A stretch of DNA of 64,000 nucleotides from Polychytrium aggregatum. Lineage: Eukaryota; Chytridiomycota; Chytridiomycetes; Polychytriales. Within the stretch, counting starts at the first letter, position 1. Each line of letters starts with the position of its first letter. Below, piece after piece: positions 1-64,000 of this stretch. The stretch is from NCBI RefSeq assembly GCF_025602895.1, contig NW_026516208.1:62001-126000 (forward strand). The letters run 5' to 3'. The translations under genes were made by a program, and so were the position numbers. The notes beneath the pieces are model-generated. The model worked only from the letters and a program-made list of their open reading frames with translations, did not search any database and was not told the origin of the DNA.

Positions 1-953
1 GAACTTTCGCTGGGCCAAGCTTATTGGGCTGAGCGTCGTCCTGGTGAATGTAAGTCGGGCCTGTGACGTTGGCTCGCTGTTTTCTGCGAGTCCAGGCGTC
101 TTCACTGTGACGATGCCGATGGGGCGACGGAGCGGAGGCTGTTTCGCCGGCGGACTGGGAAACATCAAAGTTGATCCACCCACTGCTTGGACAAAGATAC
201 CCTTTGTCTGTGCCAGAGTATATGCGGCTCTAACGCAGCTGCCCTGTCTGTTGCTAGAATATGGAGCGAGAGTTTCTCGCGACCCTGGCCTACGATCTCG
301 GAATCAGCTTCGTCGACGGCGCTGTCTTGAACTGGAAGAGTCTCTCGGACGAGTTTGAGGCTGTTGCCAAACAAATCACTCCCAACGGAAACTCCAAGAA
401 ATGGCTTGAGGAGTGGCAAACCTATGCCAACGAACACCGCCGGCCAATCCGTCCAAAGACCAAGGATGATGCTGACAGCCTCGAGGATATGCTCAGCCTC
501 TCGGATGCTGACGAGCCCGAGCCGGAGCAGCGCAAGTCGCGAGCCGATCTACTGATGGACGAGCGGAAGCTGTCTCTGCGCCACCTGAGTTCATCCCGAA
601 ATCGCCGTCGACACCACAGTGTCTCGACCGACGGCGGAGACGAGCACGCGCAGAACTCGGCCGACAGTCTCTCTGGGGCGCGACTGCTATCCACAAGCAC
701 CAGCAGGGTTGCTCCCATCCCGATTCCAACCTCGGGTCTCGGCACCAGCTACACTGCCAATGCCGGCGGCATAGGCTCCTTTGGAAGCTACACTGGATCG
801 GTCTCGTATTCGTACCAGCAGCCCGAGGAGCGGCGAGTCCGGCTGCAAAAGGGCACGCCATCAAACGCGTCTATCACCACTCTGGCGAGTTCGCTCCGGA
901 AGCCCTCGAGCACACTGTCGATTCGACTCCAAGACTATTCCGAGTCGACCTGA
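1..953 (+). CDS. PCL/PHO80-type cyclin, 3' end only
   Basis: Two exons are visible: bases 1-49, ending at a GTAAGT donor, and 258-953, after a CTAAC branch-like site and TTGCTAG acceptor. They join in frame; the other open frame would create a stop. The joined product begins with a cyclin-box segment (WAKLIGLS, then NNMEREFL and AYDLGISF) that resembles the last helices of the fungal PCL/PHO80 cyclin fold, where an 'MEREFL' helix follows 'WAK.sGls'. The remaining 200 residues are a low-complexity Ser/Arg/Glu-rich tail, probably disordered. Such cyclins activate Pho85-type CDKs in cell-cycle or nutrient control; this role is by family only. The 5' part of the gene lies outside the window. Assignment rests on a short conserved stretch. 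Confidence 0.6.
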
Positions 954-1939
<986 letters not shown>

Positions 1940-3486
1940 CTAGACCAGTGTATTGGCAGGAGGATTCACGAGCAGTGAGGTAATCGGCTTGCCGGTGATC
2001 CAGCTCGTGGGTGGCTGGCCTGGACGAGGAGCAAACCAGTAATACCACCAATGCGATGTTGGCACCGACACGGGCGGGCGAGTCTGCACGGCCACTCCGA
2101 TAGCAGCCAGGATGCCAACCATCGACACGAATGCCCAGATGGCCCCTGGGTAGAATTGAGGCGACGGAAGCGGGCCCATCATGGCCATGCCCAGCAGCTC
2201 CAGGAATCCCGTTCGGGCAAAGACGTCCACTCCAACCGCAACCAGGAGCGAGCCCACAAAGGCGGAGCCACAGGCGACAATCAGTCGCTCGACCCAGAAC
2301 ATGACCACGATGCCAAGCATCGAGATCAAAAGCGTGTAGATGATGTGGCTGGTGTGGTCAAGGATGGATCCGACTCCGAGGATGAGGATATACTGGGCGA
2401 GGGCATACCCCGTCACCAGGCCGATCATGATGGTCCCAAAGGTCACATAGCGCATGAAGACCATGGCCCCCAGGAACCCTGCCAAATCGCATAGGATGAT
2501 GTAGGCCCAGTCGCCGTTGGGCCCGAAGCTGAGGCGTTCCGAAATCGCATGGAGGATATGGAAGACGATGAGTCCTGGTTGGGCAGTGGAGGAAGAGAGA
2601 AAGGAAGGGACGGATGAGAGAAAGAGTGAAGGAGGAAGAGTAATGCGTGGCCATGAGTCAGTGTCGTGTCGTTCTCAGAGGCCTTTGGCGTGTGCTGGGG
2701 TGGACGCATTTGCCTGCAATGCATCCAAAGGCTTTTGAGTATGGGAACCGCCACATGCCTCCGAAAAGGCTTCCGGCCACGAACAGCGTTGGGTTGTTGG
2801 ATCTCAGGCCCCAAAAGCAGAAGGTAATGCCGGCAATCAGGAACAGAATCGATTCGATTGCCAGGGCAGCTGTCAGCGGACGGGTCGCTTCAGGGAAAAC
2901 GCAGAGACAAGGACGGTGTGGAGCTTGAGCGGTCAGAGTCTACGGCACTAACAATGACGCAGTCCAACCATTCGCAGTGATTCTTGGAAGGACTCGACGG
3001 CGTCCATGTATCAGCATGAGGGGCGACAGCAGAGGCATCTCTGGAGGGGTGCAGCCAACCAGCCAGCCGCGTCGCGTTCTGATGCAAGGGGCTGCCAGCC
3101 GGACTGCCAGGGTCGGGAGAGAGCCACGGCGACAGCACCCCTGGATTGCAGCCCAGGCCCGAGCTCGCTATTCCAGGCAAGCAGCGGGCCGGTGAAGTGA
3201 GAGGTGAGGGAGGATGGATGGGTGGAGAGAGGCTCGCGGACTTACAGAATACGTAGACCGTCACGGACACAGCAGACAAGCCCCAAGGATTGCTCATGCC
3301 GCCTGAGACGATATCTGGATTGCCGTCCGTCGAGTTGGTGATAGCGTCCCGGACGGCAAAGGCGGGGAGCGCATTCTTGGAGGACCTGCGAAGCGCGGCC
3401 GAGGTCGCGGGAAAGGCGCTGGCTGTGGTCGAGAGAAGGGCAACCAAGACAATGATGAGGAATGCACTCGCTCGAGAGCCGTTCAT
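1940..3486 (-). CDS. TM7S3/TM198-like multi-pass membrane protein
   Basis: Three exons were reconstructed on the minus strand: 3486-3246, 2869-2759 and 2574-1940. The start (MNGSRASAFLIIVLVALLS) gives a clear signal peptide. A short luminal segment is followed by about seven hydrophobic helices with the Gly-rich spacing of the TM7S3/TM198 (DUF4203) family (LFVAGSLFGG, then LIVFHIL, YIILCDLAGFLGAMVF). Intron 1 (3245-2870) has a normal GTAAGT donor. For intron 2 (2758-2575) the frame closes only with an AG|GCATGT donor, a GC-AG intron. The tail is Pro/Trp-rich. Substrate and cellular role are unknown. The family assignment comes from helix pattern and glycine motifs, not from catalytic residues. 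Confidence 0.65.
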
Positions 3487-3983
3487 TCTTTGGTCCCTTT
3501 CCGCGGCGCGATATGGGCTTTCTCCTGTCACGGAGGGGGAAGGCGTGGGATATATCGCAGCGTCGATGCAGTGTTCGGCGCTCTCTCGCGCCGAGCGAGA
3601 CAGGCAGAGATATGGCTCCCGCCTTGCCCCCCTCGGTGGGTCGGCTGATCCACCGCAGCGGGAGGAGTAGCGGCTCAAACCTCGACGATGTGCGCTCTGG
3701 TGCATATGGGTCGGACAAATGTTCGGTGATAGTTTTTCTTTTGATATTCAGGAGCAAGCATGGCAAGATGACGATAACCGAATGACACTTGTGAGGGTTA
3801 TGCCATCTTAGGCAAGCAGCGAGAGAAGAGTCCGCCACAGATTCGCGAGCAGGGGGTTATGGCTTCTGCTACTCTCGACAAGCAGGGAAGCACAACTCTT
3901 GGAGTGGATTCGCTCTGGAATTCCAACGCTGAGGGATGGGTCTCCAATAGCGACGGACGGCTTCAAGGGGCCGGCCGAAAGCA
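3487..3983. other. Intergenic region
   Basis: Upstream of the TM7S3/TM198-like gene and downstream of the arrestin-like gene, both on the minus strand. No convincing ORF or repeat was seen. Confidence 0.6.
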
Positions 3984-4658
3984 TCAGGCGTACGGGGGAG
4001 GAGGGGGGTTGGGGGTGTGTGGTCGCCAGTCGGAAGGAGGGGGACGGATATAGTCATCGTCGTCCCAGGCTGGAGGGGCGTCGATGTAGACGCCGTCGGG
4101 CGAGCCGAGGCCAACTCGGTGGACCGTGACCGGGCGGATGACCTCATAGTCTCGATCGGCGATGAGTTGGGCTCGCACGAGATACTCGGTCAGACCCGGA
4201 ATCGTGGCAGGCAGATGGCCCGGGAGCTTGAAAAAGAAGCGGAACGAGTTGGGTCCACGGGGAAGCCCAGTGCCAGTCCAGACCTCCCGCGAGTCCAGAT
4301 ACGAGTCGGAGAACTCGGAGACTTCGGTCAGAGCACCGAGCGAATGAGACGAGCCCTTGGCGGTGAAGGATTCTCCATCGGCGGCGAGACGATGGACGCC
4401 TTGGAGAACAACAATCAGACGCTTGGCCAACGGAAGGGACTCGAAGGCATCGAGGGTGATGGACCCACAGAGGTCAGTGCCGGCACAAGAGTCTTCGTCG
4501 CCGTTGAAGGTGGGCTCCTCATCGAGCTCGATGGTGAATTTTGAGATGAAAGTGGGGAGCGGGGTGGGCTGGCGCTTGGCAAGATCCCAAGCGTATGGAA
4601 TGGGATAATCCGAGGAGGACGAGGCACCGGTGGCGACGAGAGGATGGCTGGACGACAT
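3984..4658 (-). CDS. Arrestin-like N-terminal domain protein
   Basis: A single-exon frame of about 224 residues starts at the ATG at 4658 (MSSSHPLVATG). The same frame stays open upstream to 5021, but that extension is a Ser-Pro repeat encoded by the GGAGAT microsatellite plus sequence entering the inverted repeat, so I prefer the internal ATG. Strands typical of an arrestin N-terminal fold are visible: an ISKFTIELDEEPTF start, CGSITLDAFESL, KRLIVVLQGVHRL and later FRFFFKLPGHLPATIPG...YLVRAQL. The C-terminus is a short Pro-rich tail ending PPPPPYA, which includes a PPxY-like motif, as used by alpha-arrestins to bind Nedd4/Rsp5-type ligases. A second arrestin domain is not present, so this is a short member or half-arrestin. 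Confidence 0.65.
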   Translation of the reverse strand: MSSSHPLVATGASSSSDYPIPYAWDLAKRQPTPLPTFISKFTIELDEEPTFNGDEDSCAGTDLCGSITLDAFESLPLAKRLIVVLQGVHRLAADGESFTAKGSSHSLGALTEVSEFSDSYLDSREVWTGTGLPRGPNSFRFFFKLPGHLPATIPGLTEYLVRAQLIADRDYEVIRPVTVHRVGLGSPDGVYIDAPPAWDDDDYIRPPPSDWRPHTPNPPPPPYA

Positions 4659-4714
4659 TGAGTGGGCTGATCCGAGGCAGGAAGGGTCGACTCGAGAGAA
4701 GGACAGACGGGCGG

Positions 4715-4764
4715 ACGGAGACGGAGATGGAGATGGAGATGGAGATGGAGATGGAGATGGAGAC
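4715..4764. repeat. (GGAGAT)n microsatellite upstream of the arrestin-like gene
   Basis: About eight hexamer copies, slightly imperfect at the edges, lie 57-107 bases upstream of the chosen ATG at 4658. They would encode Ser-Pro repeats if translation began further upstream. Confidence 0.9.
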
Positions 4765-5561
4765 GAAGGCCAGTGTTGGGGCAAAGCCGGGGGCGATGAG
4801 GTGACCAATGGCTGCACAGTGTGTGTGTGTGGTGTCCTGGTCTCGCTTGGGTCTCGCTTAGGTCTCGCTTGGGTCTCGGCAATGGGAGTGGCAGTGTCGA
4901 TGGCTTTCAGGAAACGGCAAACCCAATGGACAGAGTCGATGGACAGAGTCGATGGACAGGGTTGATGGTCCCATCGAGTCATCTGCAGGCAGCATCTGCG
5001 AGTATCATCTGCGAGTGTCATCTGCGAGTGTCATCTGCGAGTATCATCCTCCGCGACTGCGATTTACTCGACTGCGATCCCACGACGGCGATTTACTCAA
5101 CTCCGGTCCCCTCCACTGGTCACCCGACGCAGCCGGACGGCACACCGAGGCAAGCCCCGGCCCAGAACAGACCCGAACAGACCCGAACAGGACCAGCCCG
5201 GCCAGAACAGGTCTGCCCAGACGGCATCCACCTGGGTTTCCTCGCTGCGGCTGCCTCGCTGCGGCTGCCTCGCCAAGGGTGGCGACGATCCACGTGTAGC
5301 CAATTCCAGCCAATGGCAGCCGGCGAGCGGTTTGTGCCGGAAGTGGTCCCGAACTGCTTCCAAAGTGGTCTGTCACAGGTCCGTCCGCAGGCTTGTTCCC
5401 CCTTGTCTGGTGCGCCACGCGCCGCCGCCACTGGCCCTCGTGACATGACCAACCACAGCGCCGCCGACCAACAGTCGCCATGTCTGCAAAAAAAAATGAG
5501 GGGGGTGGATGCATCGCGAGCGGCTCTGACCCGGCCTGGCATGGCCGGCTGGAGACAGGGA

Positions 5562-5569
5562 TATAAATA
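5562..5569 (+). promoter_or_regulatory. TATA box of USP gene copy A
   Basis: TATAAATA in the context GGGATATAAATAGAC, 221 bases before the USP start codon at 5790. It is a good TATA consensus, and the same sequence is duplicated in arm B. Its use is inferred. Confidence 0.55.
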
Positions 5570-5689
5570 GACTCCCTCCCTGGCTCGTCTCTCGGCCTCC
5601 ATCGACACCGCCTCGACACCACCTCGACTCGAAAGCATCACCGCCCACAGTGTGCAATCCAGTCTGCAATCTGCAATCTGCAATCTATC

Positions 5690-5774
5690 ACCACCAACAC
5701 CAGCACCAACACCAGCACCAGCACCAGCACCAGCACCAGCACCAGCACCAGCACCAGCACCAGCACCAGCACCA
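5690..5774. repeat. (CACCAG)n microsatellite in the USP 5' leader
   Basis: About 13 hexamer units end 15 bases before the USP ATG. The same length is found in arm B (25573-25657), which is notable for such a mutable array. Confidence 0.95.
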
Positions 5775-5789
5775 CAGTCTGTCCTCAAA

Positions 5790-6826
5790 ATGGCCGCCAG
5801 CAACCTCGTTCTCATCCCCATCGACTCGATCTCTGAGCTCTCGCGAACCGTCATCCTCCACGCACTCAAGCACAGCGTGGTGGCCACCGACAATGTCGAG
5901 ATTCTCCATATCATCAAGCCGTCGCTGTGTAAGTTGCGGGTCCCGGTGGTGCATAGAGTGTTGGTGCATGGAGTGTTGGTGCTGTGTGTGGCTTGTTGTT
6001 CTGTCGATCAGCGAGTCAGTCGGCCAGCCAGTCAGTCAGTCATCTAGTCAGTCATCTAGTCAGTCATCTAGTCAGTCATCTAGTCAGTCATCTAGTCAGT
6101 CGGCCAGTCAGTCGGCCACCCGGCCAGTCCTTCAGTCGCACTCACATCCTTCGCATGTCCCGACGCTGCCCCGTTCCTCTGTGCTTCCGCTCGTTTCTGC
6201 TTGCCTCCAGTCTCTGCCATGCAATGTGCATACGAACACCGCGAGATCGTCGAGGTCACCCAGCGCCTCACCAAGTTTGTCCAGGAGATTGTCCAAGCAA
6301 GCGGCGTCGCAAACAAGGTCTCGCTCAACGTGATCCATGGAGAGGCCAAGGGCCACATCATGATGGAGATCAGCGACCGCGCTCCGCGACTGGTTGTCAT
6401 GGGTGCCCACCCACATGGCCCCCTCGCTGGCACTGGTGAGTTGGTGTGTGGTGTCTGTCTGTCTTTGCGGTGTGCCATGCTGCTGCGGTGCAGTGTGGCC
6501 TGTTGATGCGGTGCAGTGTGGTTTCTCTCGATCGGCGACTCCAGGATCGCATCAGAGCAATGCCGAGACTGGCCAATGTCGGCCACCCGCTCCCACATCC
6601 ACCCACAACCACTCCCACAACCACCCACTCACTGTGTCTGCTTCCATTGCCCGCACATCCCAACCGCCACCCCAACCACCCGTCTCGTCTCCCACAATCT
6701 GCAGGCAGCATCACCGGATATGTCTCACAGCGATCCCCGTGTCCCGTGCTGGTTCTGCCTCACTCCATCGCCAAGACTGCCGTCCCGATGGAAGGCAGCA
6801 GCAGCAGCATCCCGATTGCTGCCTGA
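5790..6826 (+). CDS. Universal stress protein (USP) domain protein, copy A
   Basis: Three exons, 5790-5928, 6211-6435 and 6715-10 bases upstream, that is 6705-6826, join exactly in frame to 161 residues. The product starts MAASNLVLIPIDSISELSRT, the usual first strand and helix of the UspA fold. It continues through VEILHIIKPSL and VSLNVIHGEAKGHIMMEI to PRLVVMGAHPHGPLAGTGSI and the closing strand SPCPVLVLP. The nucleotide-binding loop (Gly-rich, ending G-S-I-x-G-x-V) is close to but not exactly the G-2x-G-9x-G(S/T) ATP-binding form. USP proteins are small cytosolic nucleotide-binding proteins linked to stress responses. Intron 1 contains a 12-mer tandem repeat; both introns have canonical ends (GTAAGT, GTGAGT). 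The gene lies wholly within the inverted duplication, so copy B encodes the same protein. Confidence 0.85.
6031..6100. repeat. 12-mer tandem repeat (CAGTCATCTAGT) in USP intron 1
   Basis: Five to six copies in the first intron of USP copy A, with equal copy number in arm B (about 25247-25316). Confidence 0.9.
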
Positions 6827-7638
6827 GCGAGCACCGTCCCCGCACCGTCTCCAGCACCGTCTCCACCACCGTCTGCAACTGCGTGACCCAGTCTCTCTTG
6901 TCTCGCTGCTGCACTCTGTCCCGTCTGGCCTCGTTGCTGCGCCTCGTTCTCTCCCAGCCACAACCCGTCGCCCACCTGCTCCCTCCGCTTCCTGCGTGCG
7001 CCTCTATATCCCCGCTATGTTCCCGCTATGTTCCCGCTATATTCCCGCTATGCTCCATCATGTTCTCGATGTTTCATGCGTGTTTGTTCTCCTTATTTAT
7101 TGGCCGGCGTTGGTCCTGGATCTGTCGCCTCTGGCGGCGATGCGATCCCGACCCCGCCGTTCCCGGCCTCCTGTGCGATACCATTGCCATTGATTGCCAT
7201 GGGCTGTCTCTGCCGTCCCTGTCCCTCTGCCATTGGCTCGATCTGCTTGAATACACACATTCGCAACCAACCTCGTCTTCCGGCGATATCGGATGGTGGT
7301 CCGAGTCCATTTGGCTCGCAATTCAAGGCAACTGGCAGACTTGGATCCTTGCCTTGTTCAGTCCGCACTCAATACTCTCAAATAGACAGATACTCCATTG
7401 ACAACAAGACATCTAGTCTGGGGGAGGTGCCCACGCACATGGACAGGACAGCGAGTCGTTCATGCCAGTACATGCGCTTTGGCGATCGACAGATTTAGCC
7501 ATCCAGTTATCGCGGAGAGACCTGCATGTTCCAGCGAGCTATTCTCGCTTTGATCGCTCGCCACTCTTCCGACGATGTGGAGTGAAAATGGGCACGTTTG
7601 TGACGTCCGTTCAGGAATGGATCGCTGTGTACGCCCGC
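6827..7638. other. 3' flank of USP and SMC6, containing the inner edge of arm A
   Basis: Convergent intergenic space. Bases 6827-7288 belong to arm A; 7289-7638 is unique. The short repeats of TTCCCGCTAT near 7018-7050 are part of the duplicated sequence. No gene seen. Confidence 0.6.
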
Positions 7639-10600
7639 TCACACGGTAAACTCATCCAGCGTCCGCTGCCGATAGCCGCCGTTTCGACTTGGGTCCTCGA
7701 GCCGGCTGACTTTGACATCGCCACTATCAATGCCTTTGATGTAGCTTTTATAGATGCACGGGTAACCGTGAGAATGGTGTCAGCATTTCTATTGGCAAAG
7801 AATGCCGCGCATCATGCTGAACACCCACTCCTCACACACCGCCCTGGTACCAACCTCATATCTTGGGGGGTAATCAGTATGTACTGGCAGTGTTGCTTCT
7901 CGCGGCTACGGGCATAGTCGATCAAGAACTTCATGCTTATACGACGGTTGACGGCATCCTGAAGGGAGGACAAGCGTAGCATATTTAGAACGAGACGAAT
8001 GGATTGCAGGATCCAAGCCCACTTAATGCGATCGGCAGTGTGGGCTCTGGATATGCCTCCACAACCCGGAGGAATGACGCACCATGAAAACATCGAACTC
8101 GTCCAGGCACCGGAACGGATTGGCCATGCCGTCCCATATAGAGAGAAGCAAGCAGATGGTCGAGAAGCTCTTTTCTCCTCCAGAGAGTGACTTGGGATCT
8201 TTGGATGTTGATGACTTGTTGCTTTGTGTCTCGGAATATAGGCTCTGGGCTTTGGCTTGGTCTTCGACCGACACCTAGATGGGTAGAGCAACACAGCAGG
8301 CAGTCAGCAACGCTAGGTTGGCTTTCCATGCCGCCGAGATGTTGTTTATGCACCGCGATGCTAAGCTCGGTGGAGCGATAGTTAACCAGCAGCACCCATT
8401 CGCGCCGCATACCCGCAAAAACAGTCCACCATCCCGGAATTCCAGCTTGCCGTCGTATCCGCGCTTCTTCATGATTTCTTGGAACAGCAGTTTGGCGCGC
8501 ATGATGATGAATTCGCGGAAGGCAACGAGCGAAGAGGCACGGATTTCGACAGCAGACTCAATCTTATCCTGGAGTCCTTTGAAGTCCTTGATCTGCTTCT
8601 TGATGCGGTTGTACTGGGTCACCTTGGCTTCATACTGCTTCGACACAGCCTCCTTGTCGCCGTGCCTGGATAGGCAGCATAGGTGCGTGGTGACTTGTTG
8701 TTAGTTGCGACAAGGATACTACCCGAAAATGCTGAACCTGAGTGGTGGTGGGGCGACGGCAACAGATCCCGCGCAAGGCATCCCGACAACTCACCGCTTG
8801 GCCTGCTCAGTAGCAAGGGCTGCTACTCGCGAGATTTCCTTTTGGAGAACCTCGATGGTTTTGTGCGTAGTGATTCGCTTCTGGGTGATTTCAAGAGCGG
8901 TCTCCACAGCCTCGTCGATCTCACTCGACTGTTTGTCGTATTCGCTCTTCAGATTTTCGAGCTCGCGGGAAAAGTCCTCGATCTGCTCCTTGACCGTGGC
9001 AATGGTTCCCTGTATCTGATCTTGGCTCTCGAGGTAGGCGTTCAACTCTCGCTGTGTGGATGGCATTAAATGTCAGCCCCGCACATGTAGTCCTTGCAGC
9101 ATAGCGGTGGGGGAGGGCTATCGGTGAAGCGATCGTTTGGGGGCTGATGACCAGTGCGACCTGTGTCATTCACTCGTTTGCGGCACCCACCTTGAGCTTG
9201 TTGACCTGCTCGTGATGCATCCTGTTCTCGGCGTTCAGCTGCTCGATTCGCTGCTTGATTGGTGTGTCCTTTGCGACCAGGTCCAGCCGCTGGCGCTCGA
9301 CGATCGTGAGTTTTTCCTGGGACTCATCGAGCTTTGCCTCCAGGCTCTGGGACGCCAAATACGGCATATTATAAGGACATGTTAGCTAGCTGCATCACGA
9401 ATCAGGGCCGATTCCATCGTCCCACAGCCACACATAGCAGAAGAGACAGCTACAACGACAACCCCGTGGCAGCCGTGAAGCCAACACACGCAGCCAATGC
9501 TGTCGCCGCATCTTGGGATCGAAAGCACAGCAGTGCTACTCACATCCAGTGTGTTCTGGAGGACATGGATTGTTCCACGGTTGGAGTCTTCAGAGAGTTC
9601 CGTCTGAAGATCGTCGATTCGCCGATGCAAGTTTGTACTTTCACGCCTCAGCTGGTGACTGTTGGTCTTTAAACAAAGGCGCACGTCAGCAAATGGTCGT
9701 GGCAAGACTAGAACTTGAATGATCATGGCTTTGACCATGAGAATGGACCCGGAACGAACCTCGAGCTTCTGCCGCTTCTTCTGGCGGTCATCAATCTTCA
9801 CCGAGAGCGCAGTGATATCCATGTTGAGGGTCTCGAGCCGGTCTGCGCTCTCTTTGAGGGCATCCTGCTCGGCACTACGGTACGGTGGATCAAATCAGCG
9901 CGATTCACGCTGGGTTGTAGAATTCTTGGTACAAGCGATGCCGATTCTCGCGGCCCGGGATAGGGACTCACCGAATATCAGACTCGATGTTTGTAACAAG
10001 CCGCTTGGCCCCTCTCCATCGGTTGAGGGCAAATGAGCCCTCCATGCCCTTCTGACCACACTCGTACAGGTCGCGTCGATCGTAGATCCTCCGGACGTTG
10101 TGAGGCATGCCGTTAAAGTGCGCAATCATGTCCAAGCCCTCGACACGGGAGTTGACCAGCGCGATACTCTCGATATTGTGGTTGACCACTAGACACATGA
10201 GTACAACCGGATTGGTAATCTGTTGTTTCGGAAAGGGGTGGGACGCTTCAGTGGGCGGCGGCCTGAGCGACAGACTCGGGCAGAATGCAAGGGCACAGCC
10301 ACGCCGTGGACAAGAGCCTGGCGAACATCTCGGAATCCGGCTGGTTCATAACGGCATTCGCTGGCTGGGAGCGACCCGGGTCTCGATGGCAATCAGGCGC
10401 AGTCCATGCTTGTGCTCGTGCTGCTGTATATACTGACCTCGAGCATTCGATAGATCGTCACAAATTTCTCCTCAGGCTCTCCAGAGGAAAAGTCAAAGTT
10501 CCTCGCGTTGGTGTATCGAATGATCGGATTATCGCTGCTCAAAGCAACGCGCCAATGCAACGGAGATACCTGGTGAACAAGGGATGCAGACGGCAGATGT

Positions 10601-13600
10601 GCCCAGCACACTAAACTCGGGGAGTGGCGCAGCGTCGGTAGTGCTGGACAATGCAGTGACCAGATATGGCTGCAATAGCCAGAGCCTACCTCCTGAACTT
10701 TCTGAGGACGCCCTGGAGAGTCGAGATATCTCTGTTGGAGCTGATGGCAAATCCGTTCAGCGTTCGGCCGAGGCAGGACTCGATCACCTCGCCGTATCGT
10801 GCATCTCGCAGCTTGACGAACAATCCTGACGACGCAACAATTGACAAAGCGGTGTCAACTCAGAGTAGGTGCAAGCATTTGGTAAGCAAATCGTTGTGCG
10901 GCAACAAAAGTCATGCCGGACGAGAGCAGTATTGGTGGCGAAGGCATCCGGATGTCATCGCCGGAGCACAATACCCACCGAGTGGACCAACCGGCTTGGA
11001 TCCAACCCATCGACCAGCCCTGTCGAGTCGATCGATTTCTTCAAGAATCTTGGGCATGGCATTGCCATAGACGAGCACGCTGTTCTGAGTCTGTTGCTGC
11101 ATCGTTTCGATGCGCTTGCGGATGTCTTCAACCTTTCGACTCAGCCCGCCTTGATCGGCGCGGGCGTCTTGTCGCTCTTGGGTGAACCGCTCGAGCTCTT
11201 GATCGATCTCATCACGCTGGGCAGCCATCTGGGTGGATTTTGAGGCGAGGTGTCCGTCAAGATAGGCCGAAGGTCGTGCTGATGCTGGAGCAATATATTG
11301 CCCACAAACGCCATTCGCCTGACGCACCGCGACGATTCAAGACTGCTGTCCGACAAAGCAATTGCCGTTTGCAACCTCTCACCTCTTCGAGCTTGGTAGT
11401 GATTTCCGACCGGCGTTCCTTCATATCCTCCAGCTCTTGCTCCCGCTCAGCGCGGTTACCGCTAGAGACATCGGCACGATGGGTGAGCGATGAGGGCGCG
11501 GAGGATGCGATACCACATCACCGCGACCAGCGCATTCACATATGCCTCCCCCTTTGTTCGATGACGAACGGCTCAGGGTCCATCCGTACCTGGCTCCCAG
11601 ACGCTTCTTCTCGGCCGCGAACTTGGCTGTGATCTTGTTCTTTTCAGCCGTCAGCTTGCGGATCTCTTCCTGCACTTCTTCGTTCTGAGACAAACACTCG
11701 CGCAGCTCGTCCTTGATTTGGACGCGCTCGTTCTGCAGCTCTTGAAGGCGGCTGGTGAACACTGGTGACGACAGAGACTCGATCTTTTCCCGACAGCGCT
11801 CAATGTCCTCGTTCAGCCGCTCTAGCTCGGCCTTGTACGCATGGAAGTCGAAGATAAATTAGAGAGTTTATCGGCCAAAGTGCAGGCTGCCGCTTGCAGC
11901 CCCTGGTGGTCGTTGGAGTGTGACAGTGGGCGGGGGAGCGATAGATTCCGATCGGAGGCGACGACGCGAGAGCAATGCCGCAGCACACAACACGCAATAA
12001 TCCTGTCTGTTGTTACTTACATTGTTCTGACTGACGTGCTCTTCTCGTCGGTTGATCTTACGCTGTCGCGATTCGATAGCGTCGTGCTGCTTCTTCAAAG
12101 CCTGTGGTAGCGAGCGGTCAGCTGCATCGTCTGACACCACAACGTCATACTACCCTCTTGGACAAAGGGCAGTGTTCACGCACCGACATATGTCGGTGTA
12201 TGCGTGCGTACCTGCTCTTGATCGACAATGGTCGCCCAGATCAGCTCGTTCTTCAAGGAGTGGATGGTGTCCTGGTAGTCCTCCATTTGCTCAAGATCCT
12301 GTCGGAGAGTCATGGTCAACCACACCGCTGCGTACTGGGCCCCGTGGCACCAATATGCCTGCTGCAACAGATGAGGATAAAGCAATGATCCCACCTTCAT
12401 CCGCTCCTTGAGTTTTACGATGTCATCCTTGAGCTCAAGGATTCTCTGTCGAAGATAAGTTGACGATGGTGAGCACAGCATCCCCGATGTTGCTGTTGGA
12501 TTCGGCTTGTGCATGCACAAGTCTTGATCAACAGGCCTATGTTGGCTTGTGGCCAGAGCTGATGTGTTTCTCGACAAGCAGCTGCGGGACAATATACCTT
12601 GACCTGGACCTGGGTGCTTTCGCGCATCTTTTGCAGGTTCTGCTTGATAATGCTGTAGTCATCGTGGAGCTGGCTGAGCTGTGTGCCTTTCAAGAAAGCC
12701 TGCGACAGAAACCGCATTTTTTAGTTGACGATCGTTGGTCGGGCCAAATTGTGATTCCAACGCCCGGAGAAAAAAAAGTCATAGATTGCTGGAAAGGAGG
12801 GTAAAGATGGAACTTCCCCTCTCGACCTGGAAATGGGTCGACAGTGTCCAGAATGGCGTTGGGATGTAGACGAACCTGATACTTTTCCTGAGGTGTGCTG
12901 TTGCCCAGGAACATGCGCGCTGTATCTTGCGTCAGGATGGCGAGCGGGTTCTCGACCTGAATCTGGAAGTGGTCGCAGATTGCTACGAGGTCCTCCTTCT
13001 TGGTGGAGACGAGGGTTTCTGAGACGTGGTGTGTGATGATATCAGTGTAAGTTGGGTGCTTGCATGTCGAGGCAATAAATCTTGGCTGGACGGCAGTATG
13101 GCTCAAGGCGGGAGAGGGTATGCTGCTCTGGTCTTACTGTTACTGGACATGATTTTGTAGGTGTGTGGCTTGCCGCTGTCGGCGGTGAGTCTGCGAGTGA
13201 TCTCGATGAAGTCGCCATATGTGCCTGGCTCGAAAGCGTCCTCGCCAGTGTTTCGAATCCGGACAGTGATCTCAGCGGAACTGTAAGGAGGGGCAGAGCC
13301 AAAGGGCGGCAATGCAACAGATGGCGTCGATTACGAGCTGTCTCATCACTTCCAAGAATGGATCTGTGCGCCTCGATCGTTTGATCCGGATATGCTGTGG
13401 GCAACCAGATTCTGTGGTACCTCTCTCCTTCCTTGATGAAATTCTTCAGATTCTGGCCACGATTGGTGAAACTCGCCTTGCCTCCAAGGCAGATCATCAG
13501 GCCGGTGAGGATGGCGCTCTTTCCACCTTCAGGAGGCGAAGCACAGCGAGTCGAATCAGATCCGAGGCTCAAGTAATGCGGTTCTGTGGCGATGTGCTGG

Positions 13601-14319
13601 TGCGAAGAGGACCAAGGCCTGTCCAAATCATACGGGGTGTGGTCTGGCGGCTGGACACTCACTGCCGTTGTGGCCGATGACAAAGTTGATCTTTGGGTTG
13701 AAGTCCACAACCAGATATTTGTGGCACATGAAGTTGACCAGCTCGATGCGCTCGACGGTGCCACAGTAGCTCTCATCGTCCTGCGTTGGTTGCAAGGAAG
13801 AATGACGACGCCGTTTGACACGGGTGGTCATGATCCGCGGCAGTGTCAATTGGACGGATCAAGCATCGGCATACCGATAGAGGGGGAGGCATGCAAATAT
13901 CGTTCAAAGATTGAAGATCGCCGTGGATCACAGGCAGCGGTGCGGGCTGCTGCAGCCTTGTCCATCCTTCAGCGGCACTCGCTTGGGGACGAGATTCCAA
14001 GGATCTACGATGGCCCTCGCCGATGCGATAGCAACAGAATCCGCACCTCGCAGTGCTTCTTGGACGACCGGAAGTGGCCGGCATCTTCGGACTTGCGCTT
14101 TCGGGATCCAGAGAGGATGTCGGTCTGCGAGTCTGAAACGGGATTGTTCTGCGAAGCATCCTCCTCGTCAACAAGGGCCGAGGCAGCGAGTCGCAGATCG
14201 GGAGGATCGACCAGTGGCTGTTGGGACATTGGAGGAGGAGAAGACAGCGGGCTCTGCTGCGAGCGGGGCGACAGGAGCCGCTGCTTCCTTGAGTTTTGTC
14301 GTGCGAGATCCTCTTTCAT
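7639..14319 (-). CDS. SMC6: SMC6, Smc5/6 complex ATPase
   Basis: A long intron-rich gene with more than fifteen short exons. Exon 1 (14319-14047) encodes a basic, Ser-rich N-terminus with a KRKSE motif. Exon 2 (13780-13663) carries [20 protein letters not shown] and the start of Walker A. Exon 3, from 13526, completes it: [14 protein letters not shown], followed by the SMC6-type [18 protein letters not shown]. Middle exons are heptad-rich coiled coil. The C-terminal head has the signature [19 protein letters not shown] and Walker [12 protein letters not shown] near 8100, then DAVNRRISM and ILITPQDM. The last exon starts at 7744 and ends TLDEFTV at 7639. The joined frames through the first three and last two exons agree. 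Smc6 pairs with Smc5 in chromosome maintenance and recombination repair. NSE4, the kleisin of this complex, is encoded at 42694-44893. Confidence 0.93.
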
Positions 14320-14869
14320 TTGGTGACGGCAGCAGCAGCAGCAACAGCAGCAGCAGCAACAGGATGAGCAGGAGGACGGTGCTGGCTGGTCCAGAAAGCC
14401 GCCATTGGACTCGGAGGCTTGTGCGGAGCACCACGTGGACGAAACAGGTGACATCGGCGTGACTGGACAACTGCGCATGCGCTGGATCGAGCCAGGCTGG
14501 GAACAATCGCACCAGATCCACAGAAGCTCAGCAGGCCAGTGAAAAGCAGAGTCCCGTTGCTTTCTGGACCAACTGTATTTGGCATCTATGAGAATCATGA
14601 ATGGGCGGCGACGGCAGAAGTGGCCAGGGAAAAGGGCACCCAAGAGAGAGAGAGCCGAAACAACATTCGCTTCGACTGCTCGGAAGTGATCGATACCAGT
14701 GCAGAATAAAACGGGATCATACGATGGATAGAATAGAAACTACTGCCAGCGGCAGACAATGGCGCCTGGTGGATACTACGACGCTCGGGACAGGGGAGCA
14801 GAGGAACAGCCCATCCACGGAGGCTAGCGAATAGCGGAATAGAGGGGCGATATTAATGGCGCATGTGGT
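14320..14869. other. SMC6 upstream region with transposon end and CAG run
   Basis: Holds a CAG/CAA run (about 14329-14362) directly upstream of the SMC6 ATG, the solo mariner/Fanzor end described separately, and otherwise no recognisable feature. Confidence 0.6.
14490..14577 (+). mobile_element. Solo end of a mariner/Fanzor element
   Basis: The stretch ending GTCCCGTTGCTTTCTGGACC then AACTG-TA matches the Fanzor-side end of the 27118-27856 element (GTCCCGTTTCTTTCTGGACC then GACTG-TA) with three or so differences over 27 bases. Similarity continues inward, with a GCCAG..GGGAACAATC.CAC block and AGG.CCAG.GAAA. No matching left end was found upstream, so this is a deleted or fragmented copy. 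It sits between SMC6 and the SH3 gene. Confidence 0.6.
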
Positions 14870-16514
14870 TTACAGCGGCTGGTCCTCCAAAAAGTTGAGA
14901 GGAACCACGCCCATGAGGCCGCCTTCGTTGATGCCCATGCCCCAGCCGTCCTCGTAGGTTTCGGTGACTTGAACAACTTCGCCAGGCTGTAGAGGAAGCT
15001 CATCCGGACGCTGAGGGATGCGGCCAATGCGGACACGGTGATATCGGCCAAGTGGAGGAGAGGTTGGGCGCAAGCCCTCAACGGCGGGAACCTCGCCGTA
15101 GGAGCCCGCAGGCGAAGGGAGGCCGTGGGGCGGAGGCAAAGGCGATGGAGCATACATATCGTCACCCACGTAGGCCATGTTCTGTGCCGACAGCGTTCTG
15201 GTCTGTTTGTACTGTTCAGCGTAGCGTCGGCGGTAGAGGAAGTAGGCCGATCCAGTCAAGACAATCGGGATGCAGATGGCGGCAACCACGATTCCGATGA
15301 TGACGCCCGTGTGGCTTCCGGAATCGGTGGTTGTGGCCGTGCCGGTGATCGTACCGGTTGGGGTGGCAACCGGGACCGTGGCTGTGTTGGGTCTGGCGAC
15401 GATCGGCTGGGTCGACGGAGCCACGACGGAGGCCGGTGCAGGAATGACCTGTGTGTTCTGGGTGACTGGATTCAGGCTTGTTTGGATGACGGTGCTTTGG
15501 GCCGGATTTGTGGTTGCCGGCGGCGGGTTTGCTGCGGTTGTGGTAGTGGTGGTGGTGGTGACCGTAGTGGTTGTAGTGGTCGTGGTGGACTGAGGCTGAT
15601 CAGTCGACTTTCGGGTCGGAGGCGGCGGCGGCGGCGGCGGCGGAGAAGGAGGAGGAGGCGATGGAGACGCAGAAGGAGAAGCCTGGGTTGTGGGCGCAGG
15701 CGAGTTGGTCTGCTGGGTGGTCTCTGGGGCAGCCGAGGTTGCAGCAGCGCTCGGACTGGCCGAGGAGTTGCCAGCACCAGCCAAGGCAGCAAAGTTGACA
15801 ACACGGGAAGCAGATCCCTGAACAGAGAGTGGGGAGGGTGATTGGCTGCTCTGGCCCGTGCAGTCGGTAGCATCGCAGGCCTCGACGAAGTAGCTTCCGT
15901 CAGCAAAGGCCTCGTGGGTCTTGAGGTTGAAGTAGGTTATCTTTCCATTGACGATGGTCTTTGGGAACGGGGTGCTGACGAGCAGATAGTCGCGGCTGCC
16001 TGTGGCAGCGTTCTGGAAGAAAGGTCGCCGGGGAAGCATTGGTATTGGTGGGCAAGACGGCAGGATGGGTAAGGTGGCAAATACGAGCTAGGGCCACATG
16101 CTGACGGGAACATGCTCGCTTCGAGACAGGATCTGTGCCGGCGCTGGGCTGCGGACAACGAGGCCGCGAGCAATGCCAGCGGGCCAGGGCGACCTACCAC
16201 TAGATAGATGGACAGCGAGCGGGCGGTGGCATCATCAAAGGCACCCGAAGTGGACCAGGTCAGAGTGAACTGCAGCGGGTCGCTTGGCGCGATGGGCGCA
16301 GGGTTGGTCTGGGTGTCAAATGCAGGGAGGTTGGCGTGAGCAGACGGCGCGAGCGAAAGTTGGCACGGACACCGGTGCAAGACAGTGCAGGGCGGCAAGG
16401 CTGCCACCCGACGGAGCATACGTTGACGGAGAGACCGAAGGAGGCGGCAGCGGCGGCCTGAGCCGACAGCACGAGCGACACGGTGCCCAGGACGGCGGTT
16501 TTCTCCCAGAGCAT
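14870..16514 (-). CDS. Mucin-like single-pass membrane protein with cytoplasmic SH3 domain
   Basis: Exons 16514-16422, 16308-16198 and 16012-14870 join in frame to 448 residues. The order is: signal peptide (MLWEKTAVLGTVSLVLSAQA); an extracellular beta-rich segment; a long Ser/Thr/Pro/Ala-rich stalk with a poly-Pro run and Thr runs, likely O-glycosylated; one membrane helix (HTGVIIGIVVAAICIPIVLT) followed by the basic stop YRRRYAEQYK; a Pro-rich linker; and a C-terminal SH3 domain. The SH3 domain shows YHRVRIGRIPQRPDELPL, the ALYDY-type variant, then PGEVVQVTETYEDGWGMGIN and GVVPLNFLE. This architecture suggests a cell-surface or wall sensor that assembles a cytoplasmic signalling complex, comparable in logic to Sho1 or Msb2-like sensors, but it is not a clear orthologue of either. 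Introns have GTATGC and GTAGGT donors. Confidence 0.8.
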
Positions 16515-17586
16515 GTTGCAGGCAGGCGAAGATGGATGCGCAAAGAAGGCCAGAGGGCTGACGGGGATGCGGACGAGGAAAACGGCGAAGGACGGCGACG
16601 GCGCGGGGGGGGGAGCGTGGACCGATGTGGGACCGGTGTGGGACCGGTGTGAAACAGAGGGCACACGGAGCGCTGCTCCTTGTGGGGAGAGCCGCAAACA
16701 GGGAATGTGGTTCTGATTACGATGTTGATGTTGATGCTGATGCTGATGCTGATGCTGATGCTGATGCTGATGCTGATGCTGATGTTGATGTTGATGTTGA
16801 TGTTGATGATAATGATGGCGTTGATGTTGGTGTTGATGCTGATGTTGATTATGATGACCGCTGTCGATGATGCTCATTGGTGTGATGCTGACTGTTGCGG
16901 ACCGTCCCATTGTCGCTGTTGCGCTGTGTGGGGCCTTGCGCCTCCCTTAATTCTTCAGCAGCCTACATGTGGTCGGACAGCAGTCTCAGTGGCGCGGTGC
17001 CCCAGACAAGGCGCCGTCGTAGTGACACAGCAGGACGTGTGTGGCGACGCTGGATTGTGTCACTGCCGGTGGCAGGACTCGGACAGACCCGGAACGGCTC
17101 GGACAGATGCGGGACAGGCACAACAACAGCGCGTGTGTGCGCAGCGGACTCGACAGCCTGTGTCACTTTGGTCGCGCACACGGTGCGCCTGTGCGCGTCT
17201 TGGACAGGTCCAGAAAGGCAGACGCGGCTGCTGCGCACTGACAGAAATAGCTGGGCGCGCGGTGACGCGGCTCTGTGCGTGTCTTTTTTTGGGCACGGCG
17301 GTACCGCAACAGCCCCGACTGTGTGCACAATCAAGCTCACATCCATCAACAGCACAGTGCTCCCCTGTGTACAACGCCGCGCCAACGGCACAGTCCACAA
17401 TAGCGCGGCCTCCTTTGCCCCTTGGCCTTCGCCCAGACAGCTCCTTTCTTTCTCGACCCTCGTCCGTGTTGCTCTTCCTCTTCTTTCGCCATCGGCCCGC
17501 TCGAGGCATCCCAACCGATCTCCTGTCGCCCGTCCCCTCGCCTGCTCGGTCGCATCCGCTGCATCCACTCTCTGCCTGCATCTGAA
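16515..17586. other. Divergent promoter region with (GATGCT)n array
   Basis: Lies between the SH3 membrane protein (-) and the PPOX-like gene (+). It contains a hexamer array of TGATGC/TGATGT units (about 16726-16850), a poly-T run near 17283 and a pyrimidine-rich stretch before 17587. No gene recognised. Confidence 0.6.
16726..16850. repeat. (TGATGC/TGATGT)n imperfect hexamer array
   Basis: About 20 hexamer units, with T/C alternating at the last position, in the 5' flank of the SH3 protein gene. Confidence 0.92.
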
Positions 17587-18906
17587 ATGGCTGCCGCTCA
17601 GCAACAGCAAGTCCCATGGGCCAACGCCCTGCAGCAGGCCTTCAGGGCCAATTTCCCCAACGCGGCCCAGTCCGGATTATCCACCGTTAATCCGTTCTCC
17701 AGCTCGAGCCAGACCCCGCCCGATCCCGGTAGGCTACGCTCGGCTTCGCTGGGTCCTTGCCCACCTCCTATTGGCCGCAATCGGTACTTTCGCGCGGCCT
17801 GTTGGCACCGGCTCTCCCGCAGGCGCCATCGGCAATTTGCAGGGCTTTGGTCTGTCCTGCTTGCCCACCGCTCTGCTGACAACGCTGCTGACAACGCTGC
17901 TAACAACTCTGCTCCGATCGTGCCGTCAGTCGTCGTCCAACTTGCCTCGGTCAAGTCTAATGGCACCCCAAAGATCCAGCCGCTGGTCTTCCAGGACTTT
18001 TTGGCCGCTGATCCCCGCATCCTTGTGTTCTCGGCCGCAACCAGCAACCCCGAGCTCATGAGTGTCGTCAAATCCGGCCAATCCCACGAGATTTACTGGT
18101 ACGTCGAGACCCAGCCGCTGGCGGCGTAGCCTGTATCCCAGCGCGCAGACGGGTTGCCTGATGTACTTTGCCCTGCGCTGGCTTGATACACCGTCCTTCC
18201 GCCTGCTGGCGAGACCAGCCAGGCAATCGTCTCACACCCATTCCATCGCCACCCCTTCAGGTCCATGCCCAAGACCAAGGAGACCTTTGTCCTCTCCTCC
18301 TCCAGCCGTCTCTACATTGTCTGTGCCTCCACCCTGTCGGGCCGATTCGGCTCGGCTCCCAGAAAGGTCATCGTCGGCGACGAGGGCTCGCAGGCGGCCC
18401 TCAATCCGGAAGAGTTCTGGGAAACCGAGCGCATTCGCTTGTGGCACAAGATTTCCCCATTCTATCGGGCCTCCTTCACCTGGCCGAGCTCGGGCGAGGT
18501 CAGGACCCCGAATCCCAACGAGTCGTGGTCCGTCTATCGCGACCAGAACCAAATCAAGGTGTCGTCGCCCGTGTCGCTTGGAACCGGTTTCCGATACACC
18601 CGTCTGGACGTTGTCGGTAGCGAGTTCAACGGACAGACCCCGCCACTGTCTCCCAGCTTGCTCGCCAAGTTCCAGAACGCCACCATCAACAACCACTCGA
18701 CTCTGGAGCGCCGAGCCAAGATGACAAAGGAGGAGGAGGACCAGTGTGTGCACAACGCTGCTTTTGACAACTTTTGCCTCATCATCTTCAAGGTCACCCG
18801 TGTCGACCACACGGCCTGCGCTTCGAACAACTCCGGTCCCCCAACCCGTACCGTTTACACCTGCACAAAGGAGGGCTCCTGGGTTATTGACGACGTCAAC
18901 CCTTAA
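17587..18906 (+). CDS. Pyridoxamine 5'-phosphate oxidase-like flavoprotein, Alr4036 family
   Basis: Exons 17587-17728, 17930-18098 and 18261-18906 join in frame to 318 residues. The order of motifs matches the Alr4036-type FMN-binding family: an N-terminal PWANALQQAF helix, VVVQLASVKSNGTPKIQPLV with F.DFL (FMN-binding barrel), LVFSAATSNPELMSVV, HEIYWSMPKTKETFVLSS, then RLWHKISPFYRASFTWPSSG and a closing VDHTA...WVIDDVNP. The family resembles pyridox(am)ine phosphate oxidases; members are probably FMN-dependent, but their substrate is generally not established. Intron 1 carries a GCTGACAAC tandem repeat and a GCTAACAAC branch-like site. The frame remains open for 43 codons after the TAA stop. 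Confidence 0.78.
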
Positions 18907-19573
18907 GCGGCATACCCAGAGGTGGCCGGGCGCTACAAGCGCGTCTGCGAGCAGCGTCCCAGATACTCGCCTGTTATCAAGGAGGAGTGCCCTGGCCATC
19001 AATGCCTGTGCGAAATGGAAGGAGACACCCGATTCTGAGGCCAGTGGTCATTTTTTTGGCTGTTGAATACATACATACATACTCATTCATCACATCGGCG
19101 GCACGCTACCCTGCAGCGGTGCCAAAGTTGATGCTTCCCGGGCATGATCGTGCAGCACGAGGCCCTCAGTGCATCGGCGTGGATGCGGCACTGCTTCTGA
19201 TCAAACATTATGGCCAGACCGAGTATGCTTCTGCTTCCAAGGGAAACAGGTATTGCCTTGATTTCCTCTTTCTCTCTTTCCTCTCCTTACCGAGAGACCT
19301 GAAGCCTGTCCTGAACCCATACCCACCGTGATGGTTCGTGATTGCAGCCACCAGACTGTCTGCCTGTCTGCCTGCCCTCGCCCGTGTTGCTTGGACAACC
19401 CCTGCCATCGCCATTCGCGATGTGGTCAATCAACCACCGTGTTTTGGACCGATAGACAGGTGTCCAGGAACAACATCCGAATCGTGAAAGTAAGGAAAAA
19501 ATGTACCCGGTTTCGTTGTCAAGAATGCACCCTCAACACTCCCCGATCGTGTTCCCGGCGACGCCGCTGTCTG
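18907..19573. other. Convergent 3' region
   Basis: Between the PPOX-like gene (+) and the receptor gene (-). The first 130 bases continue the upstream reading frame beyond the TAA; the rest shows no gene. Confidence 0.6.
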
Positions 19574-22500
19574 TCACTCGTTCAGACTGCTTGATTCGGT
19601 CGAGCGGCCGTCCTTGTCCGAGCCGTGAACATGGCACATAAATCGCCTTCGTGCCTGCTCGTAGAGCTCAAAAAACTGATTGAGATGTGCCCGCTTTTCA
19701 AACTCGATTTCGTACGAAAATACCCCACTGCGGATCAGCAGAGTCGCTTTGGGAATCGCCGTTGCCGTCGCCGTCGCCGCCACCTGCTTGAGCGGTACCA
19801 GGAACGAGCTTGAGACCTGCGCGGATGTCGTGGGCAAAGGCTCGTTCGAGAAGTTGGAGGTGCTCTTGCGAATCTGGCCTCCTTTGACAATGTCGCAGCT
19901 CGACAGCTTCACTATTGCAGGCTCCTGAACCGAGATCTCCTGGACGTCGGCCATCACCAGCCGGTCAACCTCTGGGAAGACAAAGAGAAGATATCGCGTG
20001 GCCTCGATGCCGGTCGAGTTCAACAGCCGCAGTCGTGTATCGAACGTGTGTACTTCAGACAGCTGAATGTTGTCTTGAGGCGCTTCGAACTTGAGATCTG
20101 GCACGGCCGTTCCGGTGTACCCGGCTTCAAATTCGCTGCCGGTCGTGGTCTGCAACATGATCAAAGCCAGTCGCTTGGCATATAGAGCCACGGGCACGCC
20201 AAACGACGCCAGTCCCATTAGTACGGCGACAACGACGTTGCGAGTGATTGTGATCGTCCGGGAGTTGGGCAACACCAACAGCTCGTAGACGACAAGCGTT
20301 CCGAGCAGCAGAGCCACCATAACAACGATCACGCTTCTCCAGGTCTCGCTTGACTCTTTGAGCTTCTTCCGGGTCGTGCGGGTGAGAGTGGCCATGATCA
20401 TGCACGCCAGGATCAATAGCACGGCCAACGTATAGATGATAGCCAGGTATGCATCGAACGGGTTTACATATCCACAGTCCAGGAAACTCTCCGAATCCAC
20501 GATCAATAGTACGGCCGTCGGTCGATTGGCTTGTCGCCATATCATGCCCAGGATGAATTGTGCCACGACAGCAATCATTGCAAGTGCGATCAGGGTGGTG
20601 TCCGAGTGTATGAAAGAACTGCCCTGGCTGGCGTCAAATATGTACACCAGCCGAATCGACTTCCAGAAAATGACGCTGAGAGCGCACGCAATGAGACACA
20701 TTAAATGAGGTCCATATGACGAGATCCACAGAATGCGCCCACAAAATCATGATCATTGGATTGTCTCAGCCGCTCCCTAGTCCATCGTATCCTCGCCAAT
20801 GAGGGTAGCATTGGGGCCATGTCCGCCACAGGATCGAGGGCATGAGGACTACAAGCGGCGGCTGGAGGCTTGGGATCAAAGAAACAGACAAAACAAAACT
20901 CGGAAGCGCATACCTGAATACAAGCGTGAAGCTCATTGCCGGAAGCATCACTCTTGTCGTGCATAGTGTTGTGGTTGGAGCCAGCAGATACATGAGCGCC
21001 GCGAACTGGCCACCAACTTGAGACAAGGCCGAAAGGTGGAGCCCATTAATGACGATAATAGTTGGATATCGGTGTGAACGAGCTGCGATCTTCCGGTAGC
21101 GGCTCGGTCCGTGGCGGCACCGATGGTGCATGACCCAGTATCTCTGTCAAGGACATAGCTCCACGACTGGCAATCTCCGCAACTGGCGACCTCCTCTGCC
21201 AGCAGCGCCGCTCATAATCTCAAAACGAAGCTCCTTCAGCAGATCGTCCCATCGAAAATATCACAGATGAGAGCCGAGCGACCATGCAACTGTCGGCCAT
21301 CAAGTAAGCACTGCGCAAGCTGGACACACAAACTTACAGCAGCCAACCATGATCACTGTACAGCACATCCAGCTGATGCTCTTGATGATTTCATGGTGTC
21401 GATACCATAGTATGCCGAGCAGAATCGCAGCATTTGCCGCCATCAGTAGCACAATGGCAGAGAGTGCCATCATCCGGACGGCCATTCTGCTGCCAGGCTC
21501 GATCTGCAGTGGTGCGGCAACCTCGGAGCAATCCTGGGAGTTAACGTTGAGGTATCCGACCGAGCACACACATGCGTTGATACTGGGATCCATGAAGGGC
21601 CCAAATAAACAAACGCCGTGGCTGCACGAATCAAGCTTGGTAAGCAAAAGTCCGTCAAAGGAAGGATTGCAGGCCGATGTGTTGGAGTAGAGCGGCAGAC
21701 CATTGTACGAAAGCGTTTGCAGAACCGAAAACGAGTAATGTCGCAAGCTTGGGGGCAGTGGTAGGAACAAGTTGTCGACACAGGTAGCCTAGAGACAACA
21801 AAGACGGTGAGAGAGGGTACGTGCAGCCGAGGTTACCGTCGCGGTTTCGACAGAGCACATTGTCCTTCCAGTATTTTCAGATATTCGCCTCATATCAAGT
21901 GTCACTGAATGACAGGCATCAAATTGGTAGTGCTGGCAGCAGACCAGCAGACCAGCAGACCAGCAGACCAGCAGACCAGCAGACCAGCAGACCAGCAGAC
22001 CAGCAGACCAGCAGTCAAGAAAGCCGAGTGTTCGGGTCGCGATATCACCATCCAGCCTTCGAACAGCTACGAAAATCACAAGCAACCGGGGCACTCACAA
22101 TTGCGGAGCTGTTGGAGAGTGTCCACCACAGGTAGTTGAGAGTGAATCGCACTTGATCTTGAGTAAGAGCGGTGTACAGGTTGGTGCGTACAATGTAATA
22201 GCTTGCGGCCATGAGCGGATAAGCACCCGAGCGGCTCGAGTCGATCAGCACCGAGTCCAAATAGCGCTCAATGTCGTTGGTGTACATGTTGAGTCCAGAA
22301 GGCACCGCAATATTGTCAACCTCGAGCTAGAAGCAAAGCACACAGCCAAATAGCATAGCAGAAGTAGTGGAATGGTCAGAGAAACCGATGATCTTGTCGC
22401 AAGCGAGTGGCTCAGATGCTCAGCGCTCACGGAACAACGTAATTCGCTATATTCGCTGCCCTACATTCATGTTGGTCATATTCAGACTGGTCACCACACC

Positions 22501-23613
22501 GCTTCGGTTGATGATCGACGCCAAGGAGAACGACAAGGCCGATCCATAGGTTTCGATGGTAGTGAAAGCATCGGAGGCATCCAAATATCCTATTGTAAAT
22601 GGTACGCTTTGGATAACGCTGCAAAGAGCCATGTTGGTTGGTGACATGATCGGCTGGGGCCCGGTCGCGACTCCGTTCTGCCAATTGGTGAGCGGGAACG
22701 TTGTCGAGACAGATCCAACCGAGCTATTGAAGGAAGCGAGCGACTTGAGGAGGTTGCGTGTTGTGCCGGATGTCCCCGAGTGGATGACGACCTGGATGCT
22801 GGCTGAGATGGCTGAAAGCCATGGATTCAGAGCAGTCAACCGACTGTCGTTCCATCGGCTGAGCGAGCCGCTGAAGATGTCGACCATATTCTGTCTCGAA
22901 AGCACCATGCTTGGATAGCTGGAATTGCCCAAGTTGTAGGCCACTGCGATTGCTCTGTATTGTCGAGGGCCGAAAGCGGCGCGGAACATAGATATCATGG
23001 AGGATCAGATAGCTACCAACAGATTATGCATGGATACACACCTCGAACCTGGCGGCGAGCATTCATCTGCGTTCATCCTAAGATCCAACAGCTGCCAAGG
23101 AACTCACCCAACCACGGACGGAATGCCAACCAGTCCCGAGGAAGTGGTGTTTGGTCCGTACGTTCCAGCATGCGTTGGGATGGTGTCTGATCCGGCAAAG
23201 GCAAATGTTGGGTCGGAAATCAGCGACTGGACTCCGATACCGGATGAAGTTGGGGAGTAGATCATCGCCGTTCCATTGTACGAGAACTGGGTCGTCCAGT
23301 TCTGGTACACCACCGACGGGAACGTTGCCCCACCCGAGCTGAGGACGTTTGCATCGATAATGCCTTGTATGGGCCGGAAGCAGGAGAAGCGTCGATATCA
23401 TAATCGAGCGCGATAGCGATTGCGATGGCAGATCCAGCCAAAGAGTGATAGAAAGTAGCAAGGGCGTCAGCATCGCAAACGGAGCCGCATCCCCATGTCC
23501 AAAACATATACTTCTGTATTAACCCTGTCCACAGGACAGGCGATCTGCTCGATAGCGACGGCCATACCAGCCCAAACAAGCGCAGCTAGTAAGAGCCAAG
23601 CAAGTTTCGACAT
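19574..23613 (-). CDS. Class C-like 7TM receptor with PstS-type phosphate-binding ectodomain
   Basis: A multi-exon gene. The start at 23613 gives a signal peptide (MSKLAWLLLAALVWAGMAVA). Exons down to about 22045 encode a PstS-like type II periplasmic-binding fold: VYQNWTTQFSYNGTAMIY, SSGIGVQS, FAGSDT, VDIFSGSLSRWNDSRLTALNP, IHSGTSGTTRNLLKSL and IGYLDASDA. A short Cys-rich EGF-like module (CSHGVCLFGP...CVCSVGY) precedes the membrane region from about 21490. TM1 ends ILLGILWYRHHEIIKSIS; then come TTLCTTRVMLPAMSFTLVF|SVIFWKSIRLVYIFDAS (intron 20676-20913), WRSVIVVMVALLLGTLVV and a seventh helix near 20200. These match 7TM_3 landmarks such as the IKA/IK loop, LCT.R, and FTLVF...KTWRIYRIF. The cytoplasmic tail of about 190 residues is unrecognised. 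Phosphate or a related anion is a plausible ligand by inference. Confidence 0.8.
21942..22014. repeat. (AGACCAGC)n octamer tandem repeat in a receptor intron
   Basis: About nine copies of an 8-base unit inside an intron of the 7TM receptor gene. The period of eight rules out a coding role in a constant frame. Confidence 0.93.
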
Positions 23614-24058
23614 GGGTTCAAATTCAGCTTGATGATAACAACAGCCCTGGCGACGTCGAATAATGCGTGGGAATCGCTGGTGCAAGTGACCGGCAAGCCC
23701 GCTGCAGCATATATATACTCGTTTCGACCATTGGAAGGTGGCAGATTTGCCAACAGATAGCGAGTGGAGAAACGTGCTCTCCAGGCAGGGTATCGTGCGG
23801 TTCAAAATCCGTCCCTGCCGAAGATGGACACCCAATCCATCTCGACCGCATTCACTCGTCGATTGGACGAACTATATGCATCGATGATGTCACCTCTGAC
23901 CGTCCATGCCCTATTATATCGATGAACAATAGTCGATTTGTGTCCACGACCGTCTGGCTCCGATCTGGCATGGTTGTTCGGGAGTCCAATGGCACCGGCG
24001 CCCCATGGCCACGATGTTTCAGGCGGGGAACAATTCAACCCGATCGATACTTTACGAG
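23614..24058. other. Upstream region of the receptor gene
   Basis: Contains a TATATATA stretch near 23709-23716, about 100 bases before the receptor ATG, which is a possible TATA element. It is unique sequence that ends at the inner edge of inverted-duplication arm B. Confidence 0.5.
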
Positions 24059-24520
24059 TATCGCCGGAAGACGAGGTTGGTTGCGAATGTGTGTATTCAA
24101 GCAGATCGAGCCAATGGCAGAGGGAGAGGGACGGCAGAGACAGCCCATGGCAATCAATGACAATGGCATCGCACAGGAGGCCGGGAACGGCGGGGTCGGG
24201 ATCGCATCGCCGCCAGAGGCGACAGATCCAGGACCAACGCCGGCCAATAAATAAGGAGAACAAACACGCATGAAACATCGAGAACATGATGGAGCATAGC
24301 GGGGATATAGCGGGAACATAGCGGGAACATAGCGGGGATATAGAGGCGCACGCAGGAAGCGGAGGGAGCAGGTGGGCGACGGGTTGCGGCTGGGAGAGAA
24401 CGAGGCGCAGCAACGAGGCCAGACGGGACAGAGTGCAGCAGCGAGACAAGAGAGACTGGGTCACGCAGTTGCAGACGGTGGTGGAGACGGTGCTGGAGAC
24501 GGTGCGGGGACGGTGCTCGC

Positions 24521-25557
24521 TCAGGCAGCAATCGGGATGCTGCTGCTGCTGCCTTCCATCGGGACGGCAGTCTTGGCGATGGAGTGAGGCAGAACCAGCA
24601 CGGGACACGGGGATCGCTGTGAGACATATCCGGTGATGCTGCCTGCAGATTGTGGGAGACGAGACGGGTGGTTGGGGTGGCGGTTGGGATGTGCGGGCAA
24701 TGGAAGCAGACACAGTGAGTGGGTGGTTGTGGGAGTGGTTGTGGGTGGATGTGGGAGCGGGTGGCCGACATTGGCCAGTCTCGGCATTGCTCTGATGCGA
24801 TCCTGGAGTCGCCGATCGAGAGAAACCACACTGCACCGCATCAACAGGCCACACTGCACCGCAGCAGCATGGCACACCGCAAAGACAGACAGACACCACA
24901 CACCAACTCACCAGTGCCAGCGAGGGGGCCATGTGGGTGGGCACCCATGACAACCAGTCGCGGAGCGCGGTCGCTGATCTCCATCATGATGTGGCCCTTG
25001 GCCTCTCCATGGATCACGTTGAGCGAGACCTTGTTTGCGACGCCGCTTGCTTGGACAATCTCCTGGACAAACTTGGTGAGGCGCTGGGTGACCTCGACGA
25101 TCTCGCGGTGTTCGTATGCACATTGCATGGCAGAGACTGGAGGCAAGCAGAAACGAGCGGAAGCACAGAGGAACGGGGCAGCGTCGGGACATGCGAAGGA
25201 TGTGAGTGCGACTGAAGGACTGGCCGGGTGGCCGACTGACTGGCCGACTGACTAGATGACTGACTAGATGACTGACTAGATGACTGACTAGATGACTGAC
25301 TAGATGACTGACTGACTGGCTGGCCGACTGACTCGCTGATCGACAGAACAACAAGCCACACACAGCACCAACACTCCATGCACCAACACTCTATGCACCA
25401 CCGGGACCCGCAACTTACACAGCGACGGCTTGATGATATGGAGAATCTCGACATTGTCGGTGGCCACCACGCTGTGCTTGAGTGCGTGGAGGATGACGGT
25501 TCGCGAGAGCTCAGAGATCGAGTCGATGGGGATGAGAACGAGGTTGCTGGCGGCCAT
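24521..25557 (-). CDS. Universal stress protein (USP) domain protein, copy B
   Basis: Exact inverted copy of the gene at 5790-6826, with exons 25557-25419, 25136-24912 and 24642-24521 giving the same 161 residues. I see no difference in coding exons, introns, 5' leader microsatellite or TATA box relative to copy A, so both copies should be expressed from identical promoters. The only local context that differs is outside the arms: ArsC lies beyond its promoter side and the 7TM receptor beyond its 3' side. Recent duplication or continuing gene conversion would explain the identity. Confidence 0.85.
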
Positions 25558-25777
25558 TTTGAGGACAGACTGTGGTGCTGGTGCTGGTGCTGGTGCTGGT
25601 GCTGGTGCTGGTGCTGGTGCTGGTGCTGGTGCTGGTGTTGGTGCTGGTGTTGGTGGTGATAGATTGCAGATTGCAGATTGCAGACTGGATTGCACACTGT
25701 GGGCGGTGATGCTTTCGAGTCGAGGTGGTGTCGAGGCGGTGTCGATGGAGGCCGAGAGACGAGCCAGGGAGGGAGTC

Positions 25778-25785
25778 TATTTATA
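25778..25785 (-). promoter_or_regulatory. TATA box of USP gene copy B
   Basis: Mirror copy of the TATAAATA at 5562-5569, 221 bases before the copy B start codon. Confidence 0.55.
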
Positions 25786-26620
25786 TCCCTGTCTCCAGCC
25801 GGCCATGCCAGGCCGGGTCAGAGCCGCTCGCGATGCATCCACCCCCCTCATTTTTTTTTGCAGACATGGCGACTGTTGGTCGGCGGCGCTGTGGTTGGTC
25901 ATGTCACGAGGGCCAGTGGCGGCGGCGCGTGGCGCACCAGACAAGGGGGAACAAGCCTGCGGACGGACCTGTGACAGACCACTTTGGAAGCAGTTCGGGA
26001 CCACTTCCGGCACAAACCGCTCGCCGGCTGCCATTGGCTGGAATTGGCTACACGTGGATCGTCGCCACCCTTGGCGAGGCAGCCGCAGCGAGGCAGCCGC
26101 AGCGAGGAAACCCAGGTGGATGCCGTCTGGGCAGACCTGTTCTGGCCGGGCTGGTCCTGTTCGGGTCTGTTCGGGTCTGTTCTGGGCCGGGGCTTGCCTC
26201 GGTGTGCCGTCCGGCTGCGTCGGGTGACCAGTGGAGGGGACCGGAGTTGAGTAAATCGCCGTCGTGGGATCGCAGTCGAGTAAATCGCAGTCGCGGAGGA
26301 TGATACTCGCAGATGACACTCGCAGATGACACTCGCAGATGATACTCGCAGATGCTGCCTGCAGATGACTCGATGGGACCATCAACCCTGTCCATCGACT
26401 CTGTCCATCGACTCTGTCAATCGACCCTGTCCATTGAGTTTGCCGTCCGTTGATCCCCCTGCCTTCGTTGGGGTGATGACCCCGGCCACGCGCCCTCGCC
26501 AATGTCAGCCCGACAGATGTCAGCGCGTCATCGAGACGCATTTCCTGTGGGATCCCGCTTGGCTTCTGGATGAGACCGTCGTTCATCTCGCTGCTGCCTG
26601 CGATCTGCACCTCCCGCACA

Positions 26621-27007
26621 ATGTCTACTGCCAGATACACCTATTACCACCACCCCACCTGCTCCAAAGCAGCGGGATGTTCATCGTATCTGCAGAAAAC
26701 CATTCCCGGTCGGTTTGTCCTGATCAACTATGTGGAAACCCCCGTCGATCGCCAGACCCTCAGAGCCGTCCTTTCGCAGATGGACATTGACGATCTCCGT
26801 CTTGCGATCCGTACCGAGAACCTCGCTCCCGAAGCCAAACTGCAGGTTGAGAACGCCACCCTGGATTCCGTCGATGCTTTCTTGGCGCTTCTGGATGAAG
26901 ATCCTGCTCGCCTCCAACGGCCGATCGTCGTTGATCACGAACTCAAGAAGGCCGTCGTGGGCAGACCTCTCGACCGAATCGTGTCCCTTATCGAAGGGCA
27001 CAAGTGA
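26621..27007 (+). CDS. arsC: ArsC/Spx-type arsenate reductase-like protein
   Basis: A single-exon frame of 128 residues, close to the usual 115-140 of the family. The start ATG at 26621 places the redox motif near the N-terminus: TYYHHPTCSKAAG (canonical T.YhNP.CSKSR). Then come a VLINYVETPVDRQTLRAVL strand-helix, LRLAIRTENLAPEAKL, and the diagnostic RPIVV...KKAVVGRPLDRIV. Thioredoxin-fold ArsC proteins reduce arsenate with glutaredoxin through this N-terminal Cys. The canonical motif residues RE after CSK are replaced by AAG, so enzyme activity is not certain. The gene lacks introns, unlike most neighbours, and starts 175 bases outside arm B of the inverted duplication. A bacterial origin is possible but not shown. 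Confidence 0.82.
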   Translation: MSTARYTYYHHPTCSKAAGCSSYLQKTIPGRFVLINYVETPVDRQTLRAVLSQMDIDDLRLAIRTENLAPEAKLQVENATLDSVDAFLALLDEDPARLQRPIVVDHELKKAVVGRPLDRIVSLIEGHK

Positions 27008-27117
27008 GGTGCAACTGGGATGGAATGTCCCTGATCAAGTGCTCGCTGCCCATTTGTCGGTGCGGCTCATCGAGGGCCGTTATTGAGCGTGCGAGGGAGG
27101 CCCTTTCTGACGTTTAG

Positions 27118-27856
27118 CAGTCAATCCAATAAAAAACGGGACACCCATGATTTTGACGATTGATTAAATATTTTGCTACCCAATACAATCGCGCGCTGGC
27201 CATGACCATTCTGTGATTTGAATCAAGGACGCCATTGTGAGCATCTGCCAGCCCAAAATGCGCTGGTTTTGAGGAGACTCACTCTTCCCCAAGGGCAGAA
27301 CCAGCCATCGTCGCTATTTTCTCGCCAGATGGCTCCCAAGAGAAAGACACCCCCCGACCCCGACCCAGGATCACCCAGTGACTCTCCTGTGGCCAAGAAA
27401 CCAACCATCAAATCATGTCCCTCCTGTGGATTGACCAACCACGTCAGACCCTTCACCAAGAAGTGCACAGCCAAGAGTCGACAGCAGCCCTGCCTCTGGC
27501 TCTGCCTCGGTCGCTGAAATGGTCAGTCAAGCACCCCCTCTAGACGAGTCCAGTGACGACACTGCCTTCCCAGCCCCCGTGGTCGAGATTCCCGCACTGT
27601 GCAAGCTGCCATACGCTGTGGGATCGAGACATCAATGCCTCAAGGAATATGATCTCGGTATGCCAGTCGATCATCACCCATGGAGATCGACCGAGTGTAT
27701 TCAAGACCATGCTTCCCAAACCAACCAAAACCACTCGATTGCCAACCAGGACGGGAAACAATCTCACGGCTTGCTCACTGGGGCCTACGGAAGTTCGGCA
27801 GGCTTCAGATAGCTGAGGCCAGAAAGTGACTGTCCCGTTTCTTTCTGGACCGACTG
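27118..27856 (+). mobile_element. Internally deleted mariner/Fanzor element (739 bp)
   Basis: Terminal inverted repeats of about 29 bases: left 27118-27146 (CAGTCAATCCAATAAAAAAC then GGGACA) and right 27828-27856 (complement CAGTCGGTCCAGAAAGAAAC then GGGACA). Both are flanked by TAG (27115-27117 and 27857-27859), consistent with TA-type target duplication. The left 100 bases match the transposase side of the 49798-53434 element, including the transposase start ATGACCATTC at 27202. Inside are the first codons of a Fanzor gene and then its last exon-like segment, with everything between deleted. It is non-autonomous. Confidence 0.85.
27329..27766 (+). pseudogene. Fanzor nuclease remnant (N- and C-terminal pieces only)
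   Basis: From the ATG at 27329 the frame reads MAPKRKTPPDPDPGS, then a CPSC..TNH...KKC zinc-knuckle-like motif, and stops at 27517. This corresponds to MPPKRK...KRCPKC..TDHERC..NKC of the larger copy. A second frame from about 27585 has HCASCHTLWDRDINASRNMI and VCQSIITHGDRPSVFKTMLPK, matching the RuvC-III segment and C-terminal end of the larger copy (VSNRDVNAARNMITVCRSIV...RLPK). The RuvC-I and RuvC-II parts are absent. It cannot encode a nuclease but keeps the 3' end of the gene where a guide RNA scaffold would lie. Confidence 0.8.
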
Positions 27857-28540
27857 TAGCAGGCTTTGCTTCAACGTAGTCCACATTGTGTTTTTTTCGA
27901 ACGACATGGGGAAATATCATCAGCGGTTTCCCACAATTCGATGCTGCTTGTCGTTGCTTTGGGTGAGCATGGTCTTGAGATTCGATATCCATTGGATCAT
28001 CCGGACAGCTCTGTGGTTTCTTGGCATCAGGGCAGTCGAGCCGAGCGAGTCGATCGTCGTATGATCGGGTCCTTAGCATCTGGTGGTGGCGGGATTGTTT
28101 AAGATGTTTGGCGAGCCCAAGCCTTTGTGGGCTCGATGGGTATTCCTCTTTGCTTCCAAGAGGCATTCAAAGGCAACCACACTATCCTTGGACACTGCTT
28201 GGTCATGGTGGATGACTGAGCATTCAAGATCCAGAAACGAACGACAACCCCGGTTCAAAGATACGATGTCTCGTTTCGCTTCGTGGACGCTGTGCGATGG
28301 AGACCTTAGACCATCCCGCTACCGCAGTCCTGTCGTTCTTCACAGGCGGTATGTACTTCCATCGGAAGCTCCAGCATACAGTGTTCAACTGACCATGCTG
28401 CTTCGAGCAACGTCTGGAATCCGTCATACACTTCAAAGCAGGCATGTTGCGCACAGTCGTCACTATATTCGATACGGAACTTTGATCCATCTCTAGAGTC
28501 TGAGCAGTGCACTCCAGGCGTTATAGCACGAAAGCAACGA
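27857..28540. other. Region with possible retroelement remnant
   Basis: Between the deleted Fanzor element and the ZCCHC10-like gene. It has a candidate LINE fragment (28085-28300) and no other recognisable gene. Confidence 0.5.
28085..28300 (+). pseudogene. Possible LINE reverse transcriptase C-terminal fragment
   Basis: One open frame reads LFKMFGEPKPLWARWVFLFA, then a short gap, AWSWWMTEHSRSRN and FASWTLCDGD. The spacing of 'LWA.WV' and 'WSW' followed by a final W..GDG-like block resembles the zinc-binding region after the reverse transcriptase domain of non-LTR retrotransposons. No RT catalytic motif is present nearby, so only a fragment would remain. The evidence is pattern resemblance only. 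Confidence 0.28.
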
Positions 28541-29556
28541 CTAGCTGCGATGACTATCCCGCGAGCGATCTCGACGGTCCCGGTCATGTTTGGGCGATCT
28601 GCTAGCGCTGGAAACGCTGCGAGAGCTCGAGCTACCAATGCTACTTTGGCTGGAGCTTCTTGTATTCTTGTTCCTACCCCTGCTTCTGCTTCTGCTTCTG
28701 CTTTGGCTGCTGCTTTGGTTTCGCTGGCCAGGGCCGCTGCGTCCGCGATGCTGATCGGCGATGCTGGCACGACGATTTTCGTGCTGCGTTGGTTCTCGAT
28801 CACGGCTGGCTATTCGCTCGACTTTTCGGCCGCCATCGTCCGCTCGGGCAGCGTTGCGTCCATCAGAGCGACTCGGTCGTTCTTGTGAGGGGGACCGACT
28901 GCGGCTACTTTTGCTGGACTTGCTGCTGTTGCTCGATCCTTGGCTGGACCGACTAGATCGGCTATCGGATCGACTGGATCTGCTGCTACCGCTGCTGGAT
29001 CTGCTGGATCTACTGCTCGATCGACTTGAGCTGCTCGAGCTGCTCGAGCTGCTGGCACTGCTGCTATCGCTCTCGTCGCCAGAGTCAGTGCTCTCCTCAG
29101 CCTTGAGCCTTTTGCGGCGCTGCTCGTTCCTCGATATGATTTCGTCGGCTACCCCTCGCCTCTGTGCTTGCTGCACGATCCGCTCTGAGGGCAGCGGGAG
29201 AGGTTTTGATAACTGCTTGGTGCGTGAGGCTCGCTGCACATATGCCCGCTCGGAGGTGCACTGGTAGGACCAATGTCCAACGCCTATCAAAGACGATCAA
29301 GGCCAACAGAGTTAGTCGTGGGCGATTATTTCTGAATTGGCTAAGCCGCCGCTGGATTGCCGCTTGCTAGCCGTGTTGGAGAGGCCCATGATGTGCACGA
29401 TCGAGGACAGATCAGGACCGCCTTCGACAACATACCAAGGCACTTCTGGCATTGTGCTGCTCTTGCGGACGAGGACGACCGACGGAACCCGGCGCTGCGG
29501 ATCTGAGAGAGGCTCGTAACGGGGACGTGGTGCGAGCTAAAGCCCAGCGGGTTCAT
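28541..29556 (-). CDS. ZCCHC10-like zinc-knuckle protein with RS domain
   Basis: Two exons, 29556-29436 and 29283-28541, join in frame to 287 residues. The splice restores a CCHC zinc knuckle, QCQKCLG|VGHWSYQC, followed by the ZCCHC10-type RAYVQRASRTKQL. An acidic Ser/Asp segment and a long Ser/Arg-rich tail (SRSRSRSRGRNK and RDRRDRSRDSHRS at the end) follow. ZCCHC10 relatives are small nuclear RNA-associated proteins, and the RS tail suggests a spliceosome-linked or speckle location. The serine runs come from CTG/GCT-type codons and are not a microsatellite of one unit. The donor is GTATGT. Confidence 0.8.
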
Positions 29557-29969
29557 TTTGCTTGATTGCGACGCAGCCCGACAGTCGGTCAATGGCTGGG
29601 ATGCAACCCGACAGAGACGACGCCTGTCCTTCGAGGGTTGTGGTGGAGAGCCTGGGCTCTCGCTTCTTCCCGCTCCTTCTCTCGGCTGCTCTCGGCTGCT
29701 CTCGCTCTCTGGATCCATCCAGGCTGACTGTGGCTTGCCGGGACGGCTCTCGCCTGATCGACGGTGTGTTCTGTCCAAAAGAATGGTGCGTCCCATTCTC
29801 ACTTCAACATGTTGTACATCCGTGCTCGTCCAGCGTTCCCAGACATCACCAGCTACAAAGCGCATACGAGTGATGGAGCCAGACTACCACCCACGCTCAT
29901 AGACTCTGGTCGCGCTCCATATATCGGCGCAAGCTTGTACAATCCACGTGCTATATTCTCCTCGAGTCT
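29557..29969. other. Intergenic region
   Basis: Separates the ZCCHC10-like gene start from the 3' end of the cNMP-binding protein gene. No gene recognised. Confidence 0.6.
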
Positions 29970-32579
29970 CTACTTTGGAGCAGTGAAGGTTTTGACGGGC
30001 GGCAGTCCAAGCTTGGACGCAGCCGCTCTGTAGTCCAAATTTCGAATCGGCATTCCCGTGGATCCGACTTCCTTTGCGTTCAGCATCGGAATGCCGTCTG
30101 CATTCGTAAAGGTTCTCAGGTAGGCCTCCTGCATCGCCAGGATCGGAATGCGCAGGGCTTCGGTTGCCTGCACGACCGTCGAGACCTGTTCGTTAGTGGC
30201 CAACTTGAGAAAGTCGATGATCGAAAAGATGACGCATTCGACCTTGGAGTTTGCAATCGCAGAGACATACGCCGGCGGCATGTTGTTGAGCAGGGTCTCT
30301 GCCTTTTCGTCCTCGATTCCACGGCCCAGGAAATCGGCTTTGGGAAGCCTTGTGGGATCGATCTGCAAGTCTACCGGAAGAACCATTTCGGGGAACCACT
30401 GCCCCGGGCTCAAGTCCATGATTACGAGCTCCTCGGGGAGAACCTCATCGCCGCGCTTGATGTGCGTCCCTGGCAGCCACGGCACCACCGCATGAGGTCG
30501 CTCGCTTGGTCGCTTTCCAACCGGGGGCCCAAAGTACTTCTTCATAAACCGCACCATTTTGGAGATTCGCACGCTCCCCTTCACGATAAAGTACAGGTGC
30601 GTGTTGGCCGTGTCTTCGTAGACAATCTTGGTGTTGGCATCAAACTTTTGCACTCGGGAGGCTTGGACAGCCTTCTGAAGGATAACTTCCGAGCTGCGCT
30701 TGAAGATTGACAGGCTGTTGATCAGCATCACCCGCAAATCGACGTCGCTTCCGTCGTGTCCGTATGCGACCCGAAGAAACTCGTCTGGTCGGTGTAAACA
30801 CGGATCCGGAGAGATGAGTTGGGCGGCATCTAGTCCGGCGACCTGGCTGCTGTCCCGTTCGTCGGGTTGCTGCTCCTCACGTTCCAGTGCTCCCGTTCCA
30901 GCGCTCCCGTTCCAGCGCTCCCGTACAACTCGCAGACCACCTTACCAACATTCACCCGAACAAAGTCGCATTGTGTCATGCACTCTGCGTTGTACGCCCT
31001 TGGCGGGATCGTGCCGGACATCAATTCGTTCGGCATGACTTCGCCGAAATGCTCGCCGACCTCAAGCTGCTGGAGCTTTATCCTGGTGTTGCCTCGCATC
31101 GTTTTGAAGAGCTGCACCTGGCCGTTCAGAATAAAGTACACGCTCTCGGCCGGGTTTCCTGTCTTGATCATCATGGTCCCCCGCTTTGCGGATTGGAAGG
31201 TCATATAGTTGTAGAGCTGCCGCCGCTGATCGATGCTAAGACGCTTGCTGAACACTTGCATGGTCCGGGTTAGCACACGGTCCAGATTGGCAAGGTCCTG
31301 CGCTGTCCGAGAGCCATTGGGCTTCTTCAGGATCGACTCGATCTGCTCAGAGCAGAGGGCCAAGGGGGCGACAAGGACCCAAGAAGAGTAAGCGAACCAC
31401 GGCAGCAAACACCATGGTTGTGCGCTGTCATGAATGGACACTCAGCAGTACGACTAACTCGATTGTCATGGACACATGTGCGGCATTGTCCACTCTCACT
31501 GCCGGTGCCCAACCTCGCTGAAACGTGCGCGATTGGTAATTTCATACATGTCTACTAGCTCCTGCACCAATCGCATCGCTCGACCTTACCTTTGCTGCCG
31601 AGAGCATATCGGCCTTACCCTTGATCGCTCTCATGCCGTCTGCGCTGAGGTCGAGCTGCGCCGCCATACCGATGATATTCGCACCGGCAGCATCCCTGGT
31701 TCGAGGCCTGAACTTTTTGCTGTCACTGACGGTCGTCGCCTTGTTGCGAAGCAGCCGAAGGACACTCTGGATGGCAACGTGCCAGTGCTGTCTCGCCTTC
31801 AGGCGTTTGTCCAGGCCGGCTTCGGCCACGATTTCGGAGACGTCGAGCATGGACTCGTCCAGTGGCCGCAGTGGCGACCTTTGCTTTGAACTCTGATTGC
31901 TGGGCACGTTCTCCATGAGGTTGTCGATGGAGGTCTTTCGGCAGTCCTCCTCCTTGACAAGACCAATCACCCCGAGAGACGTCAGGTCTCGGCCGCTGGG
32001 GATGCTATCGTCTACGCCGTCGAGCGGCGTGCCCATCCGGCTGGCCTGTGCGAGTCGCTCGAGTCTGGCCGAGATAGCTCCCTTGACAACCCGCTCGTCC
32101 CCGGTCTTGGCCCGGCGCTGTGTGCGGCCCTCGACGATCGATGTGAACGATTCCTTGTAGATCCGGCTGCCGAGGAGGTCGGGCCTGCTGGCCTGCCCGC
32201 TGTCCATTTGCATTGGGGCCGTGGTCAGTCGGGCTTGTGGATTCGCAAAAGCACCGCTGGGCTTTCGCAGCGCCGGAAGCGGATTCGTCCCAGAAGTAGC
32301 CACATATCGACTGGATCCGGCTCGGCCCGGGCTCGGCTTTACCGTGGCGGGCCGCGATGTCGTGGTGGAAGCAGCAGCGGGAGAGGTTCCTGAGAGGGGC
32401 TCTGGAGGATTGGCCAAGGCCGTGCTCGCACTTTTCTTGGAGAGCCCCGGATACTTTGAATCGGCCGCGGTGGTCATTTCGGCGTATTCCCTGGGCGTTG
32501 ATGTAGCTTTTGGGTCAAGGCGGGTATCTGGTGGTAATGCAGAGTGACTTGTTTCAGCATCCCATAGCAGCCGCAGCAC
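29970..32579 (-). CDS. CNBD2-like protein with two cyclic-nucleotide-binding folds
   Basis: Exons 32579-31590, 31342-30946 and 30784-29970 join in frame to 733 residues; an internal ATG at 32477 is an alternative start. The first 300 residues are Ser/Pro/Ala-rich and low complexity, followed by a helical segment. Exon 2 has the first cNMP-binding fold (MTFQSAKRGTMMIKTG, ESVYFILNGQVQLFK, LEVGEHFGEVMPNEL, PRAYNAECMTQCDFVRV). Exon 3 has a second, more divergent fold (DANTKIVYEDTANTHLYFIV KGSVRI... ending SKVECVIFSIIDFLKL). The phosphate-binding cassette in the first fold is weak (FGEVM..), so nucleotide binding is uncertain. Double-cNMP CNBD2-like proteins are associated with sperm or flagellated cells, which would fit a zoosporic fungus. 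Direct repeats of GCTCCCGTTCCAGC lie in the 30947-30785 intron. Confidence 0.75.
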
Positions 32580-34626
32580 CCCGGAGAGAGACTGTGTGCT
32601 TCAATTTGGGAGGGGGTTGGGATGTGCCCTCGTTATCGATGCAGATGCACACTGGCTGGGCACCATCCACACAAATACCAGTTGCCTTGACAGATATTTA
32701 CTCCCACACTGCAGTTGTGTAGCGGATGACCTGCAGCCGGTTTTGAGCACGCTGGAGGCCCGGTATCTGCACAGGAAGAGTCGCCCCATGGGAACGCCAG
32801 AGATGAGTTGTGTGCATACTCGACCGACGCTGATAGCAACATGCCCCAGTATGGCAGTCACTCTGCTGCGAGTTCGTGTGGGAAGGCACCGTCGCTGGGA
32901 TGCTACCTTGGAAGTGTTGTCCGATTGCCTCTTGTTATTGCTCGTTGCTTATCGTCGCAGGGGCCGTGAGAACGCAGGGGTTGGTCGCCGATGGTCCCAA
33001 AACTAGTTGCGCGGGTGCGGAGACAACAACAACAGCAACGACAGTAGCAGCAGCAATAACAGCAACTAAAACGGCGACAGCGAGCAGTGGCAACTGCAGC
33101 AGTCTCTCCAGTCTGGTGGCTATTTTTGGGCGGGGAGGGGCGACCGAGATGCTCTTTCGTCCACTGAACCACCACCCCCTCTCCAGCAGGATCGAAGAAT
33201 GGCCGCTGCAGAGCGGAGTGCCCCTGGTCCAGCCGCCGACCCCAGCGGGCAAACCCAAACCGATTTCTCAATGGAAGCCGCCGTCTCGAACAAAAACGCG
33301 TGACTTTGTGTGGGCGGATGATGCATTGTTGGTGATTGAGGATGGCCCGTCCACCGCCCCAGCGTTGTGTTGGAGTAACAGAGTGCCTATGTTGAAATGG
33401 GGCACTTCAGCATGCGGATGGCTTGTGTGGGCTGGATGATGTGGATCGGCGCTCGTACCGTCGTGATGGGCTCGGCTGACGATATTGGACTGAATTCGTG
33501 AGACAGACTTGCTCCATGGCGCGGACTGGCTCCACGCATTCACTGCTCGCTCACGATACCCAGGGATATGACTTTACCCACTCGGTCGTTGCTGGCCGGG
33601 TGTGATATGATTCGACTGCGGCGTTTCTTTGTTCGAACGAGACGATGTGCCCCATTGTCTATTCAACGCCCCATGAAGTCTCTGAAATCGATCCTTCTTG
33701 GCTCTCCCTTTGCTGCATCGCTCAGAGATTCGCGAACCCCCGCTATTCCCTCGGCACCACTGCCAGTCGGTTCAGGCGGCCACCACTTTGGCACCATTCC
33801 AGTCGCACACTCCGTGAGGATCACGCACACTCGCGGCTCGGTTTTCTTTTGTGAATTTATTGTATTGATAGCATTTCAAGTCTGTAGAAAATATGCCGCT
33901 TTCAAAAAAGCAGTCCCCCCATCCACCGAAACACAGCAACAAACTTGAGGGTCCCCCACGTTTATTACCGCATCTACCCACGATCTTTTCGCAAATCAAA
34001 CACCTCTCCCCCATTAGTGCCTATGGTCCAAATAGACAGCAATAGGACTTGAACAAAACGTCGCAAATGCAAGGCAAGTGCAGGTCGAGAAGAACAGAAG
34101 AAAGAAAGAAAAAGGCAGTTTGATCAGAAAGGGCAAAAACACCACCGAACGAGCGGAGAAGAACCGGAAACGAAAGAGAAAACCCCGGGCAAAGACTGAA
34201 TAAATACCAATCCTTCTCCAAAGTAACCGCCAAGGACAAACGCGTGCAAGTAGGCTTATTGTACTGAATGTGACCGCCAGGAGAGGATGCCCTCGTAAGG
34301 GAAAAGAAATGTCCAGCAAAACTTGATCGTTCCCACTTGACACTGCCTTTGTTTTGATAGCCATGCGTGCAGCTTTGCCGCCATAGCCAAAGAAGGAGAA
34401 AATCGAAGAAAGAAAGAAAGAAAGAAAGAAAAGAGAGAAATTACCGTCTAGCCAAGCCAATTTTGCAAGAGACCCATTGGTATCGCCGTGTTGATGGAAC
34501 CGTTGCCTCCAAGACAGTGTCGAGCGTGAGTGAGGTGAGGTGAGGTGATGTGAGGTGAGGTGAGGGTGGTGTGATGGAGTTCTCAAGAGGCCTTGAGAAG
34601 GGACGGTTCATCGGGACCCGAGACGG
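32580..34626. other. Long intergenic region without recognised gene
   Basis: Upstream of the CNBD2-like gene and downstream of casein kinase I. It includes an ACA/GCA-rich stretch (33020-33100), a GAAA run near 34408-34430 and a TGAGG tandem near 34528-34566. Several frames over 100 codons are open but have biased composition and no recognisable motif, so I do not call them. Confidence 0.55.
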
Positions 34627-37216
34627 TTAGTAGCCCCTGGAGGGTCCGGGGGTGGTGTTTCGGCCAGGGACGCCAGGGGCGGGGGTCGATCCTTGCATGC
34701 TGACAGCAGCAGTAGCGACTCGAGAGCTGCTTCGTGTGACGCCGTTGTCGCCGTAGGCAGCCTGTGGCTGTATCGGAGCACCCTGGACGTTCAGGGCGCC
34801 CTGGCTGCCGCTTTGGTAGTAGTTGTTGTAGCCGTAGCCCTGGGGCTGGCCACCCATCGCAGGACCGGCGGCGGCGCCATACGAGGCTTGAGGATAGTTG
34901 GCGGCGGGGCGCGACGCCGCGGGGAGGCCGGGGGTGTTTGCAGACGCAATACGGGGCACGGCGGCGGCAGAAGGGCCGGCAGGAGCTACGGCGCGATTGC
35001 CCTGTCTGGAGGTCCGAGAGACTGAGAATCAGCAAAGCAATCCACGCAATATCCATCGTTCGTAGCGACGGCAGACATCGGGCTGGTGCAAGTGCATGCA
35101 ACCTACGCTTCCTCTTCATTGCCCTCCTGGCCGTTCTGGGCGATCAGGTTGCCAGAGCGATCTCGTCCTTCTTGCTGGAAGCCACCAAACATGGCAATGT
35201 ACAGCCCGAGTGTCAGAAGTGCCGGTTATGAGTGCACTCATTCGGCGATCCCCAGAGCCGATATACCCGCAATCGGCGCACCAATCCATGAGAGCTGCGG
35301 CAGAGAGCAATAGACACCCACCAAGTACCGCTGGACGGTCCAGTCAAAGACATAGTCGTAGTGGTAGCTCTCGCGGATGAACAGGTCGCGGAAGAGCTTG
35401 CGGAGGTACGAGTAATCGGGCTTGTCATCGAAGCGGAGGGACCGGGTGTAGTTCAGATAAACGGCGAATTCGTTCGGGAAACCTCTGCAGCGATCGAATG
35501 GAGTAGCCGATATTAGGTTTTGAGGCAAGAGCAGGATCACCTGCACAGCGCGGATACGCTCTACATGCGCCAACTCCATGGCCGCATCGAGGACTGGATG
35601 GGCTCGAGATACACACCGGCACAGGGCTTCGGTCGGGGTGGTCATCTTCTTCTCCATGATACGGTCGTACTTTTGCTTCTTGGTCGCAGCCTTGAGTCCC
35701 TGCCAGGGCAGAGAGCCGCGGCAGAAGTACATCAGGACATATCCAAGCGACTCGAGATCGTCACGGCGCGACTGCTCTGATGAGGGTGGGCGAAATTGTG
35801 CCGAAAGAGATCCAATGGAGATCCCATATGGGTTTGGATGCGGCGTGCACGTGTCGGAGGCGATAAGGGAGGTCGCCGAGCGATGAAAGATCAGGGTGGT
35901 TAGAGATATTGGTCCGGTAGCGAGCGCGGATGCGGCTTCGATTGTCAAGGATCGTTGTGGACCGTAAATGGCAGAAGAACACTGTCTGCTTCGACAGAGC
36001 CACAACCTCAATCGCGACGGGATGCACCCCGAGCCATAGCCGACTGCCCCCAGAATTCGGATACCACGGCTGCAGTGCTGCTCTGGTGGTGGCAGCGGCA
36101 CCCGGTTCGCACATTAGCACGGACACTTACCGACACCAAGATGGGTGTTGATACTGGCATATCGAGCCGTGCCAGTCAGGTTCTTGTTTTCCTTGTAGGG
36201 AATGTGGAGATGGGTTTTGGGATCGCGGTACTTCTTGGCAAGTCCAAAGTCGATGACGTTGACCTGGTTGCCGCGTTTGGCCAGACCCATCAGGAAGTTG
36301 TCGGGCTTGATATCACGGTGCAGGAAGTTCTTGGAATGGATGTACTCGACTCGGGAAATCTGTGGTGCCGACAGAGAAGCCATTAGGCGGTGTTTCGTAT
36401 TTGCAGATAGCACTAGGAACAGGCAAGCGCGAGGAGCTGGCAGCGCTGACGATGATCAGCACCGAGAGTATGCGGGTAGAACCACAGCAGGGTGACTCAC
36501 CAGCTGGTCGGCAAGGAGCAGAACGGTCTTCAAGCTGAATTTACGGCTGCAAAAGTTGAAGAGATCCTCCAAGCTCGGGCCGAGCAGATCGAGCACCATG
36601 CAGTTGTAGTCGCATTCTGTGCCAAACCAGCGAACGAAGGGAATACCGACTGACAGGACGAAACGCAGACACATGCAAGCCGGGCCCAGTTAGCTGAGAG
36701 CACATATGCATGTGACGGGTGGCAGTCTTGACCGCGACATATCCATGGCATTTACCTCCACCGGCGAGAGACTTGTAGACACGCGCTTCGTACTCCAGCT
36801 GCGGGTGCTTGGCCTTGATCGACTCTAGCTTGAGCGCAACTTCTTCGCCGTTGACGATGTTGGTACCTGGGCGTCAGAAGCACACAGGCCAAGAGGAGGA
36901 AAAGCAATCGGCCAGAGCAGCAGGGCATCAATAGAGCAGCAAACACAGCGATCAGTCTCGATAACACAGCAAAATAGCGGCAATATGGATGCCGATAGCA
37001 ACGATCATGACAATCACAGCAATGGCCGACACTCGAGACAGCTTCTGGGATCGGCAGCAGCGGCGCTGGATGACGCATCCGTGACTCACCCAGATAGATG
37101 TCGCCGAAACTTCCGCTACCGATTTTTCGTCCGATCTTGTACTTGTTTCCAACTCGCAGATCGAGCAGAGAACTCGGTGGTCCCTGGGATGACGACGATT
37201 GTGGGTTGTTTTGCAT
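34627..37216 (-). CDS. Casein kinase I (CK1 delta/epsilon, Hrr25-like)
   Basis: At least eight exons; start [14 protein letters not shown] at 37216. The kinase domain is complete: glycine loop [58 protein letters not shown] then LEDLFNFC, the catalytic loop [26 protein letters not shown] (DFG), and the CK1-specific [15 protein letters not shown] in place of APE. It continues with [27 protein letters not shown], and [10 protein letters not shown]. The C-terminal tail is Gln/Gly/Tyr/Ser-rich ([11 protein letters not shown]) and ends PGPSRGY, as in membrane- or nucleus-associated CK1 enzymes with disordered tails. Introns are short. Upstream and downstream neighbours are on the same strand but separated by about 2 kb. 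Confidence 0.93.
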
Positions 37217-39297
37217 GGTGACGATGGGGAGTGGGGGGGGGATAAAATACAACTGAGGCTCTAGCTGCAGGTGGTGACGGTGGTGAGGTCGAAAATGAAG
37301 TCAGCATCGCATTTGCTGTCGCTTGTCCATTTGCGCTGGCGAGCAAAGAGTTGAGACGGGATAGAGGGTAGCGCCGATATCCAGGTCGCGTTGGGGTCGG
37401 GGCGAGTGCGGATAATTACATGTGGATGTGCTGAGGAGGCCGGTTCGAAGACGGGTGAAGGCCTCAGCTCAAGAGTCTGGGATCGGTTGCGACGGGCAAC
37501 AGACGATAAGCGCAAGGACCACCAGGGCGTATCGTTCAAGAGGCGCGAGTAAAAGGTCGGAGAGCAATTCGCGAGCGATTGCAGCGGCCGGACCACAGGT
37601 CGATAGATTTGCAGGCGACGGCCAACGGCGTTGGGATGGACGCCGAGCGAGGAGGGAGGCGAAGCAGATGTCAACGACAAGGCAGACACGCGATGAGGGC
37701 AACCCGACAGGGCAAGGCTTGAGCGGCGACGAGAACGACACGAATTCGCTGATGCGAGCCGGTGCAAAAAACGCCAGCAGAGAGGGGATGTCCTTCCGGT
37801 CCGGCAGGAGAGAATCCCGGCGCGTACCTTATTTTGCGTTCGGGAGGAGCTGGTGTGGGCCAGCAGCAAAGCAATGCGACAGACCAAGAGCAGAGACAGA
37901 GGGGTATAGACCGGCGACTGGGGTCAATCGAAAGCCGCAGAGAAGCGATATCGACGGACAATGCACCTCACGGAAGGACCTGACATATAGGTCCACCTGC
38001 CAAAAGGCAAAACCCCTCCTCACGCCCCGAAGCGCTATTGTGCTTGGCCCGCAATGCCACAGGGCGAGCGCTTTGCGGGTTGATTGGGGGAGAGCCGCTG
38101 TGCCGTGGCTGCTGATGCTGCTTGCTGCTGCTGATGTTGCTGTTGTTGCTGATGCCACACAATGCGAACATGTGGTCGAATCGGTATCGCAGAGGGGCAA
38201 CAGCTCTGCTTTGTCTCTTTTCAGGCAGACAGGCAGACAGACAGACAGGCAGACAGACAGACAGCAGCTAACGCATCCAGAACACAGCCGCCATCCGTCG
38301 CTCCCTCCGTCAATTACAACCAGGACAAAGCTGACGACACCAAAACAGCTTCACAGCACGATGCTCACCTCTGCAGCTACAGAAGGAGGCGGAGATATTT
38401 TTGGTGGTCCGGTACGTATGAGACCCAGCAGTGGCGGTGGGACCAGAAGAGGCGAGATGGGCAAGGTCAGAGATTCCGAGTTTTTGTTTGGAGGCGGGGG
38501 TGTGCTCGCAAAACGCAGGACAGCGAGGCCAGAGAGCGCGGCGAGAGCGCCGCCAACGGGAGCGAGGACGCGGCGAGAGCACAGCGAGGCCCCGGCGAGG
38601 CCTGCTGGAATAGGGATCTCGGGTCTGTGACACGGAGAAGGCAGCCGAGGCCCATCGGGGCAGAGCGACTCTCGCCTGCTGGTCTGATGATGGCCTGGAG
38701 CCGACAAACAGGGAGACACCAGCGCCGGAACGAAACAGAACAGAACGGCAGCCAGCAGGGCCTTTTCCGTCGCCGGCAAGTCGTCGGGCAGACGGGTGCC
38801 CTCTTGCCTACCTGGGTGCCCAGCAGGAAAGCCGGCGGCCGGTCGGGAGCAGAGATGGGGGAGAAAGGACAGGGGCACCACAGCAGCGACGCCAGACCCT
38901 CCTCTTGGCTGCTGCTGCTGCTGCTGCTGCTGCGGTGGTGGGGCGCTCCCGCCATGTCCAGAACAGCCGGCTGCACACACACACACATTAACGCCAGACA
39001 CTGCCTGTGGCAGCGCTGCTTTGTCGAGCCGTTGTGGCGAACGCATTGGCCGTTGGAGGAACGGAAAGGAAGGAAGGGGGGCACTGATGATTACCAACAT
39101 AGATGTACATATCAACATATAATGCATCGTCTAACAATTGTCGCGCTTCTCTATCTCGTCCTGGCCAGCAGCAGACTCAGCACCATCGTATCAGGATCGT
39201 CGGACAACACGCCAGCCGGCTCCTCGGACAAGCAATCCAGCCCCGGCAGTCGGACAGGGCACCCGTTGCCCAGGCGGCATGGCATTTGCCGGGCTGG
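37217..39297. other. Upstream region of casein kinase I
   Basis: A 2-kb gap containing a CAGACAGG-type tandem (38222-38266) and a CTG run (38908-38935). The 402-codon plus-strand frame at 37422-38630 and the 258-codon minus-strand frame at 38351-39127 have no motif and biased composition, so neither is called. Confidence 0.55.
38222..38266. repeat. (CAGA/CAGG)n tetranucleotide tandem repeat
   Basis: Eleven consecutive tetramers of CAGA with interspersed CAGG. Confidence 0.9.
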
Positions 39298-41430
39298 CTA
39301 CAGCGTCGAGTGAATCCATGACTTTTCGCCGGAGACCGGGATATCCATGCTGCCAAAGGCCGGCAGAGTCGAGACCATCCCGTCGAAGCCTTGTGGGGCA
39401 AGCGCACCTCCGACCCGGCCAAACTGGGGCGCTGCCAAGCTGGAGCGGAAGCGGTTGAGCTGGAGCTGGTTCTGCAGCGTGTGCAGGGTCTTGAGCAGCT
39501 CCATGTTCTCTGTCTCGAGCTCCTTGGTGAACTCGACCGTGCGGTTCAGAATGGTGCTCTTGCTGCTGCCTTCCTTCAGGCCCGGAACGATCTGGTTCAG
39601 AGTCTCGAAGCCTTCGCGAATCAAGTTTCGTCGCCGCTGTTCCGACATGATGTGGTTGAACTTTTTCTCCTGCTCGGTGAGGAGCTCCCGCCGCTTGCGC
39701 GAGGCTCCGTCCTTCTTCTTCAGACCGTCATCCAGGAAATCTGCGGCTCCGTCGACAGACTCGGGCTTGACAGCCGTGCCGTCCGGAGTCTCGGGCAGCG
39801 ATGACTCGGTCTCGGAGAGCTTGTCGCCGTTGTCGTTTGATGATGATGCCGGCGGCGAGACCGACTTGAGCCTCTTGGTCGTCTTGGCTTGCGGATCGGT
39901 GACTTTCCGCTTGACATATGTCCGTCGCGGGGGCTGTGGCTGGGACATTTGCAGGGCAGACGACGAATGCGGGCTGGATGCGGAAGGCAGCACAGATGAC
40001 AGAGAGTCTTGGCTGCCCTTGAGGGTGTTGATGTGGTCCAGCAGCGGTTGCAGTGGACTGGGATCTTGCGGAGATTGCGGGACAAGGTATAGTGATTGAG
40101 ACGAGTTCATGGAGGACGAGGTGCCCGAATGGGACATGTCCGAGCCAAAGGCCGAAACCAGCGACGAGATGCCGGAGGATACGTCGCCCGAGTAGGGCTT
40201 ATCCCCAGCAACGCCAAAGCCCATGCCAGGACCCAGCGACGGGTTCTGGGCTGGCTGGTGGATCGAGCTGCTGAGACCCTGGAAAGCATCGGTCATGAGT
40301 GAGGGAGTCTGGACCTGCGGCGCAAGCTGCTGGGCAAAGTGGTTGAGGCGCTGCTGGAACGACTTGAAGGGGTCCGGCTGGAACATGTGTTGCTTCATGG
40401 ATTCGTACGGTTGGGTGAGGGTAATGGAGTCGAGGTGGGCATTGGAGCGAGACTGGGCAAGCGACATGGGATTGGATGCATTGGGCTGGCCAGAGAATGT
40501 GGAGTTGTCTGGCAGCATCGGCCACGGGGCTGTCGGTGTCTGGGCGTTCCAGGCAAGTTGCGAAGACTTTGAGACGAGACCAGGGCCTGACGGTGCAAAC
40601 GGCACTGGCAGCGAGCCAGATGTTTTGAGCGGGGTCGAGAAAGGCGCCGAGCCGTCGGTGGCCATGACTTGGCTGATATGGGCAGGATCGAGGAAGCTGT
40701 TGGACAGAACCGGGGTGGTATTGGCCGAGTTGGCAGAGCCGATCAGGTCCAGAAACTCGCTGAAGAGCTCGTATTCTTCCCGACAGAGGATCTGCGAGTC
40801 CGAGGTGACATTGATATCCTGCAAGGTCAGCAGCGACGGCGACATGGGACACGGGATCGAGATGCTCTCAAAGTCTGGGTGGTGCCGCACAGCGGAGAGA
40901 GATAGGGAGCAGAGTCAGAGGGTGGTTGCGGTTGCGGTTGCGGTGGCCGAAGCGATAGGTGCTCGGGTCGGGGCCCGGTGCCGACGGCTGCAAGTGCATG
41001 AGGAGTTGCAACAGTGTGGTGCGGTTCCGTATCGGAAGCAGCGGGACTGGAAAGCAATGGTCAAGCCCCAATCGGGACCCGGCCGCAGATAGCAGCGCTT
41101 ACCGCCAGGCGGGCCGAGCTCGGGCTTTGTGGCCATGACGGAGCCAGCGTCAAGCGAAAGCTCAGGCATGGCCATGCCGTTTTCTCGGACACCAAAGAAA
41201 CGAGCCGACAGGGGATCGACGGGTGTGTTGAGCAGTGGCGAATGCAAGAGGAAGGACGGCTGCAGCTTTGGCGAGATGGGTCGTTGGAGCTTTGGCGAGA
41301 TGGGCGGCTGGAGCATGCCGAGGGAGGACGACACCAGGTGATGGGCCGGGGTGGGAGATGATCCAGGCAGCGTGAAGAACTGCGGTGGTTTGGCCGCGGC
41401 ATCGGAGAGGAAGGCAGAGGACGAGTCCAT
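39298..41430 (-). CDS. bHLH-leucine zipper transcription factor
   Basis: Exons 41430-41103 and 40874-39298 join in frame to 634 residues. The first 480 residues are Ser/Pro/Gln-rich, probably disordered activation regions. A basic helix-loop-helix follows near residues 505-565: KKFNHIMSEQRRRNLIREGF (H..E..RR type, predicted E-box binder), then LNQIVPGLKEGSSKSTILNR and TVEFTKELETENMELLKTLH, running straight into a heptad-leucine zipper (L..L..LQNQLQL). The fungal bHLH-zip class includes regulators of phospholipid, phosphate and carbon metabolism; the target here cannot be inferred. A bipartite basic patch (KRKVTDPQAKTTKRLK) precedes the domain and could act as a nuclear localisation signal. 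Confidence 0.88.
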
Positions 41431-42693
41431 TGGTGCGTGGATGGACAGATGCGAGCGGGTGACGGAAAGGAAAGGAAAGGAAAGCAGCGGAAAGAAACGG
41501 CAGAGCGAGACAGACGATGTGCGATCGGGAATGCCGTTGGTTCAGCCAAACGGAGGGGGTGTCAAGTGAGATGCCGCCAAGGGGATGCAGTCAAACAGAT
41601 GGAGCCAAACAGATGCAATGGATGGAGATGTCGATGAGAGACAGTCCAGATACGATGTCGCCAAGCGGACGCAGTCGGATCGGCGGACGGAGGGATGAGT
41701 GAGTGAATGAATGGGTGGATGGACGCAGCCCAATGGATATTGTTGATGGATGCTATCGATGGATGTTGTCGATGGATGCTGTCAATGGAAGGAATCAACG
41801 GGAGTGCAGTCGACTGGATGCTATCGGACGCAATCAGATGCGGGTCGGCCGGGGTGATAACATGAATCGCTTTCAGATGCAAACGAGGCGGGGAGGTGAC
41901 GTCCACCAGTGGCAGCCAAGGCGATCGCTCGCTGCGTGCGCTCGTTGGTGCGCTGGTTTTGTGCGCTCTCGCTGGTGCTGCCGTTGCTTGTCTGGCCGCG
42001 GTGTCCCCGTGCCCGGCGCCGTTTTTGGCCGCCCGCCCGTCTCGGCCCTCTCGCCCCGCCTCGCTGGCGGACGGCCTCTGTCACATGCAATCGGCATATG
42101 CCAGCGCCCGGAAGTGTGTCGGTTTTGCCTGTTGGGCCGGCCTTGTGCCGCTGCACAGCGCGGGCGCCCTGCCTCTGTGGGGGCTGTGTCGCCCTTGCGT
42201 GTGTGTGTGTGCGCAGGTCACCTGCCCGCCGCCCGCCCAGTCTCGCCCGATCTCGCCCGGTCTCGCCGGGCCTCGGTCGTGCTGTGTGGGCCACCAGGCC
42301 AAACAGAGCGGTCTGCTGGTGGGCCGCCAGACCGGGAGATTCGTTTCAGCCCCTGGACGCCTGGCCAAAACGGACGGGCTGCTGCGCTGCTGCTGCCCTG
42401 CTGTTGATGTACCCGTACACTCGCACGGTTGCGGTCTCGATGGGCCGCGATCGGCTGGCAGCCAACATCGTTCCCAGGCTGCATTCAAATGGCCATCGCA
42501 CCGAGTTGTCCCGCAGGAATATCGTATCCGCCATGCAATGCCATGCAGCCCGATAGAGTGCAATGTAATGTGATTCTGGATCTGCAACAGAGGCACCAAT
42601 GCCTTCAAAAAACAGCACGACCCGCTTCATTGCGCTTGTTGTCTGCTGTTGCGCAAAGGCACCTTCGCCGTGGCCGTGTTGCCGCCTTGCGTG
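41431..42693. other. Intergenic region between bHLH gene and NSE4
   Basis: Contains degenerate GATGGATG-type short repeats (41700-41800), which probably belong to the bHLH gene's leader or promoter, and a TCTCGCCCGG-rich stretch (42230-42270). Open frames here share no motif with known proteins. Confidence 0.55.
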
Positions 42694-44893
42694 TCAGCCA
42701 TACCACTTGCCGGTCGAGGCTGCGTCCACAGTCGACTCACGCGTCGGCAATATCGATGGCGGGCGGATGTCGTACACCTCCTTGAGCGTCTGGGTGGCCG
42801 GGGCGGAAGAATGGTTAGTTTGCCCTGTGATGCTTTGCCGGCCAGAGCCACCAGTGTCTGAGGATCCTGCTCACGATGTGGCGGCCCTGGGTGGTCTCGA
42901 GACCATACGGCGGCCCCTCCTCTTGCCACCAGGACCAGCAGCAGCGCCGTATCTGGATGCCGCGTCGCTCGTCGATGCAGCATCTCCAGCAGCCCGGTGA
43001 TACTTGCGCGCAGGTTCCGGTCTGCGCCCAGACGGCATTCCCACGCAAATTTGCCTCGCCAGATGCACGTTCCATCAACGCTATCGAAGGCTCATGGCCG
43101 GTGCCTCTCCCGGCCAGCGCTTATCGCATGCTCGCAGTTGGTGCCCATGGCGGCTACTCACATCCCAAGTGTCCTGGTCGAACTGCAGAATCAGCTGCTT
43201 CTTGGTCAGTCCATCGTCGTAGTTCTCCTGTGTCGGTGGCCGCTCTGTCTGCAGCATGGGCTCGCCAGTCTCCTCGTCGTCAAAGATGCTTGCTCGGCCG
43301 TCGCGGATCAGAAACGACAGGTAAAACAGATTCTCGACCGATTGCGAGAACGAGTCCGGGTTGATGATGAACCGGAACACGTTGATGCGCCCGCATTCGT
43401 GTAGCTTCGCAGCAATCATCGATACCATTCCGGTTGTGCCGTGGTCGTGTCGCTGGATATCTTGTTCTCGAAGCTGTGGAGCAAAATCGACGGCCACAGT
43501 GATGAGACGAGACACGCGGCCTTCTGAACTTCTGGAACGACATGGCTCGCTCCGCTGCGTCCGCGCATTGTGCGGGCGGCTGTCATAGCGCTTTCCCTTG
43601 GCATGGTCTTGGATCGTCCAGGTGGTGCCGAGCCCCCTGTAGCCAAGTTACATACACGAGGGGCCAGCGGCGGACAGCGCTAGACAAGCAGTCTTGACCA
43701 TTCTTCCTCACCTCCTGCGGCTTCACCAGGTCTCGCTGGTCTTTGACAAGCTTGGCCGACCGCTTTGGCACGGCGCGCACTTTCTCCTCGATCGTCAGCG
43801 GCCCAAACCTGCGGAATACAAGCCCCGTAGCTCTGTCAGCTGTCACCTCCACAATTGTATCTGGACGGACGAGGTTGTGTATCGATCCTGGACTCTGACC
43901 GCCCTCGGCTGTGCAGACCACTTGGTTATGTGAGGCACATTCGTCATCGTGCGCTTGACGCCTCTGACTCACATGAAGCCCACGGTCGGTGCCTTGGCGA
44001 GATGACGGGCAGTGATCCGCTCCATGTCCTTGAGCCCCTTGGTCAAATCGTTCTGCACTTGGCCGTCGTTCTCAAAGTGGCCGTACAGCCGTGTTCCGAT
44101 GGATCGGATCAGCTGATTGATGTCAAAGCCAGCGCCGTCGACTCGGATCTTCTTGACTCGCTCCAGCCCAAAGCCCGTGGTCATCACGAGCAGTTTGGAG
44201 TCAAGCACAGCTTCGTTTGTTGATTGAACTGCGTGCCAAATCCGAGGCCGGTTGTGAGTCTCTTGCAGATCTATTCGGCCGTAGCCATATACACAGCCCG
44301 AGCAGCGTCGGGACTGGCGGCACCGGCGCCAAGATGATAGGCTCGACCTACCTTGCGAAAACAGTTCGGACTGTCCATCCATAACCTCGTCGAGCGTCTT
44401 GTTGCTGGGATCCATGAGCTTGTGGCGATATTCTGTCTCGGAGAGTGTCATATAGATCCGGGAGCACAGTGAGCGGCCGGCACAGAGCTGATCAGCAACA
44501 TCCCAGCCAAGTAATGGGCGGAGTCGAAGGGGGAGTCGCCGAGGTGAAGCTACACACCAACAGTGCGCAATGTGCCAACAGGCCCCATAATCGGCCTGCA
44601 ATCGGTGTGCCCTCGTCCACAAAACCAGAGATCTGCATCCGCATCCGCCGTTCTCGGGCGACATATCCGCACCCGTGCCATCAGTCCAAAGACCCAGACA
44701 CTCCCATGTGTCGAAGCATACCGGGATCCTCGGCCTGCGAAAGCATATCCCGATAGCGCCGCTTCAGTTTCCGGGCCTCGTCCTTGGACTGGTTGCCAAA
44801 GACCCGATCATTGATTTGGATGAGGTGGGAGCCAGACGAATCAATCTGGCTGCCGGCCTCCGCCGCATGGCGGCTCCCGTTGGGCTGCGACAT
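42694..44893 (-). CDS. NSE4: NSE4, kleisin subunit of the Smc5/6 complex
   Basis: About six exons. The start at 44893 (MSQPNGSRHAAEAGS) is followed by the N-terminal KLKRRYRDMLSQAED segment, typical of Nse4 (R..YR.L...). Middle exons carry AVLDSKLLVMTTGFGLERVK and INQLIRSIGTRL. The C-terminal domain is clear: FRFIINPDSFSQSVENLFYL then SFLIRDGRASIF, TKKQLILQFDQDTWD and, after an intron (43162 to about 42813), TLKEVYDIRPPSILPTRE. This matches the Nse4 C-terminal winged-helix region that binds the Smc head. It ends WYG at 42694. Nse4 bridges the heads of Smc5 and Smc6; the Smc6 gene is in the same window. Exon joins in the middle were not all verified. Confidence 0.85.
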
Positions 44894-45200
44894 ATGCTGT
44901 GTGCTTTGCGGCTTGTGATATGATTTGTGATTGTGATTTGTGATTTGTGGCTCGGTGTGCTTCTTGTGGTGACGTCTGCGGTAGCGCCGGGTTGTTGATC
45001 AGGCAAAGTCGTTGTCAGCAAGTCGTCGATCCGGGCGGGCGATCCTGGGGTCGTGCAAGCCAGCCAGCAGCGCCCCAGCCGGGATCGATGTGCACGTGGT
45101 TGCCTGCTATGAATTTCATTTCGGGCCAGCACCAACTTTCGGGCCTCTTTGGCGGCTCTCCTCGCTCTCCGGGCTTGGTCCTGATCGCCTCTCCGGCACC
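44894..45200. other. Divergent promoter region of NSE4 and the bZIP gene
   Basis: A 307-base gap between two divergently transcribed genes, with a GTGATTTGTGATTTGTG direct repeat at about 44920-44950. Confidence 0.5.
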
Positions 45201-46540
45201 ATGTCAACCGCTCCCACCGGCCCAGACCCGCCGCCGCTCGGCAAGAAGCGCAAGCATCCCGACACGTCTGCGGACACCATCCAGCCGCATATATCGCCGA
45301 GCTGCACCGCCGACCGCATCGACTCGCCGCCACTGCCAGCACCGCTCGGGATTACTGGAAATGCCCTCGATGGCGACCGAGGCGGCGCGCTCGTCGACAC
45401 TCCTGCAGATCCTCAAGCCGCAATCACCGACGGGCCCCTGCCGAATGAAGCCCCATCGGCTATAAGCTCCTGCTCTCCCTGATGTAGCAGGCAGCGGCCT
45501 GATCTCGCCATCGATATCCAACGGCGCTCCATCTGGCTCTGTGCCGGGGCTGATCCACAATCTGCCTCAGACCGCACCCATACCTTTGCGACCCCTCGAA
45601 TCATTACTTCAGACAAGCACATTAAACGCAGCTTCCATCCACTCCGCTCCCAGCTCGATAGACGGACACTCGCCAGCTACTTTAAAGTCCACAGCCTCCC
45701 CCGCGCCCGCCAGCTCGTCTCTGGCTGCTCTCCCTTCGCTGGTGCACTTGTACCTCAACGGCTTGATTCCCCCGGCCTCGCTTGAAGAATACGATCGCAG
45801 GGCCGTTGCGTTCGTAGCTGCGGCACATCATGCGTCTGCGCTACAGACTGCCTCCACGAGCGCTGCCATGCTCAGCCCAGAAAGCCAGCCGCAGCAGATT
45901 TCGTCGATGCTGGCGGCGATCTTGGCAATGGGCATGCCCATGAACTACCTGCCCACGAAGCCGGCAGCCACATCGTCGTCGTCCGCTCATGCGGATGCAG
46001 TCCTCGTCAGCCTCGAACGCCCCGGGCACGCATCCACCAATAACACCGATGGTTGCCCCTCACCCGTCCACCTCGTCCGTATCGTCGATATCGGGCGACG
46101 ATGATGATGTTGGCCTGGAAGTAGCCGGTGGCCGCCCGTCCCATCCGAGAATCAGCCGTCCGCTCTCCGAAGAAGAGCGCAAAGAGCGGCGGCTCCGACA
46201 GAATCGTCTCGCCGCCAGAGGATCCCGACAGAAAAAGAAGCAGTACATCGAGGAGCTGGAGCAGCGTATCCGACGCCTTGAAGAAGAAAACAGCCGGCTA
46301 CGTGCTGCGAATCGACAGGCCGCGGCGGAAACCAAGCGAATCTCGGCTGACCGTCCGAAGCCTCGGCCGTCGGATCCGTCCACCCTCCCACATACCCACC
46401 ATCACGCTCCTGCATCTGAAGCTGACCGAAGCTTGGCTGATGGGTGCTCCGCTGCCCCAGCGATCTGCAGTCCCGTCGAAGCCATATCGCCGGCTCCAAA
46501 ACCAAGTCGTTTTGGCGCTGTCCATACGGACGCAGCTTGA
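45201..46540 (+). CDS. bZIP transcription factor (exon or frame joins unresolved)
   Basis: Three successive open frames on the plus strand look like one gene. The first starts at 45201 (MSTAPTGPDPPPLGKKRKHP, with a KKRK basic motif). The second (45466-46104) is Ser/Ala/Pro-rich with a helical stretch LVHLYLNGLIPPASLEEYD. The third (45989-46540) carries the bZIP: EERKERRLRQNRLAARGSRQ then KKKQYIEELEQRIRRLEEEN and SRLRAANRQ. The core N..AAR.SR DNA-contact pattern is present. Frame 1 to 2 could be joined by a 229-base intron (45266-45494). Frame 2 to 3 needs a one-base shift near 45985-46010 where I find no usable intron. Either the assembly has an indel there or the gene is damaged. Target genes are unknown. 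Confidence 0.7.
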
Positions 46541-47027
46541 ATCCGCACCCGCTCTGGTACAATCCCAACTGCGGTCTGTACAAGCAGCAAGCCAATGCAC
46601 ATGCACTTACAACCCCAGTGGCTGGCCACGTTTTCCTGACTCCCAATATATGCATGCGTCTTCGTCTTTACAACATTCGCCAATCTGTGTGCTGCGAATT
46701 CGCAATTCCATGGCTTCACGTGCGGCCCTCATAGGCCCGGTTTCTATTCTGCATGTCCAAGAGCACCGTCGACGGTCCAGTAACTCCACATGCATCTGGC
46801 CACACACGCTAACATCGGTACTTATGCTGATCAGAATGCGGCCCCAGTCGGTCGTCCTCGCAACGACCAACCAAGGAGCATCCGAAACGTCATCTTGATC
46901 GCTCTGTTGAAAGCGAGGACCCCAAGTATCTCGACAAGCCGAGACCATTCAATCGACTGCCTGTGGGTATGCTTTCAGGCAAAGTACAGATGACACTTTC
47001 CTTCCTTCCGGACTCACTGAGGAGCAA
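46541..47027. other. Convergent intergenic region
   Basis: Between the bZIP stop (+) and the 7TM paralogue 1 stop (-). No gene recognised. Confidence 0.55.
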
Positions 47028-48426
47028 TCAGGCCCTGTTAACCGCGGTGTCTCGGTTGGCTGTCGTGTCTCGGGCCGTTACGCTGACAGTGCCAGGCTGT
47101 CCTCCTTGACTCGAGGTGGATGAGCCATCGTCGTCGCCGCGGGCATCGACAACGCTCAGAACCAAGATAAAATGGGCTTCACGTCACAGGCGTAAGGATG
47201 AGGGTGTCGTTAGAGCCCAACCACACTTGCCACGGGGGCTGACGCTCAAGCAAAGCCATGGCAGGCAGTCCTCATGACGAGGCGATATGGCCCAAGCACA
47301 ATTTCCAAGGACTCATTGATGCCATTATCTTCCCATGCTTCTGTCACGCCGACATCTTCGCGCTGGAGCCACCGCCACTCTGACTTACATATGCACATGA
47401 TCGATCCCCTGAGATACAGTACTTTGGTCTGCAGCACAAACTCTGCGATTGCGCACGAGCTAGTGATCGTGCCCAGCAGCGCCGCCCAGCAGATTCTCCA
47501 GATTTCTCGCGAAAGAACTCTGGCAATCATCGTCTGCTTGCCGGCCTTTTGGCTGACTTTGATTGTGCTCATTTTCTTGATGTGTCCTCGCAGGAACGTG
47601 ATCATGCAGGTCGCCGTGAAGGCATCGATCGAGAGCCAGTAGAGATAGAGCACGATCTGGACCACCTGAAATGCTTGGGGATGTGAGAGCCCCTGGCAAT
47701 CGCCTGACCGAGTTGCATCGAGTTAATCGATCGTACATATCCGTGGACAAGAAACGTGCAGCCCAAGCCGGGACCGGGACAGACTCAGGACAGACTCGGG
47801 ACAGACTCGGGACAGACTCGGGACAGACTCGGGACGGAATCAAACATACCCACAAAGTTGTAGGAGGTCCAGATAAAGGCGTGGTACAGCGCAAATGAGA
47901 TCAAAATGGCGGTCCAGACAGTCACATGGATGTATTGGCGAGGGATATAGCCGGTAACGGCGACAGTCTTCCAGATTAGATAGCCGCATCGAAGGCCGTC
48001 CTTTGTGGCGACGAAGGCGGGTAAGTATATGGATCTCGCCCTTTCTCCTCTCTACCCTTCGCTCAGAGCAACTCTCTCCTGCGGGTTTGACAGCGTTTCG
48101 ACAGGCCAGAATCGAGTTCAGCTGCAGTAACCAACCTTGATAACGAACAGAAGATCTCCCGCCAGCCACATCCAGTTTGATTGGCACACCGTCATGTCGA
48201 CAAAGAACGGCGTAATCCAGTTGAGGAACAGGCCGGTGGCATCAAAGTAGACCATCACGGGAATCAAGGATTTGTAGTCATGTCGGACCTTCCACTTGCC
48301 CAGCACGATGATGACCAGCAGGGCGCAAAATGTCGGGTAGCCGCCGTAGTTTTCTGTATCCGAAAGGACCGCCAGAGGCCCTGGGAATCCTGCGCTCACT
48401 TGAACGGTTGCGTTCTGGCTCGACAT
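47028..48426 (-). CDS. Predicted seven-transmembrane protein, paralogue 1
   Basis: Four exons on the minus strand: 48426-48136, 48000-47850, about 47669-47391, and a last exon ending at 47028. The product has seven hydrophobic segments, for example YPTFCALLVIIVLGKWKV, LIPVMVYFDATGLFLNWITP, WMWLAGDLLFVIK, ILISFALYHAFIWTSYNFVG, IVLYLYWLSIDAFTATCMI, ICWAALLGTITSSCAIAEFV and ISHFILVLSVVDARG. An Asn/Ser-rich extracellular N-terminus and a hydrophilic, Ser/Thr-rich C-tail fit a receptor-like topology. I do not recognise the family; it may be lineage-specific. The downstream tandem neighbour (48737-53661) encodes a close paralogue. An intron of this gene contains an ACAGACTCGGG tandem. Confidence 0.75.
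47776..47835. repeat. (ACAGACTCGGG)n 11-mer tandem repeat
   Basis: About five copies in an intron of 7TM paralogue 1. Confidence 0.85.
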
Positions 48427-48736
48427 TGCTGCTGAATGCAACGAGTAGAGGGCGTTGGAGATGTGGAATACCTTACGGCGGGCGCAATCCACCGGTACGG
48501 GGTCAACCTCGAGCAAGGACTTATTATACTCGAGACATGGTCCGGGGGTCTCTCACCACGGGGGGGGAACATATGTCGCCAACTCATATGTACCATGTCT
48601 GTATTGTGCAAAACTCATATGAAAGGGCCAATCAGCCCTGTCGCAGACCAGGACAATGTACATCGGTCTGATTCGCAACTGCATGTGAAATAGTAGCCCA
48701 GAGATATGTCAGACTCGACAGCGCGCTGTACCGAGC
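48427..48736. other. Gap between tandem 7TM genes
   Basis: Upstream of paralogue 1 and just beyond the stop of paralogue 2. No feature recognised. Confidence 0.5.
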
Positions 48737-49797
48737 TTAATCGGTGGTAGTGGTGGTCAGATACTGGGTCGGCACCGTGGACTCCTTGCGGGCGCTTCTC
48801 GCTGCGGTGTTGGGAGAACCAGGAGCCGACGATACGCCGCCAGCACCTTGGCCATGTGCGCTGGACGATAAATCGTCCTCGCCGCGAGAGTCGATTGTGC
48901 TGAGGACAAGGATGAAATGGGCTGCCAGGGACACCCACAGTCAGCCAGAGTCGAGCGGCAGAGACGTGTGCATATGTGAACAGAGCAAGCACTCCGCTGC
49001 CACCGTCGATCCCACCGCCATCTCGCTGTAGAAGCAACTTACATATGCACATGATCGACCCACGAAGATAGAAAACCTTCGTCTGCAGCACAAACTCTGC
49101 GATGGCGCATGAACTGGTGACGAGACCAAGGCAGGCCGCCCAGCAGACTCTCCAAATCTCGCGCGAGAGCACCTTGGCCACCAGGGTCTCCTTCTTTGAC
49201 TTTGTGTTGATCTTGAGCTCCTCCATCTTCTTGAGATGGTTTCGCAAGAAAAAAATTAGACACCCTGCTGTGAAAACGTCAACCAAGAGCCAGTAGAGGT
49301 ACAATACGATCTGGACGGCTTGAAAGGCCGTGGGATAGGCGATGGCTTGGCAGTTGCCTGTCGACCATTTGGACGGTGAGTTTCCTGGTGTCAGGAACAT
49401 GGCCGCGGTGCAAATGACGATACAGAAAACGACCCGTACCTGTGAAGCTGTAGGAAGTCCAGATGAAGGCGTGGTAGAGGGCCACCGAGACGAGAAAGGC
49501 CCCGGCAACGGCATGATACACATATATGCGATCGATAATGCCGGTGACCATCACGGTCTTCCATATCAAGTAGGCACATCGGAGACCATCCTGCGGGGAT
49601 AGGCCAGGGTATCGTGAGCCCGCTGGTGGCCATGCTGCACCTCAGCCCATGCATCGCTTTGCCAGCGAGACCGGCAGTCATGAACAGAAGAGAATTCGGA
49701 GCTGGAACTACTGGTATCACAGACCAACCTTGACGGCAAAGAGGATATCCGCAGTCAAAGATATGTTGTTGAGCTGACAGGGTGTGAGCTCGATGTA

Positions 49798-49826
49798 CAC
49801 TTTATTCAGAAAAAAACGGGACAATA
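49798..49826. repeat. Terminal inverted repeat, Fanzor side
   Basis: CACTTTATTCAGAAAAAAAC followed by GGGACA. It pairs with 53406-53434 at matching spacing; the strongest block is AAAAAACGGGACA. Confidence 0.85.
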
Positions 49827-50000
49827 TAGCCGTTTCCATGAACATGTAGTATGTGCTGTGCTTGCGTCAAGCAAAGCCACAAGAAATAAAACAGATCACT
49901 TTGGCAGCCTCCGAGTGAAGACCGCCGATCGCTCTCCGATCTCCACAATCGACCTGCATACTGTGATCATGTTGCGCGCCGCATTGACGTCGCGATTCGA
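49798..50000 (-). ncRNA. Candidate Fanzor guide RNA (omega-RNA) locus
   Basis: Placed only by analogy. In TnpB and characterised Fanzor elements the guide RNA scaffold overlaps the end of the nuclease gene and runs to the element end, and the guide is the adjoining flank. Here that interval is the last roughly 100 coding bases of Fanzor plus the 98-base 3' region. I did not establish a fold. Confidence 0.25.
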
Positions 50001-52268
50001 CACTGTCCGGCAGCTGGGATTCTTGCAGCTCCTGACAAAGTGGGAATTCGCAACACTGGGCGCATCGAGTCCTTCCAACCGAACTGGCTCCAGGTACTTG
50101 GAGCACACCTGCGAGGTGTTGAACTCGTTCGTCGAGGCCACCTTGACGCTTCCGTGAGGGTGATTGGGACGGCGTCGGTGGTGCTCGAACTGCTCAAAGT
50201 ACTGAGCAAACCGCTGCCTCCGAGGGCTGAATGCATAGCCCTTGCCTTGTCGCCATGACGCATTGCCAAAGGCGATCACCACATCGGTCCGTATCGGGGC
50301 GTGCTTCAGGACGGCCTTGCACATCCTGTCGACGGCCACTTGGCGCCTCTTGTGGCCCGTGAATCGATGGTGGCGAGTCTTCTTGCCAAGGTGGAAGTCG
50401 AGCTGCACTCGCAGCTCCGGTCGCAGGACATGGGTGAGATGGACCTTGAAAGCCTCCGAGGACGACACCTTGGGCGAGGGGGTGGTCGACATCCAGGTCT
50501 CGATGCTGAGTCGATACTTCATGGTGTTGTGCCACCTGGTGTTGGACGTATGGCCACACATGTGCTGATAGTGGCCATTGGAGAATGAGACCACCTCGTC
50601 TTGGTGGCCCGGTGCTTGGATGACTGCCGTGAAGATGGAGCCGACTCCAGGATCGATGCCAATCCAAGTGGTGCGATCGGGGTCTGGGTCGCCGATGTGG
50701 GCCTGGATGCGCTGCTCGGCAGTCGGAGGAGGCTCGATGGTCTCGGTGTGATCGGTTCGAGGCACAAACTTGACGAGGCCGATGGTGCATCCAATGCCAT
50801 CGGTGCTGATCTCGTAGTTGAACAGCTTCTTGTCCCTGACCCGCTCTTGGAAGAGGGAACTACGCAGCTTGAAGCAACTGCGCCAGAGACGATCCTGGTT
50901 GTTGACACCGTCCTCACCTTCTTCCTTGAGCATGTCCCAGGTGAGTCCAAGGCGTTTCTTTGGACCAAGGAGCTCCCAGAGAGTGACGGTGTCGATCTTG
51001 ACATACTTGGCCTTGGCTGTGCACAGAGGGACCATCGTGCACACGGCCGGAGGAGTGTCGAGAGCGAGCTGCTTGAGTGCCCACTTGATCCTGGATGCCA
51101 GCTTGTTGATCTTGGCCTTGGTGGTGCCGAGCTCAGACTTGGCCTTGGTGAACCTCTTGTCGTCGGAGGGAATGCCTTGGGTAGTGAGCTCGTCCAGCTT
51201 GGCCTGGCGCTGCAGCTCGGTGACTCGGAGGGCGGGCATGTCACAGTCGATCCACTTGTGGACATTGTCGACCATCTTGTCTCGGGCGAGGATTCTCACA
51301 TGGTGTGAGAGGCGATGGAGGGCCCGGAAGCGGTCCTGGTCGTTGCTGTACCGAAACTCGTCAGGATGTGGCCAAACTCGGGATAGAGGAACTCGAGATC
51401 GGCCTTGGGTGGAGTCTGCCCTGGTTTCTCGAAGAGCTCGAGACAGGCCTCGATGGCTTCGTGCTTATGCTTGTTGGCTGGGAAGACAGCAGCACAGAAG
51501 CGGCGAAGGAGTCGCCAGTAGGCCAGGTCGAGGTGGGTGGTGCAGTTGGTGGCATAGGCATTGACAGCCAGTGTGAGAAGCTGACTGTGAGCACCATCAG
51601 GCAGACGAGGGGCCGGAGGCAGGTCTGCGTGCCGAGTGGTCTGGTAGTCGCGAAAGGAAGCGACCAGATGCTCGTTGTATTTCTTGGTGTCCCTGGCCGT
51701 CGAGAGGGCATCGGCCTCGACAATCGTGAAGCATTGGCGGATGAAAGCAGGGGTGGACCTTGGAGATGACGGGGACGGGAAGATCCTGCTCGATGCACCG
51801 GAGGATGTGCAGGTTGAGCAGCCTGGGTGCCTCGAATTGGATCTGGGTCATGGCCTCGACGGTGGCCTGGATCTTGTCGCGGAGAGCGGGATTGAGACAA
51901 CAGCCGTCCATGGTCTGCTTGAAGCAGCTGAACTGAGGAGCGGATGACCTTCCATCCACGAGTGGGACGACAGAACTCTTGAGGGGCCGGTATTTGGGAC
52001 ACTTGTTGGTGTTGCAGCGTTCGTGATCGGTGCCATCGCACTTGGGACATCGCTTGCCAGTACTCGAGGAAGTAGATGGACCAGGCTCGGTGGGATCGAC
52101 ATCCATTGGATCTGCAGAAGCAGTGGTGGTGAGCGACGGAGCAACAGACGACCAAGCATGCGTGGGGTCAGAATACGAACCAGAGACAGGCTCCGACTGT
52201 GACTTGGCTTTCTTGGGCCTGGGTGGCCGAGGCTGGCCATCACCGGTACCCTTGCGCTTCGGAGGCAT
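49896..52268 (-). pseudogene. Fanzor RNA-guided nuclease, frameshifted
   Basis: The start MPPKRKGTGDGQPRPPRPKK is basic (nuclear-localisation-like) and is followed by a CPKC..TDHERC...KC zinc knuckle. The C-terminal two thirds carry a RuvC fold: WIGIDPGVGSIFTAV (RuvC-I Asp), ASTNEFNTSQVC (relocated RuvC-II Glu, the EF.TS form typical of Fanzor), a SCKNPSC half-finger and SNRDVNAARNM (RuvC-III Asp). The triad is intact. Three separate frames are needed: a one-base insertion near 51758 (AAGGTCC) and a two-base CA insertion near 51368 break the gene, and together restore phase. The codon after CSK is TAC (Tyr, 50094-50096) where TnpB/Fanzor fingers have Cys, so zinc binding is probably impaired. 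Confidence 0.88.
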
Positions 52269-52542
52269 GGGGGCAGAGGATGCTGGATGCCTGCCAGTGG
52301 TACTGGTCAGAACAGAGACTTTTTTTATCGTACAATTGCGCGATGATCAGATCAAGGCGAGATGAGGGAAGAAAGCAGCAGGACGAAGGTGTGGCATTTA
52401 TACCCGAGAGCAGGAGCCCGTCTTTGCGGGCTGGTTGGGGAAGTGACCCTGTTCAAAAATCGCCGAGAGGTTCAAGACAGGGATGTGAACGTGAGAACGG
52501 CGGCTTGATTGGAGGGGGAGCTCAACTCCAAATTGGAGGAAC

Positions 52543-53350
52543 TCAACCCCAAATCGGTGGGGACTCAACCCCAAAGAAGTTCTCGATGGGATTGAAGTCG
52601 GGCGAGGCAGGTGGGGTGAAGATCACTGACCATCCTCGGCGATCGATGCAGTCCAGGACAGCCATTGTCTTGTGCATGCTGACATTGTCCATCACAATCA
52701 CAGAGTCGTCTGGGAAGGTCGCTCGATCAAAGAACTCGACCATCGAGTGTGTCTTGAATGATGTGGGGATGTACATGCGATGCAGCACACCAGAGTGGTT
52801 GATGGCAAATGCAGCCGAGACAGACTTGTGTTTCATGTGATTGCGCTGGCGAAGCGGAGCACCCTTCGGTGAGTATCCGTAGAGAGGAAAAATGGATCTC
52901 CTGATCCCTGTCTCATCGACAAAAACGAATCGTCGTGGGTCGATGGAGCGGACCTGGTTCCTTGAACTGTGCCACTCGCTCATCTAGTCGCTTGGACTTG
53001 TAGAGGTGTGTTGCCCTCTTGTGTGAGAGACCTGCTCGCTGGATGGCAGTGTGGCAGAGTGAGAGTGATACTTTCCTCTGGAGGATGGACTCGAGCTTGC
53101 ATCGCAACACAGGACCAGTCTGGAACGGGTCCTGTTCAATCAGGGTGCGAATGACTGGACATGCCTGCTCGAAGAAAGTGGATCTGCGAGCTGGGACCCG
53201 GGATGGGTCATCCAGCTTGCATCCTCGGTGCCATCGATGGATGGTGCTCTTGGATACACTGAATATGGAGGCGACCTTACGCAGGCTATGGATGAGATCG
53301 TAGCATCGCAATGCGGCGGTGCGAAAGTCGGATGTGTGGCGAATGGTCAT
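52543..53350 (-). pseudogene. Tc1/mariner (IS630-type) DDE transposase, frameshifted and truncated
   Basis: The start MTIRHTSDFRTAALRCYDLI is followed by a helix-turn-helix (RKVASIFSVSKSTIHRWHRG) and a second HTH-like segment (LCHTAIQRAGLSHKRATHLY). An extra A near 52961 shifts the frame. The catalytic part then reads RFVFVDETG (first Asp), SVIVMDNVSMHK (second Asp) and TPPASPDFNPIEN (final acidic residue in the PIE context of the Tc1/IS630 family). The frame stops at 52543 soon after this motif, whereas family members usually continue for 30-60 residues, so the C-terminus is lost. It is probably inactive in this copy. Confidence 0.88.
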
Positions 53351-53405
53351 GGCCAGCGCGCGATAACATTGGGTAACAAAATATTCGATGAATGGTCAAA
53401 AACCC

Positions 53406-53434
53406 GGGTGTCCCGTTTTTTATTGGATTGCCTG
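53406..53434. repeat. Terminal inverted repeat, transposase side
   Basis: The complement reads CAGGCAATCCAATAAAAAAC followed by GGGACACCC. It is nearly identical to the left end of the element at 27118. Confidence 0.88.
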
Positions 53435-53825
53435 TAACACGGAGTGATCCAGTTGAGAAACAGACCCATGGCGTCAAAGTACACCATCAAGGGGATAATA
53501 GATTTGAAGTCCAGTGCCACCTTCCACTTGTTGAGGACCACAATCAAAAGCAGGGCACAGAAGGTTGGGTAGCCTCCATGGTTCTCCGTGTCCTGCAAGA
53601 CGTAGAGAAATGCTTGAAGACCGGAAGTGATGGTGGTTGAGCCGCTGCCGCTGGAGGACATTCGTCGAATAAGCTGACGGATTTGAGATCGAAAAGGTAT
53701 CGGAATTCCGAGCTGCGTGGCACTCGAGGAAGGCAGGGGGGTTGAGATCCCATAGCAGCCCTATATATAGTTGGCAAGTACACTTTATGAGTATTACTGG
53801 GCATTGTTGCGAACATGGTCTTCGT

Positions 53826-53940
53826 CCTGAACCATTGAACCATTGAATCATTGAGCCATTGAGCCATTGAGCCATTGAGCCATTGAGCTATTGAGCTATT
53901 GAACCATTGAGTCATTGAGTCATTGGGCCATTGAGCCGGA
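53826..53940. repeat. (ATTGAGCC)n-type tandem repeat
   Basis: About ten variant 9-10-base units (CATTGAGCC, CATTGAACC, TATTGAGC) in the upstream region of 7TM paralogue 2. Confidence 0.85.
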
Positions 53941-55007
53941 AAATCAGCTTGATCAAGGCAATTTAGCCAGCACCCACAATGCCGCCGATCCACCTGGGTT
54001 GCAGACCATTCAGACCGACGGCATGGTCTGCCCAAATAGCATAGCTACTTTCGTCTATCTGTGCAAATCCGACAAAGCCAATCATTGCCGCCTATCTGAG
54101 CTCCATTGTGGATAGAATCCCTCCATTTCTCTCACCTTGAGCACCTTCATTCACCAACGCACCCCGCGTCGTCAATGACTGGGATCAATGATGCGGATCT
54201 GCTGCGAACCATCCATTTGCTGCGAGTTCGGGTCCAGAGTCCTTTGGTTCTTTGCATCTCGGTGCGCTTGTGGCTGACTGAATGCACTGATTGGCAGATC
54301 TACGAATCTTCTGTCTCGAGTCTCCTTTCCAGAGTAGTCCACAGCACGCTTGCTCTTGCTCTCAGCAGTGGAGGTCAAGAGATGAGCACGGGCAGATTGG
54401 GATCGCCTCCGGTCGATCGAAGGTGTCGATGCTCTTTCGAGTCTTTCGGTTTTTGCTTGCTTGCCAAGTGTGTCGCCAGCCCCCCGCCCACGCCAGCGAG
54501 GATGGCAAGACTCAGCTCAGGTCCTTCGTCCGGCTGTCCTCCTTTTCTTGGCAGTCTTCGAGATCTGCTGAGCTTCATATCCAAACGTCGGGTCTGAAGT
54601 CATCATCTGCTCCTCGTGTTCGTGAATGAACAAGTCTGCGAGCATGTCTCAGCACGAGGTAGCGACTTTGTGGCCAGGGAGAGTCTCTGATGGGCGGCTA
54701 TGCGATATTCGTAGAGTCTTGTCGTCGTTGCTTTGAGCCTTGAATCAGTCGCTGACGAGACTTGGGTATCAGAAACAGAACCCTCCTGTCAAATCGAAGA
54801 AACCTGGAAAGGATTCCGCCGCAGGCAGCCCGCGGCTAACCACCAGTCCCAATGGCGGCCGAGTTTTGGGTAACTGATGGTGACAAAGGGCGCTGGAAGG
54901 GAGTGGACAGCTTCCAAATCGCATTCAACCTCGTGGACTGTCGCAACGCTCAGGGCAAGCACATAACCCTCGGCTGCGCTGTGCCTTTCTTGGGTGATTT
55001 CATACAG
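53941..55007. other. Region upstream of the F-box gene with small unassigned ORFs
   Basis: A minus-strand frame at 54645-54517 (MLADLFIHEHEEQMMTSDPT then FGYEAQQISKTAKKR) and another ending at 54375 (LAILAGVGGGLATHLASKQK) look protein-like and may be exons of one small gene, but I cannot join them. A plus-strand ATG at 54853 could be the first exon of the F-box gene; its phase does not match any acceptor I tried. Confidence 0.35.
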
Positions 55008-57855
55008 GGTCCCTGAGCTCGTCGCTCTCGGATGCTTCATTGACGCCTACCAGCCCGCTGCCCGTCTCCGAAGCCGTGAGAACCGACTCGTCCGGCGATA
55101 GCGCTCTGTGTAGACCGCAAGTCCTTTCAGAATTTGATCTGAAGCTGCCGGTCGAAGTGATCCTCAAGATCTTCTCCAAAGTCGAGACGATCACTCGGTG
55201 CCGAGCAGCGTGTGTGTCAAGACGCTGGCGGCTGGTGTTGTACTCGGCCCCGGATCTGTGGCTTCGTCTCGATCTGAGCCGGCGAGACTCCCTTGGGGGC
55301 GAAAAGTACTTGTATCCAACGGAAACAGCATCCCAGCTCCAGTTTCTCCTGGTCGACTCATCGCTATCTCGCCAGCGTTTCTCGCAACTCAACGTGCTGG
55401 ATCTGTCCTGCACGGACATCGGGCTGGATATGTTTTCGGATCCCAGCATCCTCGGATTGCTTCAGGACACACTGGCTCGATTGATCCTGAACGGGTGTCC
55501 CTATGTTGACTCAGGGTCACTGTTCCATCTACGATGGTTGAGGGCACTCAAGTGGCTCGATATAAGCCACTGTGAACATATGGACGACTTTGGAATCGAA
55601 GTCATCACATTCTACCTCCCGCAACTCAATCGCCTGGACATGGCTTACTGCTTCAAGATCACTGAGAAAGGAATCGCCAAGCTCTTCAAGCTCACGGGCC
55701 TCACACACGTTAATCTAATGGGGTGCTGTAAGTGGCTCTCTGGCTGGGAAATCGGAAGCGTATCGCGGATGAGACGTATCGCGGATGAGACGAGGGATCC
55801 CATAGCCTTGTAGCGTTGCGGTTGTCGAGATGAGGCGATCGTTTGGTACTGTCCCACAGCATCGGCCGTTCTGACGAGCGACTCTGCTACGGACGACTCC
55901 CAGACCGGATCAAAAACTACCCTTGGGCAACGCGCGACGGGCCAAAGAAAAATACGCTCTCGCTCAAGGAGATTATGATTGGAGAAGACTCGCGCATGCA
56001 GAAGAGGGGTCTGTGGCTACTGTGGTAAGCTGCCTGCAATCGCGCGGGCACATGAGAAGGCTGCCCCTCGGTGCTCGCCTGGGCATGCATACGCTCCGTC
56101 TCATTCCGTCCCGCCAAGTTGCTGGTGACAACATATACTCTCGACAGAGCAGAGCCTCCGCGTTTCGAGGCGAGCAATAACTAACTTTTAGCACGCAGGT
56201 GCACCTGGAACTGGGACATGGGCAAGCTGATATCCCTGTGTCCGTTCATTGAAACCCTGCATCTGAACGTGGTCTTGCTCGAGGGGCAGGTCGAAGGCCT
56301 TACGGCCCTCCTCACTACTTGTCCGACACTCAAGAACCTCAGCATCGTCGTCGATCGCAACTCTATCAGCGTTCTGATTGCCGAGTCGAAGCGGATCGAG
56401 CAACTTGCCCGACTCGAAGTCACGATTCACATCGGTGTCACCATCGAATCGCTTTCTGAGCTGATCAAATCCAGGAGCTTGACCAAGCTCAAGGCTCTGC
56501 GATTTCACAGCAAGCACACCCCCATTTTCAATGACGAGCTTCTGGGGCGCCTCATTGCGGCAGCTCCGGGAATTGAGTCGCTCGAGATGAATGGCGACGA
56601 TATGACATCGAGCGGGTTGATCCCCATCGGACAGTACCAACAGTCCATGACCTCCCTCCTGATCCACCATGCCACCCTTTCAAACGAAGCGCTGAATCAA
56701 ATCGGGAAACTCGGCAACCTCAAGGAGTTGACCATAACCGACCTGCAAGAGGAATCCAAAGCTAACCAGCTTTCCCAGCTTGTCGCATGTCTTCCGCGCT
56801 CTACCCGGAAGGCCAAGGCTCTGATGCGACAGATCAATCGGGAACGAAAAGCCGCCAGCCGCCCCTTGCAACCCCGACTCCCACAAAGGCCCATGCCATG
56901 CCCCATGTCCCTGCCGATCGGCGGTCGCCTCAAGAAACTCGAGCTCGCAAGCCACCAAGGCTTCAGCGATGCCGACTTGGCTGGGATTGTTAGACAATGC
57001 GCTCTGTTGCAGTAAGTGCCACACAACAAGATTGCAAGTGCTTGGGACCAATGCCCAGGCGCGCTGCTGAACCATGACTTATTTGGGCATGGAGATATGA
57101 GACCCAGATCATCGTGTCCCGTTGACAGCGCACTGCCCCTGGACATTTTCCACTAACCCCGCTCTGCAAACGCTTTGGTCATCACATACACACACTCTCT
57201 CGTGCTTATGAATTGCGTTACCGGGCACATACCTCAAATGCTACGACATTCAAGATGGGTCGATTTCTCCTTCTCATTCACGTTTCCCAAGACTATGGCG
57301 GCGCTGGTGGATTCATGTTCGGGCATGCTTTATGTTCGGCTGTGTCGGCTGAGAGTTGTCCCTGCGCTCTTGTCCAACTCGCCCTCGAACCGATCGACAA
57401 GTGCCGGCTCTCGACGCCTCAACTCGGATAACGAGGGATCCGGCGTCAGTAATCGAGCAAACCGATCATATTCGCTGCTGTTGGACGACAACGGGATGTC
57501 TCGAACAGACTCGAGCACGCCATCCTTCCTTGCTTCGTCCGAAGAGTGCCAGGCGCTTGTCCATTTTGGCAAGTCAGCCCCTCCATTGCTGAGGGTGCTC
57601 GATTTTACTGGAGACATTGGGCTGACCGACTGGACGCTGGGGTCGTTGGCGAATCTGCCATCGCTGCACACGCTTTTCCTGGACTCGTGTAATCACATCT
57701 CCTCCAAGAGTTTGGTCGGCTTTGCTGAAAAGACATGGAAGAAGCTTAAGAGGCTCTATGTAAGCAACTGCAAGAAATGCAACCTGAGCGTGGTCGAGGA
57801 GAACTACCTGGTGGGCTCGCTCGAAGTAGAGATTGCCGTCGTCGTGGGCTCCTGA
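55008..57855 (+). CDS. F-box and leucine-rich repeat protein
   Basis: Four exons, 55008-55727, 55835-56024, 56199-57011 and 57255-57855, join in frame (763 codons from 55040). An upstream first exon with the ATG is needed but not resolved, because no in-frame ATG precedes the F-box. The F-box reads LKLPVEVILKIFSKVETITR then CRAACVSRRWRLVLYSAPDL. LRR units follow: LNVLDLSCTDIGLDMF, LARLILNGCPYV, LKWLDISHCEHMDDFGIEVI and LNRLDMAYCFKITEKGI, with more in exon 3 (IETLHLNVVLLEGQVEGL, LKNLSIV) and exon 4 (LRVLDFTGDIGLTDWTLGSL then LPSLHTLFLDSCNHIS). Such proteins are SCF ubiquitin-ligase substrate adaptors; the F-box binds Skp1 and the LRRs bind the target. The substrate is not predictable. Confidence 0.85.
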
Positions 57856-58466
57856 GTGCGAGCGATGCACCCTGTTCAAGGACGAGATGCAGCCACCGAG
57901 ACAGAATCGGACAATGGTTGGCCGCAAGCACATGAATACACCCAGGGATATACCATTTGAATGCCATGCTGCGACGATCACGGCCCCGCATAGACGGCCT
58001 GAACTGGTGTGAACTACTCTGTTGGCTTGTCAAGTCGCCTGGTTGACATCAGCTGCAGCGGATCAACCGTGTGACTGTTTTCGACTTTGGTTGGCAATCG
58101 AGTGGTTCAGTTTGCTTCTGGAGCACAGTCTTGAATACATCTGGTCAATCTCCCCAGACACACTAGTTGGTCACGGTGGATGGGTTTTATTCAGGACAAA
58201 AATAGGATGTCTGTTTCGCTTTGGATGCGTTGTATCCTTGACAGACGTCGCACCGTTACAAAATTTCGAGATTTCCCATCCATTTGCAAGTTATACATTC
58301 TCTTGTGTCGAGCTGCGGAGTCGCTAAACTAACAAGGCATCCCTCCAAATCGCCGATTCGCTTGACCTGCGGCCCAGCTGTTCAGCATTGCTGGAACAAA
58401 GGTATGCTGTTTCTCCTGAGGCGGGGTATATCAACTGGACTCTGTTCTATCCGAGATCGTGGTGGT
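57856..58466. other. Convergent intergenic region
   Basis: Between the F-box gene (+) and the JmjC gene (-). No gene recognised. Confidence 0.55.
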
Positions 58467-61299
58467 CTAATCAGGAGCAAATGGCATCAGCACCGGCTCA
58501 TAGACTGCCTTGGAAATGCTCGGCGACGATGCCCGAGCCAGCAGTGCCGACATTCTTACCTCGGACGCCTTAAGACGCTTGCGTGGCGTCTTGTCAGCGG
58601 CAGGTGCGTTGTTGCTGGAGGGCAACGCCGTGTCAGCAAGCGGAAACATCATGGTCTGAATTCCCAGCAATTGGGACTTGGAGGCACCGGTGAAGGAAAG
58701 CAGGGTTTCTTCATAGCCGATTTGCTGAGAGACGCCGTCTTTGCGTTCGGAAAACGAGATATTTGTGAGCGGTTACGTCGATAATGCAGCAAGGCAAGGG
58801 ATTGGATCAGCATCGCAAATGCGTGGGCTGTGTTACAACCAGCAATCCCGCAATCCAACAAACAGCTGGCAGCTACCTGATCGGCATCGATTGCAAGCCC
58901 ACGCAGGGATCTGAAAACAAAGGTGGGGGCCTCAGCGCTATACATCCATTGACGTTCCGAGGCGAGATGGACATGGCCCCGTTCCATTCCAATCTCGGTC
59001 ATCGCCAGCACAGTCGGCACCTGCTTTGCTCACCCTGTAGATATGGTATGCTCGGATCTGATAGCGCTTCCAGAGACACGATGAACAGAAGCTGCGGCGG
59101 CAGTCGGGGATGGAACACATCAGGCCGCTCCTGATTAAAGACAAAGACAGACGAGATGAGTACAGAGCCAGAAGCGAGGGAAACGTCCATGAAACGATAC
59201 GGTATCGATATGCTAACGAGGCCACCATGCAGCTGCCGTACCGGGAAGGCGTATTGCAGATATGACACATGGCGGGAGTAATCTCAAGCCTTCCCGTCAG
59301 CTTCAGCATCCGTTCGAAGGCCACAGTAGCGTCGGAAACAACTGGGTCAGATATGAAGGGCTTCGTTTGTATCTTGGGACCTGTGTCGCTGACGTTGTTC
59401 CACAGATCAACAGCCTGTTGGAGGTCAGCCATCAACTTTGACATCTTCATCTTTGCGTGCATTCGCAGGCGGCGCGGATGTTGGCAGGAGCGGCCTGCCG
59501 CATAACACACGAGGCATATGTCACACTTCCTTTCGCTTCGAGGCCAGGTGGGTGTCGAGTTGTCAAATAAATGACTGTCTTCGAGGTCACAGGGATCCGA
59601 TTGACCATCACAGGACATGCCACGATTCCAGATGTAGGACTGGCAAATGTCGCACTGGATGACGGTCTCACCGTCCATTTCGTATGGCAGTACGTCCTCG
59701 CGAGAAAGAACTTGCTCTTTGCTGGCGAGAGTGCTGTCTTGGCAAAGCGGGTATTTTTCACGCAAGTAAGCCAGGTCGATCCATTCATTCGCGACGAGGG
59801 TCTCGAAAATGGAGATGATCTTCTTGAATTCGCAGCCCATTTGATAATCCAGGATGCCCATTCGCCTCTCCCTCATCGTTTTCATAAATTGGAGCAAAGC
59901 TGCATGGGCCATGACTTGGATCTGAAATATGGGTGGTTTGAGACAGATGGCATAGAGCCGGAGCAAGCTCCGGGAGCACAGCTCGAGGGATTGGGAGCTG
60001 ATACGGTTCCACGCGATCTTCACCGTGACTCCGCCGTAGTTGACAACCTGGTGTGGCGTGTCGGGCGGAACTGGAGAGAACGAAACGAACCGTCAGCGAC
60101 AGAGCCCAAGCCGCTACGTGTCTGGCCGCAGCAGTGTCGAGGTCGGATGCATCAGGCACACGCCACCAACAGAGAATGTCTTACTGATGACAAGATCGCC
60201 AGGGCGCTGAAATGTGTAGTAGACCTTGAATCCTGCTTTCTGCAAGTCGCGCCGAGGGCAAAAGTAGTCGTCCGAGAACATGGAAGCACCGCGACTCTCC
60301 CAAAACTTGGCGAACTTGACTTTGTCGTCCGGGCTACAAAAGTACCACACAGCACCAGCCTTGGGCGACGTTGCATCAACCATCAAGTTGTGCCCCACAG
60401 ATCCACAGAGATCGACATGGCCTAGAAAGCACCACCGGCCCAGGGGGCGATCGCCAGTTAGGCAAGTCAGCGCGGTGCAGTCACGCAAACCAATCGAGCA
60501 GCAGGCGAGCGAGGGCCACCAACGCGAGGAGACCCGCTGAGGGGACGCAGAGATCCGCCACTCAGAACTAAAATCCATTTTTGTCAAGCCGGCGGTGGCA
60601 CCACCTCGGGATGGCTGGTCTGGATCGGCTAGACAGAACCAACCGGCAGAGCTCACCTGGCGTAAACGACGAATCAGGTCCGATATAAAGCATCATGTTC
60701 TCGCTCATGAAGATGCTGGACTGGCTTTCCGAGGGGGCGACCATGCGCATGTAGTCATTCGAGCCCAGGTAGGTCAGCTGCGCGGGGAGCACGCTAGAGA
60801 TCTCCTCCATCCACGCTTGCGGACACTGAAGATCTTTGCCGTAGAGAACCCTCTTGCATTTGGCCCTCCACTTGTGTGGGAGGAGGACGGGCTGCTCTGA
60901 GATCTCGGAGATAAAGTCCTTGAACTTCATCGTTTCGTCTGTGCCAGTGATTTGATTGCGCACATCGACCACGGACGACGCTTGGTTCGCCATGAGCCAA
61001 GAAAGCTTCAGGATCTTGGAGTCTTTGACAAACTTGCCAAGACCGCGAGCCACCATGGGCTTCATTGCCTGAAGCGGGAACTCGAGTAGCTGGATCAGAG
61101 TACTGATAGGCTCTGTGTCATCAAACTCCAAGGGTTGGTTGAAGGAGCCCTGGGCGAGACCCTTTGAGGCGATGGCGTTTACGAGTGATTGCTCGGACCC
61201 AGTGTAGTCGGGCTGGCGAGACGACGAGGACTTCTCTCGAGGTCGCTTGGCCGAAGCCGCGGGCGCTGGTAACGAGCTTGGCTTCGAAGAGTCCAACAT
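58467..61299 (-). CDS. JmjC-domain protein with cysteine-rich (4CXXC-type) zinc fingers
   Basis: Several exons; start MLDSSKPSSLPAPAA at 61299. After a KRPREK basic patch, the JmjC region covers CPQAWMEEISSVLPAQLTYL, FMSENMMLYIGPDSSFTPG|HVDLCGSVGHNLMV (HVD supplies the first Fe-binding His and Asp), KAGAVWYF, KAGFKVYYTFQRPGDLVI and PPDTPHQVVNYGGVTVKIAW (second His). Then come CDICQSYIWNRGMSC, KCDICLVCYAAGRSC and a MCHICN...CSIPDCRRSFCSSCL then WKRY finger that resembles the zf-4CXXC_R1 domain. The end, RKRLKASEVR...LMPFAPD, is at 58467. JmjC enzymes are Fe(II)/2-oxoglutarate oxygenases, often histone demethylases; the iron ligands are all present. The zinc finger would give DNA or chromatin targeting. 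Minor exon joins near 58900 are uncertain. Confidence 0.83.
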
Positions 61300-61646
61300 C
61301 TGCAGCGACAGGCAATACTGCTGGCAGACAGGCAAGGGAGGGGGCAGGCGGGAAAGGGACCCAAGCCAGAAAGAGGCAGGAGTTGAGTCAGACCGCCGCG
61401 CTGGAAACAGCGACGGAAATGGGCATGGCTGTGGCTGGGCACATCGACCACGTGACACCCACGCCGACGCAGAGTCGTGCACGGCTTTGATCTGCACAGG
61501 ACGGGGTTTTGGGGCTACGAGAAGCTGTGTCCCGTTTCATCGCATCGATTGTACAGCGTGTTGGCGCTCTCAGTCCCAGACAAGTAGATGAGCGGGACAG
61601 GTAGTGGGGACAGCGACGACAAAACAGCCGCCAAGCGAGGTCCGGC
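61300..61646. other. Gap between S9 peptidase 3' end and JmjC gene start
   Basis: Both flanking genes are on the minus strand. It holds the JmjC 5' flank. No feature recognised. Confidence 0.5.
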
Positions 61647-63965
61647 TTAGGCCTCAATGCCAAAGACTCTGAGGTAGAATCCCAGCTGCGACTCGAGGGA
61701 CTGTTTGATGTTCTCGGCCTTGCGGAATCCATGGGCCTCGCCCTCAAAGAGCAAGTACTCGACAATGCCATTCTTCTTCTTGATGGCATCGACAATAAGC
61801 TCGGCCTGGTTGGGGGGAACAACGCGGTCTTCGGAGCCCTGCTGGACCAACAGAGGCGCCGTGATCTGGTCGGCAAAGTTGATCGGCGAGCGGTCGTGGT
61901 AGACCTGGAGAATGTCGGTGTACTTGCCGCCGAGAAGCGGCTCCATGTAGTGCGCTTCAAATTTGTGCGTCAGCTTGGCGAGCTCAACCAGATCCGAGAT
62001 ACCATACAGCGAGGCACCGGCCTGGAATGCATCCGGCTTGTAGGTAAGGACACGGAGCACCAAGTATCCGCCTGTGACGGAGGAAGTTGATGCAAGTCAG
62101 CCCAGGTCGGCATCCAAAGTATAAAGCAGGCGGGATCCAACACAATCATGTGGGGTTGTTTCCTCGAGCGCGAGTTGGCTCTGCCCTTCTGCGTAGCAGC
62201 CTGTAATTCAACATACCAGCCGAGCCTCCGGTGATGGCCAAACGCTTAGGGTCGGCAAGTCCGATGCTGGAGAGATACTTGGCGGCGTTGATGACATCAA
62301 CAGCATCGACGATGCCCCAGTTGTTCTTCAACCGCTCGCTAAGATTATGAAACAGGAGTGAGCCGATGGGGCTCACCGACGCAGCCGCCCCAAGCAGCGA
62401 GGCAAATCGTAGCTTTGCAAGATGCCTTACCGATATTCGCGTCCATAGTTGGACGATCCGCCGTAGTTGACGTCAGCAAAGGCAAAGCCGCGCGAAGTCC
62501 AATACTGAATCGTGAGGTTCAGGCCGGCGCTGACGTGGGCGGTGGGGCCGCCGTGGCAGCTGACAACCAGCGGCGGTAGGGCACCTTCTTCACCCGTGTA
62601 GTCGGCGTTAGTGGGCGGATAGTAGTACTGGCGGGTGGGAGAAATACGAGACGAGACATATGTTGAATTGGGCATCAAGATGAAGCCCGGTGAGCTACGA
62701 AGGGCTGTGCGTTGGCGCTCGGAGATGAGTTCGCGAATGACAGCCACTGTTGGCTGCTGGCAATGGCAGCGAACGCTCGGGAGGTTGGATTGCTTACAGT
62801 GTAGGCTTGGGTTTCACGGCCATCGGGCAGGGTTGTGGGGAAGGCGATGGGCTGCGCAACAGAGATGTACTTCTCATTGATCTGGAGATCAATGGCCTTC
62901 TTGATGGGGACAGCCTCGTTGCGAACGAGGTCGTAGGCATACAGAGCAAGGGGCTTGGCGGAGGTAGTGGCCAGGAAAAAGAGTACCTGATGGGAACTCT
63001 CAGGGATAGTGGCAATGCGGACATCACCGACATGCGAAAACTCGGACGAAATATCCTCGATGGATTGGTCAGCGGGGTTGATGATGGCGAGTTTCTCGAC
63101 GCCGTTCTCTGCACGATGACCAAAGACAAGCACACAAGAGCAGTACCGCGTGAGTTCTATGACGGCGAGGTCGGACTCCATCTTGACTCGAGACAGGACG
63201 ATTGCAGCGTCGTGATCCGACAGCCCATCGCAGCTTGAGAGCCAGCCATGCTATTTACCTGAATAGGCGCTCACGATCCGGCCATCGGCCAGGAAGTCGT
63301 ACGATGAGCTGGAACAACACAGGACATTAGCACAGCAGTTGTAGCAATTGCAGCGATTGCACGAGTATGGGAACAGACAGACACCCTCGTTCCTGTATGG
63401 CCCGGCCCTCACGTCGGATCAATCGCAAACGACGACCACACTCGTGAGTCCATTGCAGCAGCCAGAACAGATTGCACTTACGCTCCAAACACCCAGTCTG
63501 GAGGGCTAAACTCGGCGTCAAGGGTGTTCTTCAAGACAAGCGAGACCTGGCCATCCTTGAGCCGATAGAGGTTGGAAAATCCGTGACGGTCGCTGGTGAA
63601 GTAGAGCGATCCGTCCTTGGCCCACTTGCTCTGGGCAACAGACTCGTGTCCATCCGCGACGGCACGGACATCCGAGACGTTGTGACCATCCCATTGGCCA
63701 TAGAACAGCGCGCTCTGATCCCAGGGCATGTTCGGATGGGACCATTGGATCCAGGAGATGAGGGTGCCATCCTCGGAGAAGCGGGGATACGAGTAAAAGT
63801 CCTTGCCTTCGACAACAGTGGTAACGGCGCCGGAGGACAGGTTGATGCGAACGACCCGGTTGACGACATCGTCATGGTGGTCAGACTTGTGCTCTTCCTG
63901 GATGGCGATGAGGTAGTCCTTGGACGGGTGGATGTAGAGATCGGCATAGCGAACCGAAGGGCGAT
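61647..63965 (-). CDS. S9-family (prolyl oligopeptidase/S9C type) serine peptidase, 5' truncated by window end
   Basis: The last six or so exons. The first visible exon (63965-63483) follows a TCTGCAG acceptor, and the remaining 35 bases to the window end are intron. The N-terminal part is beta-propeller-like (RYADLYIHPSKDYLIAIQEE, SGAVTTVVEG, YPRFSEDGTLISWIQWSHP, SKWAKDGSLYFTSDRHGFSN). The C-terminal alpha/beta hydrolase shows PLVVSCHGGPTAHVSAGLNL, the nucleophile elbow LAITGGSAGG|YLVL, QQGSEDRVVPPNQAE (Asp) and FEGEAHGFRK (His), completing a Ser-Asp-His triad. The end, FYLRVFGIEA, is at 61647. Family members cleave oligopeptides, often after Pro or from acylated N-termini. No membrane anchor is seen in the visible part. 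Confidence 0.88.
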
Positions 63966-64000
63966 CTGCAGATTCAGAGCAACAGAATCGTTCAGACGAA

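Follow-up and report, generated by a model that had tools for sequence, protein, structure and literature searches.

A Tc1/mariner-Superfamily Element Carrying a Fanzor1 Gene in Polychytrium aggregatum, with a Predicted TTA Target Motif

The Element and Its Insertion Site

The stretch 49798-53434 of the analysed DNA (64,000 nucleotides of a Polychytrium aggregatum contig, hereafter the window) was confirmed, with corrections to the first-pass annotation, as a TA-flanked element of the Tc1/mariner superfamily that carries a Fanzor1 gene on the same strand as its transposase and lies within a host exon (Table 1). We consider it reasonably probable that the element is a cut-and-paste transposon in which Fanzor1 serves as an RNA-guided "return ticket" that restores the empty site. 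The interpretation given in the first-pass annotation was partly supported.

That annotation had described a TA on both sides, a DDE transposase and a RuvC-type Fanzor on one strand, and terminal inverted repeats (TIRs) of about 29 bp. The TA dinucleotides are in place, and both genes lie on the minus strand, with PF13358 and PF07282 above their cut-offs. Inverted ends are also present; the length of 29 bp was generous, since the outer half of the ends differs, and the 26-bp ends match at only 19 of 26 positions, the inner 13 being identical (AAAAAACGGGACA). Both genes of the window copy are frame-broken, with the transposase ending soon after its catalytic E and the Fanzor in three pieces, so this copy is dead in both genes. 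The claim that excision of the element plus one TA restores the host exon was borne out, as the resulting peptide aligns without gaps with that of the paralogue at 48342-48130 (66% over 71 aa). An empty allele of the window site was not found; contigs C132 and C62, which carry one window flank each and both stop within 1-2 bases of the insertion site, neither show nor exclude one.

Table 1. Positions of the features described in the window.
Feature	Position	Strand	Remarks
Whole element, family A	49798..53434	-	transposase, then Fanzor; copy inactive
TA target-site duplication (TSD), element 5' side	53435..53436		
TA target-site duplication, element 3' side	49796..49797		
Conserved T preceding the 5' TA	53437..53437	-	host base; predicted TAM = TTA
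5' terminal inverted repeat, 26 bp	53409..53434	-	
3' terminal inverted repeat	49798..49823	-	outer half unlike the 5' one; paired in predicted family-A folds
Transposase, DD34E Tc1/mariner, frame-broken	52543..53350	-	pieces 53350-52913 and 52983-52543; lacks the C-terminus past the catalytic E
Fanzor1 gene	49896..52268	-	three pieces through frame shifts; 790 aa in intact copies
Open Fanzor1 piece	51299-49896	-	contains RuvC-I, zinc ribbon and RuvC-III
Candidate omegaRNA region (last 166 nt)	49798..49963	-	retained in all eight short derivatives examined
Noncoding part of the candidate omegaRNA region	49798-49895		
Host exon, 5' part, open frame	53437..53661	-	
Host exon, 3' part	49723..49795	-	stretch aligned to the paralogue
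Uninterrupted paralogue of the host exon	48130..48342	-	66% over 71 aa
Internally deleted family-B element	27118..27856	+	transposase start, Fanzor N-terminal and C-terminal parts (by eye); 3' TIR unlike A

Transposase and Fanzor1 Proteins

The transposase frame of the window matched PF13358 (DDE_3) with 76 bits (cut-off 28.6), and an intact 310-aa copy from elsewhere in the family matched it with 74.1 bits. In Tc1/mariner transposases, the second and third acids of the DDE/D triad lie about 34 residues apart, DD34E being Tc1-like and DD34D characteristic of mariner proper. The catalytic triad of the intact copy, D145-D221-E256, is of the DD34E type. Both this spacing with the PF13358 domain and the inverted ends with TA duplication, observed at the 5' side in 30 of 30 fetched copies and at the 3' side in 29 of 30, agree with the superfamily. 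A search for homologues of the transposase gave 33 matches, the best of them showing 35% identity at 88% query coverage and 36% identity at 99% coverage.

Fanzors are eukaryotic proteins related to CRISPR nucleases. The Fanzor of this element scored 31.5 bits against PF07282 in the window frame and 34.4 bits in an intact copy (cut-off 26.3). The Fanzor1 motif given in PMC3627910, D-X(125-275)-[TS][TS]-X-X-C4 zinc finger-X(5-50)-RD, is found in the intact copy as D539, TS718-719 (gap 178), C722 C725 C748 C753 and R759 D760. In addition, the DPG signature and the repositioned glutamate, named as Fanzor1 signatures in PMC10711439, are represented by D539-P540-G541 and E715, which are invariant in four aligned proteins (one from family A and three from the family AB described below). 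Protein length and transposon type also fit the Fanzor1 assignment. E541 and D606 of SpuFz1 (residue numbers from PMC10432273) align with E715 and D760, in weak alignments. Searching the PDB sequences with the Fanzor gave no match at E 0.01; with E up to 10, one search returned SpuFz1 (0.31) and an antibody (2) and another LaTranC (0.12) and SpuFz1 (0.14), and 8gkh, among the two matches of each search at E 0.14-0.31, is non-significant. None of 7993 scored candidates reached E 0.001 in a homologue search with the intact Fanzor, viral contigs gave no match, and the AlphaFold model of the 467-aa frame of the window (pLDDT 40) was too poor.

Related Copies in the Genome

The genome search for the TIR pair and both proteins that had been suggested in the first-pass annotation revealed many relatives, with 382 5' ends and 267 3' ends at up to 3 mismatches, although haplotigs inflate copy and end counts. 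Reversed control patterns for the 5' and 3' ends had 0 matches genome-wide, which, together with 40 scored genome candidates, indicates that the family is not due to chance. Of 1238 candidates in the DNA search these 40 were scored, 39 at 95-97% identity and one at 89%; 15 align to the window copy over its full length, 23 align up to about 2706-2733, most resuming at 2769 past an additional segment, and the other two, L016 and the one at 89%, align partially. In the Fanzor protein search the best 91 of 1212 candidates were scored, and 82 of these were free of stops in the matched stretch, a count biased by the scored ones being the best matches.

The search with the transposase N-terminus had 150 places scored of 466, and 149 of these 150 entered an analysis in which 5' and 3' ends were paired. 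Among the matches listed (100 5' and 100 3' ends), 39 elements were obtained: 31 of 3.4-3.8 kb, which is the size of the two-gene element, two of 1.1 kb and six below 400 bp. Fanzor DNA was present in 30 of 30 fetched copies, which had been selected as the best whole-element matches. The proposal of a single mobile unit made up of transposase and Fanzor is therefore supported by the predominance of the two-gene size (31 of 39); this unit is nevertheless modular, as truncated transposases, gene-less ghosts and a swapped Fanzor also occur. The deleted copy at 27118, cited earlier in favour of this unity, does keep the same order, but it belongs to a sister family (B) with a different Fanzor, and its genes were read by eye.

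The swapped Fanzor occurs in a further family, AB. In four fetched AB copies, positions 1-1017, which cover the end and the transposase, are 95.4-95.8% identical to A, whereas the aligned rest beyond 1017 is 58-61% identical, the similarity falling off at the transposase stop codon. At the protein level, the transposase is 95.5-96.1% identical to A in three of the four copies, the fourth being broken, and the Fanzor is 42% identical (three proteins aligned). Judged by its sequence, AB is a chimera in which a near-identical A transposase is joined to a B-type Fanzor.

Elements at the Same Site on Haplotigs

The assembly appears to contain haplotigs, and two contig pairs are 99.87-99.93% identical at 26-30 kb from their elements. 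Family-A elements at the same site can differ by 3-4%, with flanks differing by 0.33% at most. The element differs at 115 of 3622 positions in L005/L011 (flanks 4 of 2994) and at 160 of 3631 in L007/L026 (flanks 5 of 1970), the latter pair opposing a truncated transposase form to a long form. Along the A copies there are patches with different nearest relatives, which suggest gene conversion among them.

A serious possibility, falling somewhat short of an even chance, is that such differences are assembly errors in which the wrong repeat copy was inserted. Repeats in high copy number and with about 96% similarity are easily misplaced, contigs C62 and C132 break off at the window insertion site, and L013/L029 match on a single flank, the 3' one (0 of 1498; element 88 of 3661). 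The A pair L023/L027 also shows no excess of differences in the element (1 of 3738; flanks 2 of 1991). An error of this kind is, however, harder to reconcile with the pair of 380-bp ghosts L035/L036, which differs as well (8 of 379; flanks 0 of 277), with two B/AB pairs, a small control, which barely differ over element and flanks (1 of 3709 and 0 of 4498), and with the mosaic pair L021/L025, where all 28 differences in 3735 positions fall within the first 2.1 kb and none follow (flanks 0 of 1992).

The One-Sided T and the Predicted Target Motif

Of 30 fetched copies, 29 have a T immediately ahead of the 5' TA, as do, once copies with shared flanks are merged, 24 of 25 independent insertions (position -3), against a background of 13.4% for T before TA in the window. 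On the 3' flank, A at +3 was found in 4 of the 25 independent copies (5' T vs 3' A, Fisher 7e-9), and no other position of their 5' flank stands out. The exact ends genome-wide, in counts that include haplotig doubles, comprise at least 100 5' ends with T against 6 without, and 40 of 210 3' ends with A against 170 without. The T at 53437 is a host base that was in the target before insertion, because the restored exon frame needs it; T as a part of the element was accordingly rejected, the host exon being out of frame without it. A TTA target duplication was also rejected, as the 3' flank starts with TA followed by any base. In Spizellomyces punctatus, a conserved CA upstream of the 5' inverted repeat (IR) together with TA equals the measured target motif (TAM) CATA, and the motif of GtFz1 is TTAAN (PMC10432273); one passage of PMC11423790 swaps CATA and TTAA between the two enzymes, GtFz1 being given TTAA later in the same source. 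Based on the conserved 5' T and these precedents, TTA is predicted as the TAM of family A.

Alternatively, the one-sided T could reflect a preference of the transposase, with asymmetric ends placing the element in one orientation at TTA and Fanzor either having adapted its TAM or being uninvolved; this we regard as possible but rather unlikely. The unlike outer halves of the element ends would suit such a preference, as would the fact that A and old B copies, with different Fanzors, both have the T (24/25 and 7/10). The target preference of Tc1/mariner elements is usually symmetric, with which a one-sided T is at odds. Moreover, among 11 exact ends of AB, whose transposase is nearly identical to that of A, the base is T in just 5 (otherwise A in 3, C in 2 and G in 1); merging ends that agree in three flank letters gives 3 of 8, and p is 0.001 vs A with or without merging. 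The AB end pattern excludes ends with G at -5, and copy L059, whose 5' side has no TA, is outside the 11. This contrast speaks against the transposase as the only source of the T, although AB is not a clean control, because both of its ends differ too, the 5' end being CAGCC instead of CAGGC. The old B copies have CAGTC-type ends and a B-type Fanzor; 13 of 20 pieces were independent by eye, and dropping 3 without a clean TA left the sample of 10. The T does not simply follow the Fanzor family either, since AB also has a B-type Fanzor, but the difference in T frequency between AB and old B is non-significant (p 0.34).

Intact Reading Frames and Selection

Fanzor frames survive more often than transposase frames. 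Dropping the second copy of four same-site pairs from the 30 fetched left 26 copies; of these, 19 have an intact Fanzor frame and 4 an intact transposase frame (p 6e-5), a contrast inflated by the query being a truncated-transposase copy, which favours that form. The truncated transposase, without its C-terminus, is common to 12 of the 26, and Fanzor is intact in 9 of these; in the remaining 14, Fanzor is intact in 10 and the transposase in 4 (p 0.057). Both genes are under selection, as indicated by low pN/pS and few stops in each. In 24 copies, with L016 and L017 left out, Fanzor has the same pN/pS (0.38) in the two groups and 2 and 5 stops where 34.7 and 39.7 were expected (in total 7 vs 74.4 if neutral); for the transposase, pN/pS is 0.30 and 0.29, and a single stop was seen in each group where 9.0 and 9.5 were expected (in total 2 vs 18.5).

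Short Derivatives and the 3' End

The short derivatives comprise six ghosts of 279-380 bp, with no whole gene inside, and two elements of 1.1 kb. In all eight, the 5' terminal remnant measures 97-663 nt and the 3' terminal remnant no less than 166 nt, the 3' breakpoints falling close to 3292, 3525 and 3573. They are uninformative on the T because they were chosen from T-bearing ends; one of the 6 non-T 5' ends is a ghost too, by spacing. The noncoding stretch past the Fanzor stop is 0.75% off the majority, compared with 2.6-3.5% for other untranslated parts and 1.3-2.6% for the nearest 4-fold sites. Low divergence at the 3' end alone is no proof of an RNA, since element positions 61-480 are likewise little diverged (0.4-1.2%).

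Of 12 sequences folded at 77 nt, 11 are predicted to pair the element end and with it a TSD base, namely the 5 from A, 2 of the 3 from B and the 4 from AB, the four AB sequences being identical over the folded stretch. At other fold lengths, z spanned -0.75 to -2.6 in A (-0.75 at 70 nt) and 0.25 to -4.2 in B, and the element end is often unpaired in longer folds of B copies. RNAalifold on a mixed alignment of all 12 (A, B and AB) gave no notable common fold (-1.6), and Rfam had no match in the window. Taken as predictions, these folds make a structured RNA at the 3' end of the element suggestive, not proven. If real, the pairing at the 3' end could account for the unlike outer halves of the ends.

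Proposed Role of Fanzor1

In the return-ticket model, the RNA, the cutting and the repair are what we infer, and the RNA fold is a prediction. The DD34E transposase would cut the element from one TA site and insert it at another, and Fanzor would bind an RNA made from the element 3' end, with the adjoining host DNA as its guide. The T-TA beside the guide match would be present in the empty site only; a filled site would probably be spared, because insertion puts the terminal G of the element in the place of that T. Cutting of the empty site, followed by repair off a filled template, would keep the element in place despite its jumping. The analogy with TnpB drawn in the first-pass annotation gains from the TTA flank signature and the 3' end kept by ghosts, as far as sequences can tell. 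In IS200/IS605 elements, which are bacterial and have the HUH transposase TnpA, the target motif is set by TnpA. Their TnpB is alike in its proposed 3'-flank-guided cutting of the element-free site (summarised in PMC10432273).

A more doubtful extension is that Fanzor cuts vacant or damaged sites at a TTA next to a guide match and that repair from dispersed copies overwrites the residents, which would make this a natural RNA-guided copy-back element. If so, alleles with near-identical flanks would carry different element sequences. It seems improbable that Fanzor is a passenger kept for another use, for example against rival copies or in host regulation, with no role at the donor site: Saito 2023 (PMC10432273), which reports ghosts as well as a 5' motif identical to the TAM, gives the role of Fanzor as unknown, and module exchange leaves it untied to one transposase, but the position of the T and the 3' end retained in ghosts suit an empty-site cutter, and Fanzor remains intact in most truncated-transposase copies (9/12). 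Elements with both genes, ghosts, a sister family whose Fanzor was exchanged and paired haplotypes occur together in this genome, which could serve as a test bed for the role of Fanzor. For this genome, the return-ticket model directly predicts a TTA TAM, an RNA from the last ~100 nt and a guide taken from the 3' flank.

Comparison with Known Fanzor Elements

Fanzor1 inside Tc/mariner elements was already published in 2013 (Bao and Jurka 2013, PMC3627910). PUl-1 and PGv-1 of that study resemble the present element in having a transposase and Fanzor1 inside TIRs and a TA duplication, and Fanzor-only relatives and chimeras with a common 5' transposase part and different 3' parts were described there too. 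Compared by description, its four related, mostly viral elements are called single-copy, whereas the present genome has hundreds of ends, an intact Fanzor frame in 19 of the 26 copies sampled, and a near-identical transposase followed by either of two Fanzor modules. Added here are the TTA flank, the ghosts, the excess of intact Fanzor frames, the Fanzor-swapped chimera and the same-site divergence; among the papers listed by literature searches, no title or opening of an abstract dealt with same-site element replacement or with a TTA signature in Fanzor-bearing Tc1/mariner elements.

The Fanzor1 of the ascovirus SfAV (PMC10711439) belongs to another element type, and RNA expression is shown for SfAV, compared with DNA only here. 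SPu-1, which carries SpuFz1 in S. punctatus, is closer (PMC10432273): it too is an IR element flanked by TA, the bases conserved ahead of its 5' TA match its measured TAM, there are ghost loci that retain just the RNA part, and a 75-nt scaffold lies at the 3' IR. No transposase was found inside its IRs, unlike the element described here, which carries its own, and SpuFz1 has the TAM CATA and 638 aa, compared with the predicted TTA and a Fanzor of 790 aa in P. aggregatum.

Fanzor content of the assembly and nested copies

Both Fanzor families taken together, the assembly holds more than 200 Fanzor genes or remnants, haplotigs (near-identical contig pairs) being counted as well. This sum comprises 91 scored matches to the family-A Fanzor, among the matches listed, and at least 150 scored matches (83-100% to the query) to the second Fanzor, which is represented by the deleted copy at 27118-27856 of the window and by L059-L062, elements pairing an A-like transposase with this Fanzor; in some of these matches, open frames of about 890-1011 aa were present. 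At L028 (contig C99) and L022 (contig C113), Fanzor remnants belonging to other families contain or adjoin family-A elements, and these are nested insertions.

Same-site copies and local repeats

Family-A elements occupying one site on both haplotigs diverged far beyond their flanks in L007/L026, L005/L011, L021/L025, and the 380-bp ghost pair L035/L036; no such excess was seen in L023/L027 and two B/AB pairs. The family-A loci L013 and L029 shared an identical 3' flank with unrelated 5' flanks, reflecting either misassembly or inter-copy recombination.

Repeats within and near the window copy of family A
Feature	Window position	Sequence	Location
Direct repeats D1, 3 x 16 nt	52517-52575	GGAACTCAACCCCAAA-like	Where the transposase C-terminus is missing
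Short tandem repeat (by eye)	53840-53930	attgagcc	Directly upstream of the host gene
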